Below, in pieces: positions 1-64,000 of a stretch of DNA of 64,000 nt. Numbering within the stretch: position 1 is the first letter of the stretch; each line of letters begins with the position of its first letter. A model generated the notes under the pieces. It saw nothing but the letters and a program-made list of their open reading frames with translations, ran no database searches and was not told the DNA's origin. Origin of the DNA: Streptomyces sp. ICBB 8177 (GTDB lineage Bacteria > Actinomycetota > Actinomycetes > Streptomycetales > Streptomycetaceae); assembly GCF_003144095.1 (NCBI RefSeq), contig NZ_NSKH01000024.1:32325-96324 (forward strand). Reading direction: 5' to 3'. The translations under genes were made by a program, and so were the position numbers.

Positions 1-2428
1 CACCTGGCACACCGAAGTCCACAACCTCTACGGACCCACAGAAACCACCATCGACGCCACCGCACACCACATCACCCCACAAGACACCGGCCCCGCCATC
101 CCCATCGGCCACCCCATCTGGAACACCCACGCCCTCATCCTCGACCACCACCTACAACCCGTACCCCCCGGCACCACCGGCGAGCTCTACCTCACCGGAC
201 CCGGACTCGCCCACCACTACCTCAACCAACCCACCCTCACCGCAACCCGCTTCATCCCCAACCCCTACGGACCACCCGGCACCCGCCTCTACCGCACCGG
301 CGACCAAGCACGCTGGACCCACGGACACCTCCACCACACCAACCGCACCGACGACCAGATCAAACTCCGCGGCCACCGCATCGAACCCACCGAAATCACC
401 ACCACCCTCACCACCCACCCCCACATCACCACCACCCACACCCAACTCCGCGAAGACCAACCAGGGGTACGCCGCCTCGTCGCCTACGTGGTGACCCGCG
501 ACGGCCGCCCCGCCGACGCCGCCGGCCTGCGCGCCCACCTCGCCGAACGGCTGCCGGAGTACATGATCCCGTCGGCCTTCGTCACCCTCGACGCCCTCCC
601 CCTGCTCCCCAACGGCAAGGTGGACCGCCGCGCCCTGCCCGCCCCGGACCCGGTGGCGGAACGCACCGGGGCAAGGCCGCCGCGTACCGATGCGGAGCGG
701 GCACTGTGCGCGGCGTTCGCCGAGACCCTGGGGGTCGCGGAGGTCGGCGTGGACGACGACTTCTTCGCGCTCGGCGGCGACAGCATCATGTCGATCCAGG
801 TGGTCAGCAGGGCACGCAAGGCGGGGCTGGTGATCACCGCGCGGGACGTGTTCACGCGTCGCACACCGGAGGCCATCGCCTCGGCGGCCGTGCCGCTCGG
901 TGCGGAGCCTCGGGCGGAGGCGGACTCGGGGGTGGGCCAGGTGCCGTTGACGCCAATCGCGGCGTGGTTCCTGGAGCGCCCCGGGCCGCGGGACGGCTAC
1001 AACCAGTCGAGTGTGCTGCGTGCGCCGGCCGGGGCGGACGAGGCGTCGATCGCGGCGGCCCTGCAAGCGCTCGTGGATCACCACGACACGTTGCGGCTGC
1101 GCGTCACCGGCTCACCCGGCGCGGGCCATGGCCTGGAGGTGCTGCCGCAGGGTGCCGTGCCCGCCCGGGACCGCCTGACCAGGGTCGATGTCGCGGGGCT
1201 CGACCGGGAAGAGGTCGATGCCGTGGTGTCCCGGGAGGCCGAGACGGCGCGGCGGAGGCTGCGTCCGTCGCAGGGCGTGGTGCTGGAGGCGGTCTGGTTC
1301 GACGCGGGGGCGTCGCGGCCGGGCCGGCTGCTGCTGGTCGTCCACCACCTGGCGGTGGACGCGGTGTCGTGGCGCATCCTCGTCGCGGACCTGGCGACGG
1401 CGTGGGAGCACGTGACGGCGGGCGGGACGGGCCCGGCGCCGTTGCCCGCGGTCCTGACCTCGTACCGCCGCTGGGCGGAACTGCTCACGGCCGAAGCGCG
1501 CGGTGACGAGCGCGCCGCTGAACTGCCGCTCTGGCTGGAGGTGTTGGGGACGGCGGACCCGCTCCTGGGCTACCGGGCGCTGGACCCGCACCAGGACACG
1601 GCGGACCGGACCAGGACGCTGCGGGTCACGCTGCCCGCGCGCTGGACGCGGCCGCTGCTGACCACGGCTCCGGCCGCCTACCGGGCGGGAGTCGACGACG
1701 TTCTGATCACGGCGCTGGCGCTCGCCGTGGTGGGCCGCAGGGCCGAGAAGTCAGGGGACGGCGGCTCGGCTGTCCTGCTGGACCTCGAAGGGCACGGCCG
1801 TGAGCAGCAGATCGCCGACGGGGTGGACCTGTCGCGCACGGTCGGCTGGTTCACCAGTGTGTACCCGGTGAGTGTCGACCCGGGTCCGGTGAGCCGGTAC
1901 GAAGCACGGGCGCTCGACGGTGCCGTGGTGGACCGGGCGGTCAAACGGGTCAAGGAGCAGTTGCGCCGGATTCCCGACCGTGGGATCGGCTTCGGGCTGC
2001 TGCGTCATCTCAACCCGCGTACCGCGTCCGCCCTGCGCGGCACGGCCCCGCAGATCGGCTTTAACTACCTGGGCCGGTACGCGAATTCGCCCGGCGCGTC
2101 GGGTGACTGGCAGCCGATGCCGGACGCCGCGGGTCCGCGTGCGCAGGACCCGCAGGCGCCGGCCGCCCACGTGGTGGACATCAACGCCCACACCCGGGAC
2201 CTGCCTGACGGCCCGTGCCTGGTGGCGGAGTTGACCTGGCCGGTGGATCTGCTGAAGGAGGAGGACGTGGAGGAGCTGGCCGAGGGCTGGCTGCGGGCGC
2301 TGCGTGCGGTCGCGGAGTACGCCCAGGAGCCGGACGCGGGCGGGCACACGCCGTCCGACCTGCCGTTGGTGTCGCTCAACCAGAACCAGATCGACCGACT
2401 GCGCAACAAGTGGGGTGGACGCAAGTGA
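1..2428 (+). CDS. NRPS subunit, 3' part (A-PCP-E), 5' truncated by window edge
   Basis: The reading frame is open from base 2, so the gene starts before the window. The first visible part is the C-terminal half of an adenylation domain: [39 protein letters not shown] and NGKVDRR. A carrier domain follows ([16 protein letters not shown], phosphopantetheine Ser in GGDS), then an epimerization domain with [35 protein letters not shown] and IGFNYLGRY. The module therefore loads an amino acid and converts it to the D-form on the carrier. Only three specificity positions are visible (L322, I330, D331 in GrsA numbering); they fit the common serine code, but weakly. Bases 1-480 are unusually rich in C and in His/Thr/Pro codons. 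The TGA stop overlaps the next start by four bases (GTGA), so the two subunits are translationally coupled. Confidence 0.95.
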
Positions 2429-5400
2429 CCGGGTTCGAGCTCCAGGACGTGCTGCCGCTGACGCCGTTGCAGGCGGGCATGCTCTTCCACGCGCTGTACG
2501 ACTCCGAGGCGGTGGACGTCTACACCGCGCAGTTCGTCTTCGACATCGAGGGCCCGGTGGACGCGGCGGCGTTGTACGCGGCGGCCAAGGGGCTGCTGCG
2601 CCGGCATGCCAGCCTGCGGGTGGGATTCCTGCACGAGGGCCTGGACGAGCCGGTGCAGGCGGTGGCCGCCGAAGTGGCGCCCGCTTTCGAGGAGCTGGAC
2701 CTCGCGGCTGAGGACGACGCGGTGCGCGCCGAGCGGCTGGAGGCGTTTCTGGCCGAGGACCGGGTGCGGCGCTTCGACCTGTCCGAGCCGCCGCTGCTGC
2801 GCTTCACGCTGGTGCGGATGGGACACCATGACCACCGGCTGGTGCTGACCAACCATCACATCGTGCTGGACGGCTGGTCGATGCCGTTGCTGGTGCGGGA
2901 GTTGTTCGAGCTGTACGCGCGGGGCGGCGACGACCGCGGGATGCCTCGGGTGGCCCCGTACCGCGACTACCTGGCGTGGCTGGCCGGGCAGGACCACGCG
3001 GCGGCGACCGAGGCGTGGCGCGCGGCGCTGGCGGGGATCGAGGAGCCGACGCTGCTGTCGGGCCGCGGTCCCGCGCCGGCGGCGGGCGCGGACCTGCCGC
3101 GGCAGTTCGCGCTGGAGCTGAGCGAGGAGACCACCGCGCGGCTGCGGGAGCGGGCGCGTGGTCACCGGCTCACCCTCAACACCCTGGTGCAGGGCGCTTG
3201 GGGGATATTGCTGCACCGTCTCACCGGGCAGTCGGACGTGGTGTTCGGCACCACGGTCTCGGGGCGTCCACCGCAGGTCGCGGGCGTCGAGACGATGGTG
3301 GGCCTGTTCATCAACACCGTTCCGGTGCGCGTCGCGGTGCGCCCCGGTGACACGGTGGCGGCGCTGCTCGAGCGGTTGCAGGACGCACAGGCGGGGGTGC
3401 TGGGTGCCCAGCACGTCGGATTGACCGAGATCCGCGCGCTGACCGGGCTGGACGAGCTCTTCGACACCCTGGCCGTCTTCGAGAACTACCCCATGGACGC
3501 CGAGGCGTTGCGCCGCGCCCAGGAGGACCTGCCGGGGATGGCCATCACGGGTGTGCGCGGCACCGACGCGGCGCACTACCCGCTCACGGTGACCGTCGCA
3601 CCGGGCGACGGCCTGCGGGTCACCTTCGGGTACCGCGCGGACGCCTTCGGTGAGGAACGAGTCACGGCGCTGGCAGGGCGGCTGCGGTTGCTGCTGGAGG
3701 CGTTCGCGGACGGCCTGGAGCGGCCCGTCGAGGACCTGCCGGTGCTGCTCGACGGCGAGCGTGACCGGCTGCTGGCGGCCGGGCGCGGCGCCGGTGAGCC
3801 CGATGGCGTGGCGGCTGCGAGCCTGCCGGAGCTGTTCGCGGCGCGAGTGGCCGCCCACCCGGACGCCGTGGCCGTGGGCGGCTCCGGCCGGCAGCTCACC
3901 TACGCCCAACTCGACGGCCTCAGCGCGGCGTTGGCCTCCTGCCTGACCGGGCTGGGCGTCGCGGCGGAGGACGGGGTCGCGGTGCTGGCCGGGCGGTCGG
4001 CCGCCGTGGTCACCGCGTCCCTGGCCGTCGTGCGCGCGGGCGGTGCCTACGTGCCGTTGGACCCGCGCTGGCCGGTGGAGCGCCTGCGCCAGGTCACCGC
4101 AGTCGCGAAGCCGCGCGTGCTGGTGGTCGGCGAGGACCTGGCCGGGCACGCCTGGGTGGCGGAGGCCGGCGTGCCGGTGGTGGTGGTCGACGGCGCGGGG
4201 GGTGTGGTGGCCGGCGCACCCGAGGCCCCGGGGCCGCTGCCGGACGTGCCGCCGGGTGGCGAACGGCTGGCCTACGTGATGTTCACCTCCGGGTCGACCG
4301 GCGCGCCCAAGGCGGTGGGCGTGCGCCACACGGACGTGGCCGCGCTCGCCCTGGACGGCCTGTGGGACGGCGGGGTGGCCGACGCGGTGCTGATGCACTC
4401 CGCGTACGTCTTCGACGCGTCGACCTTCGAGATCTGGGTGCCGCTGCTGCGCGGCGGCCGGGTCGTGGTGGCGCCGCCCGGGTCCCTGGAGCCGCGTGAG
4501 CTGGGCCGGATCCTGGAGAGTGAGCGGGTCACCGCGTTGTTCCTCACCACGGCGCTGTTCAACCTCGTGGTGGAGACCGATCCCCGGCTGCTGTACGGGG
4601 TGCGGCTGGTGGCCTGCGGCGGAGAGACGGCGACGGCGGGGGTGCCGCAGCGTGCGGCGGCCGCCTGCCCGGGCACGAAGGTCGTCAACGTCTACGGCCC
4701 GACCGAGACCACCACGTTCGCCACGGGTCACGTGATCGAACCTGAGGAGGACGCGCCCGGGGGGGCCACCGGGGTGCCGCCGATCGGACGGCCGCTGGAC
4801 GGGGTGCGCGCGTACGTGCTCGACCGGGACCTGCGCCCGGTGCCGCCCGGTGCCGTCGGCGAATTGTACCTGTCCGGCACGGGCGTGGCGCGCGGCTACC
4901 TGGACCGCCCCGCCCTGACCGCCACCCGTTTCGTGGCCGACCCCTTCGGCAAGGCGGGGGGCCGGATGTACCGCACCGGGGACCTGGTCCGCTGGGACGA
5001 GCGCGGGCGCATCGCCTACGTGGCGCGCGCCGACGGGCAGGTCAAGCTGCGCGGCCACCGCATCGAACTCGGCGAGGTCGAGGGCGCCGTGCTGGGCGCG
5101 CCGGGGGTCGCGGCGGCGTGCGTGGTGGTGCGCGAGGACCTGGCCGGGGACCGCAGGCTGGTGGCGTACGTGGTGCGGGACGGCGGCGGCGGTCTCGACG
5201 CGGCGGCCCTCGCGGCGCACGTGGGGCGCACGCTGCCGGGCTACATGGTGCCGTCGGCGTTCGTCACGCTGGACGCCCTGCCGCTCACCCCGAACGGGAA
5301 GGTGGACCGGCGTGCGCTGCCGGTGCCGCGCGTGGCGGGCGGGCCGGGCGGGCGGCCTGCGCGCGGCGCGCGCGAGGAACTGCTCGCCGAGGTGTTCTGC

Positions 5401-8400
5401 GACGTGCTGGGCGCCGAACGGGTGGGCGCGCACGACGACTTCTTCGCGCTCGGCGGGCACTCGTTGCTCGCCACCCGTCTGGTCGGCCGGATCCGTGCGG
5501 TGCTGGACGTGGAGCTGGAGGTGCGCACCCTCTTCGACCACCCCACCGTCGCGTCGCTCGCCGTGGCGCTCGACGGCGCGGGCGCGGCGCGTGAGGCGCT
5601 GACCCGGCAGGAGCGGCCCGAAGTGCTGCCGCTGTCGTTCGCGCAGCGGCGCCTGTGGTTCCTGGGACGCCTCACGGGTCCTGACGCGACGTACACCATC
5701 CCGCTGGCGGTGCGGCTGGAGGGCACGCTGGACGTCGCGGCGCTGCGCGCGGCGGTCGCGGACGTGGTGGCCCGCCACGAGGCGCTGCGCACCGTCTTCC
5801 CCGAGCGGAAGGGGACGCCCGAGCAGGTGGTGCTGGCCCCGGAGCGGGTGTACCTGGACTTCGAGGTGGACGACGTCGAGGAGCCGGAGCTGGACGGCCG
5901 GATCGCCCGCGCGGTCGCCGAGCCGATCGACGTCCTCAGCCGGGTGCCGTTGCAGGCCCGCCTGCTGCGGCTGGCGGCACGCTCTCACGTACTCGTCCTG
6001 ACGTTGCATCACATAGCGGCTGACGGATGGTCGCTGGGGCCGTTGGCACGTGATCTGGAGACCGCGTACCGGGCGAGACTGGAGGGCACGGCACCCGGCT
6101 GGGAGCAGCTGCCGGTCCAGTACGCGGACTACACGCTGTGGCAGCAGCGGACGCTGGGCGACGAGGCGGACGACAGCAGCCCCCTCGCACGTCAGTTGGC
6201 GTTCTGGCGCAAGGCGCTCGACGGGGTACCCGAGGTGCTGCCGCTGCCGCTGGACCGGCCGCGTCCGGCGACGCTCACCCACGCGGGCGACACCCTGTCC
6301 CTCGTGCTCGGCGAGCGGGTGCGCGAAGGGCTCGCCGCGTTGGCCCGGGACGCCGGGTGCAGCCTGTTCATGGTGTTGCAGGCAGCCGTGTCGGTCCTGC
6401 TGGCCGGGCACGGCGCGGGCGACGACATCCCGCTGGGCACGGCGGTGGCGGGGCGCGGTGACGCGGCGCTGGACGACCTGGTGGGCTTCTTCGTCAACAC
6501 CCTCGTCCTGCGCACCGACCTGTCGGGCGATCCCACGTTCCGCGAACTGCTCGACCGGGTCCGGGACTTCGACCTCGCCGCCTACGCCAACGCCGACCTG
6601 CCGTTCGAGCGCCTGGTCGAGGCGCTGAACCCGGCGCGTTCCCAGAACCACCATCCGCTCTTCCAGGTCATGCTGGTGCTCCAGAACCACGACGCCGACG
6701 TCGCCCTCGACCTGCCCGGGCTCACCGCGAGCCCGGTGCGGGTGGGTACCGGCGCGGCCAAGTTCGACCTGTCCTTCGCCTTCGCCGAGACCCGGGACGC
6801 CACGGACGGGGCGCGGGTGCTGCGGGCGGACGTGGACTACTCCACGGAGCTGTTCGACCGCGCGACGGTGCGACGGCTGCTCGACCGCCTCGCCGGACTG
6901 CTGGCACAGGTGGTGCGCGATCCCGACCGGCCGGTGCGCGCCTACGATCCGCTGACGGCGCCCGAGCGCACGACACTGCTGGAGGAGTGGGGGCGCGGTC
7001 CGGTGCGCACTCCGGCGCCGTCGACGGTGCCGGAACTCTTCGCCGAGCAGGTCGCCCGCACACCGGACGCGGTCGCCGTCCGCGACGACACGGAGGAGCT
7101 GACTTACCGTCAACTACATAAGTTTGTAGGGGGTTTGGCGGGCCGCCTCGCGGCGGCGGGCGTGGGTCCGGAGGACGTGGTGGCGCTCGCGGTGCCCCGG
7201 TCGGCCCGGATGGTCGTGGCGATGCTGGCGATCCTCACGGCGGGCTCCGCCTACCAGCCGGTCGACCCGGGCTATCCCACGGCGCGCGTCGCCTTCATGC
7301 TCCAGGACGCGGCTCCGGCCCTGCTGATCACCACGTCGGCGCTGCGGGCGGAGCTGCCGACGCAAGGCGTACCCGTCATCGCACTGGACGACCCGGACAC
7401 GTGGCCGAGCCCGAACGCAGCGAGCCGGGCGCGGTCGCCACTGCTGCCCGCGCACCCCGCGTACGTCATCCACACCTCCGGTTCGACCGGCAGGCCGAAG
7501 GGCGTCGTCGTCACCCACCGGGGCGTGGCCGCCATGGTGCGCACACAGGTGGAACGGCTGGGCGTCGGCGTGTCCAGCCGGGTGCTGCAACTGGCGTCGG
7601 TGAGCTTCGACGCGGCCTTCTGGGAGACCTGCATGGGGCTGCTGACCGGTGCCCGCCTCGAACTGGCTGAGCGGGAGCGGTCGTTGCCCGGCCCGGCGCT
7701 GGCCGGTCTGCTCGCCGAGCGCGGGGTCACCCATCTCACGCTTCCTCCGGCCGCGTTGGCGGTGATGCCGACCGGGGCCGGGGTGCCGGAGGGCACCACG
7801 CTGGTGCTCGCCGGAGAGGCCTGCCCGCCCGCGCTGGTCGACCAGTGGGCGCCAGGCCGCAGACTCGTCAACGCCTACGGGCCGACCGAGTCGACGGTCT
7901 GCGCGACCATGAGCCCGTACCAGACCCCCCAGGCCACACGGGCCGGCGGAGGACCGGGGCGGAGGGTGCCGATCGGGGTGCCGGTCGACAACACGCGGGT
8001 CTACGTCCTCGACGACCGGCTGCGGCTGGTGCCGCCGGGCGTCACGGGCGAGTTGTACCTCGCGGGCGACGGGCTGGCCCGCGGCTACCTGCGCCGTCCC
8101 GGCCTGACCGCCTGCCGCTTCGTGGCCGACCCGTTCGGCCCCGCCGGAGGCCGGATGTACCGCACCGGGGACGTGGTGCGCTGGAACGGCGACGGGCAGC
8201 TGGAATACCTCGCGCGCGCCGACGACCAGGTCAAGGTGCGCGGCTTCCGCGTCGAACTCGGCGAGGTCGAGGCGGCGTTGGCCTCGCTGCCGGGCGTCGG
8301 CGCGGCGTGCGCCACCGTCCGGGAGGACCGGCCGGGCGACCGCAGGCTGGTCGCGTACGTGACACCGCGCGACGAGGCGGTGGGCGGCCCGGCGGACTCC

Positions 8401-10032
8401 GGCGCGTTCCGCGAGGCGCTGGCCGCGGTGCTGCCGGACTTCATGGTGCCGTCCTCGTTCGTCACGCTGGACGCGCTGCCGCTCACCCCCAACGGCAAGG
8501 TCGACCGCAGGGCGCTCCCCACCCCTGGCCCCGACACCGCGGGCACGACCTCGCGCGCCCCGGCCACGGAGCGCGAGAAGGCGCTGTGCGAGCTGTTCGC
8601 GGAGGTCCTGGGCCGCGAGACGGTGGGCGTGGACGACGACTTCTTCGCGGCGGGCGGGCACTCGCTGCTCGCGGTGCGGCTGGCGCAGCGGATCGAGGCG
8701 CGGTTCGGCGTGAGGCCCGGAATGCGGGAGCTGTTCGCCGCGCCCACGGTCGACGGCGTGCGGCGGCTGCTCGACGGCGCCGCCACCTCCCACGACCCGG
8801 TGGCGGACGGGCGTGCGGCGGCCACCGTGCCGTTCGACGCGGACACCGCGGACCCGGAGCGCGACGTGACGCTACCGCCGGATGTCCGCCGGGCACCGTC
8901 GCCCCTGCTGGTCACGTCGCTCGGTGAACGGCGACCGCTGCTGACGGGCGGCTCGGGCTTCCTCGGCGCGTTCCTGCTGCGCGATCTGCTGGAGACCTCG
9001 CAGAGCCCCGTCGACTGCCTGGTGCGGGCCCGTGACGAGGCCCAGGGGCTGGAACGGCTCCGTTCCGCGCTGGAACGGTACGGCCTGTGGCGGGCGGGTT
9101 ACGCCGACATGATCCGGGCCCTGCCGGGGGACCTGGCGGCGCCGGGGCTGGGGCTCACCGACCGGACCCGGACGGCGCTGCGACGCGGGCTCGGCACCGT
9201 CTTCCACAACGGCGCCCACGTCAACTTCGCCGCGCCCTACGGCGAACTGCGCGACGCCAACGTCGGCGGCACCCGGGAACTGCTGCGCCTGGTGGCCGAG
9301 TCGGACGCGAGCGGCCTGCACTACGTGTCGACCACCGGCGTCTTCGCGCCGGGCGAGCCAGGCGACGGGCCGGTGACCGAGACGACGCCGACCGGCCCGG
9401 TGAACGGGCTGCCGGACGGGTACTCGCGCAGCAAGTGGGTGGCCGACCGGATCGTGGGCCTCGCCCGCGAGCGCGGCGTCCCGGTCGCCGTCTACCGCCC
9501 CGGGCGGGTGTCGGGCGACTCGCGGACCGGGGCCTGCCAGGACCGCGACCTGTTGTGGCTGCTGATCAAGGGCTGCCTCCAGGCGGGCGCGGCGCCCCGG
9601 GGCGGGACCGAGTCGACCGGCTGGATACCGGTGGACTACGTCAGCTCCGCGATCGTGGCGCTGGCGCGCAGCGGTGCGGCGGCCGACGGCTCCGTCTTCC
9701 ACCTCACCCATCCGCAACCGCCGACGCTCGACCAGGTCTTCGCGGCGGCGCGGACCATGGGGTACACCGTGCGGGAGCTGCCGCTCGACCGCTGGCGCAA
9801 GCGGATAGCCGAACAGCGGGACAACGCGGCGCAGTTGTTCCTGGGCGGCAGGCAGGAGGGGCCGGGCGACCGCGCCCACCGCGCGCACCGGTCGTTCGAC
9901 TCGTCGCTGACCCACCGCGCGGTGGCGGCGTCGGGCCCGAACCTGCCCGCGCTGACGGAACGGACACTGCTGACGTACTTGTCGTACTTCGTCGGCACGG
10001 GCTTCCTGCCCGGTCCCGGGCGATCCGTGTAG
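2425..10032 (+). CDS. Terminal NRPS subunit C-A-PCP-C-A-PCP-reductase (2535 aa)
   Basis: Two extension modules and reductive release. C1 ([11 protein letters not shown] near residue 10, HHIVLDGWS near 143) is of the type that follows an epimerase. A1 runs from LTYAQL (about 491) through [11 protein letters not shown] and NVYGPTE to NGKVDR (about 957). PCP1 has GGHSLL near 1011. C2 ([10 protein letters not shown] about 1070, HHIAADGWS about 1195) is L-type. A2 spans about 1559-2022, and PCP2 has GGHSLL near 2078. A thioester-reductase domain follows from about 2172 to the end, with [26 protein letters not shown] and YRPGRVSGD. The specificity codes I read are DAFFAGVTFK (Val/Ile-like) and DAWTVAAVCK (Phe-like, close to GrsA). 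The product should leave as an aldehyde, or as an alcohol after a second reduction. Start GTG at 2425 has a GGGGTGGA ribosome site and overlaps the upstream stop. Confidence 0.95.
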
Positions 10033-10080
10033 GCGCGGCCTGCGCACAGGTCGTGGCCGCCCCGCTCAGCGTTCGCGGGC

Positions 10081-10199
10081 GGCCACGACCGCACTTCGGC
10101 CCGCCCGGACCATGGCCGCCTTCGACCCGGGCCATGGACGCCTTCGGCCGAGGTCACGGGCCACCTTCGGCCGAGGTCACGACGGCCTTCGGCCCGGGT
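10081..10199. repeat. Degenerate ~23-bp tandem repeat after the NRPS genes
   Basis: The spacer 10033-10308 has no recognisable gene except the small ORF at its right edge. It contains four or five imperfect copies of a roughly 23-bp unit with the core CTTCGGCC; copies begin near 10110, 10132, 10155 and 10178, with a diverged one before 10110. Copies end in CCGGG or CGAGGT. No function is evident; it could be a decayed duplication or a structured 3' UTR of the NRPS transcript. Confidence 0.6.
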
Positions 10200-10308
10200 C
10201 ACCGCCGTACGGGGGCGGGCGGCGGCCTGGATCGCGGCGGGCGGGGCCGCGGGTTAGCCTGGCAGGAGGCACGCCCTCACGCGGACCGCTCCTTCCGAGG
10301 GGGACAGC

Positions 10309-10485
10309 ATGATCGCTCTGGAGACCATCGGCGTCTCCCTGGCAGTGATCGCCTTCGTGGCCGGCACGATCGTCTTCATGATGGGCGGTCTGACCTACCG
10401 AGGCGACCGCCACCGCGACGAAGGCGACTCCGGCCGGGACGACGGCTCCACCTCGGACGCACGGCCTTCCCCTCGCGGCACCTGA
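10309..10485 (+). CDS. Small single-pass membrane protein (58 aa)
   Basis: Starts at ATG 10309 behind a good ribosome site (AGGGGGACAGC). Residues 4 to about 30 form one hydrophobic helix (IALETIGVSLAVIAFVAGTI), followed by YRGDRHRDEGD and a polar, charged, Ser/Asp-rich cytoplasmic tail. There are no enzymatic motifs. I do not recognise the family; small proteins of this type are common and uncharacterised in streptomycetes. It lies 276 bp behind the NRPS gene in the same direction but probably has its own promoter (TAGCCT near 10255). Coding confidence rests on the ribosome site, codon bias and clean TM helix. Confidence 0.6.
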   Translation: MIALETIGVSLAVIAFVAGTIVFMMGGLTYRGDRHRDEGDSGRDDGSTSDARPSPRGT

Positions 10486-10628
10486 GCGCGACGCCGGTCG
10501 GGCGCACGCCACGACCGCCTCGTTCCAGCCCACGCCACGACCGCCCCGCGGGACGCTTTCGCGCTCGTCCCGTTCCGGTCCGCGCCCGTGTCGACTTGAC
10601 CGAGATCAAGGGCATCGTGGTCGACTAG

Positions 10629-10964
10629 GTGGCGCGGCCCGCGTCCGACTTCGACGTGGCCGAGGTCGGCTGGTGGATGAACGCGCGGGAGTCACGCCGC
10701 CGCCACCTCGTGCAGTCGCTGCTCCAGGCCGAGGGGCTGGCGACGGCCTCGTACCGCGAACGCTTCGGCGCAAGGCCCGAGGACGACTTCGCGGCCGAGC
10801 TGGAGCCGTGCCCGCTCGGCGTGTGCGACTGCCACATCGGCTACGTGCACCTGGAATCGCTGCCGTTGTACGACGTCTTCGCGGGCGGTGTGCTGGAACG
10901 CGTGCCACGGGACTGGCCGCGACGGGTGGGCGTGGCCGGCGTCACCGCACCGGCCGGGAGGTGA
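10629..10964 (+). pseudogene. Remnant of radical-SAM-type protein(s), C-terminal piece only
   Basis: A 111-codon frame opens with GTG directly after an in-frame TAG, with no convincing ribosome site. The first half (ESRRRHLVQSLLQAEGL, SYRERFGARPEDDF) looks like the C-terminus of HemN-like radical SAM proteins. The second half (CPLGVCDCHIGYVHL, LYDVFAGGVLERVP) looks like the C-terminus of another radical-SAM-associated family, possibly of the STM4011 type. No N-terminal CxxxCxxC cluster motif exists upstream. This suggests a deletion fusing two gene ends. The end overlaps the stop of the convergent regulator by 23 bp. The family assignment is from memory and is tentative; a short functional Cys-rich protein is the alternative. 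Confidence 0.4.
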
Positions 10965-12417
10965 CGGGCGGCGGGGCGGGGGCGGGGCCGAGGGTCGTGG
11001 TGCCGGGGCGGGCCAGGCCGGTCAGGCCGCGCCGGTAGGCGGCGATGGCGTCCTCCAGGCGGCCCTGCCGCTCCAGCAGGTCGCCCAGCAGTCGCGCGGT
11101 GTCGGCGAGATCGCCCGCGGCGTCGGCCTCCTCCTGGAGCGGCAGCGCGGCCCGGTAGTGCCGTTCCGCGTCGGCCAGGTCACCTCGCTGCTCGCGGATC
11201 AGGCCGAGCAGCCGGTGCGCGGCGGCGGCGTGCACGGCGCCGTGGCCGGGACCGAGCCCGTCGAGCAGCGCGGTGAGGAGGTGCTCCGCGTCGGCGCCGT
11301 GGCCGCGCCTGAAGCGCACGTCGGCGAGTTCGACCTCGACCTGGGCGGCGTAGAACGCGGCGCCCGTGGAGCGCAACATCCCCAGCGCGCGCGTCAGTTC
11401 GTCCTCCGCCTCGGCCAGGCGGCCGTGCTGCGTGTGCAGATAGCCGCGCATCCAGTGGCACTGGGCCAGTTCGGCCCGGATCTGCCACTGCTCGTAGACC
11501 TCCTGCGCCTTGACGAGGTACGCCTCGGCCTCGTCGAACCGTCCCCCGCCGGCCAGGGTGCGGGCCACCGAGCGGTGCAGTCCGGCGACCGCCACGGGGT
11601 CGGCGACGCGGGGCGCGAGGTCGAGGGCGAGATCGGCGGCCTTGGCGGCGCGTTCCAGGGCACCCATGTCGAGGTACGGGGTGATGATCGTGGCGTAGAG
11701 CAGGAGCAGCGCGGCCGGGTCGGGGAGCCCACCGCCGTTCAGCTCGTCGATGGTCTGCTCCAGCAGGTAGCAGGAGTAGCGGATGTCGCCGCCGAGCTGG
11801 TGCGCGATGGCCTGGCCTCGGATGGCCCGGACGCGGGCGGGCAGCGGCTGGTCGGCCAGCAGGGCCAGGGCGCGGTCGAAGCACTCGCGGGCCTCGGCGA
11901 GCCCGCCCCGGCGCAGCATGCAGTGTCCCAGGGCGACGTTGATGTCGGCCTGGATGTCGGGGAGTCCGTGGCGCGCAGCGCGTTCGAGGAGGTCTACGAG
12001 GGTCTGCTCCGCGCGATCGCCCGAGCCCTCGTCGGCCAGGCGGTCCGCCTCGCCGAGGCCTTCGCGCAGCTCGGCGCGCAGGCCCGCGGGGACGCCTTCG
12101 GCGAGCTGTTCGTAGGTCGTCCCGAGCCGTTCGGCCAGATAGCGCAGGGCGGTCTGCGAGGCGCGGGCCTTGCCCGCCTCCACGGTCGAGACGTAGGCGG
12201 CGGTGTACCGCGTCCCGGCGAGCTGACGCTGCGTCAATTCTTGTTCACTGCGCAGGCGTTGGATGCGGGCGCCGATCTCCTTGGCGCTGGACCGCGCGTC
12301 GGCGGACGGCGCGCCGGAGGGTGTACCGGATGGTGTGCGGGGCCGCGTCCCGGACGGAGCGCCGGATCGCGCCTGGGAGCGCCAGTCCTCGCCGCAGTCC
12401 CCGCTTCCCGTGGACAT
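10942..12417 (-). CDS. XRE-family regulator with TPR sensor region (491 aa)
   Basis: A low-complexity N-terminus (about residues 1-45, Ser/Pro/Gly rich) is followed by a helix-turn-helix of the XRE type (about 47-107: KEIGARIQRLRSEQELTQRQLA, then AAYVSTVEAGKARAS). After it come about 350 residues of TPR-like helical repeats rich in Ala/Leu/Glu (for example DLADAERHYRAALPLQEEAD). Proteins of this layout usually bind DNA as dimers and use the TPR part for a peptide, protein or small-molecule signal. I chose ATG 12417 over the GTG at 12423 because GGGGAGGG sits six bases before the ATG but abuts the GTG. It is divergent from a secreted neprosin-domain gene across an AT-rich spacer with an inverted repeat, which is a likely operator. 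Confidence 0.85.
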   Translation of the reverse strand: MSTGSGDCGEDWRSQARSGAPSGTRPRTPSGTPSGAPSADARSSAKEIGARIQRLRSEQELTQRQLAGTRYTAAYVSTVEAGKARASQTALRYLAERLGTTYEQLAEGVPAGLRAELREGLGEADRLADEGSGDRAEQTLVDLLERAARHGLPDIQADINVALGHCMLRRGGLAEARECFDRALALLADQPLPARVRAIRGQAIAHQLGGDIRYSCYLLEQTIDELNGGGLPDPAALLLLYATIITPYLDMGALERAAKAADLALDLAPRVADPVAVAGLHRSVARTLAGGGRFDEAEAYLVKAQEVYEQWQIRAELAQCHWMRGYLHTQHGRLAEAEDELTRALGMLRSTGAAFYAAQVEVELADVRFRRGHGADAEHLLTALLDGLGPGHGAVHAAAAHRLLGLIREQRGDLADAERHYRAALPLQEEADAAGDLADTARLLGDLLERQGRLEDAIAAYRRGLTGLARPGTTTLGPAPAPPPVTSRPVR

Positions 12418-12510
12418 GGCCACCCCTCCCCTTCCCGGCCGGGCCTGTGCGGACCGGAGTCCCAGCGGAAACCTTGTCAGCCGCCGCCTTCCGGTCTAGC
12501 TTAACTCCCT

Positions 12511-12540
12511 ATGTAAGTGAAGTTAGTTGAGCACTTACAT
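12511..12540. promoter_or_regulatory. Perfect 9-bp inverted repeat, probable operator of divergent promoters
   Basis: ATGTAAGTG (12511-12519) and CACTTACAT (12532-12540) are exact reverse complements separated by 12 bp. The block is AT-rich in a GC-rich background. Each arm contains TTACAT read outward, which could serve as a -10 element for the regulator (minus) and for the secreted protein (plus). An outer imperfect pair (GCTTAACT / AGTTGAGC) is nested around it. Binding by the adjacent XRE-TPR protein is an inference from position. Confidence 0.6.
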
Positions 12541-12626
12541 CCGCTTTCCGGCGCGTCCGGTCACCGCCCGCCCGGCGCCTGACCCGCCGCCCTCCTCTCC
12601 CCCCATCCGACCGACGGAGACCCCTC

Positions 12627-13469
12627 ATGCGCATACGCACTCGCCTCACGGTGGGGCTGACCGCCGCCGCTGCCGCGCTCACCCTGCTGACCGGCCCGTT
12701 CGCGCAGGCCGCGCCCCGGCCACTGCCCTCCGCTCCCCCGGCCGCCGGGGCGGTCAGCGCGGGGACGGACAACCCGACGTGCTGGTACGGCGCTTGCTAC
12801 GACTACGTCTACGGTCGCCAGATCACGGACGCGACCGGTGCGAGCGTCCGCATGGAGATCGCCGAGCCAGTGGTCGACCCCGGCCGGCAGGACGAGCACT
12901 CGCTCCAGGAGCTGGCCCTGCAGAACACCGGACAGACCTCCACCGTGGAGGTCGGCTGGACCGTGGACCGCCAGGTGAACGACGGCGACGGCAGGCCGCA
13001 CCTGTTCGTCTACCACTGGGTGGACGGCCAGGAGTCCTGCTACAACGGCTGCGGCTTCGTGCAGGTCTCGCACACCGTCACGCCCGGTATGCCACTGCCG
13101 CCCGGCCACGCCGGGAGCTTCGCCATCCGCGAGCTGGGCGGCGACTGGTGGATCTTCTACGACGGCCACGCGGTCGGCTACTTCCCCGGTTCGCTGTGGA
13201 ACGGCACGTACACCAGCGCCCAGAAGATCACCGCGTTCGGCGAGGTCGCGGCCGACGCCTCCGACGTGCCGTCCTGCACCCAGATGGGCAACGGCCGTCC
13301 CGGCACGTCGTGGCGGTCCTCCTGGATCGCCGGATTCCGGCTGTACGGCAGCGCGGACCACCCGGCCCTGACCGTGCAGACCACCAGCCCCGACTACTAC
13401 GACGCGGGTTCGGTCACCCGCACCTCCTTCCACCTGGGCGGCCCGGGCAAGGGCCGCTGCGGTTCCTGA
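12627..13469 (+). CDS. Secreted neprosin-domain protein (280 aa)
   Basis: ATG 12627 starts a clear Sec signal peptide (MRIRTRLTVGL, hydrophobic core, cleavage probably after QA near residue 29). The mature part matches the neprosin (DUF239) fold known from plant prolyl endopeptidases and present in actinomycetes: EVGWTVDRQVNDGDGRPHLF, then CYNGCGFVQVS, then GGDWWIFYDGHAVGYFPGSLW. Several Cys are present (CWYGAC, SCYNGC), consistent with an exported protein with disulfides. Neprosin is a glutamic peptidase in plants, so proteolysis is possible here, but I have not identified the paired catalytic Glu with certainty. The gene is divergent from the XRE-TPR regulator and followed by a strong hairpin, so it is probably monocistronic. 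Confidence 0.8.
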   Translation: MRIRTRLTVGLTAAAAALTLLTGPFAQAAPRPLPSAPPAAGAVSAGTDNPTCWYGACYDYVYGRQITDATGASVRMEIAEPVVDPGRQDEHSLQELALQNTGQTSTVEVGWTVDRQVNDGDGRPHLFVYHWVDGQESCYNGCGFVQVSHTVTPGMPLPPGHAGSFAIRELGGDWWIFYDGHAVGYFPGSLWNGTYTSAQKITAFGEVAADASDVPSCTQMGNGRPGTSWRSSWIAGFRLYGSADHPALTVQTTSPDYYDAGSVTRTSFHLGGPGKGRCGS

Positions 13470-13548
13470 CCGCCCTCAACCTGGACGGACGCGGCCGTCC
13501 GCGGCGCTCGCGGATCCGCAGCCGGCCCCCGCCCGCGGACGCGAGGGC

Positions 13549-13577
13549 CGTGTGGCCGCGGCGGACGCGGCCACACG
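13549..13577. terminator. 12-bp perfect hairpin terminator
   Basis: CGTGTGGCCGCG (13549-13560) pairs perfectly with 13566-13577 around a 5-base loop, about 80 bp behind the neprosin-domain gene. There is no T-tract, as is usual for high-GC actinomycete terminators. Confidence 0.6.
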
Positions 13578-13680
13578 AACGGGCTCTTGCGCTGCGGGAC
13601 GGCGGGCGCCACCGTGGTGGCGACGCGGCAGCGCGGGCGGTGCCGGGCCGTCCGGGGCGCGTACGGCGACGGGAGTCGGA

Positions 13681-14487
13681 GTGAGCCCACTGGTCCTGCC
13701 CCACTCACTGCACGGTGCCGGTCCGCACAAGGTGATCGCCGTCCACGGATGGTTCGCGGACCGGTCCGCGTACGATCCGCTGCTGGCCGACCTCGACCGC
13801 GAGGCGTTCCAGTACGCGATGGTGGACCTGCGCGGCTACGGCGAGGCCCGCGACGCGCCCGGCGCGTTCACGACGGCAGAGGGCGCAGAGGACGTGATCG
13901 CGCTCGCCGACCACCTGGGGTGGCGACGGTTCTCGGTGATCGGCCACTCGATGGGCGGCAGCGTCGCGCAGCGCGTGGTGGCGCTCGCGCCGGAGCGGGT
14001 GCGCCGGCTGGTCGGTGTCTCACCGGTCCCGGCGTCCGGACTGCCGCTGCCGCCGGAGCAGCACGAGTTGTTCGACGGCGCCGCTCGTTCGCCGGGCAAC
14101 CGCCGCGCCATCATCGACTTCACCACCGGCAGCCGCCGTCCCGCCGCCTGGCTCGACCGCATGGTGCGCGGGTCGATGGAGCGCAGCGACCCTGCGGCCT
14201 TCCACGCATGGTTCGCGTCCTGGGCGGGCGAGGACTTCCACGGCGGCGTCGACGGCTCCACCGTGCCCGCGCTGGTCGTCGTGGGCGCGCTGGACCCGGC
14301 GCTGACCGCCGGGGTGCAGCGCGGGACCTGGATGCGCTGGTTCAAGCGCGGCGAACTCGTCGAGCTCGTATCGGCAGGTCACTACGCGATGGACGAGACG
14401 CCGCTCGAACTCATCCGTGCCGTCGAGGACTTCCTGCGCGCCGACGACGCGGAGGAGCCCGGCGGGGGCGGCGGTCGTGCGGGCTGA
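13681..14487 (+). CDS. Alpha/beta hydrolase (268 aa)
   Basis: Alpha/beta-hydrolase fold protein of unknown substrate. The visible core is VHGWFADRSAY (oxyanion region), nucleophile elbow GHSMGGS, acid in VVGALDPAL and catalytic His in SAGHYAMDE near the C-terminus. The length fits the family. GTG 13681 is chosen because GGGAG lies about eight bases before it and the protein starts just ahead of the first beta strand; the open frame extends upstream but without a start of similar quality. Its stop lies inside the beginning of the next gene, a cytochrome P450, so the two are co-transcribed and probably coupled, which hints at a shared small-molecule pathway. Confidence 0.85.
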   Translation: MSPLVLPHSLHGAGPHKVIAVHGWFADRSAYDPLLADLDREAFQYAMVDLRGYGEARDAPGAFTTAEGAEDVIALADHLGWRRFSVIGHSMGGSVAQRVVALAPERVRRLVGVSPVPASGLPLPPEQHELFDGAARSPGNRRAIIDFTTGSRRPAAWLDRMVRGSMERSDPAAFHAWFASWAGEDFHGGVDGSTVPALVVVGALDPALTAGVQRGTWMRWFKRGELVELVSAGHYAMDETPLELIRAVEDFLRADDAEEPGGGGGRAG

Positions 14488-15748
14488 GGTCCGGCGAGGC
14501 GCGGTGCCGGACGTCTTCGACCCCCGGCGGTACGCGCGCGGCGTGCCGTACGGGCGGTACCGGTTGCTGCGCGACCACTGCCCGGTGGCCTGGCAGGACG
14601 AGCCGGAGGTGCTGGGGTGGCCCGCGGGTCCCGGCTTCTGGGCCGTCACCCGGCACGCCGACGTGGTGCGCGTCCTGAAGGACTCGGCCACGTACTCCTC
14701 GTACCTGGGCGCCACCCAGATCCGTGACCCCGACCCGGCCGACCTGCCGTTCATCCGGCGGATGATGCTCAACCAGGACCCGCCACACCATCTGCGGCTG
14801 CGCAGGCTGGTGAGCCGGGCCTTCACGCCCGGGCGGGTGGCGCGCTTCCGGGAGGCGGTGCGCGAGCGGGCCCGCTTCCTGGTGGCCGGGGCCCTGGCGC
14901 AGGCGCGGGCGGGAGACGGCACGTGCGATGTGGTCGCGCGGGTCACCGACGAGTACGCGCTGCTGAACCTCACCGATCTGCTGGGGGTGCCGCCGACCGA
15001 CCGGGGTCTGCTGCTGCACTGGACACGGCGGGTCATCGGCTACCAGGACCCCGACGAGGCCGCCGACACGCCCACGGCGAGCGGCCGGCCGGTCGATCCC
15101 CGCTCGCCGTCCGCGCTCGCCGACATGTTCGGCTACGCGCGCGAGTTGGCCGCCCACAAGCGCCGCCACCCGGGCGAGGACGTGCTGACGGCGCTGGCCG
15201 CCGACGCCGAACTGACCGTCCGCGAGCTGGAGATGTTCTTCTTCCTGCTGGTCGTGGCGGGCAACGACACCGTACGCTCCGCCGCTCCAGGCGGCCTGCT
15301 GCTGCTCGCCCGGCACCCTGACGCGTACCGGAAGCTGTGCGACGGCGAGGCGCCACTGGGGACGGCGGTCGACGAGTTGCTGCGGCGCCATCCCCCCGTG
15401 CTGTCCTTCCGGCGCACCGCCACGCACGACACCACGCTGGCGGGAACGCGGATCCGGGCGGGCGAGAAGGTGGTCGTCCTCCACGCCTCCGCCAACCACG
15501 ACGAACGCGTCTTCCCACACCCGTACCGCCTCGACCTGACCCGCTCCCCCAACCCCCACGTCTCCTTCGGCGACGGCCCCCACGTCTGCCTGGGCGCCCA
15601 CTTCGCCCGCCTCCAACTCGCCGCGCTCTACGACGAGTTCCGCACCGCGCTGCCGGCACCACCGCGCCTGGCAGAGCCTCCGCGCCGTCTGACGTCCAAC
15701 TTCATCAACGGCCTGAAGGCCCTGAGACTGGAGCTGCCCACCGGGTGA
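14477..15748 (+). CDS. Cytochrome P450 (423 aa)
   Basis: Soluble bacterial P450. The I-helix oxygen-binding motif is VVAGNDTVR (AGxDT), the K-helix ELLR is in DELLRRHPP, and the heme-binding loop is SFGDGPHVCLGAHFAR with Cys as the axial thiolate. LLNQDPPHHLRLRRLVSRAF is the usual C-helix segment. The layout resembles the CYP124/125/linalool-hydroxylase-like group that acts on isoprenoid or steroid substrates, but the substrate cannot be set from sequence. GTG 14477 overlaps the hydrolase stop by 11 bp; GTG 14504 is an alternative. No ferredoxin or reductase gene is adjacent, so it must use partners encoded elsewhere. Confidence 0.9.
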   Translation: MRAEVRRGAVPDVFDPRRYARGVPYGRYRLLRDHCPVAWQDEPEVLGWPAGPGFWAVTRHADVVRVLKDSATYSSYLGATQIRDPDPADLPFIRRMMLNQDPPHHLRLRRLVSRAFTPGRVARFREAVRERARFLVAGALAQARAGDGTCDVVARVTDEYALLNLTDLLGVPPTDRGLLLHWTRRVIGYQDPDEAADTPTASGRPVDPRSPSALADMFGYARELAAHKRRHPGEDVLTALAADAELTVRELEMFFFLLVVAGNDTVRSAAPGGLLLLARHPDAYRKLCDGEAPLGTAVDELLRRHPPVLSFRRTATHDTTLAGTRIRAGEKVVVLHASANHDERVFPHPYRLDLTRSPNPHVSFGDGPHVCLGAHFARLQLAALYDEFRTALPAPPRLAEPPRRLTSNFINGLKALRLELPTG

Positions 15749-15776
15749 CGTAGGTCACCTTGCGCCGCCCACGTGG

Positions 15777-16676
15777 TCAGGCGTCCAGTACCGTAACGTC
15801 GACGCGAGCCAGGCGGACAGGGTCGGCGATGACCTCGTACGCGGCCACGCGGCCGGCCTCGACGGTGATCCGGAGCACCAGAAGGAGCCGTCCCGCCGGC
15901 GCGACCACCACGCCCACGGCACCGTCCACGAGTGCCACATCGGCGTACCGGGCGCGGCGGCCGAAGACCAGAGTCTCGCGGGTGACCGCATGGGCTCCGC
16001 GCGAGACCGGCGATGCGCCGGGCGACAGGGCGACGGCGTCCGCCGTGCGCTCGACGTCCGGGGCCAGCACAGCGAGCAGGCCTTCGACGTCGCCCTCGCG
16101 CGCGGCGGCGAGGAAGGCCTCGACCACCCTGCGATCGGCGGCAAGCCCCGGCGAGCCGGAATCGGCGGCGCCGCGTACCCGGACACGTGCCCTGCTGGCC
16201 AGCTTCTTGGCGGCGACGGGTGTGCGTCCGACCACCGGGGCGATCTCCTGGAACGGCACCGCAAACATGTCGTGCAGAACGAAGGCGATCCGCTCCGCGG
16301 GAGCCAGCCGTTCCAGTACGACGAGCAGTGCCCGGCTCACCGACTCGGCGAGCAGCGCTTCCTCCTCCGGATCAGTGGCGCTGCCGGGAGTGGTGTGCCC
16401 CGCGCGGTCCGGTAGCCCGTCCCCGGGGAACTCCTCCCGGCGCCTTTGGCACGCCCGCAGCATGTCGAGGCAGATGCGGGCGACGACGGTCCTCAGCCAG
16501 CCGCCCAGGTTGTCCACCTCGGTGGGGTCCACCCGGCTCAGCCTCAGCCACGTCTCCTGGACTGCGTCGTCAGCCTCGGTACGCGAGCCGAGCATGCGGT
16601 AGGCGACTGACCGCAGCAGCCCGCGATGCTCCTCGAAGCGCTCCGCCAGCGCGTCCTGATCGTCCCGCTCACCCAT
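15777..16676 (-). CDS. ECF sigma factor with SnoaL-like C-terminal domain (ECF41/SigJ type, 299 aa)
   Basis: Region 2 is at about residues 12-80 (HRGLLRSVAYRMLGSRTEADDAVQETWLRL, then LGGWLRTVVARICLDMLR) and region 4 at about 118-170 (LAPAERIAFVLHDMFAVPFQEIAPVVGRT). After these comes a roughly 120-residue SnoaL-like extension (VVEAFLAAAREGDVEGLLAVL). This is the architecture of ECF41 sigma factors, where the extension replaces an anti-sigma factor and tunes activity. ECF41 genes usually sit beside a carboxymuconolactone-decarboxylase, oxidoreductase or epimerase gene under their control. Here the divergent neighbour is an old-yellow-enzyme relative, 150 bp away, a plausible target. ATG 16676 is used. 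Confidence 0.9.
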   Translation of the reverse strand: MGERDDQDALAERFEEHRGLLRSVAYRMLGSRTEADDAVQETWLRLSRVDPTEVDNLGGWLRTVVARICLDMLRACQRRREEFPGDGLPDRAGHTTPGSATDPEEEALLAESVSRALLVVLERLAPAERIAFVLHDMFAVPFQEIAPVVGRTPVAAKKLASRARVRVRGAADSGSPGLAADRRVVEAFLAAAREGDVEGLLAVLAPDVERTADAVALSPGASPVSRGAHAVTRETLVFGRRARYADVALVDGAVGVVVAPAGRLLLVLRITVEAGRVAAYEVIADPVRLARVDVTVLDA

Positions 16677-16826
16677 CGGTCACCTTTCCTCGGCGCGAGC
16701 CGTCATACGGATGACGTACCGGATAGGGCAGAGGTGACCGCCCAATGGCCGGCACCACACCGTTTCGCGTACCGCGACCTGCCCAAGCTCGCAGATCACA
16801 AGCCCGATCACGAGGAACACACCACG

Positions 16827-17978
16827 ATGTCCACGGCTATGACCCCCACGACGACAAGCGCTTCGGCACCGGCACCACATGATTCCGTCGCCAACGACCA
16901 ACCCTTGCTGCGACCGCTCGATCTCGGCGCGCTGCGGTTGCCGAACCGAGTGGTGATGGCCCCGCTGACCCGCGCCCGGGCGACCGGCGGAGAGTCGGTT
17001 CCGAGCGCGCTGCACGCCGCGTACTACGGCCAGCGGGCGAGCGCGGGACTCATCGTCACCGAGGGCACTTGGGTCAGCCGGCAGGCCATGGGCTTCGTCG
17101 ACGTCCCCGGCATCCACAGCGAGGCACAGGTCGCCGCCTGGCGTGAGGTCACCCGCGTGGTGCACCTCCTGGGCGGACGGATCGTCCTGCAACTGTGGCA
17201 CTGCGGCGCGGTCTCGCACCCCGATCACCTCGTTGGCGAGTTGCCCGCGGGCCCCTCGGCCGTCAACCCGGACGAGATGTCGTTCACACGCGACGGTTTC
17301 AAACCCACCCTCACTCCTCGTGCCATGACGGCGCGGGACATCCACCGGACGATCGAGGAGTACACGCTCGCGTCACGCAACGCGCGGCGCGCCGGGTTCG
17401 ACGGGGTCGAGGTCGCGGCCCACGGCGTCTTCCTGCTGGCGCAGTTCCTCAATCCCCGGCTCAACCAACGCGACGACGCCTACGGCGGCGACCAGGTGCG
17501 TCGCCGGCGACTACCGCTGGAGGTGATCGACGCGGTCGCCGAGCCGTGGGACGGCAGAGGCGTCGGGGTGCGCCTGTCGCCGTACCTGGCTTCCGGCCCG
17601 CACTTCCGGGCCGACGAGGACACGCTGGCGGACCACGACGCGTTGGTGGCCGCGCTCGCCGATCACCCGGTTGCCTACCTTCATCTGCGGGGACGGGACG
17701 CCGCGTGGCCGGACGGAGCGCCCGACATGGAGGCGCTCGCACGCTACCGGCGGCTCTTCGCGGGACCGCTCATCGCTAACAACGGCTTCGACCGGGGGTC
17801 CGGCAACGCGGCGATCGAGTCGGGTGTGGCCGATGCCGTGTCGTTCGGACGGTACTTCGTGGCCAATCCCGACCTGGTCACCCGCTTCGCGTTCGGACGC
17901 TCACCGGAGCCCGGCGATCCGGGCACCTACTACGGGGGCGGCCCGGCCGGTTACACCGACTATCCGGTGAGCGTCTGA
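16827..17978 (+). CDS. Old-yellow-enzyme family protein with atypical active site (383 aa)
   Basis: FMN-dependent alkene-reductase fold: PLDLGALRLPNRVVMAPLT at the N-terminus, TEGTWVSRQAMG, IVLQLWHCGAVSHP, and the phosphate-binding end IANNGFDRG and VSFGRYFVANPDL. The segment that normally carries the substrate-anchoring His and Asn (or His) and the proton-donor Tyr reads GFDGVEVAAHGVFLLAQFL. The three positions are Ala197, Gly200 and Phe202, so the standard reductive machinery is missing although FMN binding looks intact. It may catalyse another flavin reaction or have a binding role. ATG 16827 has GAGGA ten bases before it. It is divergent from the ECF41-type sigma factor, its likely regulator. 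Confidence 0.85.
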   Translation: MSTAMTPTTTSASAPAPHDSVANDQPLLRPLDLGALRLPNRVVMAPLTRARATGGESVPSALHAAYYGQRASAGLIVTEGTWVSRQAMGFVDVPGIHSEAQVAAWREVTRVVHLLGGRIVLQLWHCGAVSHPDHLVGELPAGPSAVNPDEMSFTRDGFKPTLTPRAMTARDIHRTIEEYTLASRNARRAGFDGVEVAAHGVFLLAQFLNPRLNQRDDAYGGDQVRRRRLPLEVIDAVAEPWDGRGVGVRLSPYLASGPHFRADEDTLADHDALVAALADHPVAYLHLRGRDAAWPDGAPDMEALARYRRLFAGPLIANNGFDRGSGNAAIESGVADAVSFGRYFVANPDLVTRFAFGRSPEPGDPGTYYGGGPAGYTDYPVSV

Positions 17979-18019
17979 AACGGCTTGCCACGCCGTCGGC
18001 GAGTCCCCAGGATGGGCTC

Positions 18020-18853
18020 ATGCCGATCTTCCGCGCCGATGACGGAACACCGCTCGCCTTCCATGTGCGGGGCGGCGGTGAGTCGTTGCTGTGTCTGCCC
18101 GGTGGGCCCATGCGGGCCTCCGCCTACCTCGGGGATCTCGGGGGGCTGGACGCGCGCAGGCGGCTGGTCATGCTGGACGCACGGGGGACCGGGGGCTCCG
18201 GGCTGCCTGCCGATCCGGGGACGTACCGCTGCGACCGGCTGGTGGACGACGTCGAGGCGCTGCGGCGCCACCTCGGGCTGGAGCGCGTGGACCTGCTCGC
18301 GCACTCGGCGGCGGGGGACCTCGCGCTCCAGTACGCGGGCCGTTACCCGCACAGGGTGCGCGCCCTGTGCATGATCACCGCCAGGGCCCGGGTGCTGGGG
18401 GTCGAGTTCACCACCGCCCACCGTGCTCAGGCTGCCGACCTGCGGGCCGGTGAGCCGTGGGCGGCGGGCGCCAGGGCGGCGTACGACGCGATCTGGGCGG
18501 GCACCGCGACCGACGCCGACTTCGACACCGCCGCGCCGTTCTTCTACGGACGCTGGGACGAGGCCGCACGGGCGCACGCGGCGAGCGACGCCGAGCAGAC
18601 CAACGACGCGGCGGCTCAGGCCTACACCGCGCCCGGCGCGTTCGAGCCGCTGACGGCGGTGCCGGACGTGCCGGTGCTGGTGCTCGCCGGTGAACTGGAC
18701 AGCGCGCCGCGCCCGGCGGTCGCCGAGGAGATCGCCGGGCGGTTCCGGCGGGCCGAGGTGGTCGTCCAGCCCGGGGCCGGTCACTACCCGTGGCTCGACG
18801 ACCCGGCTCGCTTCAGCGGCGCGGTCGAGGCGTTCCTCGGACGGCACAGCTGA
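18020..18853 (+). CDS. Alpha/beta hydrolase, proline-iminopeptidase-like (277 aa)
   Basis: Fold and motifs of the S33 hydrolase group: CLPGGPMRAS (the HGGPG-type oxyanion loop), RLVMLDARGTGGSG, nucleophile in LLAHSAAGDLAL (AHSAAG instead of the usual GxSxG), acid near LAGELDSAPRP and His in GAGHYPWLDDP. It probably cleaves a small amide or ester; true prolyl aminopeptidase activity is not certain. CAGGAT lies exactly six bases before the ATG, a pattern of leaderless transcription, and no ribosome site is seen. It ends eight bases before the convergent mgtC stop. Confidence 0.8.
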   Translation: MPIFRADDGTPLAFHVRGGGESLLCLPGGPMRASAYLGDLGGLDARRRLVMLDARGTGGSGLPADPGTYRCDRLVDDVEALRRHLGLERVDLLAHSAAGDLALQYAGRYPHRVRALCMITARARVLGVEFTTAHRAQAADLRAGEPWAAGARAAYDAIWAGTATDADFDTAAPFFYGRWDEAARAHAASDAEQTNDAAAQAYTAPGAFEPLTAVPDVPVLVLAGELDSAPRPAVAEEIAGRFRRAEVVVQPGAGHYPWLDDPARFSGAVEAFLGRHS

Positions 18854-18860
18854 CGGCGCG

Positions 18861-19331
18861 TCACATCGCCACCCGCTCGACGGGGTCCTCGTCCCGCTCG
18901 ACGCAGGACGTCGGCGCGGGGTCCAGAAGGCGTCCTGCGGGGCGCAGCACGAGGTGGATGCCGAGCACCGCCAGTGTGCCCAGCACCGCGAACCCCGTCC
19001 TGCCCGACGCGGCCAGCACGCCCACGGCCGCCGAACACCACAGCGTGGCCGCCGTGTTGAGCCCGCTCACCCCGCCGCCGTCGCGCAGGATGACACCGCC
19101 GCCCAGAAAGCCGATGCCGGAGACGACGTAGGAGGCGACCCGGGTCGGGCCGGCCGTGTCGCCGGCGGCGACGCTGTAGAGCACGAACAGCGTCGCGCCC
19201 GCGGCGACCAGGGCGTTGGTCCGCAGGCCCGCCATCCGGGCGCGCCACTGCCGTTCGACGCCGATCAGCGCGCCGCAGGCCACCCCGGTGGCCAAGCGGG
19301 TCAGGAAATCGAAGGTGGTCAGGGTGTGCAC
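18861..19331 (-). CDS. mgtC: MgtC/SapB family membrane protein (156 aa)
   Basis: Membrane protein with four or so hydrophobic segments and the family signature CGALIGVERQWRARMAGLRT, then GIGFLGGGVILR and NTAATLWCSAAVG. In other bacteria MgtC is induced by low Mg2+ and modulates the F-type ATP synthase. The start is GTG 19331, with a strong GAGGAGGAGGT ribosome site five bases upstream; the frame is open further upstream but without a comparable start. It lies 35 bp behind the NRAMP-related transporter, in the same direction, so it should belong to the same transcript under the M-box riboswitch. Confidence 0.9.
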   Translation of the reverse strand: MHTLTTFDFLTRLATGVACGALIGVERQWRARMAGLRTNALVAAGATLFVLYSVAAGDTAGPTRVASYVVSGIGFLGGGVILRDGGGVSGLNTAATLWCSAAVGVLAASGRTGFAVLGTLAVLGIHLVLRPAGRLLDPAPTSCVERDEDPVERVAM

Positions 19332-19366
19332 GGTGCACCTCCTCCTCGTCCGCAACGGGCCCGGGC

Positions 19367-21019
19367 TCAGTGGGCCAGGGCCGCCTGCACGATCTTGATG
19401 ACCACCAGCACCATGGCCACCAGCAGGTACGTGCGCAGCGCGGTCATGCCGACCTTGTAGCCGGAGGACAGCACGGGCCTGGCCAGCGTCTCCAGCGGCG
19501 GCATCCGCCAGTCCGCCCGCCCGGTGCGGTCGACGCCGCGCCCGGTTCGGGCCCAGCCCTTGCGGCGGCGCCGCGCCTCCGCGTAGCCGATGGCGATCAC
19601 CCCGGCGACACCGCAGGCCGCCATGATGTCGAGGATCGCCCCGGCGGAGATGTCCGGGAAGAGCACGGACGCGGTCAGCACGATCGACAACGTGATCAGC
19701 ACCCCGACCACCGCGGAGATCAGCGCGTTGGTCCTCGGTCCGTTGACCCAGGGGCCGAGCACGGCACGGTCGTTGCACAGCAGCAGCAGGAAGACCGACG
19801 CCGACGGCAGCAGGACCCCGGCGAGCGTCTGGACCCCCTCGGTCAGCAGGCCGAGCGGTGAGCCGGGCAGGAGCACGATGACCGCGGCGGCGGCGACGAG
19901 CCCCGCGTAGACCGCGTAGAAGCCCTTGGCGCCGGAGATGCCGCGATGCAGCGAGTGCTTGAGCCCGAGGACGTCCCCGATGGCGTACGCGGTCGACAGC
20001 GACACCGCGAACGCGCCGATGACCGAGGCGTCAAGCAGCGCGACGGCGAACAGCACGCCCGCCACCTTGCCCGCGTGGGCGGCGAGGCCGTGTGCGACAC
20101 CCGCGGTGTCGGTGAAGTGGCCGGCCGCGTGGCTGCCGGCGAAGGCGGCCGCGGTGAATCCCATCATGGCGCCCGCGCCGACGACGACGACCACGATGCC
20201 GATCCACAGGTCGGCCTTCTCGTACGACATGAAACGCGGCGTGATGCGCTTGTCGATGACGTAGGACTGCTGGAAGAACAGCTGCCAGGGGGCGACGGTG
20301 GTGCCGACGATCCCGATGATCAGCAGCATGACGGTGGACAACTGGCCGCTGCCGCCCGGCATTCCGGGCACCACGAAGTCGTGGAGCATCCGGCCGGTCG
20401 CCGGGTGCGCCATGAAGTAGACCGGCACCAGCAGCAGTGAGGCCGCGCACAAGGTGATGGCGATCCGCTCGAACCGCTGGAACGAGCCGGTGAACGCGGA
20501 CGCGATGATGACGCCCGCCGCCAGCACCACCGCGGCCGTCTTCGGCAGTCCCAGGTATCCGGCGGCCATGGTGATGCCGATGAACTCGGTCACCAGGGTG
20601 AGGGCGTTGAGCAGGAACAGGTCGATGACGCTGAACGCGCCCCAGAACCGGCCGAACCGCTCCAGGATCAGCCGCGCGTGGCCCACCCCGGTGACCGCGC
20701 CGAGCCGCAGCACCATCTCCTGGTTGGCGTAGAGGACCGGGACCAGCAGGAGCAGGGTCCACAGCAGATGGGTCCCGTAGTTCTGCCCGGCCTGCCCGTA
20801 CGTGGCGAACGCGCCGGCGTCGTTGTCGCCGACCATGACGATCAGGCCGGGCCCGACGATGGCGAGCAGGGTCTTCAGCCGCGCGGACAGCCCGGTGCGC
20901 GGCGCGGTGTCGTCGAGCCTGACGGTGCCGAGGGCGCCGCGGATGTCGCCGACGTGGGCGTCGTCCAGGACGGCGGAGCGCGGCGCGGCGACCGTGGTGT
21001 CGAAGGTGGTGTCGGTCAT
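19367..21019 (-). CDS. NRAMP-related divalent metal transporter, probably Mg2+ (550 aa)
   Basis: LeuT-fold NRAMP family protein with about 11 membrane helices. Canonical NRAMPs bind Mn2+/Fe2+ through DPGN in TM1 and MPH in TM6. Here TM1 reads VGDNDAGAFATY (DAGA at residues 67-70, Asn replaced by Ala) and TM6 reads GTTVAPWQLFF (Met replaced by Ala243, His by Trp245). Loss of the soft-metal Met and the Asn is the mark of the NRAMP-related Mg2+ transporter subgroup. The upstream M-box riboswitch and the downstream mgtC support Mg2+ uptake. ATG 21019 is preceded by GGGAGGT five bases away; an upstream in-frame start is ignored. Confidence 0.9.
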   Translation of the reverse strand: MTDTTFDTTVAAPRSAVLDDAHVGDIRGALGTVRLDDTAPRTGLSARLKTLLAIVGPGLIVMVGDNDAGAFATYGQAGQNYGTHLLWTLLLLVPVLYANQEMVLRLGAVTGVGHARLILERFGRFWGAFSVIDLFLLNALTLVTEFIGITMAAGYLGLPKTAAVVLAAGVIIASAFTGSFQRFERIAITLCAASLLLVPVYFMAHPATGRMLHDFVVPGMPGGSGQLSTVMLLIIGIVGTTVAPWQLFFQQSYVIDKRITPRFMSYEKADLWIGIVVVVVGAGAMMGFTAAAFAGSHAAGHFTDTAGVAHGLAAHAGKVAGVLFAVALLDASVIGAFAVSLSTAYAIGDVLGLKHSLHRGISGAKGFYAVYAGLVAAAAVIVLLPGSPLGLLTEGVQTLAGVLLPSASVFLLLLCNDRAVLGPWVNGPRTNALISAVVGVLITLSIVLTASVLFPDISAGAILDIMAACGVAGVIAIGYAEARRRRKGWARTGRGVDRTGRADWRMPPLETLARPVLSSGYKVGMTALRTYLLVAMVLVVIKIVQAALAH

Positions 21020-21024
21020 GAGGT

Positions 21025-21053
21025 ACCTCCCAAGTCCCCCCACGCGGGGAGGT
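21025..21053 (-). promoter_or_regulatory. SD/anti-SD hairpin before the transporter gene
   Basis: The ribosome site GGGAGGT (21031-21025 on the minus strand) is perfectly complementary to ACCTCCC (21053-21047), 15 bases upstream. Pairing would hide the ribosome site. A competing local stem, CCCC/GGGG, lies in the loop. This could be the final switch of the leader RNA, downstream of the riboswitch and leader ORF. Confidence 0.5.
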
Positions 21054-21192
21054 GTTGGGGGCGTGCGGAATCCCCTCCGGCGCGGGCGCAGGCGTCGTCG
21101 GCCCGGCGCGTGGGCGCAGGGCTGTGATCCGTCACGGCGTTCGGGCCGTGCGGATGGCGGGGACGCGGGTCGTAGCCGCGCGGGGGAAGGTG

Positions 21193-21267
21193 TTACCGCG
21201 TGCCGGAAGAATGCGAGGACATGCGGGATGCGGGCCTACTGTGGCCCGGACTACTACTGGAATCCAT
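21193..21267 (-). CDS. Leader ORF between M-box and transporter (24 aa)
   Basis: ATG 21267 follows a strong GGAAGGAGG ribosome site, about ten bases away. The peptide begins MDSSSSPGHSRPASRM and continues Ser/His/Arg-rich to a TAA stop at 21193-21195. It lies 93 bases after the aptamer and 173 bases before the transporter start. It has no domain and is too short for a stable fold. Position and composition suggest a regulatory leader peptide; Salmonella mgtL is a precedent for leader translation sensing Mg2+ or proline. Serine or proline codons could pause ribosomes and bias downstream RNA folding. This is inference from sequence only. Confidence 0.55.
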   Translation of the reverse strand: MDSSSSPGHSRPASRMSSHSSGTR

Positions 21268-21359
21268 GCGTCTCTCGCCTCCTTCCGGTCAGGGCGCGAC
21301 CGCGCGCCGTGCGACTCGGCAAGGGAGCAGACCGGTCCGATGCGACCGGCTCACCCCAA

Positions 21360-21514
21360 CTCGTCAGAGCTTTGGCACTCCACGGCGTAATCTCCCTGCG
21401 GGAGAAGCCACTTGGGGTCACCCCTTAGGCCGGGGAGACCTGTCCTGAACCTGGGCGTCTCTCGACGTCGTCGGGTCAGTGGCCTGTGTCCGTGAAGACG
21501 CCTCACCGAACGAG
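21360..21514 (-). promoter_or_regulatory. M-box (ykoK) Mg2+ riboswitch
   Basis: Read on the minus strand, the block shows the M-box landmarks in order: P1 strand CTCGT, GGTGAGGC, ACACAGGCCACTGACCC, AGAGACGCCCAGGTTC, CCTAAGG and the 3' signature GTGCCAAAGCTCT, closing with ACGAG, which pairs with the 5' CTCGT. This matches the Bacillus mgtE leader layout. M-box RNAs fold around several Mg2+ ions and switch off downstream Mg2+ transport genes when Mg2+ is plentiful. The controlled genes here are the NRAMP-related transporter and mgtC. No U-tract terminator is visible, so control may be translational or Rho-dependent. Confidence 0.93.
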
Positions 21515-21535
21515 GTGCCTGTACAAACTTCTCAC

Positions 21536-21541
21536 AGCATA
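21536..21541 (-). promoter_or_regulatory. Probable -10 box of the M-box transcript
   Basis: TATGCT on the minus strand lies about 22 bases before the riboswitch P1 strand, a sensible distance for a transcription start just ahead of the aptamer. No strong -35 hexamer is visible, which is common in streptomycetes. Confidence 0.45.
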
Positions 21542-21629
21542 CCCCCGGCGTACGGCCGCCAGGACACGCCGGGACGCCTTGACGGGGATTTGACGCGGGT
21601 CCGCGACGCCGACGCCGGCCCTTGCGGTG

Positions 21630-22376
21630 TCAGGCCTGCGCCACCACCATGCGGCACCGCGGGGTGCCGTCGGGCCGCCGCCCCAGGGCGGGCAGTGCGA
21701 CCAGCCGCACCGTGAATCCCGCCCGGGTCAGCTCCTCGCGCACCGAGCCGAGCCGGAAGGGGCGGTAGTACATGACGAAGGGCGGCCGCCACAGGAGGTT
21801 GCGCACTCGCATCGCGACGTCGAAGGCCAGCAGGGACCAGTAGAGGGGCGAGCCGGGCGGCGCGGGCGCCGGAAGCGGGAAGACGAAGCGCCCGCCGGGC
21901 CTGAGCACCCGTCGCACACCCGCGAACAGCCCGGGCCACTCCCTGGGCAGGAAGTGGCCGAAGGCACCGAAGCTCACGACCAGGTCGAAGGCGCGGCCGA
22001 AGGGCAGGGCCCGGGCGTCGGCGCGTACCCAGCGCGGCGTGGGTGTGTCGCCGTTCCGGGACACCGCCGCCGTCGCCTGCCCGTACGCGCTCCGCGCCAC
22101 CGTGAGCATGCCGTCGCTCAGGTCCACGCCGGTCACGCTCCTTCGGCACACGGCGGTCAGCACCCGGGCACCGGCGCCGGTGCCGCAGCACAGGTCGAGG
22201 CCGTCGTCGACCGGGCCCATCGCGCCCAGCGCGTCCCGCACCGCGTCCAGCACGGGGGCGGGAGTGCGGAACGGCGTGCGGTCGAACTTCGGCGCCAGCA
22301 GGTCGTAGCCCCGTTCGACGGAGGAGAGCGCCTGCGTGGCCAGCTCGCGGACGGTGGGGCCCTCGGGGGTGAACAC
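21630..22376 (-). CDS. Class I SAM-dependent methyltransferase (248 aa)
   Basis: SAM-binding motif I is DLCCGTGAGARVL, followed by VTGVDLSDGML (motif II acid), VRADARALPF and FDLVVSFGAFGHF. The C-terminal part (YYRPFRLGSVREELTRAGF) is typical of small-molecule methyltransferases of the ubiE/type-11 kind. The acceptor is unknown. GTG 22376 begins five bases after the stop of the PLP-dehydratase gene, so the two form an operon; the open frame extends into that gene but has no better start. Confidence 0.85.
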   Translation of the reverse strand: MFTPEGPTVRELATQALSSVERGYDLLAPKFDRTPFRTPAPVLDAVRDALGAMGPVDDGLDLCCGTGAGARVLTAVCRRSVTGVDLSDGMLTVARSAYGQATAAVSRNGDTPTPRWVRADARALPFGRAFDLVVSFGAFGHFLPREWPGLFAGVRRVLRPGGRFVFPLPAPAPPGSPLYWSLLAFDVAMRVRNLLWRPPFVMYYRPFRLGSVREELTRAGFTVRLVALPALGRRPDGTPRCRMVVAQA

Positions 22377-22381
22377 CGTTC

Positions 22382-23356
22382 TCAGCCCCGGTCCCGGCCG
22401 GTCAGGTCCCCGGGGTCGGTGTTGGCGCCGCACAGCACGACGGCCACCGTCTCGCCCGCCGCCGGGGCGTAGGCGCCGCGCAGGGCGGCCAGGGCCGTGG
22501 CGGCGGCGTGTTCGACGGCGATCCGGCGCTGGTTCCACAGAGCCTGCCGGGCGCGCACGATCTCGGCGTCGGGCACGGTCACCGTGCGTACGTCGTCCCG
22601 CCGCGCCACCGCCAGCGCCATCGGCCCCACCCGCCGGGCGCCCAGGGAGTCCGCCGCGACGGAGTCGATCTCCACGTCGACCGGCTCACCGGCGCGCAAC
22701 GCGGCGTCCAGCGCACGGCAGTTCTCGGGCTCGACGGCGACGGTGCGGATCCCGTGCTGACCGGCGGCGGTCGCGACCCCGGCGAGCAGCCCGCCGCCGC
22801 CGACGGCCACAACCACCGTGTCAAGCGCGGGAATCCGCTCCCGAATCTCCGTCAGCAACGTCCCCGCGCCCGCAGCGATCAGCGGGTGGTCGTAGGCGTG
22901 GCTGGCCAGCGCGCCACTGTCGGCCGCGAACTTCTCGCACGCCACCAGCGCGTCCGCGTACCCCTCCCCTGCCAGCCGGACCTCGGCGCCGTACGAGCGC
23001 AGCCGGGCGACCTTGACGGCGGGCGCGGTCTCGGGGAGGAAGACGGTGGCCCGCACGCCCTGCTCCCTGGCCGCCCAGGCGCAGGCCAGGCCCGCGTTGC
23101 CGCCGGAGGCGATGGTCACGCCCGCGGGCGGGAGGGTGCCGGCGGCGCGGTGGGCGAGCAGGAAGTTCTGCGCGCCGCGCGCCTTGAAGGAGCCGGTGTG
23201 CTGCATGTACTCCAGCGCGAACCACACGTCGGCCGGGGCCTCGACCCCGTAGGAACGGGTCTCGTCGGGGTCGAGCCGGGCGACGGCGACGGTGCGCACG
23301 CGTCCGGCGACGCGCTCGGCGGCCGACTCGATGTCGACGTGGGTGAGTTGGGGCAC
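22382..23356 (-). CDS. PLP-dependent threonine/serine dehydratase-like enzyme (324 aa)
   Basis: Fold-type II PLP enzyme. The Schiff-base Lys is in QHTGSFKARGAQN, the phosphate/substrate loop is IASGGNAGLA, and the Gly-rich phosphate loop is VAVGGGGLLAG. The C-terminal CGANTDP replaces the usual SGGN-type end. No ACT domain follows, so it is probably not the allosteric biosynthetic threonine deaminase but a catabolic serine/threonine dehydratase or a related racemase. GTG 23356 has AGGAG six bases upstream. It is first in a two-gene operon with the methyltransferase. Confidence 0.85.
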   Translation of the reverse strand: MPQLTHVDIESAAERVAGRVRTVAVARLDPDETRSYGVEAPADVWFALEYMQHTGSFKARGAQNFLLAHRAAGTLPPAGVTIASGGNAGLACAWAAREQGVRATVFLPETAPAVKVARLRSYGAEVRLAGEGYADALVACEKFAADSGALASHAYDHPLIAAGAGTLLTEIRERIPALDTVVVAVGGGGLLAGVATAAGQHGIRTVAVEPENCRALDAALRAGEPVDVEIDSVAADSLGARRVGPMALAVARRDDVRTVTVPDAEIVRARQALWNQRRIAVEHAAATALAALRGAYAPAAGETVAVVLCGANTDPGDLTGRDRG

Positions 23357-23623
23357 GGGCTGCTCCTGCGGTGCGGTGGGCGGCGGCCGTTCCAACGTAA
23401 CGCAGCACCCGGCGCGGGCGGGCCGGGCGCCGGTTCCGGTCACCGCGCCTCATCCCTTCGGGCGGCGCCTCGTCCGTATCCAGACATCGGCGCGACGATG
23501 GGGAGGAAACTCGCTGTCCCGCTGATATCGTGCGATTCGCCTGCGGCAGTGGGGTCACCCATGCGGGACCGAACGACGGCATCGAGCGAGATCGAGCGGC
23601 GTCAGACGACGAGGAGACCGGCG

Positions 23624-24175
23624 ATGGCTGCACCGGATGAGTTCGACGTGGTGGTCGAGATTCCCCAAGGCTCCCGTAACAAGTACGAGATGGACCACGA
23701 GACCGGCCGCATCCGGCTGGACCGGCTGCTGTTCACGGCCACCAAGTACCCGTCGGACTACGGGTTCGTCGACGGCACCCTGGGCCGGGACGGCGATCCG
23801 CTGGACGCCCTGGTGCTGGTCGGCGAGCCCACCTTCCCCGGCTGCGTGATCCTGTGCCGGGCCATCGGCATGTTCTGCATGACCGACGAGAACGGGCCGG
23901 ACGACAAGGTGCTGTGCGTCCCGGCCCACGACCCGCGGTACGCGTCCGTGCAGGACATCGAGGACATCTCCGCGTTCGACCGGCTGGAGATCACCCACTT
24001 CTTCGAGGTCTACAAGGACCTGGAACCCGGCAAGTCGGTCGAGGGCTCGCACTGGGAGGGCCGCGTCAGCGCGTACGACGAGATCGAGGCGTCCCGCAAG
24101 CGCGGCGCCGAGCACGCCGGACAGCGCGGGACGGGCGGGCTCGCCGATGGCGGCCGCCGCGATCACAACCGGTGA
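23624..24175 (+). CDS. ppa: Inorganic pyrophosphatase, family I, copy 1 (183 aa)
   Basis: Soluble Mg2+-dependent pyrophosphatase: IPQGSRNKYEMD, the signature DGDPLDALVL with the metal-binding Asp residues, and CVPAHDPRY. It hydrolyses PPi to phosphate and pulls biosynthetic reactions forward. GAGGAG sits seven bases before ATG 23624. The C-terminal tail (after KRGAEHAGQ) is longer than in minimal bacterial enzymes and is polar. A second, highly similar copy lies at 58682-59233, which is unusual because streptomycetes normally carry one. Confidence 0.95.
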   Translation: MAAPDEFDVVVEIPQGSRNKYEMDHETGRIRLDRLLFTATKYPSDYGFVDGTLGRDGDPLDALVLVGEPTFPGCVILCRAIGMFCMTDENGPDDKVLCVPAHDPRYASVQDIEDISAFDRLEITHFFEVYKDLEPGKSVEGSHWEGRVSAYDEIEASRKRGAEHAGQRGTGGLADGGRRDHNR

Positions 24176-24330
24176 CCTGCCGTGACGCTCGGGTGCCGGT
24201 CCTGGGCCTTCGCTGGGGGCCTCCGGCGCTCGGGCTGGTGCGGCGGGTCTGAGACGGGCCGGGCGGGGTACCGGGGAGACGACGCGGCGGGTTCCGGCCG
24301 CCGCGGTCGTTCCGGCCGTTGGGAGTGATC

Positions 24331-24492
24331 ATGTTCAAGGTGCTGCTGGTACTGCTGTGCCTGGTGCTGCCGTGGCTGGCGGTGCTGATCAAGCAGGGGC
24401 CGAGCCTGAAGGTGCTGTGGGCCTTCCTGCTCCAGTTGCTGGGCCACGTACCCGGTGTGATCTACGGGATCTACCAGGTGGTCAAGGACTGA
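24331..24492 (+). CDS. Small hydrophobic protein, PMP3/YqaE-like (53 aa)
   Basis: ATG 24331 follows GGGAG. The protein is two hydrophobic helices joined by a short polar turn: FKVLLVLLCLVLPWLAVLI, KQGPSLK, then VLWAFLLQLLGHVPGVIYGI and a short charged end. This is the layout of PMP3/YqaE proteolipids, whose eukaryotic members affect membrane potential and salt tolerance. The role in this organism is unknown. It stands alone between pyrophosphatase and the geranylgeranyl-reductase-like gene. Confidence 0.75.
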   Translation: MFKVLLVLLCLVLPWLAVLIKQGPSLKVLWAFLLQLLGHVPGVIYGIYQVVKD

Positions 24493-24568
24493 AACGGTCC
24501 GGGCGTGGCATGCTGCGACCACCGCGACCCTCGCGGACGACCTGCCCGACCACGCCGAAAGGGCCGCG

Positions 24569-25894
24569 ATGCCACCGACGACGCCCCAGCCGAAGGACCG
24601 CGACGACGCGGCGGTGATCGTGGTGGGCGCGGGTCCCGCCGGGTCGGCCACCGCGTACCACCTGGCCCGGGCGGGGGTGGAGGTCCTGCTGCTGGAGAAG
24701 GCGACGTTCCCGCGCGAGAAGGTCTGCGGGGACGGGCTGACGCCGCGCGCCGTCCACCAGTTGATCCGGATGGGCGTCGACGTCGACGGGCCGGGGTGGG
24801 CGCGCTCCCGGGGGATGCGCTGGGTGGCCGGCGGGCGCTCCGCGCTCATCGAGTGGCCGCGGCTGGGCCGCTACCCGGACTTCGGGCTGACCCGCACGCG
24901 GCACGACTTCGACGACCTGCTGGCCCGGCACGCGGTCGGCGCCGGCGCCAGGCTGCGCACCGGGACGAAGGTCACCGGCGCGCTGACCGACCGCGCGGGG
25001 CGGGTGATCGGCGTGCGGGCCCAAGTGGGCCCGGAGCGCGAGGCGGTGGAGTACCGGGCCCGGGTGGTGGTCGCGGCCGACGGCGCGTCCGCGCGGCTGG
25101 CGTTGGGCCTGGGCCTGCGGCGCGACGAGCGGCAGCCGATCGCCACCGCGGCGCGCCGCTACTACCGCAGCCCGCGGCGCTCGCAGGAGGAGTACCTGGA
25201 GCTGTGGGCCGACCTGCGGCTGCCGGGCACCGACCGCTACCTGCCGGGCTACGGCTGGATCTTCCCGATGGGCGACGGCCGGGTCAACGTCGGACTGGGC
25301 GCGTTGCCCAACCGCCGCAACGGCACCGTCGACCTGCGCGCCACGATGGACCACTGGCTGGCCCGCACCCCCGCGCACTGGGGCCTGCGGCCGGGTGAGG
25401 GTGAGGCGGCGGAGGGCCAGGTCCTCAGCGCGGCGCTGCCGTTGGGCTTCAACCGGCATCCGCAGTACGGGCGGGGCCTGCTGCTGGTCGGCGACAGTGG
25501 CGGCATGGTCAGCCCGTGGAACGGCGAGGGCATCGCGCAGGCGCTGGAGGCGGGCGAGGTGGCCGCCGAGGCCGTCGCGATGGCGCTCACCGTGCCGGAC
25601 GGCCCCGCGCACGAACGGGCCCTGGGCCGCTACCCGGTGGAGATGGCCAGGCGCTGGGGCCGCCACTACCGGCTGGGCAACGTGCTGACGAAGCACGTGT
25701 TCTCCCGTGCCGGCTTCCAACCCCTGCTCAACGGCTGGGTGATGGGGTCGCCCGCGGTGCTCGACGGGATGGCACGGCTGCTGGTGGGCCTGACCGACGA
25801 TCCGCCGCGGGACCGGGTGGACCGGGTGCTGGGAACGCTGATCCGGCTGGTGCCGGAGCCGAAGCCGAGCCGAGGGCGCCATCCGGCCGGCTGA
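24569..25894 (+). CDS. Geranylgeranyl-reductase-family flavoprotein (441 aa)
   Basis: FAD-binding Rossmann motif at residues 16-36 (VIVVGAGPAGSATAYHLARAG), then EKVCGDGLTPRAV, VVAADGASAR and a second FAD motif, LLLVGDSGGMVSPWNGEGIAQAL. This is the geranylgeranyl reductase family. In actinobacteria the best-known member reduces one isoprene unit of menaquinone (MenJ type). Other members saturate archaeal-type or secondary-metabolite prenyl chains. Without adjacent menaquinone genes the exact lipid substrate is not fixed, but menaquinone is the first candidate. The start at ATG 24569 places the Rossmann fold close to the N-terminus. Confidence 0.88.
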   Translation: MPPTTPQPKDRDDAAVIVVGAGPAGSATAYHLARAGVEVLLLEKATFPREKVCGDGLTPRAVHQLIRMGVDVDGPGWARSRGMRWVAGGRSALIEWPRLGRYPDFGLTRTRHDFDDLLARHAVGAGARLRTGTKVTGALTDRAGRVIGVRAQVGPEREAVEYRARVVVAADGASARLALGLGLRRDERQPIATAARRYYRSPRRSQEEYLELWADLRLPGTDRYLPGYGWIFPMGDGRVNVGLGALPNRRNGTVDLRATMDHWLARTPAHWGLRPGEGEAAEGQVLSAALPLGFNRHPQYGRGLLLVGDSGGMVSPWNGEGIAQALEAGEVAAEAVAMALTVPDGPAHERALGRYPVEMARRWGRHYRLGNVLTKHVFSRAGFQPLLNGWVMGSPAVLDGMARLLVGLTDDPPRDRVDRVLGTLIRLVPEPKPSRGRHPAG

Positions 25895-25924
25895 CCGGAT
25901 CAGCACACCGGCTCGGCCGGCGGG

Positions 25925-26947
25925 TCAGCCGACGGCCCCCGCCAACTCGGCGGCGGTGGCGCGCAGTCGGCGGTGCAGGTCGCGGTGCGGGGTGCCCGGC
26001 GGCAGCCACTCCTTGCGGATCTTGGCGACCGCCGTGTAGTTGGTGTCGCAGACGTTGGCCAGCGGGGACTCCACGGCCTGCGTGAGGAACTGGTACGCGT
26101 CCAGTTCCTCCAGCCCGTAGTCGCGCACCAGCCACTGGACGAGGTCGAGTTGGGCGATGCGGAAGGCGTCCTCCAGCGGGCGGGCCGAGCCGGTGGAGAT
26201 GATGTGGGTGTCGGACTCCAGTCGTGGCCAGGGGGTGGCGACGCCCTTGAGGAGTTCGACCACGACGACGGTGTTCATCGCGCACTCCACCGCGACCCCG
26301 CAGGTCTCGCCCTCGCCCTGGCGGGCGTGGCCGTCGCCGAGGCTCAGCAGCGCGCCCTCCACGTTGACGCCCAGGTAGCAGGTGGTCCCGGCACGCATCT
26401 CCGGGGTGTCCATGTTGCCGCCGTGCGCGTCGGGCACCAGCGCGGAACGCACCTCCAGGTTGGCCGGGGCCACCCCGACGGTGCCGTGCATGGGCTCCAT
26501 CGGCAGCTCCAGCCGCAGCCCCTCGCGCCGCGTGGTGAACGCGCAGGTGCGGCGGGCACGGTCCAGCTCCCACATCCACACCACCTCGGGCAGCGGCGGC
26601 TGGAGCGTGGCGGTGGCGTGCGTGGAGGTGAGCGCGCCGAACAGCGGGACGGTGGTGGACGCGGCCCAGTCGCGGGCCGGTTCGACCGACACGAAGTGCA
26701 CCGCGACGGTGTCGCCGGGCTCGGCCCCCTCGATGTGGAACGGGCCGGTCTGCGGGTTGAGGAACGGGAACTCGCACACCTGGGAGACCAGGTCCTTCTC
26801 CGAACGCACCCGGCCCGCGAAGCAGTCCTCGGTGTACAGGTCCAGCACGGTCCCCGGCGCGATCCTGGCCACCGGCGCGGCCCCGCCGAAGGTCCAGGCG
26901 TAGGAACCCGCCTCGGGTCGTACGGTGATCACTCGCGGATCGCTCAT
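25925..26947 (-). CDS. Acetamidase/formamidase family protein (340 aa)
   Basis: FmdA/AmdA family: TLDLYTEDC-like segment near the start (VLDLYTEDCFAGRV), EPGDTVAVHFVSVEP, MHGTVGVAP, then HGGNMDTPEMRAGTTCYLGV and LLSLGDGHARQGEGE, which form the metal-dependent amidase core. Members hydrolyse formamide or acetamide to ammonia and the acid. ATG 26947 is preceded at exactly six bases by TACGCT and lacks a ribosome site, so transcription is probably leaderless. The gene stands alone, behind a hairpin that terminates the upstream small secreted gene. Confidence 0.9.
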   Translation of the reverse strand: MSDPRVITVRPEAGSYAWTFGGAAPVARIAPGTVLDLYTEDCFAGRVRSEKDLVSQVCEFPFLNPQTGPFHIEGAEPGDTVAVHFVSVEPARDWAASTTVPLFGALTSTHATATLQPPLPEVVWMWELDRARRTCAFTTRREGLRLELPMEPMHGTVGVAPANLEVRSALVPDAHGGNMDTPEMRAGTTCYLGVNVEGALLSLGDGHARQGEGETCGVAVECAMNTVVVVELLKGVATPWPRLESDTHIISTGSARPLEDAFRIAQLDLVQWLVRDYGLEELDAYQFLTQAVESPLANVCDTNYTAVAKIRKEWLPPGTPHRDLHRRLRATAAELAGAVG

Positions 26948-26977
26948 GGCGCCAGCGTAGGCGCTCCGGAACGTGAG

Positions 26978-27009
26978 GGAACCCCCGCCGCGGGGACGAC
27001 GGGGGTTCC
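26978..27009. terminator. 10-bp perfect hairpin between small secreted gene and formamidase
   Basis: GGAACCCCCG (26978-26987) and CGGGGGTTCC (27000-27009) are exact reverse complements with a 12-base loop. On the minus strand it lies 85 bp after the stop of the small secreted protein and just ahead of the formamidase promoter. Confidence 0.55.
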
Positions 27010-27094
27010 GGACGCCGGACGGGCCGTCAGGAGCGGCGCTCACCGGGTGCGGCGGGCCGCTCGGACGACGGGTGCCCGGCGGGTCGCGCGGGAA

Positions 27095-27364
27095 CTAGCG
27101 GACGCAGACCAGGCGCGGCTTGTGCCAGGTGCGGGTCCAGTAGCCGGCGTGGCGCCTGCCGTGGTGGTCGCGGTAGGCGGGGTGCCAGGTGCGCGTCCAG
27201 TAGCCCTTGGCCTCGTGGCACCGAGAGTGGCTCACGTGGTGGGCCGGTGCGGGGTGGTGGACCGGGGCGGCGGAGGCGACACCGACCGAGGAGAGCACGG
27301 CCCCGCCGGCGAGCGCGACGGTGGCGGCGCCCAGAGCGAGCACTCGCTTGAACCCTTCAGCCAT
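27095..27364 (-). CDS. Small secreted protein with two GYWTRTWH repeats (89 aa)
   Basis: A clean signal peptide (MAEGFKRVLALGAATVALAGG, cleavage near ASA-APV, about residue 33) leaves a mature peptide of about 56 residues. It is His-rich at first (VHHPAPAHHVSHSR), then carries the repeat KGYWTRTWHP and AGYWTRTWHK, flanked by two Cys (RCHEAK and LVCVR) that could close a disulfide around the repeat pair. I do not recognise the family. Aromatic and basic residues suggest binding to cell wall, DNA, metal or host or competitor surfaces, but no function can be assigned. GAAAGG lies about 11 bases before ATG 27364. Confidence 0.7.
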   Translation of the reverse strand: MAEGFKRVLALGAATVALAGGAVLSSVGVASAAPVHHPAPAHHVSHSRCHEAKGYWTRTWHPAYRDHHGRRHAGYWTRTWHKPRLVCVR

Positions 27365-27737
27365 AAAGCATCGTGCCTTTCAAGTTGCTGTGATGCGGAT
27401 TCCCGAGCCGTTTCCGGCCGGGCACGCATCACGATGCACCCGCGCCACCGGCTCCACGGGGGAAACGCCGCGCATGTTACAGAATCTAGACAGACCAAAG
27501 ACAAACGCATTAATCACACAATTCACCCATCAGTGTCATATCGCTTGGCACGTGAGCCCACTGCCTCCTCGCACAGTTCGAATGATCCTCACGGCGCCGA
27601 GCGACCGGTGCGCGCCCCCGTGCCGCCACCAGCGACCGGCGCGCACCCCGCCCGCCGTCGCGAGCCGTTGAACGCCTCACCCGCCACGCCCGTAAGAAGG
27701 TTGACGTGCACGCGTTGACTACGGGACGAGGTCATTC
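27365..27737. other. 373-bp divergent intergenic region with AT-rich core
   Basis: No gene seen. Bases about 27475-27560 form one of the most AT-rich stretches in the window (TTACAGAATCTAGACAG and ACGCATTAATCACACAATTC are examples). It separates the divergent small secreted protein and the 468-residue exported protein and should hold both promoters. No clear repeat or riboswitch signature was recognised. Confidence 0.6.
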
Positions 27738-29144
27738 ATGCAACAGGAGCACGACGACGGGCGCAGGCGGCAGCGGCGGCACACGCGACAGCGCCTACGA
27801 CGGCGCCGGGTCGTGCGGCGGCGGCTGTCGAAGCTCACGCTGACCCTGGCCGGGCTGCCGCTGCTCATGGGCGGGATCGCCGGGACCGTGTTCGCCTCCC
27901 AGGGCGCGAGCCCTGCGGCGCAGGCCCACGGCTCCCCGGCGCAGCCGAACCCCAACTGCACCCTCGTGGTCCCGGCGAACCCGCTCACCGCCAAGGGACT
28001 CACGACGCCCTACAAGCTGACCGCCACCGACCCGGCGCAGGGCCCCTGCCACGAGGCGAACCCCGCGCAGTCGGCGTTCGTCGAGGCGGCGATCCTGACG
28101 AAGACCGGCGGCCTCACGCTCTACGACCCGCTGGTGACCGACGCGGGCCGCAGACCGGGAGCGCCCCCCGTCCCCGCCACGGTGCCGGCCGGCTCCACGG
28201 TGGGCATCTGGTTCGGGTTCAACGGCACCGACCTGACGCTGCGTTCGGCCGCGGGCACGAGCGCGCTCACCAGCGGCAAGTGCGTGGGCGGTCTGAACGG
28301 CTCGGTCTTCGGCCAGTTCGCCTACTGCGACGCGCCGGCCTTCTTCAAGGCCGCGAACGCCCGTGTCGCGGCGAAGCAGTTGAAGCTGCCCGCGCTGGGG
28401 ACCGCGAGGGACGGCATGCCGTGCCCGACCACCCGGGACTTCTCGGTGGTGGACCAGGACCAGAGCGACAACGTGGTGACCCACTACCTCGCCGACGGCC
28501 GCGGCCGGACCGCGCAGAACGACGCGGCGGGCCGCGCCGCGCTCCCGGGCGCCACCGACCTGGCCAACGCGAGCGACAACCTGCTGCTCGCCCAGTTCGT
28601 CGACCCGGCGCTCGGCTGCACCCCGCCCACCGCGCCGGACCAGTCCAGTGACGGGCAGCCGAGCGCCGCGCTGCCGCTGGACGAGTTGGCGGCGGCGGCC
28701 GGGCAGCGGGCGCCGATCGCCCTGGTCCCGCTGAACGACCCGATGACGCTTCGGGGCGCGAGGCCGAGCACGACCAAGACGAACCTGTACCGGGCCGGGG
28801 TGGACCAGCCCCCGCTGGGCGCGACCGACGACGGCGACGGCGCCGCGTACTGCCGGAGCATGTTCGGCGATCCCGCGGGCGTCCAGCGGATCTTCCGCGA
28901 CCGCGCGCTGTTCTCCGCCGCACCCTCGGCGGACGCAGGGATGGCCGCCAACCTCTTCGCCTTCCTCGCCCTTCGCGCCGGCCAGTCGTTCACCAACCTC
29001 GGCTGCGGCGCACTGCTGGGCGTCCCCGATCCCATCACCGTCACGACGGACGCCAACGGCGTGGCCACCGACGCGACGCTGGCCCCGCTGGGCGGTTCAC
29101 CGGGCCCCGCGCCGAGCGCGTCCCCCCGGGCGCGGCACTGGTGA
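27738..29144 (+). CDS. Exported protein of unknown function (468 aa)
   Basis: The N-terminus is very Arg-rich (RRRQRRHTRQRLRRRRVVRR), followed by a hydrophobic segment (LTLTLAGLPLLMGGIAGTVFA). This could act as a signal peptide with a long n-region or as a membrane anchor. The rest is an Ala/Pro-rich soluble domain with paired Cys (NCTLVV, GPCHEA, GKCVGG, YCDAP, LGCTPP) consistent with extracellular disulfides. The tail is Pro/Ser-rich (GGSPGPAPSASPRARHW). I do not recognise a catalytic motif. Uncharacterised proteins with this layout are frequent in streptomycetes. The gene is convergent with a sedolisin gene, with a hairpin between them. Confidence 0.7.
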   Translation: MQQEHDDGRRRQRRHTRQRLRRRRVVRRRLSKLTLTLAGLPLLMGGIAGTVFASQGASPAAQAHGSPAQPNPNCTLVVPANPLTAKGLTTPYKLTATDPAQGPCHEANPAQSAFVEAAILTKTGGLTLYDPLVTDAGRRPGAPPVPATVPAGSTVGIWFGFNGTDLTLRSAAGTSALTSGKCVGGLNGSVFGQFAYCDAPAFFKAANARVAAKQLKLPALGTARDGMPCPTTRDFSVVDQDQSDNVVTHYLADGRGRTAQNDAAGRAALPGATDLANASDNLLLAQFVDPALGCTPPTAPDQSSDGQPSAALPLDELAAAAGQRAPIALVPLNDPMTLRGARPSTTKTNLYRAGVDQPPLGATDDGDGAAYCRSMFGDPAGVQRIFRDRALFSAAPSADAGMAANLFAFLALRAGQSFTNLGCGALLGVPDPITVTTDANGVATDATLAPLGGSPGPAPSASPRARHW

Positions 29145-29172
29145 CCGGCGGGCGGGAGGACTCCGCCGCTGC

Positions 29173-29200
29173 GGCCGGGTGACGAGGCCGCCACCCGGCC
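29173..29200. terminator. 9-bp perfect hairpin between convergent genes
   Basis: GGCCGGGTG (29173-29181) and CACCCGGCC (29192-29200) are exact reverse complements with a 10-base loop, placed between two convergent genes, so it can terminate both. Confidence 0.6.
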
Positions 29201-29216
29201 GGATGCCGTCAGCCCG

Positions 29217-30434
29217 TCAGCCCGCGAACGCCGTCGTGCCGTTCGGCGTGCCGAACCCGGTGGGGCCGTCGTAGCCCGGCACCGCCGTGCACAGGTAGGC
29301 CGGGGTGCAGGCGCCGTCGGAGCCGGTCGTGATGTCGTTGAGCGCCGAGGCGTGCGCGTACGGGAACGCCGCGGGCGAGCTGTTCGCGCTCGGCGGGCCG
29401 GCGAGCGCGTAGACGGCGGCGATCAGCGGCGCGGAGACGCTGGTGCCGCCGTAGACGTTCCAGCCGCCCGCCTGGTACGTGTCGTAGACGGCGACGCCGG
29501 TGGCCGGGTCGGCGACCGCGGAGACGTCCGCGATCGTGCGCCGGGCGCAGCCGGTGTCGTGCTGCCAGGACGGCTTGGGCTCGTACTGCGAGCAGCCCGC
29601 GCCCGCGCCCTGCCCGGCCTTGGTGCCGCCCCACGCGGCCTCCGTCCAGCCCCGGGTGTCGGGCCCGCGCTTGAGGCTGGTGCCGCCGACGGCCACCACG
29701 TCGGGCGAGGCCGCCGGGTACTGCGTGCCGTAGCCGGAGTCACCGGAGGCCGCGGTGATGACGACGCCGGGATGCCGGAAGTACTTGCCGTCGGCACTGG
29801 TCTCCGAGGAGCTCTCGCCGCCGCCGTAGCTGTTGGAGACGTACTTGGCGCCGAGCGCGACGGCCTCGTTCTCCGCGGCGCCCAGGTCGTCGAGGTCGGC
29901 GGACTTGGCCTCGACGAGCAGGATGTGGGCGCGCGGCGCGACGGCGGAGACCATGTCGAGGTCGAGGGAGATCTCCCCGGCCCAGCCGGAGTTGCCCTCG
30001 GGGTACGTGGTCCCGCCGGTCTGGTCGGTCTTGCGCAGGCAGCCGCTCGCCGTGGTGCACTCCGGCAGGCCGAACTGCTTGCGGTAGGCGGCCAGGTCCT
30101 TCTCCGCGTTGGGGTCGTCGTAGGCGTCCACGACGGCGACGGTCTGTCCGGCTCCGCCGTCCGCGGGCAGCCCGTAGGCGGCGCGCAGGTCGGCCGGTCC
30201 GTATCCGCCGGGCGTGTCGCCGGGACCCAGCATCGCCTTGACGGTGACGTCGGTGCGCGCCAGCGCCGTGCAGGCCATCACGCCGGGGCGGGCCGCTTGC
30301 GAGCACAGGCGCTTGGCGGCCGGGCCCGAGGGGCGGGCATGGGCCGCGGCGGGGCCGGTCGCGGTGAGCGCGAGGGCCGAGACGACGGCGGCTGCGGCGT
30401 GGCGCAGCCTGCGGGTGGAACGGGATGCGGACAC
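29217..30434 (-). CDS. Secreted sedolisin-type (S53) serine peptidase (405 aa)
   Basis: Signal peptide at residues 1 to about 33 (ending AHARP). The catalytic domain shows VAVVDAYDDPNAEKDLAAY, the Glu/Asp pair in WAGEISLDLDM, oxyanion Asp in AASGDSGYG, and nucleophile Ser in YGGTSVSAPLI. These are the sedolisin Ser-Glu-Asp residues. The family normally carries a large N-terminal activation pro-domain of about 150-200 residues. Here only about 60 residues separate the signal peptide from the catalytic start, so maturation must differ. A role in extracellular protein degradation is likely. GTG 30434 with GAAGG upstream is chosen; the frame is open further but without a better start. Confidence 0.88.
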   Translation of the reverse strand: MSASRSTRRLRHAAAAVVSALALTATGPAAAHARPSGPAAKRLCSQAARPGVMACTALARTDVTVKAMLGPGDTPGGYGPADLRAAYGLPADGGAGQTVAVVDAYDDPNAEKDLAAYRKQFGLPECTTASGCLRKTDQTGGTTYPEGNSGWAGEISLDLDMVSAVAPRAHILLVEAKSADLDDLGAAENEAVALGAKYVSNSYGGGESSSETSADGKYFRHPGVVITAASGDSGYGTQYPAASPDVVAVGGTSLKRGPDTRGWTEAAWGGTKAGQGAGAGCSQYEPKPSWQHDTGCARRTIADVSAVADPATGVAVYDTYQAGGWNVYGGTSVSAPLIAAVYALAGPPSANSSPAAFPYAHASALNDITTGSDGACTPAYLCTAVPGYDGPTGFGTPNGTTAFAG

Positions 30435-30647
30435 GTCAGCGCCTTCGGTAGCGGGGGCGGTGGGCGGACGCGGTGCGCCCCTGCGGCCGCACCGCCCCCG
30501 CAAGCTAACCGAAAAGCCTTGTAATGCCGCGAACGCGACACGCGCGACGGAGTGCGGTGACCACCCGCGGCGGCGCCTGCCCGGCGGCGCGATCCCTCCG
30601 AACGGCGGACCACCCGAACGGTGTACCGCCCGACGCCCGCACGTGTC

Positions 30648-32234
30648 TCACGCCCCGGCGCGCGACTGCGTTCCGGCGTCCAGCGCCTCGCGTGCGGCCG
30701 GCAGCGCCTCGGCGCGGTCGGCGGGGACCAGGCCGACGCGGGTGCGGCGGTCGAGGAGGTCGGACTCGTCGAGGGCGCCCTCGTGTCGTACCGCCCACAG
30801 CAGTTCGGCGCGGGTCACGTCGCTCCCGGAGGCGACCGGCTCGCGCAGCGACGGGTCGGCGTCGCCCAGCGCCCGGACGGCCGGGGCCTCGGTGCCGTAG
30901 CGGGCGACGAGGCGGCGCGGCGCGGGCAGTCCCGCCAGCGTCGCGGGGGACGCGGCGCCGACCAGCGGCAGCCGGGTGGTACGGCACGGACCGGCGGTCA
31001 GGCCGCGCGCGGACACCGCGGCGTCCACCGCGTCCTGGGCCATCCGCCGATAGGTCGTCAGTTTGCCGCCGACGACGGTCACCACGCCTTCGGGCGAGGT
31101 GAGGACGGCGTGCTTGCGGGAGATGTCGCTGGTGCGGGCGGTGCCGTCGCCGGAGGTGTCGAGCAGTGGGCGCAGCCCGGCGAACGCGCCGACCACGTCG
31201 CGCCGGTGGACCGGGGCGTCCAGCGCGGTGCCCAGGATGTCGAGGAGGAAGCCGATGTCGGACTCGGGCACCTCGGGCACGTCCGGGACCGCTCCGTCCA
31301 CCGCCTCGTCGGTGAGGCCGACGTAGACCCGGCCGTCGCCCTGCGGCAGGACGAGCACGAAGCGGCTGGTCTCGCCGGGGACGGGCAGGTGCAGTCCGGA
31401 GGCGAGGCCCGCGAGGCTCTCGGCGCGCAGCACGAGGTGGGTGCCGCGGGAGGGCCGCAGCCGGATGCCGCCGACGAGCTGGTCGGCCCACACCCCGGTG
31501 GCGTTGACGACGGCGCGCGCCTTGACGGTGAGTTCCTGGCCGGTCGTCTCGTCCCGCACCCGCGCTTCGCCGCCGCCGACCGACAGCGCGCGCACGCGGG
31601 TCAGGACGTTGGCCCCGAGCCCTGCCGCGGTGCGGGCGATCGCGGTCACCAGGCGGGCGTCGTCGGTGAGTTGACCGTCCCAGGACAGCAGTGAGCCGCG
31701 CAGCCCGTACGGCCGCAGCACCGGCGCGGCGCGCAGCGTCTCGACCGCCGACAGCCGTCGGGGGCCGGGCAGCGTGCCGCGCCGGGTTCCGGCCGCGAGG
31801 CGCAGCAGGTCGCCGGCGCGCAGTCCCGCGGCGGCGAGCGCGGCGCCGCGGTGTCCGGTCAGCCGGGTCAGCGGCAGCACGAACGGCTGGGCGCGCACCA
31901 GGTGGGGGGCGGTGCGTTCCATCAGCACGCCCCGTTCCACCGCGCTCTCGTGCGCGACGTCCAGTTGCCCCGAGGCCAGGTAGCGCAGGCCGCCGTGGAC
32001 CAGTTTGGAGCTGAAGCGGGAGGTGCCGAACGCCAGGTCGTGGGCGTCGATCGCGGCGACGCTCAGACCGCGTGCGGCGGCGTCGAGGGCGACCCCGGCG
32101 CCGGTCACGCCGAGTCCGACGACCAGCACGTCCACCGTGGCCCCGTCGCCGAGCCGGGACAGCTCGCGGGCGCGGCGGCCCGCCGTGAGGGAGTGCGGCA
32201 GGGGGCGGGCGTCGGCGTCGAGGTTGGCGCTCAC
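30648..32234 (-). CDS. glpD: FAD-dependent glycerol-3-phosphate dehydrogenase (528 aa)
   Basis: DVLVVGLGVTGAGVALDAAARG binds FAD, followed by the GlpD hallmark FGTSRFSSKLVHGGLRYL and later GGKLTTYRRMAQDAVD. The enzyme oxidises glycerol-3-phosphate to dihydroxyacetone phosphate at the membrane and passes electrons to quinone. GTG 32234 overlaps the TGA of the TetR gene (GTGA), so the two are translationally coupled. Across the divergent promoter lies an alkyl-DHAP-synthase-like oxidase, and DHAP is the backbone of that enzyme's substrate, so the block may link glycerol use to lipid synthesis. Confidence 0.93.
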   Translation of the reverse strand: MSANLDADARPLPHSLTAGRRARELSRLGDGATVDVLVVGLGVTGAGVALDAAARGLSVAAIDAHDLAFGTSRFSSKLVHGGLRYLASGQLDVAHESAVERGVLMERTAPHLVRAQPFVLPLTRLTGHRGAALAAAGLRAGDLLRLAAGTRRGTLPGPRRLSAVETLRAAPVLRPYGLRGSLLSWDGQLTDDARLVTAIARTAAGLGANVLTRVRALSVGGGEARVRDETTGQELTVKARAVVNATGVWADQLVGGIRLRPSRGTHLVLRAESLAGLASGLHLPVPGETSRFVLVLPQGDGRVYVGLTDEAVDGAVPDVPEVPESDIGFLLDILGTALDAPVHRRDVVGAFAGLRPLLDTSGDGTARTSDISRKHAVLTSPEGVVTVVGGKLTTYRRMAQDAVDAAVSARGLTAGPCRTTRLPLVGAASPATLAGLPAPRRLVARYGTEAPAVRALGDADPSLREPVASGSDVTRAELLWAVRHEGALDESDLLDRRTRVGLVPADRAEALPAAREALDAGTQSRAGA

Positions 32235-32827
32235 GGGGCGAGGGTCCTCTCCAGGATGTGCCGCAGCTCCTCGTGGAAGGCGGCTTCGGCGAGTTCGGGG
32301 TCGGCGTCGTCGGTCATCGTCCGCAGCGACAGCGCGAAGGACTGCACCACCAGCAGGACGGAGCGGGCCTGCCGCACCGGGTGATCGGGGCGCACCGAGC
32401 CGTCCTCGTGCCCCCGGCACACCGCGTCGACCAGGACCTCCAGCAGCGCGTCCTGGCTGGCGCCGCGCCGGTCGACCAGGTAGGGCAGCAGCAGTTCCGG
32501 GTCGACGTCCAGGATCTTGCGCAGCAGCGGGTGCTCGCGGAACGCGCGCAGCCCCTCGACCAGCCCCTCGACCAGCTGGGCGCGCACCGGAACGTCGCTG
32601 TCGGGTTCGGGCGCGGCGCCGAGCGCGACGGCCACCCATTCGCGTGTCATGACGTCGCCGACCAGCGCCCGCACGTCCGGCCAGCGCCGGTAGATCGTCA
32701 TCCGGGACACCCCCGCCCGGCGCGCCACGTCGGTGAGGGTGGTGCGGCGCACGCCCACGGCGAGTACGCAGTCGCGGGCCGCGTCCAGCACGGCGTCGTC
32801 CCGACTGTTGTGACGAATAGGCGTCAT
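32231..32827 (-). CDS. TetR-family regulator (198 aa)
   Basis: N-terminal HTH: DAARDCVLAVGVRRTTLTDVARRAGVSRMTIYRRW. The C-terminal ligand domain is Leu/Glu rich with no known signature. ATG 32827 has TACACT seven bases upstream, suggesting a leaderless message. The stop is inside the glpD start, so regulator and enzyme are made together. The promoter region contains two copies of GTGTAAC at 8-bp spacing, a likely operator that would control both this operon and the divergent FAD oxidase. Confidence 0.9.
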   Translation of the reverse strand: MTPIRHNSRDDAVLDAARDCVLAVGVRRTTLTDVARRAGVSRMTIYRRWPDVRALVGDVMTREWVAVALGAAPEPDSDVPVRAQLVEGLVEGLRAFREHPLLRKILDVDPELLLPYLVDRRGASQDALLEVLVDAVCRGHEDGSVRPDHPVRQARSVLLVVQSFALSLRTMTDDADPELAEAAFHEELRHILERTLAP

Positions 32828-32843
32828 GTGTAACAGTGTAACG
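32828..32843. promoter_or_regulatory. Tandem GTGTAAC repeats overlapping the tetR promoter
   Basis: GTGTAACA (32828-32835) and GTGTAACG (32836-32843) are adjacent direct repeats. The second overlaps the TACACT -10 box of tetR on the minus strand. Their position directly before the regulator gene suggests an operator, although TetR sites are usually inverted repeats. Confidence 0.45.
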
Positions 32844-32907
32844 AACGAGATGACGGCGGCAAGCGGCGGCCCACGCCGCGCGGTCGCCGGGCGGCGCGAC
32901 GGAGCAG

Positions 32908-34524
32908 GTGGTGCGGGTGGACGCTGAGGACATGCTGTGGAGCGGCTGGGGCGACCCCGCCCAGGCCGCCCCGCTGCCGGATTCGGTGGTGGGGCTGCTG
33001 CGCGACCTGCTGGGCGTCCGGCCGGAACAGGCGCCGTCCAAGGCCCTGGAGGCGATCGAGCCCGCGCCCTGCCGTCTGTCCGCCAAGGCGCTCGACGCGC
33101 TGCGTGACGCGGTCGGCGAGACCCACGTGCGCACCGACGACGTCAGCCGGGTCCGGCACACCCGGGGCAAGTCCACCCCGGATCTGCTGCGCATCCGCGC
33201 CGGCGCCGTCGCCGACGCGCCGGACGCGGTGGTGCTGCCCGCATCCCACGACGAGGTGCTGGCGGTCTTGCGGGCCTGCGCCGAACACCGCGTCACCGTC
33301 GTCCCGTTCGGCGGCGGCACCTCGGTCGTCGGCGGCCTGGCCCCCCGCGCCCACGACGGCTTCGTCGCGCTCGACCTGCGGCGGCTGGACGGCCTGCTGG
33401 AGGTGGACCCGGTCTCGCGCACCGCCGTGCTCCAGCCCGGGTTGCGCGGGCCCCGCGCGGAGGAGCTGCTCGCCGAACACGGCTTCACCCTGGGCCACTT
33501 CCCGCAGTCCTTCGAGTGGGCGACCATCGGCGGCTTCGCGGCGGCCCGCTCCAGCGGCCAGGCCTCGGCGGGCTACGGTCGCTTCGACGACATGGTGATC
33601 CGCCTCCAAGTCGCCACCCCGCAGGGCACGTTGGACATCGGGCGGGCGCCGCGCTCGGCGGCCGGGCCGGACCTGCGGCAGCTGGTGCTGGGCTCGGAGG
33701 GCGCGTTCGGCGTCATCACCTCGGTCACGGTCCGGGTGCGCCCGGTGCCGGAGGCGAAGGTGTACGAGGGCTGGCGGTTCGCCTCGTTCGCCGACGGGCA
33801 GGCGGCGCTGCGGCGGCTCGCGCAGGACGGCCCGCTGCCGACCGTGCTGCGGCTGTCCGACGAGGCCGAGACGCTGATCGGCCTGGCCGACCCGGACGCC
33901 ATCGGCGGCGGGCTGTCGTCGAACGCGGGCTGCCTGGCGGTCGCCGGGTACGAGGGCAGCGCGGCTCAGGTCGCGGAGCGCAGGGAAGGCGCCCACGCCG
34001 TGCTGCGGGGAGCGGGAGGCGAGTTCCTGGGCGAGGAGCCCGGCGCGAAGTGGGCACGCGGCCGCTTCTCGGCCCCATACCTGCGCGACGCGCTGCTGGA
34101 CGCCGGGGCGTTCGCCGAGACGCTGGAGACGGCGGCGGTCTGGTCGCGTGTCCCCGAGCTGTACGAGGCGGTGCGCACGGCGCTCACCGACACCCTCACC
34201 GGCGCCGGCACGCCCCCGCTGGTGATGTGCCACGTCAGCCACGTCTACGGGGCCGGCGCGTCGCTGTACTTCACGGTGGTCTCCGCGCAGGGCGAGGACC
34301 CGGTGGCGCACTGGGCACCGGCCAAGCACGCCGCGTGCGACGCGATCCTCGCGGCCGGCGGCACGATCAGCCACCACCACGGGGTCGGCACCGACCACCG
34401 CGACTGGTACGCGCGGGAGATCGGGCCGCTCGGGGTGGAGATCCTGCACGCCGTCAAGGACCGGCTGGACCCGGCGGGCGTCCTCAACCCCGGCATCCTG
34501 TTGCCCCCGCTCTACAACCGCTGA
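32908..34524 (+). CDS. FAD-binding oxidase, alkyl-dihydroxyacetonephosphate-synthase-like (538 aa)
   Basis: FAD-binding type-4 (VAO) fold: VVPFGGGTSVVGGLAP binds pyrophosphate of FAD, then SFEWATIGGFAAARSSGQAS, VLGSEGAFGVIT, and near the C-terminus GGTISHHHGVGTDH, the His-rich motif typical of alkylglycerone-phosphate synthases. It ends in the family-typical LDPAGVLNPGILLP. In eukaryotes this enzyme makes the ether bond of ether lipids; in actinobacteria the true reaction is not settled. It is followed by a lipid kinase and is divergent from tetR-glpD, which supports a role in glycerolipid metabolism. Start GTG 32908 follows GGAG; GTG 32911 or ATG 32932 are alternatives. Confidence 0.85.
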   Translation: MVRVDAEDMLWSGWGDPAQAAPLPDSVVGLLRDLLGVRPEQAPSKALEAIEPAPCRLSAKALDALRDAVGETHVRTDDVSRVRHTRGKSTPDLLRIRAGAVADAPDAVVLPASHDEVLAVLRACAEHRVTVVPFGGGTSVVGGLAPRAHDGFVALDLRRLDGLLEVDPVSRTAVLQPGLRGPRAEELLAEHGFTLGHFPQSFEWATIGGFAAARSSGQASAGYGRFDDMVIRLQVATPQGTLDIGRAPRSAAGPDLRQLVLGSEGAFGVITSVTVRVRPVPEAKVYEGWRFASFADGQAALRRLAQDGPLPTVLRLSDEAETLIGLADPDAIGGGLSSNAGCLAVAGYEGSAAQVAERREGAHAVLRGAGGEFLGEEPGAKWARGRFSAPYLRDALLDAGAFAETLETAAVWSRVPELYEAVRTALTDTLTGAGTPPLVMCHVSHVYGAGASLYFTVVSAQGEDPVAHWAPAKHAACDAILAAGGTISHHHGVGTDHRDWYAREIGPLGVEILHAVKDRLDPAGVLNPGILLPPLYNR

Positions 34525-34581
34525 CACACCCGCAGGCCCCCGGCGGGCGTCGGCCACCGCCGCCCGCCACTCCACTCCGCG

Positions 34582-34626
34582 CCGCGAAGTCCACTGCGCG
34601 AACCACCGCGAAGTCCACCGAAGTCC
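34582..34626. repeat. Direct repeats CCGCGAAGTCCAC before the lipid kinase
   Basis: Two exact copies of the 13-mer CCGCGAAGTCCAC (34582-34594 and 34606-34618), 24 bp apart, are followed by a partial third copy CCGAAGTCC (34618-34626). They lie in the 118-bp gap between the FAD oxidase and the lipid kinase, ending 16 bp before its ATG. They could be a protein-binding site or an RNA element. Confidence 0.6.
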
Positions 34627-34642
34627 CCAACGGAGCGCCTCC

Positions 34643-35524
34643 ATGCGACAGTTCACCGCCGTCGTCAATCCCACCGCGGGCGGGTCCCAGGGCGCGGCGG
34701 CGCTCATCCCGCTCGCCCGCCAGCTGCGGGAGGCGGGCGGCGAGGTCGAGGTGGAGTACAGCCGGGGCCTGGAGCACGCCCGCGAGCTGGCCCGCGACGC
34801 CGCCGGGCGCGGCCGGGTGGTGCTGGGCGTGGGCGGTGACGGCATGGCGGGGTGCGTGGCGGGGGCGCTGGCGGGGACCGACGCGCTGGTCGGCATCGTC
34901 CCCGCAGGACGCGGCAACGACTTCGCGCGGGCGCTCGGCCTGCCGACCGATCCCGCGTCGCTGGCGCAGGTGCTGTTGCACGGGGAGCCGAGGAGGGTCG
35001 ACGCGATCGAGGTGGAATCCGCGGCACACGACCGCGTCGCCGTCCTCGGCAGCGTCTACGCGGGTGTGGACGCCGTCGCCAACGCGCACGCCAACGCCTC
35101 GCGGCTGCTGCGCGGGGCGGCCTCGTACTACCTGGGCGGTCTGCGTGCGGTGGCGATGTGGCGCGCGGCGGACTACCGCGTCACCGTCGACGGCACGACC
35201 TACCGGCGCAAGGGCTACACCGTGGTGGCCGCCAACTCCGGCTACTACGGCTTCGGCCGGCTGATCGCGCCCGGGGCCGCGGTGGACGACGGACTGCTGG
35301 ACGTCGTGGTGATCCACGACGCGCCGCGCCCGCTGTTCTTCGCGGTGATGAACGAACTCAAGGACGGCCGGCACGTGCGGCGCCCGCAGGTTGAGGTCCT
35401 GCGCGGCCGCGAGGTGCGCATCGAGGCGGACCGCGCGCTGCCGTACGGCGCCGACGGCGAGGTCGACGCCACCTTGCCGGTGACCGCGCGGGTGCTGCCG
35501 GGTGCGCTGCGGCTGCTGGCCTGA
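34643..35524 (+). CDS. Diacylglycerol/lipid kinase family protein (293 aa)
   Basis: DAGK catalytic domain: VVNPTAGGSQG at the start, LGVGGDGMAG (nucleotide loop, GGDG), VPAGRGNDFARALGLP (GxGNDFAR) and the C-terminal sandwich with GLLDVVVIHD and GADGEVD. It phosphorylates diacylglycerol or a related lipid to the phosphatidic-acid type product using ATP. It follows the alkyl-DHAP-synthase-like gene, so both may feed one lipid pathway. Start ATG 34643, with GGAG about nine bases upstream. Confidence 0.92.
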   Translation: MRQFTAVVNPTAGGSQGAAALIPLARQLREAGGEVEVEYSRGLEHARELARDAAGRGRVVLGVGGDGMAGCVAGALAGTDALVGIVPAGRGNDFARALGLPTDPASLAQVLLHGEPRRVDAIEVESAAHDRVAVLGSVYAGVDAVANAHANASRLLRGAASYYLGGLRAVAMWRAADYRVTVDGTTYRRKGYTVVAANSGYYGFGRLIAPGAAVDDGLLDVVVIHDAPRPLFFAVMNELKDGRHVRRPQVEVLRGREVRIEADRALPYGADGEVDATLPVTARVLPGALRLLA

Positions 35525-36057
35525 GCGCGGCGCATGCCATCGCACCGGTCCTCGGCATTCGGCGCATCGACGCCGATAACGGACGGCGACCGAAGGGGAT
35601 GTCGCCCATCTCACACGGAAGGGTTTCGGCCGCGCGAGGCCGGGACGCGGCGGTCGCGCGCCGTGGTGACCCACGTCACCGCTCGCCGGCCGGTCACGAT
35701 GTGGCGCTCGTCTCGCCGGACGTCACAGGTTCCCCGCATACACTGCGCGCTCCGGCCCCGTCGCGCGAGCGGCACGTCCCCGGCACGGCGGGCGCCGAAC
35801 CCTGGTTCCGCTCGCGGGCGGTGGCAGCGGGCTCCGTAAGGCAGCCATCCCGTTGCGAAGGGCCGCGACGAGGCTGTTCACAGCGGTCTCACGTCCGCTC
35901 CACAGATACTCGATACCTTGCGCAATCGTGCAACCTTCGGCTTGGATCGGTCGTCTACCACCAGGGGTGCACACGAAGACGCGATTTCGTCGCGTCGCCA
36001 TGTGCCGTCGGCGCCGACCGGGGCGCCGGGCTCGACTCGATCGCGTAAGGGTGTGGC
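35525..36057. other. 533-bp gap before the LCP gene, with a 7-bp perfect hairpin
   Basis: No gene is supported. GACGCGA (35978-35984) and TCGCGTC (35990-35996) form a perfect short hairpin 62 bp before the LCP start, and TTGCGCAA with a nearby GTGCAA occurs around 35926-35942. TACACT at 35739-35744 could be a -10 box. The long leader and hairpins suggest a regulated 5' UTR, but I matched no known riboswitch. Confidence 0.5.
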
Positions 36058-37704
36058 ATGACCGAGGTATCGCACCGCCGGGGTGCGTCGGCGAAGAGCG
36101 GCCGGGCGGCGGTCCCGCCTGCCAGGCAGCCCCAGCCGTCCGGACACCGGTCGGGCCGCTCCGGTCCTCCCGGACGCGAGCGGTCCCGCCGCAAGCGCCG
36201 CAGCTGGCCCAAGCGCCTCGCCATCGTCGCGTCGGTGCTGGTCCTCGTCGTCGCGGGAGCGGGCGCCGCCCTCTACGAGCACCTGAACGGCAACATCAAG
36301 GGCGTGGCGATCTCCGGCGGCGGCTCGGAGAAGGCCGACGCCTTCGGCCGTACCCCCATCAACGTGCTGGTGATCGGCTCGGACGCGCGGGACACCGCGG
36401 CCGACTGCAAGCTCGGTGGCGACTGCAACGACGGCGGTGCCAACGCAGACGTCGAGATGGTCCTGCACGTGTCGGCGGACCGTTCCAACGCCACCGTGAT
36501 GAGCGTGCCGCGCGACACCGTGACGCAACTGCCCGCCTGCACCGACTCCAAGACCGGCCAGCAGGTCCCGGCGCAGACCGGGATGATCAACAGCGCGCTG
36601 GAGCACGGACCTTCGTGCCAGGTCGCCGCGGTCCACCAGCTCACCGGGATACCCATCGACCACTTCATGATGGTCGACTTCGGCGGCGTGGTGAACATGT
36701 CCGACGCCATCGGCGGTGTGCCGGTGTGCGTGGACAACAACGTCTACGACACCTACTCGCACCTGAAGCTGTCGAAGGGCACCCACACCCTCAAGGGCGT
36801 CTCCGCGCTGGAGTTCCTGCGCTCCCGGCACGGCTTCGGCACCGGCAGCGACCTGGGCCGCACGGTCGCCCAGCACATCTTCCTGTCCTCCATGGTCCGC
36901 ACCCTCAAGAGCGCGGGCACCCTGACCAACCCGTCCGACCTGTACGGACTCGCGAACGCCGCGACCAAGGCGCTGACCGTGGACACCGGTCTGGACAGCA
37001 TCACCAAGCTGCTCGGATTCGCCGACGACCTCAACAAGGTGCCGTCCGACCGGATCACGTTCGCCACCATGCAGACCGAGCCGGATCCCAGCAACGACGA
37101 CCGTGTCGTCGTGGCCCCGTCCGCGCAGAATCTGCTGAACGCCATCGCCAACGACCAGTCGCTCACCACGGGCAGCGGTGGCAAGTCGGCCGCCGCCGGG
37201 GCCACTGCCTCGTCCGCGCCCGCCGTGCCCGACTCGCAGATCGCCGTCACGGTGGAGAACGGCGGCGGCATCACCGGCCGCGCCTCGGACATCGCCACCG
37301 CGCTGGTCGACGACGGCTTCAGCCCGCAGACCGGCTCCGCCAACGCTCCGGCGCCCGCGTCGACCACGTCCGTGCGGTACCCGGCCGGCAAGCAGGCCGA
37401 GGCGCGGGCCGTGGCGAGCGCGCTGCGCATCCCGAGCAGCGCGCTGCACCAGGACAGCGGCGTCTCCGGGGTGACCGTGCTGATCGGCTCCGACTGGAGC
37501 AGCGGCACCACCTTCCCGGCCGGTTCCGGAAAGCCGGCCCCCGCCGACACCAAGGCCGCCGTCCAGGGCGCCAACGCGCAGAACGCGGGCTCCTCCTCGT
37601 GCGCCCAGGTCAGCACGTTCAAGACGGTCGAGGTCAACGGCGTCCCGATGACACCGAGCCAGGCCTACGCGGCCAGCCCCGACGTCCCCAACTCGGCACC
37701 GTGA
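36058..37704 (+). CDS. LytR-CpsA-Psr (LCP) family protein with LytR_C domain (548 aa)
   Basis: A basic cytoplasmic N-terminus, one TM helix (about residues 52-75, LAIVASVLVLVVAGAGA), then an extracellular LCP domain with NVLVIGSDARD and the lipid-phosphate-binding Arg in MSVPRDT, plus LEFLRSRHGFGTGSDLGR. A C-terminal LytR_C domain follows (about 395-480: IAVTVENGGGITGRASDIATAL), then a Ser/Ala-rich tail. LCP enzymes attach teichoic acids or other glycopolymers from polyprenyl phosphate to peptidoglycan. AAGGG precedes ATG 36058. Another stand-alone LytR_C protein lies at 50035-50895. Confidence 0.93.
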   Translation: MTEVSHRRGASAKSGRAAVPPARQPQPSGHRSGRSGPPGRERSRRKRRSWPKRLAIVASVLVLVVAGAGAALYEHLNGNIKGVAISGGGSEKADAFGRTPINVLVIGSDARDTAADCKLGGDCNDGGANADVEMVLHVSADRSNATVMSVPRDTVTQLPACTDSKTGQQVPAQTGMINSALEHGPSCQVAAVHQLTGIPIDHFMMVDFGGVVNMSDAIGGVPVCVDNNVYDTYSHLKLSKGTHTLKGVSALEFLRSRHGFGTGSDLGRTVAQHIFLSSMVRTLKSAGTLTNPSDLYGLANAATKALTVDTGLDSITKLLGFADDLNKVPSDRITFATMQTEPDPSNDDRVVVAPSAQNLLNAIANDQSLTTGSGGKSAAAGATASSAPAVPDSQIAVTVENGGGITGRASDIATALVDDGFSPQTGSANAPAPASTTSVRYPAGKQAEARAVASALRIPSSALHQDSGVSGVTVLIGSDWSSGTTFPAGSGKPAPADTKAAVQGANAQNAGSSSCAQVSTFKTVEVNGVPMTPSQAYAASPDVPNSAP

Positions 37705-37752
37705 GGCGGACGCCGGGAACCGGTCGACGGTGACGAAGGGGGGACGGGGACG

Positions 37753-38091
37753 ATGCCGGACGACAGAGCCGAGGGGCTGACCGAGACCACGCTGCAACAG
37801 GCGGCGGAGGCCTTCGGGCTCCTCGCCTCGCCGGTGCGGCTGCACATCGTGCACACCCTGCTGGAGGCGGACAGCGACGTCTCCCGCATCGCCGACCGGG
37901 TGGACGCCGCGCTGCCCGCCGTCAGCCAGCACCTGGCCAAGCTGAAGCTGGCCGGCATCGTCCGCTCCAGCCGCCGGGGCCGCCACCACGTCTACTCCCT
38001 GACCGACCGCCGCATAGGCGCCATCACGGCCCTGGCCATAGCCCTGACCACAGACCCCAACACCCCACTGGCCACCCGCCACACGGCCTGA
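37753..38091 (+). CDS. ArsR-type transcriptional regulator (112 aa)
   Basis: Winged helix: AEAFGLLASPVRLHIVHTLLE, DVSRIADRVDAALPAVSQHLAKLKLAGIVRSSRRGRHHVYSL. The lack of Cys residues rules out the classic ArsR metal-thiolate site, although His-based sensing near the C-terminus (TRHTA) cannot be excluded. No transporter or metal gene lies next to it, so the target is unknown. The 48-bp gap behind the LCP gene could allow co-transcription. Confidence 0.88.
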   Translation: MPDDRAEGLTETTLQQAAEAFGLLASPVRLHIVHTLLEADSDVSRIADRVDAALPAVSQHLAKLKLAGIVRSSRRGRHHVYSLTDRRIGAITALAIALTTDPNTPLATRHTA

Positions 38092-38179
38092 GCGGCCGGC
38101 GGCCTCATGCCACGTCCGACCGTGACCTTCGCCGGAAACCCACCGGACGAGCGGTGCTGCCTTCGGCTACGGTGCCGGG

Positions 38180-38698
38180 ATGGTGTCGGTGCGCGAGATG
38201 ACGGAGGCGGACATCCCCGCCGTGAGCGCGATCCGGGTGGCGGGCTGGCGCTGCGCGTACGCGGACATCGTGCCGCGCTCCTACCTCGACGCGATGTCGG
38301 CCGAACGGGACGCGGAGCAACGGCGTTCGTGGTTCGCCCGCACGCGCGGGCGGGTGACCGATCTGGTGGCGGTGGATGACAGCGCCCAGGTCACCGGCTG
38401 GGTCTGCCTGGGTCCGTACCGGGACGACGGCCCGTCACCGGAGGGCGTTGGTGAGGTCTACGCGCTCTACGTGCGGTCGGACCTGATCGGCACCGGCGTC
38501 GGCCGCGCCTTGATGTACGCAGCGCACCTGCGCGCCGCGGAACTCGGCTTCGACACCACCTTGTTGTGGGTCCTGAAGGACAACGCCCGGGCGCGGCGCT
38601 TCTACGAACGCGCCGGGTACACCGCGGACGGCGTGGTGACCGGCGACGACTACGACGGGACCTCCCTGGACGAGGTCCGCTACGTCCGGCACCGCTGA
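38180..38698 (+). CDS. GNAT-family N-acetyltransferase (172 aa)
   Basis: Acetyl-CoA binding core: EVYALYVRSDLIGTGVGRALMYAAHLRAAELG with the Q/RxxGxG/A loop as LIGTGVG, then LLWVLKDNARARRFYERAGYTADG. The acceptor is unknown; relatives modify amines of antibiotics, peptides or small molecules. TACGGT sits exactly six bases before ATG 38180 and no ribosome site is seen, suggesting a leaderless message. Confidence 0.88.
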   Translation: MVSVREMTEADIPAVSAIRVAGWRCAYADIVPRSYLDAMSAERDAEQRRSWFARTRGRVTDLVAVDDSAQVTGWVCLGPYRDDGPSPEGVGEVYALYVRSDLIGTGVGRALMYAAHLRAAELGFDTTLLWVLKDNARARRFYERAGYTADGVVTGDDYDGTSLDEVRYVRHR

Positions 38699-38765
38699 TT
38701 TCCCCCCGCCGACGGGCGCCGTCGGCGGCTTCCGTTCTGTGGGGTGGGGCTGGTAGAGATGGGCG

Positions 38766-39350
38766 GTGCGTTTTCAGAGTGTGCCCATGCCTCCGGCTGT
38801 CGGGGAGCGGCCGCGGGACGGCCGCGGGTATCCGGTTCCCGCCATCACACCGTGGGAAGGGGACCAACCGCAGTTCGCGCTCACCGACTTCGAGCGCAGC
38901 GCGGCCTGCGCGCGACAGCGGCGGTGCTCGGTGTGCGACCGTCCGATGGCGCGGGGACCGGTGTGGCGGGTGGCGGGCGCCTCGGAGACCGCGGCGATCG
39001 CCGAAGCGCTGGACGCGGGACGGCCGTACCGCAACCTCGCGCCGACCTCGGAGGGCCCGGGCCACCGCGCCTGCATGCTGTACGCCTCGATGGTGTGCCC
39101 CTACCTCGCCCGCCCCAACGCGCGGCGCACCACGTCCGCCGAGCGGGCCGACGACCTGACCGCCCACGTCGTACGGGGCGCCGCGCGCGGCGCGACGGGG
39201 GCGGTCGTGGGATTCGCCGAGTACGAGTACGCGGTCACCGCCGACCAGGTGCTGTTCCGCTTCCTGCAGGTCGTGGAGTTCCTGCCGCACGACACCTCCG
39301 ACCGCCACCTGGACGAGCTGCGGGCCGAACTCGCCCGGCCGGCGCGGTGA
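38766..39350 (+). CDS. Conserved hypothetical protein with CxxC motif (194 aa)
   Basis: Contains CSVCDRPMARGPVWRV near residue 55, then HRACMLYASMVCPYL; the four Cys and a His could form a zinc or iron site. The N-terminus is Pro-rich. No membrane segment or known catalytic motif was seen. Start GTG 38766 is the longest plausible; ATG 38787 (MPPAVGERPRDG) is an alternative. I do not know the function. The pattern of conserved Cys in a small soluble protein suggests a structural or regulatory metal site. Confidence 0.65.
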   Translation: MRFQSVPMPPAVGERPRDGRGYPVPAITPWEGDQPQFALTDFERSAACARQRRCSVCDRPMARGPVWRVAGASETAAIAEALDAGRPYRNLAPTSEGPGHRACMLYASMVCPYLARPNARRTTSAERADDLTAHVVRGAARGATGAVVGFAEYEYAVTADQVLFRFLQVVEFLPHDTSDRHLDELRAELARPAR

Positions 39351-39393
39351 TCGCGCCTGCCGGGCGGGTCCGGCCCGTCCGGGGTCCGTGGGC

Positions 39394-40320
39394 TCAGCGC
39401 CGGTAGGCCGCCAGCCCGGTCACCGAGGTCGCCTTCACGGGGCTGCCGGAGCCGTTGGCCGCCATCGTCACCGTGCCGCTCGGCGTGCGCACCGCGAGGG
39501 TCGTGCCGTCCGGGGACCAGGCGGGCTCCGTGTAGTCGACGGTCGTGTCGTGCGGGGTGAGGTCCTTGACGGTGGCGTGGTCGAGGTCCTCGCTGAAGAG
39601 GTGGTCGTGGCCCGCGACGGACCGTACGAAGACCACCTCGTCGCCGTCCGGGGACAGCGCGGGCTGCGAACCCGCGGCCAGGGCCGACCCCATCTGCCGC
39701 AGGTTGTCGTCACGCACGTAGACGTCGCCGGTCGTGCTGTTGGCGTAGACGGCGGTCCCGGCGGTGCCCGCCGCGCTCGGCCACTGGTTGCCGGTCTGCG
39801 GCAGCGCCTTCTCCCCGAACTCGGAGTTCAGCGACAGCGCCTTGGGCGTGCCGTGGTGCGCGGTGGCGGGCACGGTCTCCAGCCTGTTCACGCCCTTGAC
39901 GGACGCGGTGAAGATGAGGTTGTCCTTCGCGGCCAGGCCCTCGCCGGGCACCGCGGGAGAGACCTGCCAGGTGGGGTGCGACCAGGTCTGGCCGCCCGGG
40001 TTCACCGCGACGACGACGCGGCCGGCGCCGGTCGGACCGGAGACGACGAGGTTGCCGGAGCCGTCCACGAACGCGGCCTTGGAACCGTCCGGGGACCACG
40101 ACAGGTCCCTGACGACCACCCCGAAGTCCACCCACTTGCCACCGATCAGCACGTTCTTGGTGCCGTTGCTGACGGTCAGGGTGCCGTGCGAGGCGGTGGC
40201 GGTCCTCGCGACGTTCTGGGCCTGCGCGGAGCCGGCGTTCAGGAAGACGCCACCGGTGACGGCGGCGGCGACCGCGATGGCGACCGCGGTGGTACGGATA
40301 CGGGTGCGAGCGGACATCAT
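39394..40320 (-). CDS. Secreted TolB-like beta-propeller protein (308 aa)
   Basis: The signal peptide is MMSARTRIRTTAVAIAVAAA, with probable cleavage after SAQA. The mature part has repeats of the WSPDGSKAAFVDGSG, LSPDGDEVVFVRS and WSPDGTTLAVRT kind, typical of TolB/PD40 beta-propeller blades. Such exported propellers usually bind proteins or glycans. The two adjacent ATG codons (40320, 40317) share the GGGGGGAA ribosome site, and either may be used. No partner genes of a Tol system are present. Confidence 0.8.
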   Translation of the reverse strand: MMSARTRIRTTAVAIAVAAAVTGGVFLNAGSAQAQNVARTATASHGTLTVSNGTKNVLIGGKWVDFGVVVRDLSWSPDGSKAAFVDGSGNLVVSGPTGAGRVVVAVNPGGQTWSHPTWQVSPAVPGEGLAAKDNLIFTASVKGVNRLETVPATAHHGTPKALSLNSEFGEKALPQTGNQWPSAAGTAGTAVYANSTTGDVYVRDDNLRQMGSALAAGSQPALSPDGDEVVFVRSVAGHDHLFSEDLDHATVKDLTPHDTTVDYTEPAWSPDGTTLAVRTPSGTVTMAANGSGSPVKATSVTGLAAYRR

Positions 40321-40539
40321 GTGGTTCCCCCCGGGGACGGACGGCCGTGGTGTGTGGAACGAGCGTGACAGCGCGCGGTTCCCGGACTGTCCGGCCGCTG
40401 TCACAGGATCGCAACAGCGGCTCCACGGTCGCGGGCGGCGCCAACGCGGGGATGACCTGGACGGCCGGCTCGTACGGACCGCCGCCGCCCGACCGCCCCC
40501 TGCCGCGCGCCCCCGCCGGACCGCCGGGGGCGCAGGCGC

Positions 40540-41484
40540 TCAGGTCCGCCGCGCGGCCGCGTCCTCGGCGCGGGCGCGAGGGGCCGTCTCCTCGGTCTCC
40601 ACGGTCAGCAGCGGCGAGCGGGCCAGCACCAGCACCGAGGCCACGATGAGGGCGGCGCCCAGCAGGGCGAAGGCGGTGTTCCACCCCCCGCGCACGTTCT
40701 CGCCGAAGACCAGTACGCCCCACAGCACCGACAGCAGCGGGTCGGAGAGAGTCAGCCCCGGCTGGGCGGCGAGCAGGCGTCCGGCGTGCATGGCGGACTG
40801 GAGCAGAAACATCGCCACCAGCCCGGTCACCGCCATGGCGTACAGCTGCCAGGCGGTCAGGATCGCGGTGAACCCGTCCGTGTAACGGCTCATCGCGCCC
40901 TTCATCAGGGCCGCCGCGAGGCCGAAGAGCGAACCGGCGGCGACCCCGAACGCCGCGGCGGCCCGGCTACCGGAGGCGGGGTCGTCACCCGCGGACTCGG
41001 CGCGACGGCCCCAGGCGACGGTGCCGCCCGCCACGGCGAGGGTGAGCAGCACGGCGGTGAGCCACACGTAGGGGCTCACCCGGTTGGCGTCACCGCCCGC
41101 CGGGGCGAGGAAGTAGAGCATCACCGCGAGCCCGGCCGTCATGCCCAGGACGCAGGCCCACTCCCTGCGGTGCAGCCGCCCGTGGAAGACCCGGGAGGCC
41201 AGCAGCAGGGCGAGCGGCAGCTCGCAGACCAGGACCGGTTCGACGACGGCGAGCGCGCCCACGGTCAGGGCGGCGGCCTGAAGGACGAACCCGGCGATGA
41301 CGGCGAGGAATCCGCAGATCCACACCGGGTCGCGCAGCAGGGGGGCGACCCGGGTGAGACTCAGGCTGCCGTGCTCCCCCAGGCCCCGGTTCGCCTTGCG
41401 CTGGAGCACCGACGCGGCGGCGTTGGCGCACGCGGCGAGCAGGGCCAGGACGTAGGTGAGCACGCGGGTGGTCTCCCTCGGCAT
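40540..41484 (-). CDS. DMT-superfamily membrane transporter (314 aa)
   Basis: About ten hydrophobic segments in two EamA-like halves, beginning VLTYVLALLAACANAAASVLQRKANRG and later AAALTVGALAVVEPVLVCELPLALLLASRVF. ASVLQRKA near the start resembles the NIPA Mg2+-transporter subgroup of this superfamily, but the resemblance is weak. The substrate is unknown. The C-terminus is charged and cytoplasmic. Start ATG 41484 is used; AAGGG is too close to it, and GTG 41463 with GGGAG nine bases before it is a good alternative. Confidence 0.8.
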   Translation of the reverse strand: MPRETTRVLTYVLALLAACANAAASVLQRKANRGLGEHGSLSLTRVAPLLRDPVWICGFLAVIAGFVLQAAALTVGALAVVEPVLVCELPLALLLASRVFHGRLHRREWACVLGMTAGLAVMLYFLAPAGGDANRVSPYVWLTAVLLTLAVAGGTVAWGRRAESAGDDPASGSRAAAAFGVAAGSLFGLAAALMKGAMSRYTDGFTAILTAWQLYAMAVTGLVAMFLLQSAMHAGRLLAAQPGLTLSDPLLSVLWGVLVFGENVRGGWNTAFALLGAALIVASVLVLARSPLLTVETEETAPRARAEDAAARRT

Positions 41485-41680
41485 CCCTTCGGGACCGGCC
41501 GGCGGCGCCCGGCGTGTGCGCCGCGCTGTGCCGGGGACGGGTCCTCGCGGCCGGGTCGCCGTGCTCACCCGACCGGACCGCGCCCGTCTTCGCAGTATTC
41601 CACCGGCTGCGATCCACGCGACTCGGCGAGCGAGAGCCGGGCCCGACGGGCCCGTGCCAGGGCCCCGACCGGCTCCCGGC

Positions 41681-41763
41681 CGGCTGCCGCCCTGACTCCC
41701 GCTCGGCTTCCACTCCGGCTCCGGTTCGGCTCCCGCCCTGACCCCCGCTCGGCTCCCACCCGG
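41681..41763. repeat. Two copies of a ~38-bp imperfect direct repeat in a divergent promoter region
   Basis: Copy one (41681-41718) and copy two (41727-41763) share CCGCCCTGAC and CCCGCTCGGCT with only a few C/T changes; the period is 46 bp. The whole gap 41485-41886 (402 bp) between the divergent DMT transporter and SDR genes contains no gene. CTTGCCTAGC near 41777 may be part of the SDR promoter. Confidence 0.6.
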
Positions 41764-41886
41764 CGAGAACGCCCGTTCTTGCCTAGCGTGGTGACCGTCC
41801 GCGCCCCGAGCCCGGCCGATCGCCTCGCGGCGGTCGGGAGCCGGAGCCGGTGCGCGGGGAGTCCGGTGCGGGACCGAGGAGAGCCG

Positions 41887-42744
41887 ATGACCCACCATCT
41901 GTCGACGGGCGACGCCGAATCCGGGACCGCGGCCGGAACGAGGGCGGCGACCCGTTCGCTCCCCGGGGCGCTCCCGCGCCGTACCCCGGGCGCCACACCG
42001 CCGCCCGCCGTCCTGGTCACCGGCGCCTCCTCCGGCATCGGAGCGGCGGTGGCCCGACGGCTGGCGGCGGCCGGAGCGTGCGAGCTGCTGCTCAACGGCC
42101 GGGACGCGGAACGGCTGTCGGCGGTCGCCGCCGCGACCGGCGGGGTGGCGATGCCCGGCGACCTGACGACATCGGCGGGCGCCCGCGAGCTGGCGGAACG
42201 CGCGGAGCGGCGGTTCGGGCGGCTGGACGTGCTCGTGGCTTCGGCGGGCGTCGGCTGGTGCGGGCCGTTCGCCCAGATGCCGCCCGACGCGGTCGAGCGC
42301 CTGATCGCGGTGAACCTGGCGGCGCCGCTGCACATGGTGCGCGCCCTGCTGCCCGGCATGCTGCGGCGGAACGCGGGCCATGTGGTGCTCGTCGCCTCGA
42401 TCGCGGGTGCGGTCGGGGTCGGGGAGGAGGCGGTGTACTCGGCGACCAAGGCCGCGTTGTGCTCCTTCGCCGACGGGCTGCGCTACGAACTGAGGGACAC
42501 CGGGGTCCGGGTCTCGGTGCTGGTGCCGGGCGCGGTGGACACACCGTTCTTCGCCCGGCGCGGCGCGCCGTACACCCGGCGCCATCCGCGCACGGTGCCG
42601 CCGGAGCGGGTGGCCGAGCAGGTCCATCGCGCCCTGCTGCGCCCGCGCGACGAGGTGTTCGTGCCCGGCTGGCTGCGGTTCCCGGCCCGGTTGCACGGGG
42701 CCGCGCCGGTCGTCTTCCGCAGGCTGGCGGAACGATTCGGCTGA
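41887..42744 (+). CDS. Short-chain dehydrogenase/reductase (285 aa)
   Basis: Classical SDR: VLVTGASSGIGAAVARRL binds NAD(P), LVASAGVGWCG is the NAG-type motif, Ser is in VASIAGAVG, and the catalytic YSATKAAL has Tyr and Lys. An N-terminal extension of about 38 residues is Ser/Pro/Arg-rich. GAGGAG lies five bases before ATG 41887. The C-terminal part (FVPGWLRFPARLHGAAPVVFRRL) resembles membrane-associated SDRs. The substrate is unknown. Confidence 0.88.
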   Translation: MTHHLSTGDAESGTAAGTRAATRSLPGALPRRTPGATPPPAVLVTGASSGIGAAVARRLAAAGACELLLNGRDAERLSAVAAATGGVAMPGDLTTSAGARELAERAERRFGRLDVLVASAGVGWCGPFAQMPPDAVERLIAVNLAAPLHMVRALLPGMLRRNAGHVVLVASIAGAVGVGEEAVYSATKAALCSFADGLRYELRDTGVRVSVLVPGAVDTPFFARRGAPYTRRHPRTVPPERVAEQVHRALLRPRDEVFVPGWLRFPARLHGAAPVVFRRLAERFG

Positions 42745-42762
42745 GCGCGGCGACGAGACCCG

Positions 42763-43890
42763 TCAGACGGCGGCCGGGCCCTGCGCGTCCTTGGTCAGCA
42801 GCCGCTCCGCGTCCGCCGCGACCCGTGCCGCGTCGGCGACGAACAGCTCCCGGCCCGCCGCCACCCGCCGCTCCCGTTTCCGGCTGTCCGTGGTCAGCAC
42901 GTCCAGCTCGCGCAGCAGTTCCCACTCGTCACGCGCGTACGAGGTCAGCCCGGCCTCGGCCATGCGGCGGGCGCCGTCCGCGCCGTGACCGGGGATGGGG
43001 CGATAGCTCACCACCGGAACCCCGGCCGCCAGCGCCTGCGCCGCGGTCTGCCCGGCCGCGTTCTCCACCACGGCCCGCACGGCGGCCAGCAGCGCGGGCA
43101 TGTCGGTCACCCAGCCGAGGCCCAGCACGCCCCGCACCGCGTTCATCCGTCGCCGCAGGCGTTCGTTGCGCCCGCACAGCACGACCGGCAGGTAGCCCGC
43201 GGCGGCGAGCAGTGCCGCGGTGCGCTCCAGCCGTGATCCCACGCCCCACGCTCCGCTGGAGACCAGCACCGGCACGCGGTCCGGCGCCGCTCGCGCGAAC
43301 CGCCGTTCGTACGCGCCCGCCGCCACCGCGTCCGGGGGCGCGAGGAAGGCGGGGGGCACCACCGGGCCGACCTGGACGGGATGCCGCCCTCCCCTGCGCG
43401 AGACCAGGCCGGCGGCTTCGCGGGTGGGGCACAGGTGGACGTCGTTGCCGGGGTGCAGCCACTGCCGGTGCACGGCGAAGTCGGTGATCAGCACGACGCT
43501 CGGTGCCCGCAGCACGCCGCGCTCGCGCAGGCGTCCGGCGATCTGTGCGGCCAGGTGGAAGGTGGAGATCACGGTGACCGGCGGCCGGCCCCGCAGCGCG
43601 CGGGCGAGCGCCAGGGCGGCGGGCGCCACGACGGGCCCGGTGCCACCGCGCAGCCGTCCGCGCGGCACGAAGAACGCGCGGTAGATCGCGTCGTAGACCA
43701 GCGGCACGTGGCCGACCACGCCCGCGTAGAAGCAGCGCAGTCCGGTGCCGAGACCGAACGGGAGCATCCGCAGGACGTCCGCGGTCTCCACCGAATGGCC
43801 CTGCCGGATCAGCCGCCGGGCGAGTTCGGCGGCGACCGCGTCGTGCCCGGCGCCCATCCCCGCGCTGAGGATGACGAACCTGCGTTCCAC
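42763..43890 (-). CDS. MGDG-synthase-like glycosyltransferase (375 aa)
   Basis: N-terminal MGDG_synth domain: FVILSAGMGAGHDAVAAELARRL and ADVLRMLPFGLGTGLRCFYA, then the GT28-like C-terminal half: LVSSGAWGVGSRLERTAALL and VVENAAGQTAAQALAAGVPVVSY, where nucleotide sugar binds. Relatives transfer sugar to diacylglycerol or related lipids at the membrane. GTG 43890 is preceded by GGTGAG. Divergent from a polysaccharide deacetylase, which also suits an envelope role. Confidence 0.85.
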   Translation of the reverse strand: MERRFVILSAGMGAGHDAVAAELARRLIRQGHSVETADVLRMLPFGLGTGLRCFYAGVVGHVPLVYDAIYRAFFVPRGRLRGGTGPVVAPAALALARALRGRPPVTVISTFHLAAQIAGRLRERGVLRAPSVVLITDFAVHRQWLHPGNDVHLCPTREAAGLVSRRGGRHPVQVGPVVPPAFLAPPDAVAAGAYERRFARAAPDRVPVLVSSGAWGVGSRLERTAALLAAAGYLPVVLCGRNERLRRRMNAVRGVLGLGWVTDMPALLAAVRAVVENAAGQTAAQALAAGVPVVSYRPIPGHGADGARRMAEAGLTSYARDEWELLRELDVLTTDSRKRERRVAAGRELFVADAARVAADAERLLTKDAQGPAAV

Positions 43891-44047
43891 CTGCTCACCG
43901 CCCTGCCGGCCCGGGATCTGACACCGCGTAGCCACGGCGGTCCTGGGGCCCGGAGGCAGCCCGGCGCGGCGCGCGACTGTCCCCATGCTGGTGCTTCCCG
44001 CTCGCGACGGCCAGCGGACCGGCCCCCGGGCGCGCCACACTGGGGAC

Positions 44048-44818
44048 GTGGACCTCCCTCCCCCGGCCGGCGGCCGCCGCCTCCTTCCCGGCGCCGTCGC
44101 CGCCCCCGCCGCGCTCACCGCGCTGGGCGTGGGCGCCTGGCACGTGCTGCCCGCGGCCACCTGGCTGCCGCCGGTGCGGCGCGCCGTGTGGCCCGCGCTG
44201 CACGGCGTGGGCGACCCCGGGCACGTAGCGCTGACCTTCGACGACGGGCCGGACCCGGACAGCACGCCCCGTTTCCTGGACACGCTGGACCGGCTGGGTG
44301 TGCGGGCGACGTTCTTCCTGCTGGGCTCGGCGCTGGCGCGGGCCCCGCAGGTCGGGCGGGCGCTGGTGGCCGCGGGCCACGAGGTGGCGGTGCACGGCTG
44401 GGAGCACCGGCGGCCGTGGCGCCCGGCGCCGTCGCGGGACCGGCAGGAGGTCCGCAGGGCCGTGGAGACCGTGCGGGAGGTCTGCGGCACGGAGCCGCGC
44501 TGGTACCGGCCGCCGTACGGCGTCCTCACCGGGAGCCTGTGGACGGCCTCGCGGCTCGCGGGGCTGCGGCCGGTGCTGTGGTCGGCGTGGGGCCGCGACT
44601 GGGAGGCGGGGGCGACGCCCGCGAGCGTGCTGCGCACCGTGCTGGGCGAGCTGCGCGGCGGCGGGACCGTGCTGCTCCACGACACCGACCACACCTCGGC
44701 CCCCGGCTCCTGGCGGGTCACCCTCGCGGCGCTCCCGCCCCTGATCGACCGCTGCCGCGAACACGGCTGGCGGGTGGGCCCGTTGGAGGACCACCTGGGC
44801 GGGGCGCGATCGGCGTGA
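44048..44818 (+). CDS. Polysaccharide deacetylase, NodB homology (256 aa)
   Basis: The N-terminal hydrophobic segment (PGAVAAPAALTALGVGAWHVL) anchors or exports the protein. Catalytic motifs are VALTFDDGPDPDSTP (Asp-Asp metal and base), HGWEHRRPW (HxxxH metal), RPPYG and LLHDTDH. It removes N-acetyl or other acetyl groups from cell-wall or extracellular glycans. I prefer GTG 44048 because CACACT lies six bases upstream (leaderless pattern); ATG 43985 is an alternative without a ribosome site. It shares the intergenic region with the divergent glycosyltransferase. Confidence 0.88.
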   Translation: MDLPPPAGGRRLLPGAVAAPAALTALGVGAWHVLPAATWLPPVRRAVWPALHGVGDPGHVALTFDDGPDPDSTPRFLDTLDRLGVRATFFLLGSALARAPQVGRALVAAGHEVAVHGWEHRRPWRPAPSRDRQEVRRAVETVREVCGTEPRWYRPPYGVLTGSLWTASRLAGLRPVLWSAWGRDWEAGATPASVLRTVLGELRGGGTVLLHDTDHTSAPGSWRVTLAALPPLIDRCREHGWRVGPLEDHLGGARSA

Positions 44819-44854
44819 GAGGCCCGCGGGCGGCGAGGGCGGCCGCCCGCCGCC

Positions 44855-44968
44855 GGTGACGGCCGGGCCAGGTGGTCTTGGGACAGCCGGTCACCGGCGA
44901 CGACGGCAGCAGCAGGGCCTCGTGCGGGTCGAACGCCCGGAACCGCTTCCCCTGCCCCCGCCGCACGT
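44855..44968 (-). pseudogene. Frameshifted N-terminal remnant of a transposase (DUF772-like)
   Basis: On the minus strand, GKRFRAFDPHEALLLPSS resembles the start of IS4/IS5/IS1182-type transposases. A one-base frame shift then gives LSQDHLAR, the usual continuation of that motif. The rest of the transposase and the inverted repeats are absent. The 267-bp gap 44819-45085 holds only this scar. The family label is from memory of the motif. Confidence 0.55.
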
Positions 44969-45085
44969 GCCCGGGGCGGCTCCACCGGCTCGGCATCGAA
45001 GGCCCGTGCCCATCACGCATACCGGGACTGTCCCGCACGAATGATCACGAGACACCGGCGGGTTGCCGGCTGCCGGGACAGGCTC

Positions 45086-46114
45086 CTAGGCCGCGGCCCG
45101 CTCCCCCTCGGGCCTCCGCCGCAGAGCGGCGCGGGTGACGGCCGGGGGCTGGTACGCCATGTCCAGGGTGCCGACGTCCGTACCGGGCGGCACGATCTTG
45201 TCGATCCGGTCCAGGAGTTCGTCGTCCAGCGCCACCTCCGCCCCGGCCAGCAGATCGTCCAGCTGCTCCATGGTGCGCGGCCCGATCAGGGCGCAGGTGA
45301 CGCCGGGGTGGGCGATCGCGAAGGCCGTCGCCAGGTGCGTCAGCGCGATCCCCGCCTCCTGGGCGAGCGGGATCAGCTGCTCGACCACGTCGAGCCGGCG
45401 GTCGTCCTTGAGGTGCTGGAAGCCGTAGTGCGAACGGTGGGTCTCGGCCTCCCGCCCCTTGCGGTAGCGGCCGGTCAGCATCCCGCCGCCGAGCGGCGAC
45501 CAGACCAGCGTCCCCATCCCGAACTCCTGCGCCAGCGGCAGTACTTCGCGCTCGATGCCGCGGTTCAGGATCGAGTAGACCGGCTGCTCGGTACGCGGCC
45601 GTGCCAGCCCCCGGGACTCGGCCACCCAGTGCGCCCGGACGATCTGCGAGGCCGGCAGCGCGGAGGTGCCGAAGGCACGGATCTTGCCCGCGCGCTGGAG
45701 GTCGGTGAGCGCGCGGAGCGTCTCCTCGATGTCCGTCTCCGGGTCCGGCCGGTGGATCTGGTAGACGTCGACGTGGTCGGTGCCCAATCGGCGAAGCGAG
45801 TCGTCGAGCGCCTTGACCAGCCAACGGCGGGACGCTCCGCGGTGGTTGGGGTCGTCGTCCATCGGCAGGCCCGCCTTGGTCGCCAGTACGACGCCGTCGC
45901 GGCGGCCGCGGAGCGCCTTGCCGACGATCTCCTCGGACTCGCCCCCGGAGTACGCGTCGGCGGTGTCGACGAGGTTGATCCCGGCGTCCAGCGCTCGGTG
46001 GATGATCCGGACCGACTCCTCGTGATCGGGGTTGCCGATGGCGCCGAACATCATCGCGCCCAGCGCGAAGGGGCTGACCTGGAAACCGGTGCGGCCGAGA
46101 CTGCGGTAGCGCAT
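45086..46114 (-). CDS. Aldo/keto reductase (342 aa)
   Basis: TIM-barrel NADPH-dependent oxidoreductase: LGRTGFQVSPFALGAMMFG, catalytic Asp/Tyr in LVDTADAYSGGESEEIVGKAL, Lys in LATKAGLP, and His in VDVYQIHRPDPETD; the coenzyme end is CALIGPRTMEQLDDLL. The likely role is reduction of aldehydes or ketones. The preferred start is ATG 46114 because AGGAG is six bases upstream; the ATG at 46120 abuts AGGAG. It is divergent from an AraC regulator, which probably controls it. Confidence 0.9.
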   Translation of the reverse strand: MRYRSLGRTGFQVSPFALGAMMFGAIGNPDHEESVRIIHRALDAGINLVDTADAYSGGESEEIVGKALRGRRDGVVLATKAGLPMDDDPNHRGASRRWLVKALDDSLRRLGTDHVDVYQIHRPDPETDIEETLRALTDLQRAGKIRAFGTSALPASQIVRAHWVAESRGLARPRTEQPVYSILNRGIEREVLPLAQEFGMGTLVWSPLGGGMLTGRYRKGREAETHRSHYGFQHLKDDRRLDVVEQLIPLAQEAGIALTHLATAFAIAHPGVTCALIGPRTMEQLDDLLAGAEVALDDELLDRIDKIVPPGTDVGTLDMAYQPPAVTRAALRRRPEGERAAA

Positions 46115-46160
46115 GTCCATCTCCTGGTGATCGGTGATGCGTCCAGCTTCCCTCGCCCAG

Positions 46161-46210
46161 GGCGTACGATGAATAATTGTCCATTCGGATTTCTTTACCG
46201 AGAGTACGCC
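46161..46210. promoter_or_regulatory. Spaced 7-bp inverted repeat in an AT-rich divergent promoter
   Basis: GGCGTAC (46161-46167) and GTACGCC (46204-46210) flank 36 bp of AT-rich sequence (GAATAATTGTCCATTC) between the aldo/keto reductase and the AraC gene. It is a candidate binding site for the AraC-type regulator, but the wide spacing keeps confidence low. Confidence 0.35.
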
Positions 46211-46228
46211 GCGCCGAGAGGACAGAGC

Positions 46229-47167
46229 ATGGGCGCTGAATGGCTGTCCGGAGTGTTCGACCTCGTCGCGGTGCGCGGCGTGCTCACCGGCGGGATCGCC
46301 GCGCGCGGGAACTGGTGGTCCCGCGGAACGATCGGCGACCCGGTGAAGTTCTTCGCGATGGTGAACGGCCGCGCCCGGCTCTCCACCGACGGCGTGGACG
46401 GGGCGATCGACATCGGGCCCGGCGACGTGGCGATCCTCAACGGCCGCTCCTGGGTGGCCTTCGAGGCCGGCCGCGCGCCCCGGCGCGAGGTGCGCCCCGA
46501 GGAGGACTTCTCCTCCGCACGCTTCACCGGCTCGGACCGCGCCGCCGACGACATCCTCCTCGGCGGCTGCGTCGACCTCGACGAGGTGGGCCGGACACTG
46601 CTGCTGGGCTCGCTCCCACCGCTCGCCCACGTCCGCGCGTCCGACGCCTCCGACGGCGACTCGGACCGGCTCTACTCCTGCCTGGTCCGGCTCTTCGACG
46701 AGGCGACCGCCGGCCGACCCGGCGCCGCCTTCGCGGTCCGGCAGTACGGGCAGCTGCTGCTCCTGGAGGTCCTGCGCACGTACGCCGGCCAGGCGGAGCT
46801 GCGGCCGGGCCTGCTGCGCCTGCTGTCCGACGAGCGGCTGCGCCCCGCCCTCGACCTCATGCACGCCGACCCCTCACGCCCCTGGGGCCTCGAGGAGCTG
46901 GCGCAGTCGGCGGCCATGTCGCGCACGTCCTTCGCCGAGCGCTTCCGCGAGGTCGCCGGCCTGCCGCCGCTCACCTATCTGGTCCGCTGGCGAATGGCCC
47001 TGGCCCAGCGCGCGCTCCGCGACGGCGACGTCCGCATCGGCGCTCTGGCCGCCGATCTGGGCTACGGCTCGGAGAGCGCCTTCAGCACGGCCTTCAAGCG
47101 GGTGGTCGGCGAGTCGCCACTGCGCTACCGACTACGCGTCCGCGCGGAGTCGGTAGCGATCCCCTGA
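46229..47167 (+). CDS. AraC-family regulator with N-terminal cupin (312 aa)
   Basis: The N-terminal half is a cupin-type sensor (GNWWSRGTIGDPVKFFAMV, DIGPGDVAILNGRSWVAFEA). The C-terminal half has two HTH motifs: WGLEELAQSAAMSRTSFAERFREV and IGALAADLGYGSESAFSTAFKRVVG. GAGAGGA precedes ATG 46229. It is divergent from the aldo/keto reductase across 114 bp, the classical arrangement for a local activator or repressor responding to an aldehyde-type ligand. Confidence 0.92.
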   Translation: MGAEWLSGVFDLVAVRGVLTGGIAARGNWWSRGTIGDPVKFFAMVNGRARLSTDGVDGAIDIGPGDVAILNGRSWVAFEAGRAPRREVRPEEDFSSARFTGSDRAADDILLGGCVDLDEVGRTLLLGSLPPLAHVRASDASDGDSDRLYSCLVRLFDEATAGRPGAAFAVRQYGQLLLLEVLRTYAGQAELRPGLLRLLSDERLRPALDLMHADPSRPWGLEELAQSAAMSRTSFAERFREVAGLPPLTYLVRWRMALAQRALRDGDVRIGALAADLGYGSESAFSTAFKRVVGESPLRYRLRVRAESVAIP

Positions 47168-47302
47168 CGCGGCCCACGGCCCCCGGTGACCGTGGCGGAG
47201 GCGAGGCGGGCCCGCCTCGTCGAGCCCGTGCGGGTGTTCGCCCGGGCGCGTCGCGGGGGACCCGGGTCGGCGCGCCTCGGGCGTGGTTCGCATAATGCAA
47301 CG

Positions 47303-47830
47303 ATGAACGCGAATGGCGTACGCACCCGAACCACTGTCGTCGCCGTGGTGGTCGCCGCCCTGGTGCCTCTCGCGGCGGGCTGCTCGCGCAGCGAGCCCGA
47401 CACCGCCGGGTCGACCGTCCCCACCGGCCAGGTGACCGAGGGAGCCTCCACCCCCGGCCGGATGACCGTCAAGGAGAACGGCGCCGATCTGTCGATCACC
47501 GACGCGGTGGCCCATCTCGACGGCAAGGGTGACGGCCGGCTGACCCTGAAGGTGCACAACCTCGACGGAGTACCGGAGCACCTGGCCATGGTCGGCGTCC
47601 CCGACGGCGGGCGCGGCACCCTCGTCGGAGGGAAGCACGGCAACGGATCGATCTCCACCGCCGGGATCCTGGTGGAGGACGGCACCACCGTCGACTTCGG
47701 CGCTCCGGGCGGCCCGCAGATCCTGCTGAACGGCGTCCAGGGCGTCACCTCGGCGCACACCCTGCCACTGGCCGTGCAGTTCGGAGTGGCGGGCATGATC
47801 CACCTCCAGGCGCGCGTCAGCGCTTCCTGA
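47303..47830 (+). CDS. Lipoprotein, PCu(A)C-like fold (175 aa)
   Basis: The signal ends in a lipobox (VPLAAGCSRSEP), so the protein is probably tethered to the outer face of the membrane. The mature domain (GRLTLKVHNLDGVPEHLAMV, then LPLAVQFGVAGMIHLQARV) resembles PCu(A)C copper chaperones, but the H(M)x10Mx21HxM copper site is not present. CATAAT is exactly six bases before ATG 47303, a leaderless pattern. It is convergent with the quinone reductase, five bases apart. Confidence 0.7.
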   Translation: MNANGVRTRTTVVAVVVAALVPLAAGCSRSEPDTAGSTVPTGQVTEGASTPGRMTVKENGADLSITDAVAHLDGKGDGRLTLKVHNLDGVPEHLAMVGVPDGGRGTLVGGKHGNGSISTAGILVEDGTTVDFGAPGGPQILLNGVQGVTSAHTLPLAVQFGVAGMIHLQARVSAS

Positions 47831-47835
47831 CGCGT

Positions 47836-48885
47836 TCAGACGGCCGCCGCGCCGGGCGGCCTGCCGGACTCGGGCACGCGCTCGGCGACCGGCGGCGGCC
47901 CCGGCGGCGTGCCGTCGCCGAACGGCCTGCCGCCCAGCGCCTCCCGGCCGTGCGGCGTCAGCCAGCCGGTCAGGTCGGGCCCGACCGGCACGATCCGGCG
48001 CGGGTTGATGCCGGTGTGCACCATGTAGTAGTGCCGCTTGATGTGGTCGAAGTCGACCGTGTCGCCGAAGCCCGGCGTCTGGTAGAGATCGCGGACGTAG
48101 CCCCACAGCACGGGGTCCTCGGCCAGCTTGGAGCGGTTGCACTTGAAGTGGCCGTGGTATACGGCGTCGAAGCGCACCAGCGTGGTGAACAGCCTGATGT
48201 CCGCCTCGGTGATGCTGCCGCCGACCAGGTAGCGGCGGTCCGCCAGCCGGTCGGAGAGCCAGTCGAGACGGCGGAAGACGTCGCGGTAGGCGCCCTCGTA
48301 CTCCTCCTGGCTCACGGCGAAACCCGCGCGGTAGACGCCGTTGTTGACGTCCCGGTAGACGCCCTCCATGACCTCGTCGATCTCGTCGCGCAGCGCCTGC
48401 GGGTACAGGTCGGGGGCGCCCGGCCGGTGCAGGGCGGTCCACTCGGTCGCGAAGTCCAGGGTGATGCGCTGGTAGTCGTTGGTCACCAGCTCGCCGCTGG
48501 GCACGTCCACGATCGCCGGGACGCTCACACCCCCCGGGTAGTCCTTCTCGCGGGCGTCGTACGCCTCGCTGAGGAAACGGATGCCCAGCACGGGGTCGCG
48601 CCCGTCGGGGTCGAGGGTGAAGCGCCAGCTGCGGTCGTCCTGCAACGGGTCGACGACGGCGAGTGAGATCGCCTCCTCCAGACCGAGCAGCCGCCGGGAG
48701 ACCAGGGCCCGGCTGGCCCAGGGGCAGGCCCGGCTCACCACCAGGCGGTAACGGCCCGCCTCGACCGGCCAGCCGTCCCGGCCGTCCGCGGTGATCCGGT
48801 CGGCGAAGTGGCTCTTCGACCGCTTGAAGCTCTTCCTGCCGTACTCGGTGTTGCCGTCCTCGCCCGGGGTGTCCGACGCGCTCAT
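47836..48885 (-). CDS. Thiol-dependent hydroquinone reductase, GST-like (349 aa)
   Basis: Glutathionyl-hydroquinone-reductase family (YqjG type): catalytic Cys in SRACPWASRAL, VSVPAIVDVPSGELVTNDY, and the C-terminal GST helix region with TEADIRLFTTLVRFDAVYHGHFKCN. It reduces S-conjugates of hydroquinones. Actinobacteria lack glutathione, so mycothiol is the likely thiol (inference). The C-terminal 35 residues are Pro/Gly-rich and are dispensable-looking. ATG 48885. Confidence 0.9.
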   Translation of the reverse strand: MSASDTPGEDGNTEYGRKSFKRSKSHFADRITADGRDGWPVEAGRYRLVVSRACPWASRALVSRRLLGLEEAISLAVVDPLQDDRSWRFTLDPDGRDPVLGIRFLSEAYDAREKDYPGGVSVPAIVDVPSGELVTNDYQRITLDFATEWTALHRPGAPDLYPQALRDEIDEVMEGVYRDVNNGVYRAGFAVSQEEYEGAYRDVFRRLDWLSDRLADRRYLVGGSITEADIRLFTTLVRFDAVYHGHFKCNRSKLAEDPVLWGYVRDLYQTPGFGDTVDFDHIKRHYYMVHTGINPRRIVPVGPDLTGWLTPHGREALGGRPFGDGTPPGPPPVAERVPESGRPPGAAAV

Positions 48886-49015
48886 GGTTCGCTCCTCACC
48901 TCACACGGTCCGCTGCCCAGTCTGGTCCCGGGGATGCGCGCGAGCCGCCGGGCGGGGGCCGACCGCGTGGCGGGGCCGATCGGTGTTCCGGTGCGGTCCG
49001 GTCCGTGAACGCGGT

Positions 49016-49050
49016 CCGGCCGCGTCCACCACGGGGGTGGACGCGGCCGG
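49016..49050. terminator. 15-bp perfect hairpin after the cold-shock gene
   Basis: CCGGCCGCGTCCACC (49016-49030) pairs exactly with 49036-49050 around a 5-base loop. It lies 15 bp behind the stop of the cold-shock gene on the minus strand. Confidence 0.8.
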
Positions 49051-49064
49051 AGGCCGAACGCCGG

Positions 49065-49271
49065 TCAGCTGCTGCGGATGATGTTCTCCGCCTGCGGGCC
49101 CTTCTGCCCCTGCGTCACGTCGAAGGTGACGCGCTCACCTTCGACCAGCTCGCGGAAGCCGGTCGCGCTGATGTTGGAGTAGTGCGCGAAGACGTCCGGG
49201 CCGCCGTCGTCGAGAGAGATGAAGCCGAAGCCCTTTTCGGCGTTGAACCACTTCACCGTGCCACTGGCCAT
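49065..49271 (-). CDS. Cold-shock domain protein (68 aa)
   Basis: Single OB-fold cold-shock domain: [17 protein letters not shown] with RNP1 (KGFGFI), and RNP2 as DVFAHYS, where most homologues have VFVHFS. It binds single-stranded RNA and DNA and acts as an RNA chaperone. The acidic [11 protein letters not shown] and [10 protein letters not shown] ends are typical. Start ATG 49271, with a roughly 165-bp leader up to the palindromic region. Confidence 0.95.
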
Positions 49272-49436
49272 GCTGTTCGTGTCCTTCGTCCAAGCAGGGG
49301 GCCGACCCGGTCCCGGGCCCGGCCCCAGGCGCCTTCTTAGACGCCCGGATGCCTTACTACCCCGTCGGCCGCCGCATCTATCCGGATTCCACGCTTCAGC
49401 GTCGACGGATACGCGACGTCATGGCGTGGCCCTGGC

Positions 49437-49476
49437 GCCCCCTGTCTGTACCTACTAGTATGCACAGACAGGGGGC
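49437..49476. promoter_or_regulatory. 40-bp near-perfect palindrome upstream of the NTF2-like gene
   Basis: Outer arms CCCCTGTCTGT (49439-49449) and ACAGACAGGGG (49464-49474) are exact reverse complements, one further G:C and C:G pair extends outward, and the centre is ACTAGT. In total 18 of 20 base pairs are symmetric. TAGTAT inside could be the -10 of the NTF2-like gene starting at 49515. The length and symmetry fit a strong dimeric repressor (TetR/GntR-like) site. No such regulator is adjacent. Confidence 0.7.
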
Positions 49477-49514
49477 CCCTCCCCTCCTGCCGACACGACC
49501 GACGGAGGTCACCC

Positions 49515-50003
49515 ATGATCGAGAAGACGGCCCTCTCCCTCGGGCCGGCGTCACGCGACAGGCTCGGCGAGGCCGAAGACCCGGGCCCGCGGGGAGCCGA
49601 CGCCGCACTGGAGTCGTTCTACTACGCCCTCAACCACCGCGATCTGACGGCGTTGCGGGCGGGCTGGGCCGACGATCCGCTCGCCCAGCTCGACAACCCG
49701 GTGGGCGGGATCTTGTGCGGCGGTGACGCCATAGCCGGCCTCTACGCGAAGGTCTTCGCGGGCACGCTGAACGTACAGGTGACCTTCGGCGACGTGGTCG
49801 CCTACCGGGGAGAGGGGCACGCCGTCTTCGCCGGGCGCGAGTCGGGCGGGTACACCCGTCCGGACGGCACGCCCGCCGCGCTGGAGATCCGCACCAGCCG
49901 CTACTTCCGCTACGACAGCGGCGGTTGGCGGCAGTACCACCACCACGGCAGCATCGACGACCCGGACGCGTTGCGCGCGTACCAGCGAGCGGTGCGCGGC
50001 TGA
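49515..50003 (+). CDS. SnoaL/NTF2-like protein (162 aa)
   Basis: Alpha+beta cone fold: AALESFYYALNHRDLTALRAGWADDPLAQLDNP, then GGILCGGDAIAGLYAKVF, and YFRYDSGGWRQYHHHGSIDDP. Members of this fold act as isomerases, ketosteroid-type cyclases, or simple ligand carriers. The HHH and Asp residues in the pocket region could be catalytic, but no reaction can be assigned. GGAGG is seven bases before ATG 49515. It lies behind the long palindrome and is probably tightly regulated. Confidence 0.82.
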   Translation: MIEKTALSLGPASRDRLGEAEDPGPRGADAALESFYYALNHRDLTALRAGWADDPLAQLDNPVGGILCGGDAIAGLYAKVFAGTLNVQVTFGDVVAYRGEGHAVFAGRESGGYTRPDGTPAALEIRTSRYFRYDSGGWRQYHHHGSIDDPDALRAYQRAVRG

Positions 50004-50034
50004 CCCGGAGTCAGGTTGCGGCGGGAGCCGGGGT

Positions 50035-50895
50035 TCAGCCGCCCAGCGCCCCCGGGGAGCAGCCCGTCGGCGTACTCGGGGCTGAGGGACGCGCCAGGGG
50101 CTTGCCGACGCCCTGGAAGTCCCTGCCGAGGGTCAGGGTCATCGGATCGCGCAGGCCTGTGCCCTTGCCGGTGGCGTGGAAGGCGGAGGCCGGCAGGCGC
50201 ATGGCGGCGGCGAGGGTGCGGGCCTGGTCGGCGTGGTCGGGGGCGTAGACCACGGAGGTGGTCGCGGTCTGCCTGGTCAGGCCGCCGTTGCTGGTGCGCA
50301 GGAAGCCCGCGGTGTTCTGCATCCACGTCAGCACGGTCTCCGCGGAGCCGAACTGGCCGCTGCCGTCCAGCACCGTGACGCGGACGTTGATCGGCTGCGC
50401 CTTCGGGCCCGCCGGAATGCCGCTCGGAGCACTGGCGGCCGGGGAGGCGGCGGGCGCCGCGGAGCAGCTCGGCGGGGCGGCGCCGGAAGGCTTGGCGTCG
50501 GTCCGGCCTCCGCCTCCCAGGGTGAGGTAGCCGACGGTCCCGGCCAGGGCCAGCGCCAACACCACCGGTACGCCGACCGCCCAGCCGCGGTTGTTCCGCC
50601 CACGCGGGGCCCGTCGCGAACGCCCGCCCTGTGCCGCCGCCCTGCGGTGCGACCGGCCCTGGGGGTCGACGGCGCCCTCGGAGGCGGTGGACGCGGGGTG
50701 GGCGGGGGCCGCGTGTCCGGGCGCCGGGGCGCCGAACGCGTCGGACGGGCTGGAGGTGTGCGGGGAGTCGGACGGATCCAGGGGTGCCGCCGCCCGCTCG
50801 CCCGGCAGCCGCAGGCGGTACTCGCCGGTGGCCGGGTCGAGGACCCACTGGTCGGCGGGATCGGTTCCGTCGCCGCTGGTGTGTGGTGGTTGCAC
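50035..50895 (-). CDS. LytR C-terminal-domain membrane protein (286 aa)
   Basis: The N-terminus (about residues 1-110) is a Pro/Ser/Asp-rich cytoplasmic region with WVLDPATGEYRLRLPG. A TM helix follows (VGVPVVLALALAGTVGYL, about 113-130). The extracellular part holds a LytR_C domain (VRVTVLDGSGQFGSAETVLTWM, then SVVYAPDHADQARTLAAAM). Unlike the LCP protein at 36058 there is no LCP catalytic domain, so it probably binds cell-wall glycans. GTG 50895 has GAAGGGG upstream. It is 91 bp downstream of the two-component operon start region, on the same strand. Confidence 0.85.
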   Translation of the reverse strand: MQPPHTSGDGTDPADQWVLDPATGEYRLRLPGERAAAPLDPSDSPHTSSPSDAFGAPAPGHAAPAHPASTASEGAVDPQGRSHRRAAAQGGRSRRAPRGRNNRGWAVGVPVVLALALAGTVGYLTLGGGGRTDAKPSGAAPPSCSAAPAASPAASAPSGIPAGPKAQPINVRVTVLDGSGQFGSAETVLTWMQNTAGFLRTSNGGLTRQTATTSVVYAPDHADQARTLAAAMRLPASAFHATGKGTGLRDPMTLTLGRDFQGVGKPLARPSAPSTPTGCSPGALGG

Positions 50896-50986
50896 GAGTC
50901 GTCGTCCCCTTCGCGTCCTGCACGGCTCACCGCCGGGCCGGTGCACGGCTCGCGCCGGCCGGCCCTCCCCCGCCGCGCCCATGATC

Positions 50987-52399
50987 TCAGTCGTCCCTGC
51001 GGCGGCCGCGCCGCCGCCTGCGCAGGGCGCGCGGCACCCTCCCGGAGGCGGGCGCGGCGGCGAGGCCGAAGGTCACGACGACCCGGGCCCCGCCAAGCCT
51101 GGCACTGCTGCCTATGTGCACCGAACCGCGCGTCGCCGCGGCGGCGCGCCGGGCGATGTCCAGGCCGAGTCCGGTGGACGCCGCGCTCGCGCCGCGCGCC
51201 ATCGCGCCGTCCGGATCGGGGATGCCGGGCCCGGCGTCCTCCACGGTCAGGGTGACGGACTGCGCGGCGCGCTCCAGCCGTACGGCGAAGGCGGTGCCGG
51301 GACCGGTGTAGCGGAAGACGTTGCCGACCAGCGCGTCGATGACGGCGGCGAGATCGTCCTCCGGCAGTTCGACCGGGGCGTCCTCCGGGGTGACGGTCAC
51401 CTCGCAGGCGCGGTCCTGCTGCTGGGCGAGCACGGACCAGAAGCCCGCCCTGCGGCCGACCACCTCACCGGCGGCGCAGCAGTCGGCGGGCAGCGGGGCG
51501 CGGGCACCGAGCAGCGGCCTGCGCCTGGCGGCGGGAGCACGCAGGTTGAGGCCCATCGGTCCGACCGCGAGCGGGGTGCGGGCGGTCGTGATGATGGAGT
51601 GCAGTTCGGACTCCAACTGGTCGATCGCCGCGGTGATCCGGGCGGAGTCCGCCGTCGGGCCCATCCGTTCGACGGCGAGGTGCAGCACGGTCAGCGGGGT
51701 GCGCAGCCGGTGGGAGAGGTCGGCGACCAGTTCGCGTTCGGTGGCGAGCAGTTCGAGCATCCGGTCGGCCATGGCGTTGAACGCCAACCCCGCTTCGTGG
51801 AGTTCGGGCGGCCCGAGCGGTTCGACGCGGGTGTCGAGGTCGCCGCGGCCCAGTGCGAGGGCGGCGCGCGACAGCCCGCGCGAGGACCGCACGACGCGTG
51901 CCGCGAGCCGGTCGGCGACCAGCACCGAGCCGACCACCAGACCCAGGGCGAGCACCGCCATCACGCACCACGAGGCGGCGACGCCCCGGGTCAGGTCGGA
52001 GTGCGGCACGAACTCCTCGACCACCGCGACCCGGCCCTGCCCGAGCACGACGGGTTGCAGGTAGTCCCAACCGGCGGGGATGGTCTGCGCGATGGACTCG
52101 CTGTCGTGCTCGGCGCGGGCCAGCAGCGCGGGGGGCGCGTGGCTGGTACCGATGAGCCGGCTGCCGGGCAGGTGGATGCTGAGGTGGTCGGAGGGGTCGA
52201 CCCCGAAGGCGGCTTCGCGCAGTTGAGGGGGATCGGTGGTGAGGGCAAGCACGGGGGCGACGGCGGCGGCGCGCTGCTCGGCGGCGGTGATGCTCTGGTT
52301 GCGCGCCTCGGAACGCACCAGCAGCGCCAGCGGTATCAGGAAGGAGAGCGCCACCATCGTGGTGACGGCGAGCGCGACCCCGGCGAGGGTGCGTCTCAA
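50987..52399 (-). CDS. Sensor histidine kinase (470 aa)
   Basis: TM1 (about 6-28), a roughly 110-residue extracytoplasmic sensor region, TM2 (about 140-165), a HAMP region, and HisKA with the phospho-acceptor in ELVADLSHRLRTPL. The ATPase domain has DALVGNVFRYTG (N box), VEDAGPGIPD and ASTGLGLDIARRAA (G boxes). The C-terminus is very Arg-rich. The start is probably TTG 52399, overlapping the response-regulator stop (TTGA) with GGAG upstream; no ATG or GTG fits as well. It works with the response regulator at 52396; the signal is unknown. Confidence 0.92.
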   Translation of the reverse strand: MRRTLAGVALAVTTMVALSFLIPLALLVRSEARNQSITAAEQRAAAVAPVLALTTDPPQLREAAFGVDPSDHLSIHLPGSRLIGTSHAPPALLARAEHDSESIAQTIPAGWDYLQPVVLGQGRVAVVEEFVPHSDLTRGVAASWCVMAVLALGLVVGSVLVADRLAARVVRSSRGLSRAALALGRGDLDTRVEPLGPPELHEAGLAFNAMADRMLELLATERELVADLSHRLRTPLTVLHLAVERMGPTADSARITAAIDQLESELHSIITTARTPLAVGPMGLNLRAPAARRRPLLGARAPLPADCCAAGEVVGRRAGFWSVLAQQQDRACEVTVTPEDAPVELPEDDLAAVIDALVGNVFRYTGPGTAFAVRLERAAQSVTLTVEDAGPGIPDPDGAMARGASAASTGLGLDIARRAAAATRGSVHIGSSARLGGARVVVTFGLAAAPASGRVPRALRRRRRGRRRDD

Positions 52400-53127
52400 C
52401 GCGGCTCCACCAGCTTGATGCCCACGCCGCGCACGGTCAGCAGGTAGCGGGGGCGGGAGGCGGTCTCCCCGAGTTTGCGGCGCAGAGCGGACAGGTGCAC
52501 GTTGACGGTCTGGTCGTCGACGTAGGGCTCGCGCCACACCTCGGTCAGCAGGCGCTGTTTCGACACGACCTGCCCGGCGTGCGCCGCGAGGTACGCGAGC
52601 AGGTCGAACTCCCGCCTGGTCAGCTGGAGTTCGCGGTCGGACAGCACGGCGGTGCGGGCCAGCGGGTCCACCAGCAGGTCGCCGACGCGTACCGGCCCGC
52701 GGCCCGCGGCGGGCGCTTCGTGCAGCGGACCGCCCGCCTCCGGCACCCCCCCGTATCCCATGGCCTGGTCCACCCGGCGCAGCACCGCGGCGAGCCGGGC
52801 CGCCAACTGGCCGCCGGAGAACGGCTTTACGAGGTAGTCGTCGGCGCCCGCGTTCAGCAGCCGGATGATCTCGGCGTCCTCGTCGCGCGCGGTCACCACC
52901 AGCACCGGGACCTGCGAGATGCCACGGATCATCCGCAACGCGTCGCTGCCGTCCAGGTCCGGCAGTCCGAGGTCGAGGATGACGGCGTCCAGCCTGCCCT
53001 GGGTCACCTCGCGCAGCCCGCCGAAGGCGTCGGCCGCACTGCGCACGACGTGCCCGCAGCCGGTCAGCACCTCGATGAGCGAGGTGCGGATCCCCGGGTC
53101 GTCTTCCACGACAAGGACGCTGGCCAT
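52396..53127 (-). CDS. OmpR/PhoB-type response regulator (243 aa)
   Basis: Receiver domain with VLVVEDD, phospho-acceptor Asp in VILDLGLPDLDG, Thr in VVTARDEDAE and Lys in DYLVKPFSGGQL. The C-terminal winged helix has LTRREFDLLAYLAAHAGQVVSKQRLL and VNVHLSALRRKLGE, followed by YLLTVRGVGIKL. ATG 53127 has TACCTT seven bases upstream, so the message is probably leaderless. It is coupled by a four-base overlap to the kinase gene. Confidence 0.93.
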   Translation of the reverse strand: MASVLVVEDDPGIRTSLIEVLTGCGHVVRSAADAFGGLREVTQGRLDAVILDLGLPDLDGSDALRMIRGISQVPVLVVTARDEDAEIIRLLNAGADDYLVKPFSGGQLAARLAAVLRRVDQAMGYGGVPEAGGPLHEAPAAGRGPVRVGDLLVDPLARTAVLSDRELQLTRREFDLLAYLAAHAGQVVSKQRLLTEVWREPYVDDQTVNVHLSALRRKLGETASRPRYLLTVRGVGIKLVEPR

Positions 53128-53268
53128 GGCGCACAAGGTAGCGGATCGGCCCCGGTGCCACCGCCCCGGCCGACAGCCGCCCGAAATGGGATTCCACGGG
53201 GGATTCGGCGGGGCCCGTGCGGGGGGACTCGTCGGCGCGCGGCGCGCGGCATCGGCCATCATGGGCGC

Positions 53269-53820
53269 GTGCCCCGGTCGTTGAGCTACCTCCTGGTCTG
53301 GCTGTCCTGTACGGCCCTCACGGTCACCGCGGTCTTCCTCGCGGTGCGCTTCGTGGTGGGGTCCACCTCGCCCCTGCCGCCGACCGCGCCCGCGGTGCCC
53401 AGCGCGCTCGCGGGCGCCTCTGCGTCGCCGGAGATCGGCACCGCGGTGGCGCTGCCCAGCAGGTCGGCACCGGTGTCGCCGTCGGCGCACCCGGCGCCGT
53501 CCAGCCCCCCGCCGTCCCGTCGCCCGCCCTCGCCGCACCCGTCGTCGGCGCCGTCCTCGCAGGGGTACCAGGGCGCCGACTGCGACGGCGGGGTGGGCGT
53601 GCACACCGTGCAGTCGGTGGGCGGCCAGGTCACCGTACGCATGGGGTCGAACGCGGTCTGCCTCATCTCGGCCGTGCCCGCGCAGGGGTTCACCACGAGC
53701 ACGGCCCAGTCGGGGCCGGACTCCCTGGAGGTCACCTTCTCCAGTACCGACCACCGTTCCGAGATCACCGCCTCGATCGACCCGCAAGCGCGCCTGGCCA
53801 CGCGCGAGACGTCATGGTGA
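53269..53820 (+). CDS. Membrane-anchored protein with Pro/Ser-rich linker (183 aa)
   Basis: One TM segment (LSYLLVWLSCTALTVTAVFL) is followed by a Pro/Ser/Ala-rich spacer (residues about 40-100) and a small C-terminal domain with two Cys (GADCDGGVGVHTV and NAVCLISAVP). No catalytic motif is seen. CATCAT is exactly six bases before GTG 53269, a leaderless pattern. It is divergent from the response regulator, so it may be a target or partner of that two-component system. The function is unknown. Confidence 0.75.
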   Translation: MPRSLSYLLVWLSCTALTVTAVFLAVRFVVGSTSPLPPTAPAVPSALAGASASPEIGTAVALPSRSAPVSPSAHPAPSSPPPSRRPPSPHPSSAPSSQGYQGADCDGGVGVHTVQSVGGQVTVRMGSNAVCLISAVPAQGFTTSTAQSGPDSLEVTFSSTDHRSEITASIDPQARLATRETSW

Positions 53821-53960
53821 ACCCCCCGCCCTACCTGACGGCCCGTCACATCCGTCCGAGTTACGGGCAGTAACGAAGCAGGGCATGCGGCCTTCCTTAG
53901 CGGAACCTAAAGTTGTCCGATCCATCCCATTCGTTCTCGCCGGAGGGCCTAGGTTCGGTC

Positions 53961-53989
53961 ACCTCAGACACCCCCGAACTCGCTGAGGT
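53961..53989 (+). promoter_or_regulatory. Hairpin covering the ribosome site of the CAP-domain gene
   Basis: ACCTCAG (53961-53967) and CTGAGGT (53983-53989) are exact reverse complements. The 3' arm contains GAGG, the only ribosome-site candidate, 11 bases before ATG 54000. A shorter repeat, GTTAC-GTAAC, lies at 53860-53874. The structure could hold the ribosome site closed. Confidence 0.45.
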
Positions 53990-53999
53990 AACCCCCGCC

Positions 54000-54824
54000 A
54001 TGACCTCTGACCCCCGCGCCGGCTCCCCCGCCGGTCAGCCCGCACGGCACCGTGCCCGGCGCAGGCCCCGCACCCGGATCGTGCTGGCCGGGGCGGCCGC
54101 GGTCGCCGCGCTCGGTGGCGGCACGGCCTTCGCCTGCATGGGCGGCTCGTCCGGCGGCCACTCGGACGCCGCGCACCACCCGGACCCGGCGGTGCGCCTG
54201 ATACCGGCGTCCCAGGCCCCCAGCGCGCCGCCCGCGCAGATATCCGCCACCCGCAGGCCTACCGCGCACCCGGCCCCGTCGCACCACCGCGCCACCCCCG
54301 CGGCGACGCCCACGCGCACCCCGACCACCCGCCCCACGCCGGTCGACTCGCCCACGACGGACGGGGGTTCCGGATCGGGAGGCAGCGGCGCCACGGCGAA
54401 CGGGGCCGCCGTGCAGCAGGTCCTCGCACTCGTCAACAAGGCCCGCGCCGCCCAGGGCCTTCCGCCCTACACGCTCCTGAGCGGCCTGTCCCGCGCCGCG
54501 GCGGCGCACAACCAGGTGATGGCGGACGGCTGCGGTCTGTCCCACCAGTGCCCGGGCGAGCCGCCGTTCTACGACCGCGACCGCGCGCAGGGCGTCTCGG
54601 CCGGCGCGGGCGGCGAGAACATCGGCGAGGGCGGACCGATGGACGACACCCAGCAGGCGATCGCCTCGATGGCCGTCAACCTCACGCAGGGCATGCTGAA
54701 CGAGCAGCCCCCGGACGACGGGCACCGCCGCAACATCCTCAGCTCCACGTACACCCACATCGGCATCGCCGTCCTGCGCGACAGTTCCGGAACCGTCTGG
54801 ATGACGCAGGACTTCTCCCAGTAG
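54000..54824 (+). CDS. CAP/SCP-domain secreted protein (274 aa)
   Basis: A basic N-terminus with TM-type hydrophobic segment (IVLAGAAAVAALGGGTAFA), a Pro/Thr/His-rich linker (about 60-130), then a CAP domain: VQQVLALVNKARAAQGLPPY, AAAAHNQVMADGCGLSHQCPG, GGENIGEGG and GHRRNILSSTYTHIGIAV, with the His/Glu cluster of the CAP cavity. Bacterial members are exported and mostly of unknown function. ATG 54000 is used. It follows the TCS-linked gene on the same strand. Confidence 0.88.
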   Translation: MTSDPRAGSPAGQPARHRARRRPRTRIVLAGAAAVAALGGGTAFACMGGSSGGHSDAAHHPDPAVRLIPASQAPSAPPAQISATRRPTAHPAPSHHRATPAATPTRTPTTRPTPVDSPTTDGGSGSGGSGATANGAAVQQVLALVNKARAAQGLPPYTLLSGLSRAAAAHNQVMADGCGLSHQCPGEPPFYDRDRAQGVSAGAGGENIGEGGPMDDTQQAIASMAVNLTQGMLNEQPPDDGHRRNILSSTYTHIGIAVLRDSSGTVWMTQDFSQ

Positions 54825-55196
54825 CCGCCGACGGCCCTGAGACACCGGGCGCGGTTCGCGTCGAGTCGTCGTGACCGGACGGACTCCGCTGATCGGGTTC
54901 GAACCCCCCACCGAACCCCCGCCCCCCACCCCCGGCGTCCTCAGGGCCGATCGGCATTTCCCTCGTCCTGCGCGCGCACCCGCGTACCCCGCGCGCCCCG
55001 TGCCCTTCGTACCGCCGCACATGTGCCGCGCCTTCGCACCCCCGGCCGCGCCCGCCACGGACGCGGGTGGCCCCTTGCCCCCGGAAGCCGTGAGAGTCCC
55101 AGAAGCCGTGAGGAACAAGCCAGTTCGAGGGGGGAGCCGGCGGTGAGCCCGGGCTCCGTTGCGGCGGGCCGGGCGGTTACCGGATACCGTGCGGGT
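54825..55196. other. 372-bp gap without a supported gene
   Basis: No coding frame with a plausible start was seen. The sequence is C-rich with Pro/Arg-like codons. GGTTCGAACCC at 54895-54905 looks like a tRNA T-loop, but no tRNA surrounds it. Confidence 0.6.
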
Positions 55197-56660
55197 ATGG
55201 GGATCAATGGGGGTCCGGGAGCGGCTCTGCTGGTGGCGGCCTCGCCCGTGGGGCGGGCCCGGCTGATGGACGCGTCGGCGGCGCTGCCGGCGCTTGCGGC
55301 GGTGCCGCCCCAGGTGCTGTGCGGCAGCGTTCCGGGCGCCGGCGTCGTGGAGTTGGTCGATCCGGTCGACCCGCACGTGGTGCTCTCACACCTGCGCACC
55401 GCCGCCGCGACCCCCGGTCCGCTGCTGGTGCACTTCGCCGGGCCCTTGCTCTTCGACTCCCGGCAACGGCTGCCGCACCTGGGCCTGGCCCGGACCACGC
55501 CCGCGACCGTGCGCTACAGCGCGCTGCCCTGGCACCTGCTCGTCGCCGAACTCCGCGACCGGGGCCGCGACCGCCCCACCGCCGTGGTGGTCGACCTGGT
55601 GGCCGACGCCCGGGCGTGGCCCCTGCTGGCGCGACAGCCGGATCTCCTGGCGCGGGACGTGGAGCTGTACGGCGTGGTGAGTCCGCCACCCGCCAGGAAG
55701 TCCGTCGCGCAGCCGCTCTACAGCCGGGCGCTGGCCGAAGCGCTGCGCGCGGTCGCCGAACGGCCGCCGCTGGACGAGCTGCACGCGTACGTCGTCGGGC
55801 AGGCGCTCACGGCCGGGCTGGACGAACGCGCGCTGCGTTTCGGCGGAGGCTCTGGGCGGGCCGCCACCGGTGCCGTGCCGACGGGGGCTCGTGTCCCCTC
55901 GTACGGCCAGGTGTCGACGGGGGCGGACGCGCCGGTCGTGCCGGACGCGTCCTGCGGGGTGCCGGAGCCGCGCGCGGCGGGGGCGGCGACACCCGTTCCG
56001 TTCTCTCCGGCGGCACCGGCCGCGGCGATCCCAGCGCCCGTTCCGGCGTCGCCCACGACCGCCGGCCAGGCGCAGGCCATGAGCCCCGCGCCCTCCTTGG
56101 CGCCGGTCGCGCCCCCGCTGCCCGCAGGGTCCGGTTCCCGGCCGCGGCCGGTCCCGTCCGGCGCCACCGTGCGGGGCGCCGCGCCCGCGGCCCTGCCCGC
56201 CCGGCCGCCCCGGCCCGCCGTGGAGGCGGCTTCGCCGCCCGACCCGCATCCCGTCATCTGGGCCGCCGCGCACGCCGGACGGCACACGGAGGCGGCGGCC
56301 GTCGTCGCGGCCTGGGAGCAGCAGGCGTGGCGGACGTACGGGGCCGGGTCACCGGAGGCGATCCACTGGATTGAAGTGCGGGCAGTGCTGGCCAGGATCG
56401 CGGGTGACCCGGGGAACGCCTGCGAGTTGTGGGCCGCCGCGGCCAACGCCCGCCTGGCCCGTGGTGAGTCGGGCCGGCACCCCGAGGTGCTGGGCGCTGT
56501 CGACCGGGCCCAGGCCGAGTGGCAGGAGATCCGCGATCCGGACCGCGCCCGGGCCCTCGCCGCCACGCTGGTCCCGCTGCGGCGTGCCGCGCCCGGCGGA
56601 CGGCCGGAGGCGCTGGCCGTGCTGGAGCGCCAACTCGCGTCCAGGTCACAGGGGTTATGA
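55197..56660 (+). CDS. Hypothetical protein, possible degenerate caspase-like domain plus helical repeats (487 aa)
   Basis: Three parts. Residues 1 to about 200: LLVAASPVG, LLVHFAGPLLFD, AVVVDLVADARAW, ELYGVVSPPP, LYSRALAEAL. The order resembles caspase-like/CHAT-type folds (YSGHG ... VLDCC ... FTRAL), but the catalytic His-Cys pair is not conserved. Residues about 230-365 are a Pro/Ala linker. The last 120 residues look like TPR helices (HTEAAAVVAAWEQQA, YGAGSPEAIHWIEVRAVLARIAG). TACCGT is six bases before ATG 55197 (leaderless pattern). I cannot assign a function; a scaffold or conflict-system relative is a guess. Confidence 0.6.
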   Translation: MGINGGPGAALLVAASPVGRARLMDASAALPALAAVPPQVLCGSVPGAGVVELVDPVDPHVVLSHLRTAAATPGPLLVHFAGPLLFDSRQRLPHLGLARTTPATVRYSALPWHLLVAELRDRGRDRPTAVVVDLVADARAWPLLARQPDLLARDVELYGVVSPPPARKSVAQPLYSRALAEALRAVAERPPLDELHAYVVGQALTAGLDERALRFGGGSGRAATGAVPTGARVPSYGQVSTGADAPVVPDASCGVPEPRAAGAATPVPFSPAAPAAAIPAPVPASPTTAGQAQAMSPAPSLAPVAPPLPAGSGSRPRPVPSGATVRGAAPAALPARPPRPAVEAASPPDPHPVIWAAAHAGRHTEAAAVVAAWEQQAWRTYGAGSPEAIHWIEVRAVLARIAGDPGNACELWAAAANARLARGESGRHPEVLGAVDRAQAEWQEIRDPDRARALAATLVPLRRAAPGGRPEALAVLERQLASRSQGL

Positions 56661-56809
56661 CCCGGCCTCACACCCGAGCGCGGACGCCCCCGGCAGGCCG
56701 ACAGGCCCGGGACGCGTCGCCTGCGCCGCGTAGGGCGGGAAATGCCTGACACTACGACGCGACGGGGAGCGCCCCCACTCCGCTCCCCCGTGGCTTCGAG
56801 GAGCAGCGC

Positions 56810-58186
56810 ATGAGCGTCTCGGTCGTCCTGTTCACCTGCGACCTGCGGCTGCACGACCATCCGCCGTTGCGTGCCGCACTGCGCGCGGCCGACTCCGTGG
56901 TTCCGCTGTTCGTGTACGACCGCGACATGCGGCGGGCGGGCTTCGCCGCCCCCAACCGCCGGGCCTTCCTCGCCGACTGCCTGACCGCCCTCGACGCGGG
57001 CCTGCGCGACCGTGGCGGGCGTCTGGTCGTCCGCGACGGCGACGTGGTCGAGGAGGTCTGCGCGGTGGTCGCCGAGGCGGACGCGACCGAGGTGCACGTG
57101 GCCGCCGACGTCAGCGCGTACGCGCAGCGACGCGAACGGCGCCTTCGGCGGGCGCTGGGGTCGCGGGGGTGCGCCCTGCACGTGCACGACGACGTGGCCG
57201 CAGCCCTCGCCCCCGGCGCGGTCGCGCCGGTCGGCAAGGACCACTTCGCCGTCTTCACCCCGTATTTCCGCCGCTGGTCGGCCGAGCGGCAGCGTGACGT
57301 CATCGGCGCGCCGCGTTCGGTCCGCGTGCCGAAGGGCGTCGGCTCCGGCGAGGTGACCCGGCGTGACGGAGTCTCCGGCGTGTCACCGGGTCTGGCGGCG
57401 GGCGGGGAGGACGAGGCACGCAGGCTGCTGACCGCCTGGCGGCGCGGCGGGCTCGTGGCGTACGCGGACCGCCACGACGACCTGGCCGGTGACGCCACCT
57501 CGCGCCTGTCACCGCATCTGCACTTCGGCACGCTCTCCCCGGTGGAGGTCGTCGCCCGGGCCAGGGAGGCGGGCGGACCGGGCGCCGAGGCGTTCGTGCG
57601 GCAGATGGCCTGGCGGGACTTCAACCGGCAGGTGCTGGCGGCCCGTCCGGACGCCTCCCGCGACGACTACCGGCCGCGGCACGACCGCTGGCGTTCACGG
57701 CGGTCGGCGCGCGAGGAGGTCGAGGCGTGGAAGGAGGGACGCACCGGGTATCCGGTGGTCGACGCGGCGATGCGCCAGCTTCTGCACGAGGGCTGGATGC
57801 ACAACCGCGGCCGGCTGCTGACCGCCTCGTTCCTGACCAAGACGCTCTACGTGGACTGGCGGGTCGGTGCCCGCCACTTCCTCGATCTGCTGGTGGACGG
57901 CGACGTGGCCAACAACCAGCTCAACTGGCAGTGGGTCGCGGGCACCGGCACCGACACCCGGCCGAACCGGGTCCTCAACCCGGTCGCGCAGGGCCGCCGT
58001 TACGACCCCGAGGGCGCCTACGTGCGGCGGTGGGTTCCCGAACTCGCCGGGGTGGAAGGCCGTTCGGTCCACGAACCGTGGAAGCTGCAGGGCGAGGAGC
58101 GGGCGGCCTGCGGCGACTACCCGGAGCCCCTGGTCGACCTCGCCGACGGCCTGGCCCGGTTCCGGAAGGCACGGGGCAAGGTGTGA
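56810..58186 (+). CDS. phr: Deoxyribodipyrimidine photolyase (458 aa)
   Basis: N-terminal antenna-type domain (VVLFTCDLRLHDHPPLRAAL), then the FAD domain: TSRLSPHLHFGTLSP, WRDFNRQVLA, WMHNRGRLLTASFL and GDVANNQLNWQWVAGTGTDT. It repairs UV cyclobutane dimers with blue light. The Trp-rich C-terminal core is intact. GAGGAG precedes ATG 56810. It is convergent with an SRPBCC-family gene 12 bp away. Confidence 0.95.
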   Translation: MSVSVVLFTCDLRLHDHPPLRAALRAADSVVPLFVYDRDMRRAGFAAPNRRAFLADCLTALDAGLRDRGGRLVVRDGDVVEEVCAVVAEADATEVHVAADVSAYAQRRERRLRRALGSRGCALHVHDDVAAALAPGAVAPVGKDHFAVFTPYFRRWSAERQRDVIGAPRSVRVPKGVGSGEVTRRDGVSGVSPGLAAGGEDEARRLLTAWRRGGLVAYADRHDDLAGDATSRLSPHLHFGTLSPVEVVARAREAGGPGAEAFVRQMAWRDFNRQVLAARPDASRDDYRPRHDRWRSRRSAREEVEAWKEGRTGYPVVDAAMRQLLHEGWMHNRGRLLTASFLTKTLYVDWRVGARHFLDLLVDGDVANNQLNWQWVAGTGTDTRPNRVLNPVAQGRRYDPEGAYVRRWVPELAGVEGRSVHEPWKLQGEERAACGDYPEPLVDLADGLARFRKARGKV

Positions 58187-58198
58187 TCCCGGGCGGCG

Positions 58199-58630
58199 TC
58201 ACCCGGCCAGGAGTCTGCTCAGCACGCGACCGAACAGCAGTCGCCCCGACCACGCGGTCACGCCGTCGAGCGCCGCCGGCAGCGCGGCGACCCGCAGGTC
58301 CTCGCGCCACTGCACGGTCGAGCCGCTGGCACCGGGGCGGACCTCGATCTCGGCCCAGCCGGTGACCACGGAACCGCGCTTGTCCAGGCGGCACAGCCCC
58401 GGGCCGTCGCCCGGGGGCTGCCAGCGCGTCACCTCCATCGGGTCGTCGAACCCGACACGGCCGACGCAGGTCCGGGCGGTGAACCGGGTGCCCGGGCCGG
58501 TGGGCGGCGCGGTGGTCACCCTGATCGCGGTCAGCGGCACCGGGGCGGCGTGCCGCTCCCAGTCCGTCACCCGCAGCCACGCTTCGGCGGCGGTCAGCTC
58601 GGTACGGCGGGTGATCCGGAACAGGGCCAT
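58199..58630 (-). CDS. SRPBCC-family protein (143 aa)
   Basis: Coenzyme-Q-binding/START-like fold: ITRRTELTAAEAWLRVTDWERHAAPV at the start and WAEIEVRPGASGSTVQWREDL in the middle. These proteins bind hydrophobic ligands. TACGAT is six bases before ATG 58630 and no ribosome site is seen (leaderless). The convergent arrangement beside photolyase gene phr recurs in my memory of streptomycete genomes, but I did not check it. Confidence 0.82.
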   Translation of the reverse strand: MALFRITRRTELTAAEAWLRVTDWERHAAPVPLTAIRVTTAPPTGPGTRFTARTCVGRVGFDDPMEVTRWQPPGDGPGLCRLDKRGSVVTGWAEIEVRPGASGSTVQWREDLRVAALPAALDGVTAWSGRLLFGRVLSRLLAG

Positions 58631-58681
58631 GGGCTGATCGTAGGCACGGTGCGTCCGTGGCGCGTGCGCTGGGATCGCCCC

Positions 58682-59233
58682 TCAACCCGCGCCCGGGCCG
58701 CCGCCTCCCGCCACCGCGCCCGGCTGGTGGTCCGTGCGGCCGCTGCCGGGGCGGTCCTGCGCGCGCCGGCGGGAGGCCGCTATCTCCTCGTAGGTGCGGT
58801 CCCGGCCCTCCCAGTGCGAGCCCTCGACCGACTTGCCGGGTTCCAGGTCCTTGTAGACCTCGAAGAAGTGGGTGATCTCCAGCCGGTCGAACTCCGGGAC
58901 GTCGGTGACCTCCTGCACCCCGGCGTACCGGGGGTCGTGCGCCGGTACGCACAGCACCTTCTCGTCCGGTCCGTTCTCGTCCGACATGCAGTACATCCCC
59001 ACCGCTCGGCACAGGATCGCGCAGCCGGGGAAGGTCGGCTCGCCGACCAGCACGAGCGCGTCGAGCGGGTCGCCGTCGCGGCCCAGGGTGCCGTCGATGA
59101 AGCCGTAGTCGGCCGGGTACTTGGTCGAGGTGAACAGCAGCCGGTCCAGCCGGATACGGCCGGTGTCGTGGTCCATCTCGTACTTGTTGCGGGAGCCCTG
59201 CGGGATCTCCACGATCACGTCGAAGTCGTCCAT
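58682..59233 (-). CDS. Inorganic pyrophosphatase, family I, copy 2 (183 aa)
   Basis: DFDVIVEIPQGSRNKYEMD, DGDPLDALVLVGEP and CVPAHDPRY show all the family-I metal residues. The sequence is close to copy 1 at 23624-24175, differing in scattered positions (for example STKYPADYGF versus ATKYPSDYGF) and in the C-terminal tail (DRPGSGRTDHQPG). Both appear functional. ATG 59233. The purpose of two copies is unclear; one may be differentially expressed. Confidence 0.93.
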   Translation of the reverse strand: MDDFDVIVEIPQGSRNKYEMDHDTGRIRLDRLLFTSTKYPADYGFIDGTLGRDGDPLDALVLVGEPTFPGCAILCRAVGMYCMSDENGPDEKVLCVPAHDPRYAGVQEVTDVPEFDRLEITHFFEVYKDLEPGKSVEGSHWEGRDRTYEEIAASRRRAQDRPGSGRTDHQPGAVAGGGGPGAG

Positions 59234-59300
59234 CGCGGCCTGACCGCCTCCTCGCGGGTCGTCGGTCCCCGTCGTCCGCGCGTGTGCGCCTGCCCGGTGC

Positions 59301-59582
59301 TCAGCCTTCGTACCCCTCGACCTGCCAGGACGGGCGCACCCGGGTCTCGTCGGGGTCCTCCCCGTACTGCGCCCTGGCCCGCCGCTGCCGCAGCAGGTCC
59401 CAGCACTGGTCGAGTTCCCGCTCCACCTCGGCGAGCCGCTCCTGTTCGGTGCGGCTGTCGATGCGGCCCTCGGCGAGCTGGTCGCGCAGGGACTTCTCGT
59501 CTTCGATCATCGAGCTGATCCGGCGCAGAATGCCCTCGTCCGTGGTCCTGCCGGGCTGCCGGAAGCTGTGCTCCTCGGACAC
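59301..59582 (-). CDS. DUF2630 family small helical protein (93 aa)
   Basis: ILRRISSMIEDEKSLRDQLAEG and RTEQERLAEVERELDQCWDLLRQRRAR form a long helical, coiled-coil-like region followed by a short acidic tail. This matches my recollection of the DUF2630 family. The start is GTG 59582 because GAGGAGG lies six bases upstream; the frame is open to ATG 59624 without a ribosome site. Function unknown. Confidence 0.8.
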   Translation of the reverse strand: MSEEHSFRQPGRTTDEGILRRISSMIEDEKSLRDQLAEGRIDSRTEQERLAEVERELDQCWDLLRQRRARAQYGEDPDETRVRPSWQVEGYEG

Positions 59583-59728
59583 GGGGCGCCTCCTCGGCTC
59601 GAGTCCGTGTGCCTCGGTTCCCATGCTTCCACCGTCGCCGGTCCCTCGCCTGCCGCACGGGCGGCGCGCGGCTTCCGCGACTGCGGCAGGGGCTACTGCG
59701 CGCGCCGGGCGGTGGATAACCTGCGGTC

Positions 59729-60689
59729 ATGGACGATCTCGTACGGTCCCGGCCGCTGCTGGAGGAGACGCGGGACCTGCGGGCGGGGGGCGAGGCCGTC
59801 CTGGCGTCTGTGGCCCGCACCTGCGACCGGATCGATGCGGTCGACCAGCTGATCGAGGCGTTCGTGCCGGAGCCGGGCAGGCGCGAGCGGGTGACGGCCC
59901 GGGCGCGGGAGGTCGCCGAACGCTGGCCGGATCCCGCCGACCGGCCCGCGCTACCGGCCCGGGCACGACCGGGCGATGACGGACGGCATGATCGCCAATG
60001 CGCCCACGCTGGACACCGTGGGGTTCTTCGCGGCGCGCGTCGCGGACGTGGCGTACGCGGCGGAGGCGCTGTACGACGACTGGCGTCCGGCCGACGGCGG
60101 CCTCCCCGCGCCGGTGCTCGGCGTGCCGACCGGGGCGTACCTGCGGCGCGCCGAGCCGCTCGCGCTCGACGCTTTCGGGGCGCAGGTGAAGGCGCTGCGG
60201 GAGGCCGGGCTCACGGTGCGCGAGGTGCCGGTCCTCGACGACGTCGACGACATCAGGACGCAGCTGTTCACGGTCAACCGCTACGAGACGGCGCAGGTGC
60301 ACGCGCGGTGGTTCGAGCGCTACGGCGACCTGTACCGCGAGCAGAGCGCCCGGGCGGTCCGCGAGGGGCGGGCGATCGGGCGCGAGCGGTACGAGGAGGC
60401 GCTGCGGTGGCGGACCGCCTTCCGCGCGCGGCTGGAGTCGGTCATGTCCGACGAGGGCGTGGACCTGTGGATCGCACCGAGTGCGACCGGCCCCGCCCCG
60501 CACGGCCTGGGCCGCACCGGCGACCCGGCGATGTGCGTGCCGTGGAGCCTGGCCGGCATGCCCGCCGTGAACGTCCCCGCGGGCCGCACCGCGCAGGGCC
60601 TGCCCCTGGGCGTCCAGTGCGTGGCGAGGGCAGGCGCCGACGAACACCTGCTGACCTGGACCCAGCACGTCGAATCGGCGCTGGGATGA
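59729..60689 (+). pseudogene. Amidase pseudogene with internal deletion and frameshift
   Basis: The first 75 codons (MDDLVRSRPLLEETRDLRAG ... PEPGRRERVTARAREVAERW) read as the N-terminus of an amidase-signature enzyme. From 59976 a different frame reads the C-terminal half (MIANAPTLDTVGFFA, SLAGMPAVNVPAG, GLPLGVQCVARAG). The segment between them, which in intact enzymes carries the catalytic Lys and the GGSSGG Ser residues, is missing (about 150 codons). TAACCT lies six bases before the ATG. It cannot make active amidase. Confidence 0.85.
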
Positions 60690-60817
60690 TCACGGCGGCG
60701 TCCACCCCGGGGGCGCGCTGATCCGGGAGAGTGAACGACCGGAACCTCCTCTTGCGTTGCGAGTTGTTCAGTTTGCTCCGACAAAGGAGCCCTTGGGTAC
60801 CGGAAGGAAACACTCGC

Positions 60818-61210
60818 GTGATCAAGAAGATTCTCGCCACGGCTGCAGTGGTGGTCTCCGCCGCCGGCGTCACCGCCGCCCCGGCGATGGCCGTCGGCAA
60901 CCATCACGGTCCCAGCTCGGCCAACGGCAACGGTTCCAAGCAGGCGTACGGGAACACGACCACCGGCGGTCAGCTGAGCCCGCAGGTTGGCCTGGTCCAG
61001 GGCAGCGCCAACAAGCCCTGCCTCGGCATCCCGGTGAAGGTCGACGTCGGCTCCGTGGTCGGCCTGGTCCCGATCACCGTCCAGGACATCCTGACCCAGC
61101 CGCAGATCCAGCAGTGCACCGAGAACTCCAGCCAGGTCAAGGGCGACGACCCGCTGTCGCACCTGGTCGACGACATCCCGATCCTGTCGGGCAACGGCGC
61201 CAACCGCTGA
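60818..61210 (+). CDS. rdl: Rodlin (130 aa)
   Basis: The signal peptide is VIKKILATAAVVVSAAGVTA, cleaved near AMA-VGN. The mature part has NGNGSKQAYGN, LSPQVGLVQGSANKPCLGIP, VDVGSVVGLVPITVQDI and IQQCTENSSQVKGDDPLSHL, the rodlin signature with two Cys. Rodlins organise chaplin amyloid fibrils into rodlets on aerial hyphae and spores. GGAAGG lies before GTG 60818. Only one copy is present here, whereas S. coelicolor has two near chaplin genes, and no chaplin is visible nearby. Confidence 0.93.
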   Translation: MIKKILATAAVVVSAAGVTAAPAMAVGNHHGPSSANGNGSKQAYGNTTTGGQLSPQVGLVQGSANKPCLGIPVKVDVGSVVGLVPITVQDILTQPQIQQCTENSSQVKGDDPLSHLVDDIPILSGNGANR

Positions 61211-61348
61211 GTCCCACCCCGGGGAGCCCGCCGTCCGCGACGGGCCCCCGGGGCCGCTCCCGCGGCCGGCCCACGGCTGGCACCGATCCGTCGGGCGTGG
61301 TCTCGTACCGGATACGGGAGCGCGCCAACCGCACCTTCGAGTTGGCAC

Positions 61349-61380
61349 CGGCCGGTCCCCGCTTGCGCGGGGGCCGGCCG
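61349..61380. terminator. 14-bp hairpin between convergent rodlin and glycosylase genes
   Basis: 61349-61362 pairs with 61367-61380 around the loop TTGC, with one G:T wobble. It lies between two convergent genes and can terminate both. Confidence 0.75.
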
Positions 61381-61399
61381 TTCCACGTCTCGCCGCAGC

Positions 61400-62197
61400 T
61401 CACCGCAGGCCCGCCGCCCGCGCCGCGTCCGCGAGCACCTCGCGCAGCATGGCCGGGGTGAGAGTGCGGGTCGAGATGTTGCGCCGGCTCGGGTGGTAGC
61501 AGCCGAACAGCCGCAGAGCGGCGGCCGGTTCGCCCGGGCCCCGGGAGAGCAGGACCTGCCGCCCGTGCCCGAAGACCGGCCGGGGACGGGGCACCGCCCA
61601 GCCCGCCTCCCCGAGCACCGGCAGCAGCGCCTGCCAGCCGAAGCCGCCGAGCACGACGACCGCGCGCAGCGTCGGCCGCAGCAGTTCCAGGTCCCGGGCG
61701 AGCCACGGGCGGCAGGTGTCGCGTTCGGCAGGTGTGGGGCGGTTGTCGGGCGGGGCGCAGTGCACCGGCATCGCGATCCGCACGCCGTGCAGGCGCAGGC
61801 CGTCGCCGCGGTGCGTGGCGGTCGGCTGTGAGGCGAGTCCCACGTCGTGCAAGGCGGCGAACAGCACGTCCCCGGAAGGGTCCCCGGTGAACGCCCTGCC
61901 GGTGCGGTTGCCGCCGTGCGCCGCCGGTGCGAGGCCCACGACGGCCAGCGCGGCGTCCGGCGGGCCGAAGCCGGGCACCGGCCGGGCCCAGTACTGCCAG
62001 TCGCGGTACGCCCTGCGCCTGACCCGGCCGACCTCCTCGCGCCAGGCGACCAGGCGCGGGCAGGCCCGGCAGGTGGTGACCGCTTCGTCCAGTTCCGCCG
62101 AATTCCGTGCGCGAGGGGCGCGTTCGGCGGGGAAACCGGGATACTCGGTAGGGGGCGGCCCGGACGCGTCCGGGCCCTCGCTCGCACTCGCGTTCAT
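61400..62197 (-). CDS. udgB: Family-5 uracil-DNA glycosylase (UdgB, 265 aa)
   Basis: Motif A is GLAPAAHGGNRTGRAFTGD and motif B is CYHPSRRNISTRTLTP. The Cys of an Fe-S cluster begin with TTCRACPRLVAWREE and continue with HCAPPD and DTCRPW. It removes uracil and other deaminated bases from DNA, important in GC-rich genomes. ATG 62197 has GAGGAGGG eight bases upstream; the frame is open to 62374 but those residues look non-native. Confidence 0.9.
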   Translation of the reverse strand: MNASASEGPDASGPPPTEYPGFPAERAPRARNSAELDEAVTTCRACPRLVAWREEVGRVRRRAYRDWQYWARPVPGFGPPDAALAVVGLAPAAHGGNRTGRAFTGDPSGDVLFAALHDVGLASQPTATHRGDGLRLHGVRIAMPVHCAPPDNRPTPAERDTCRPWLARDLELLRPTLRAVVVLGGFGWQALLPVLGEAGWAVPRPRPVFGHGRQVLLSRGPGEPAAALRLFGCYHPSRRNISTRTLTPAMLREVLADAARAAGLR

Positions 62198-62372
62198 CGC
62201 CACTGCCCTCCTCGCCGAGCACCACGCCCGGTCCCGCCCACCGATCCGTCGTGGCGCGGGTGCCGGACCCCAGGGCGACCCTAGGCCACGACCGCGGCCC
62301 GGGGCCGTGATCGACTTGCCGAGCCGGTCGGCCGGGTGTGCCCTGGTGGGAAGGGGAGAGAGGAGTTCCGCC

Positions 62373-62789
62373 ATGCCCAGTCACACTTCGGCGCTCCGAC
62401 ACCAGGGGGCTCGTGCGTCGGCGCGGCCCGCTTCCGGCCGTTCCATGGCCTCCTGGGCGGTTCCGGCCTCCCTGGCCGTGGTCTACATGCTGTACACGGT
62501 CTTCCTGGCCGGGAACAACGGCTACACCGGTGGCCAGGGCTGGTTGATGGGCTTCATCTCCGCGATCGTCGTCTTCGCGCTGTGCTTCGCGATCGGGCGG
62601 CTCCAGCACCGGGTGCAGCCGGAGACGGCCTCGGCGCTGTACGCGGTCGTCTTCGGCTGCGCGATGGGCTGGCTGCTCAGCCTGAGCGGCCAGACCTGGC
62701 TCAAGGCGGGTCTCCTCGGCCTGGCCCTGGCGATCTCGATGGGGGTGGCGATCTTCTACATCGACCACTCGCACCGGCGCGCCGTCTGA
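62373..62789 (+). CDS. Small integral membrane protein (138 aa)
   Basis: A Ser/Ala/Arg N-terminus (about 28 residues) precedes four hydrophobic segments: WAVPASLAVVYMLYTVFLAG, GWLMGFISAIVVFALCFAI, ASALYAVVFGCAMGWLLSL and AGLLGLALAISMGVAIFYI, ending IDHSHRRAV. No enzymatic motif; function unknown. AGGAG precedes ATG 62373. Divergent from the glycosylase. Confidence 0.75.
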   Translation: MPSHTSALRHQGARASARPASGRSMASWAVPASLAVVYMLYTVFLAGNNGYTGGQGWLMGFISAIVVFALCFAIGRLQHRVQPETASALYAVVFGCAMGWLLSLSGQTWLKAGLLGLALAISMGVAIFYIDHSHRRAV

Positions 62790-62970
62790 CCGGGGCGCGG
62801 CGCCCCGGATCCGGTCAGGACCATGTCGGCCCCGGCCGCCGCGCAGCACCCGGTCGAGGACGGAATCCCAGTGCTGACGACACCGTCGGCGTGCGTGCGC
62901 CGGACGGCCGGACGGGACGGCGCCCCGGTGATGGCATGGCCGGACGGCAGGCGCGCAAGGGGTCGGGGAC

Positions 62971-63018
62971 GGAGTCGGCACCGCCCGGCCCGTTCACGGA
63001 CCGGGCGGTGCCGACTCC
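62971..63018 (-). terminator. 18-bp perfect hairpin terminator of the glucoamylase gene
   Basis: Arms 62971-62988 and 63001-63018 are exactly complementary over 18 bp, and the 12-base loop can extend the stem by four more pairs (CCGT/ACGG). It begins one base behind the glucoamylase stop on the minus strand. Confidence 0.85.
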
Positions 63019-63019
63019 C

Positions 63020-64000
63020 TTACCGCCAGGTGTCGTTGAGCGTGACGGATCCGGAAGCGCCCGTGGTGTACGAGCGGTTGGGGTCGCTCTCCCAGGTGAT
63101 CGAGCCGTCCGGGTTCTTCTTGATGTACTTGTACTGGAACGCGGTGTTCGCCGGCAGACTCACCGTCCCGCTCCACACCGGGTAGCCGGCCGAGGACAGC
63201 GGCACGGCGGCGCCGGTGTTCCAGTCGCCGAGCGCGGGGATCGAGCCGACGACGTAGATGTTCTGCCCCCAGGTGGTGGTGGCGTTCTCGTCGAAGGTGA
63301 CGGCGACCTGGGCGGTGGGGTTGCCGTTCGCGTAGCGCTGGGCCACGATCGCCGGGGTCTCCACCGTCTTGCCCGCCGAGATGTCGATCGCCAGGCGCAC
63401 GTACTGCGCCATCGCCCACATCAGCGGGGTGGCGGAGTTGTCCGGCTTGCCCTGGGTGAAGCCGTCGGCGCTCGCGGTCGGCCATATCTGCTCGGAGATC
63501 TGGTAGCCGTCGTTCGCGGCGTTTGCCATGCTGGAGAGCATCGCCTTGGCGTCGGTCGCGTCGCCGGTCTGCACGTCGTACTCGCCGCGTTCACCGCTGA
63601 GCACCGGCCACACCCGGCCGATGCCCTGGCCGGTGTAGTCGCCGCCGGTCGAGGTCTCGCCGTAGCCGTCGTGGTTGTAGCGGCCCCAGTAGGTGCCCTC
63701 GCCGGGGATGGTGGTCTTGATGGTGGCGTCCACGGCCGCCAGCGAGTTGGTGATCCGGGAGGAGTCGGCGGGCTTCACGCCCAGCCGGGACAGCTCCAGG
63801 AACCCGGCGTCCACGATGGAGCGCTCGTCGTAACCCCCTCCGCCGTTGGCGATGTTGACGGTGTCGCCGTTGTCCGGGTTGCCGTTGGGCGTGATGCGCA
63901 CGTAGTACGAGCCGCCCGCGAGGGAGCCGGTGGTCGTGTAGGTGTCGGTGTCCACGGCGGCCTGGATGGAGTCGGCCTTGGCGAGGTAGATCGTGGCCTT
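63020..64000 (-). CDS. Glucoamylase-like GH15 enzyme with CBM20, C-terminal part (5' end outside window)
   Basis: The frame is open to the window edge, so the N-terminus lies beyond 64000. The visible GH15 end has GYDERSIVDAGFLELSRLGVK, GEGTYWGRYNHDGYGE, GRVWPVLSGERGEYDV and ISEQIWPTASADG. A starch-binding CBM20 follows: VAVTFDENATTTWGQNIYVV, IPALGDWNTGAAVPLSS, WSGTVSLPA and FQYKYIKKNPDGSITWESDP. The enzyme probably releases glucose from starch ends outside the cell, with CBM20 attaching to granules. A strong hairpin lies directly behind the stop. Confidence 0.92.
   Translation of the reverse strand, partial: KATIYLAKADSIQAAVDTDTYTTTGSLAGGSYYVRITPNGNPDNGDTVNIANGGGGYDERSIVDAGFLELSRLGVKPADSSRITNSLAAVDATIKTTIPGEGTYWGRYNHDGYGETSTGGDYTGQGIGRVWPVLSGERGEYDVQTGDATDAKAMLSSMANAANDGYQISEQIWPTASADGFTQGKPDNSATPLMWAMAQYVRLAIDISAGKTVETPAIVAQRYANGNPTAQVAVTFDENATTTWGQNIYVVGSIPALGDWNTGAAVPLSSAGYPVWSGTVSLPANTAFQYKYIKKNPDGSITWESDPNRSYTTGASGSVTLNDTWR

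Follow-up and report, generated by a model that had tools for sequence, protein, structure and literature searches.

A predicted M-box-controlled leader ORF with a conserved AGU-codon core ahead of Mg2+-transport genes in Streptomyces and other actinobacteria

Results

Genes and features of the locus

The window, i.e. the whole 64,000 nt stretch of DNA that was analysed, carries on its minus strand an M-box, a leader ORF (uORF) of 24 codons, a gene of the NRAMP family and mgtC, in that order (Table 1). The M-box is the sole RF00380 match in the genome, is full length and lies far above the cut-off of 44 bits; it encloses the region 21360-21514, where an earlier note had placed such an aptamer, and the transporter and mgtC named there as downstream genes are recovered by Pfam. 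The transporter combines membership of the Nramp fold family (PF01566) with an M-box upstream (RF00380), as would be expected of an Nramp-related Mg2+ transporter (NrmT). Between the aptamer and the NRAMP start lie ~330 nt in which no terminator-like site was found, and consensus searches revealed neither an intrinsic terminator nor a σ70-type promoter. The search for further Rfam families in the leader gave one 12.6-bit chance match only. A methyltransferase gene (21630-22538, minus strand) ends ~110 nt upstream of the M-box and it is possible that its transcription reads through into the leader.

Table 1. Coordinates of the genes and RNA features, all on the minus strand of the window.
Feature	Position	Strand	Support
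MgtC-family gene	18861..19331	-	PF02308, E 5.9e-33; presumed GTG start at 19331
NRAMP-family transporter, probable Nramp-related Mg2+ transporter	19367..21019	-	PF01566, E 1.9e-75
Hairpin closing the NRAMP SD (ACCUCCC 21053-21047 / GGGAGGU 21031-21025)	21025..21053	-	sequence
Long-range helix, 3' arm, ending just 5' of the NRAMP SD hairpin	21060..21087	-	covarying
Long-range helix, 5' arm: last three codons GGC ACG CGG, TAA and 16 nt beyond	21177..21204	-	covarying
Leader ORF (uORF), 24 codons, MDSSSSPGHSRPASRMSSHSSGTR	21193..21267	-	frame, start, core and stop conserved
Hairpin CGGGCC-ACAGUA-GGCCCG within leader ORF	21231..21248	-	compensatory swaps GGGyC/GrCCC
Six-codon core AGU CCG GGC CAC AGU AGG (S-P-G-H-S-R)	21235..21252	-	near-invariant nucleotides, AGU codons
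Leader-ORF Shine-Dalgarno (SD) AAGGAGG	21278..21284	-	almost all 113 leaders have a strong SD
Anti-SD CUCCCUUGCC	21318..21327	-	pairs with leader-ORF SD in P1-closed fold
Hairpin GCCGGUC..GACCGGU capping the anti-anti-SD helix	21331..21350	-	top covariation pairs
GGGGUG, aptamer P1 3' strand and anti-anti-SD strand	21352..21357	-	see text for P1 and UGCUCC pairings
M-box (RF00380) Mg2+ aptamer	21348..21521	-	cmscan 132.4 bits, E 1.6e-29

Distribution of the leader ORF among M-boxes

M-boxes were found in 88 of 298 genomes of the family and in 26 of 395 genomes sampled across the class, and from these M-box genomes together with 80 named NRAMP loci 139 distinct M-box leaders were assembled. The window falls within the genus of Streptantibioticus parmotrematis, its nearest NRAMP relative (L033) being 96% identical. 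An ORF with the motif PGH.RP follows the aptamer by about 65 to 165 nt in 113 of the leaders, made up of 80 of the 93 actinobacterial leaders with an NRAMP gene close downstream and 33 others. In those 80 the ORF reads MDxSSPGHSRP...GTR-stop in frame, with start, SD, core and stop kept. The Mg2+-transport genes downstream, NRAMP and MgtC here, may be MgtE_N, CorA or MgtC in relatives, and the non-NRAMP leaders that were examined share the same N-terminal core ahead of an MgtE_N/CBS, CorA or MgtC-type gene. When other actinomycete families were included, a strong SD and a short ORF were found behind almost every fetched M-box and the core in most of them; a mycobacterial example (L218), AUG AGU CCC GGU GAU AGU CCG, has it in recognisable form. 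This survey of sequences suggests that actinobacteria usually combine an M-box with an AGU-core leader ORF.

Two or three M-boxes, several of them divergent, lie clustered within a few kb of one another at G228:C1:3902126-3907867, G077:C15 and C32, G194:C4:462083-462669, G140:C361 and L003, and in the latter no recognisable leader ORF stands behind the first M-box. In L013 the leader ORF has been enlarged to 41 codons by a Tyr/Thr-rich insertion with the frame kept.

Frame and codons of the leader ORF

In the window the ORF runs from an ATG at 21267 to a TAA ending at 21193, and the consensus for the NRAMP-type leaders is MD(C)SSPGHSRPxxRLSSxSSGTR-stop. With nucleotide motifs as reference points, the distance from core to stop is a multiple of three in 67 of 71 cases and that from start to core in 76 of 78, indicating selection on the reading frame. 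The 24-codon ORF postulated in the earlier note is therefore not a chance ORF, since 80 leaders keep its start, core, stop and frame.

The core is conserved as nucleotides, AGU AGU CCG GGC CAY AGU CGG CCC. Among 111 distinct ORFs, 314 of the 370 serine codons up to the core (85%) are AGU while after the core there are none in 360; in the genes of the window AGU makes up only 3.6% of serine codons. The ORF, earlier called serine-rich, is thus better termed AGU-codon-rich at its 5' end. The amino acids from core to stop are variable. Conservation purely at the peptide level was rejected, as the AGU/NNU codons and the GTR-stop are conserved as nucleotides. The hairpin within the ORF has a mean z of -2.2 against mononucleotide shuffles, and in the Streptomyces core a compensatory swap of GGU with CGA was seen. 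At the AGU-rich SPGHSR core the speed or stability of the ribosome probably matters.

A putative switch between the aptamer and the leader ORF

From the aptamer to the ORF the order of elements is GGGGUG, a covarying hairpin (top covariation pairs 21345-21336, 21344-21337 and 21350-21331), the anti-SD with the general sequence CUCC(C)UUGCC, a second hairpin and the ORF SD. GGGGUG has two partners, either P1, as in the RF00380 alignment, or UGCUCC at 21329-21324 in the fold with P1 open. In the modelled folds the anti-SD lies on the leader-ORF SD when P1 is closed and is held by GGGGUG and the hairpin when P1 is open, and a compensatory change between anti-SD and SD was seen in the covariation scan. 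The predicted accessibility of the uORF SD was on average 0.27 with P1 open and 0.17 with P1 closed in 80 leaders (p 8e-11), the corresponding values in the window being 0.38 and 0.19. The effect of P1 closure is modest, with a drop of more than 0.2 in 18 of the 80 leaders and a rise of more than 0.2 in none, and as a control block raised accessibility the drop can only be said not to be generic. Anti-SD and anti-anti-SD thereby appear to tie the aptamer P1 to the leader-ORF SD in a translational OFF design. The three possible control layers that had been proposed for this leader are present, but as parts wired together through the anti-SD/anti-anti-SD that joins P1 to the ORF SD.

A long-range helix at the stop codon and the closed NRAMP SD

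A covariation scan of the whole leader was contaminated by one divergent clade, producing many spurious pairs, and each helix was therefore tested again at a fixed register, with arms swapped or slid as controls. A main conserved feature, absent from the earlier note, is a long-range helix in the NRAMP leaders that includes the ORF stop. At register 0 the arms are 76% paired compared to 35-50% when slid by 1-3 nt, the covariation peaks at register 0 with 85 double-change cells at 19 positions, helix positions 4, 20, 22 and 24 being among those that covary, and the paired fraction is 0.764 for native arms against 0.725 +/- 0.005 for arms swapped between species. One example is the codon change from GGC ACG CGG to GGC AUG CGG, which is matched by a change from CUGCGUGCC to CUGCAUGCC in the opposite arm. 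Only the NRAMP leaders have this helix (duplex z -2.6, versus -0.4 in other M-box classes).

The NRAMP SD had been proposed to be closed by a 7-bp SD/anti-SD pair at 21025-21053. The pair is present, and across 73 relatives the accessibility of the SD is 0.19 compared to 0.26 when the upstream 45 nt are shuffled and is lower than shuffled in 58 of them; hence the closure of the SD is conserved, though not the exact 7-bp pair. Among the conditions on which the earlier note had staked its reading, an M-box match, a conserved ORF start and stop and a conserved SD closure were found. When a ribosome was modelled on the leader stop the accessibility of the NRAMP SD went from 0.18 to 0.20, with a gain above 0.2 in only 3 of 74 leaders, so that equilibrium folding gives the coupling step no thermodynamic support.

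Leader ORF copies without an adjacent M-box

A search with the core pattern gave 26 sites in 121 genomes and 38 sites in 395 genomes, while the reversed pattern, used as control, gave none in either set. Ten loci (L222-L230 and L233) have an SSPGHSRP leader ORF with no M-box adjacent to it, and in nine of them this ORF precedes an MgtE_N-type gene. No RF00380 match in L222-L230 reached E 0.01, and in eight of these nine an MgtE_N-type gene comes next. Of the two copies in L233 one is preceded by an M-box and followed by mgtC, whereas the other has no M-box and lies between mgtC and an MgtE_N gene. The M-box-free copies in L222 and L233 are located just after mgtC. L229 has, ~150 nt 5' of the leader ORF, an M-box relic that has lost the aptamer core but kept P1 and the anti-SD, with the remnants CACCUC..GGUGAGGCG, GAGGUG and the anti-SD CGCUCCUUGCCG.

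Since the M-box-free copies lie beside Mg2+ genes, the leader ORF behaves as an Mg2+-gene module of its own, and its recurrence where the M-box is lost suggests that it probably has a regulatory role independent of the aptamer. Defining the family by two AGU serine codons three codons apart (S-P-G-H/D/R-S-P/R), we would only tentatively propose an Actinomycetes-wide group of leader ORFs that act as sensors of Mg2+ or of the state of translation, paired with an M-box and retained without it before MgtE_N genes.

Discussion

Proposed mechanism and alternatives

The reading that we favour, and hold to be likely though far from certain, is a translational OFF riboswitch that acts directly on the leader ORF, which in turn would gate the Mg2+-uptake operon. 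In Streptomyces-type bacteria an Mg2+-sensing RNA thus appears to switch a tiny conserved gene ahead of Mg2+-uptake genes. With Mg2+ bound, P1 would form and take GGGGUG, and the freed anti-SD would shut the leader-ORF SD; at low Mg2+ P1 would open, GGGGUG and the hairpin would trap the anti-SD and the leader ORF would be translated. Its ribosomes would then allow expression of NRAMP-mgtC, most likely by blocking Rho and keeping open the long helix in which the region of the ORF stop pairs with the stretch that precedes the closed NRAMP SD. The parts, their conservation, the frame and the covariation, on which this scheme rests, are read from the sequences themselves. The translation of the leader ORF and the direction of the Mg2+ response are what we infer from them, as are the involvement of Rho and the coupling step.

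Membership in the mechanism described for pe20 of Mycobacterium tuberculosis, which comprises an M-box, a translational platform, a conserved uORF2 (Rv1805A) and Rho and was studied with reporter fusions (PMC12810186), is likely. Against the favoured reading speaks that the main Rho site in M. tuberculosis is located upstream of uORF2 and that termination, according to the authors, may not depend on translation of uORF2 (PMC12810186). The combination of Mg2+ sensing with leader translation is well supported by conservation. The leader had been claimed to be richer than usual, but the pe20 design shows that the arrangement is not unique.

In enterobacteria the Mg2+-transporter leaders of mgtA (mgtL) and mgtCBR contain a short translated ORF, and MgtL sets the expression of mgtA by ribosome pausing or drop-off at limiting Mg2+. 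The leader ORF could likewise be a second sensor independent of the M-box, pausing or drop-off at its core at limiting Mg2+, or under another translation condition, setting downstream expression. The ten M-box-free loci, nine of them directly before an MgtE_N gene, the L229 relic with P1 and anti-SD but without the aptamer core, the confinement of AGU to the part up to the core, and the persistence of the core in other families where the hairpin is not obvious all fit such a role. Still, the enterobacterial leaders have no M-box and another peptide, with no sequence in common; the peptide here does not have the acidic/proline run of MgtL, and the conservation of AGU and NNU as nucleotides may equally reflect selection on the RNA, so that we regard this explanation as doubtful. 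Selection on the RNA taken to its end would make the ORF a mere by-product of an RNA element, the AGUCC hairpin and the long helix, with translation irrelevant. AGU, CCG and GGC are indeed kept as nucleotides, the long helix largely accounts for the GTR-stop conservation and the residues between core and stop vary. That the frame is kept through indels, that the start and a strong SD are retained and that lacZ fusions of the counterpart in M. tuberculosis are highly expressed (PMC12810186) makes this quite improbable.

Classical attenuation of the erm type also places a leader ORF and then alternative helices ahead of a closed SD. A ribosome at the leader stop would here free the 3' arm, which would pull the C-run off the NRAMP SD; the stop codon does lie inside the long helix, and in most leaders the G-run of this arm could base-pair with the CCCCC that closes the SD. 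Neither an antibiotic nor an arrest motif is involved here, leaders such as L030, L120 and L131 have the long helix without a G-run, and the predicted ribosome-dependent opening of the SD was not seen. A simple erm-type attenuator is thus not supported, as judged by equilibrium folding only, and is considered unlikely. Direct control of NRAMP by an ordinary M-box, with the ORF incidental, would follow a pairing of M-box and NRAMP that is already known (PMC4072509). As no terminator was found, the aptamer stands far from the NRAMP start, the anti-SD fits the SD of the ORF and the ORF itself is conserved, we give this explanation hardly any credence.

Comparison with known systems

Both an M-box with Nramp-related transporters (PMC4072509) and an M-box with translational platform, uORF and Rho (PMC12810186) have been described before. 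In Clostridium acetobutylicum the M-box precedes NrmT, an Nramp-related Mg2+ transporter, as here, but there the platform is a transcription terminator and no leader ORF is described (PMC4072509). The 2026 description of the pe20 M-box called it the first translational one and its uORF specific to mycobacteria (PMC12810186). The present leader shares with it the M-box, the aptamer-end strand as anti-anti-SD, the anti-SD, a strong SD, a short conserved ORF and a Mg2+-linked operon with mgtC. It differs in that the operon consists of NRAMP and mgtC, a uORF1 is not evident, the codon core is spread wider than mycobacteria and a long covarying helix, followed by a closed NRAMP SD, contains the stop of the ORF. 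This helix, locking the ORF stop to the SD region of the transporter, would be an addition to the pe20-type design.

No open literature on the M-box leader ORF of Streptomyces was found. What is new, all of it computational, is the breadth of its distribution, the core of AGU codons, the helix at the stop codon and the copies that lack an M-box. The latter, which imply a role of its own for the leader ORF, resemble Rv0115A, the M-box-independent homologue in M. tuberculosis (PMC12810186), where uORF2 was found highly expressed in lacZ fusions. The fetched mycobacterial uORFs contain the same AGU..AGU-CCG core, and the universal proline at position 7 noted in the pe20 paper (PMC12810186) fits MSSSDSP; the resemblance lies in the six-codon AGU core and its position, a stretch too short for a homology statistic. 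In a distant actinomycete family (L215, L216 and L217) weaker M-boxes are followed by ORFs with the variant core MTDxEPxHSC.
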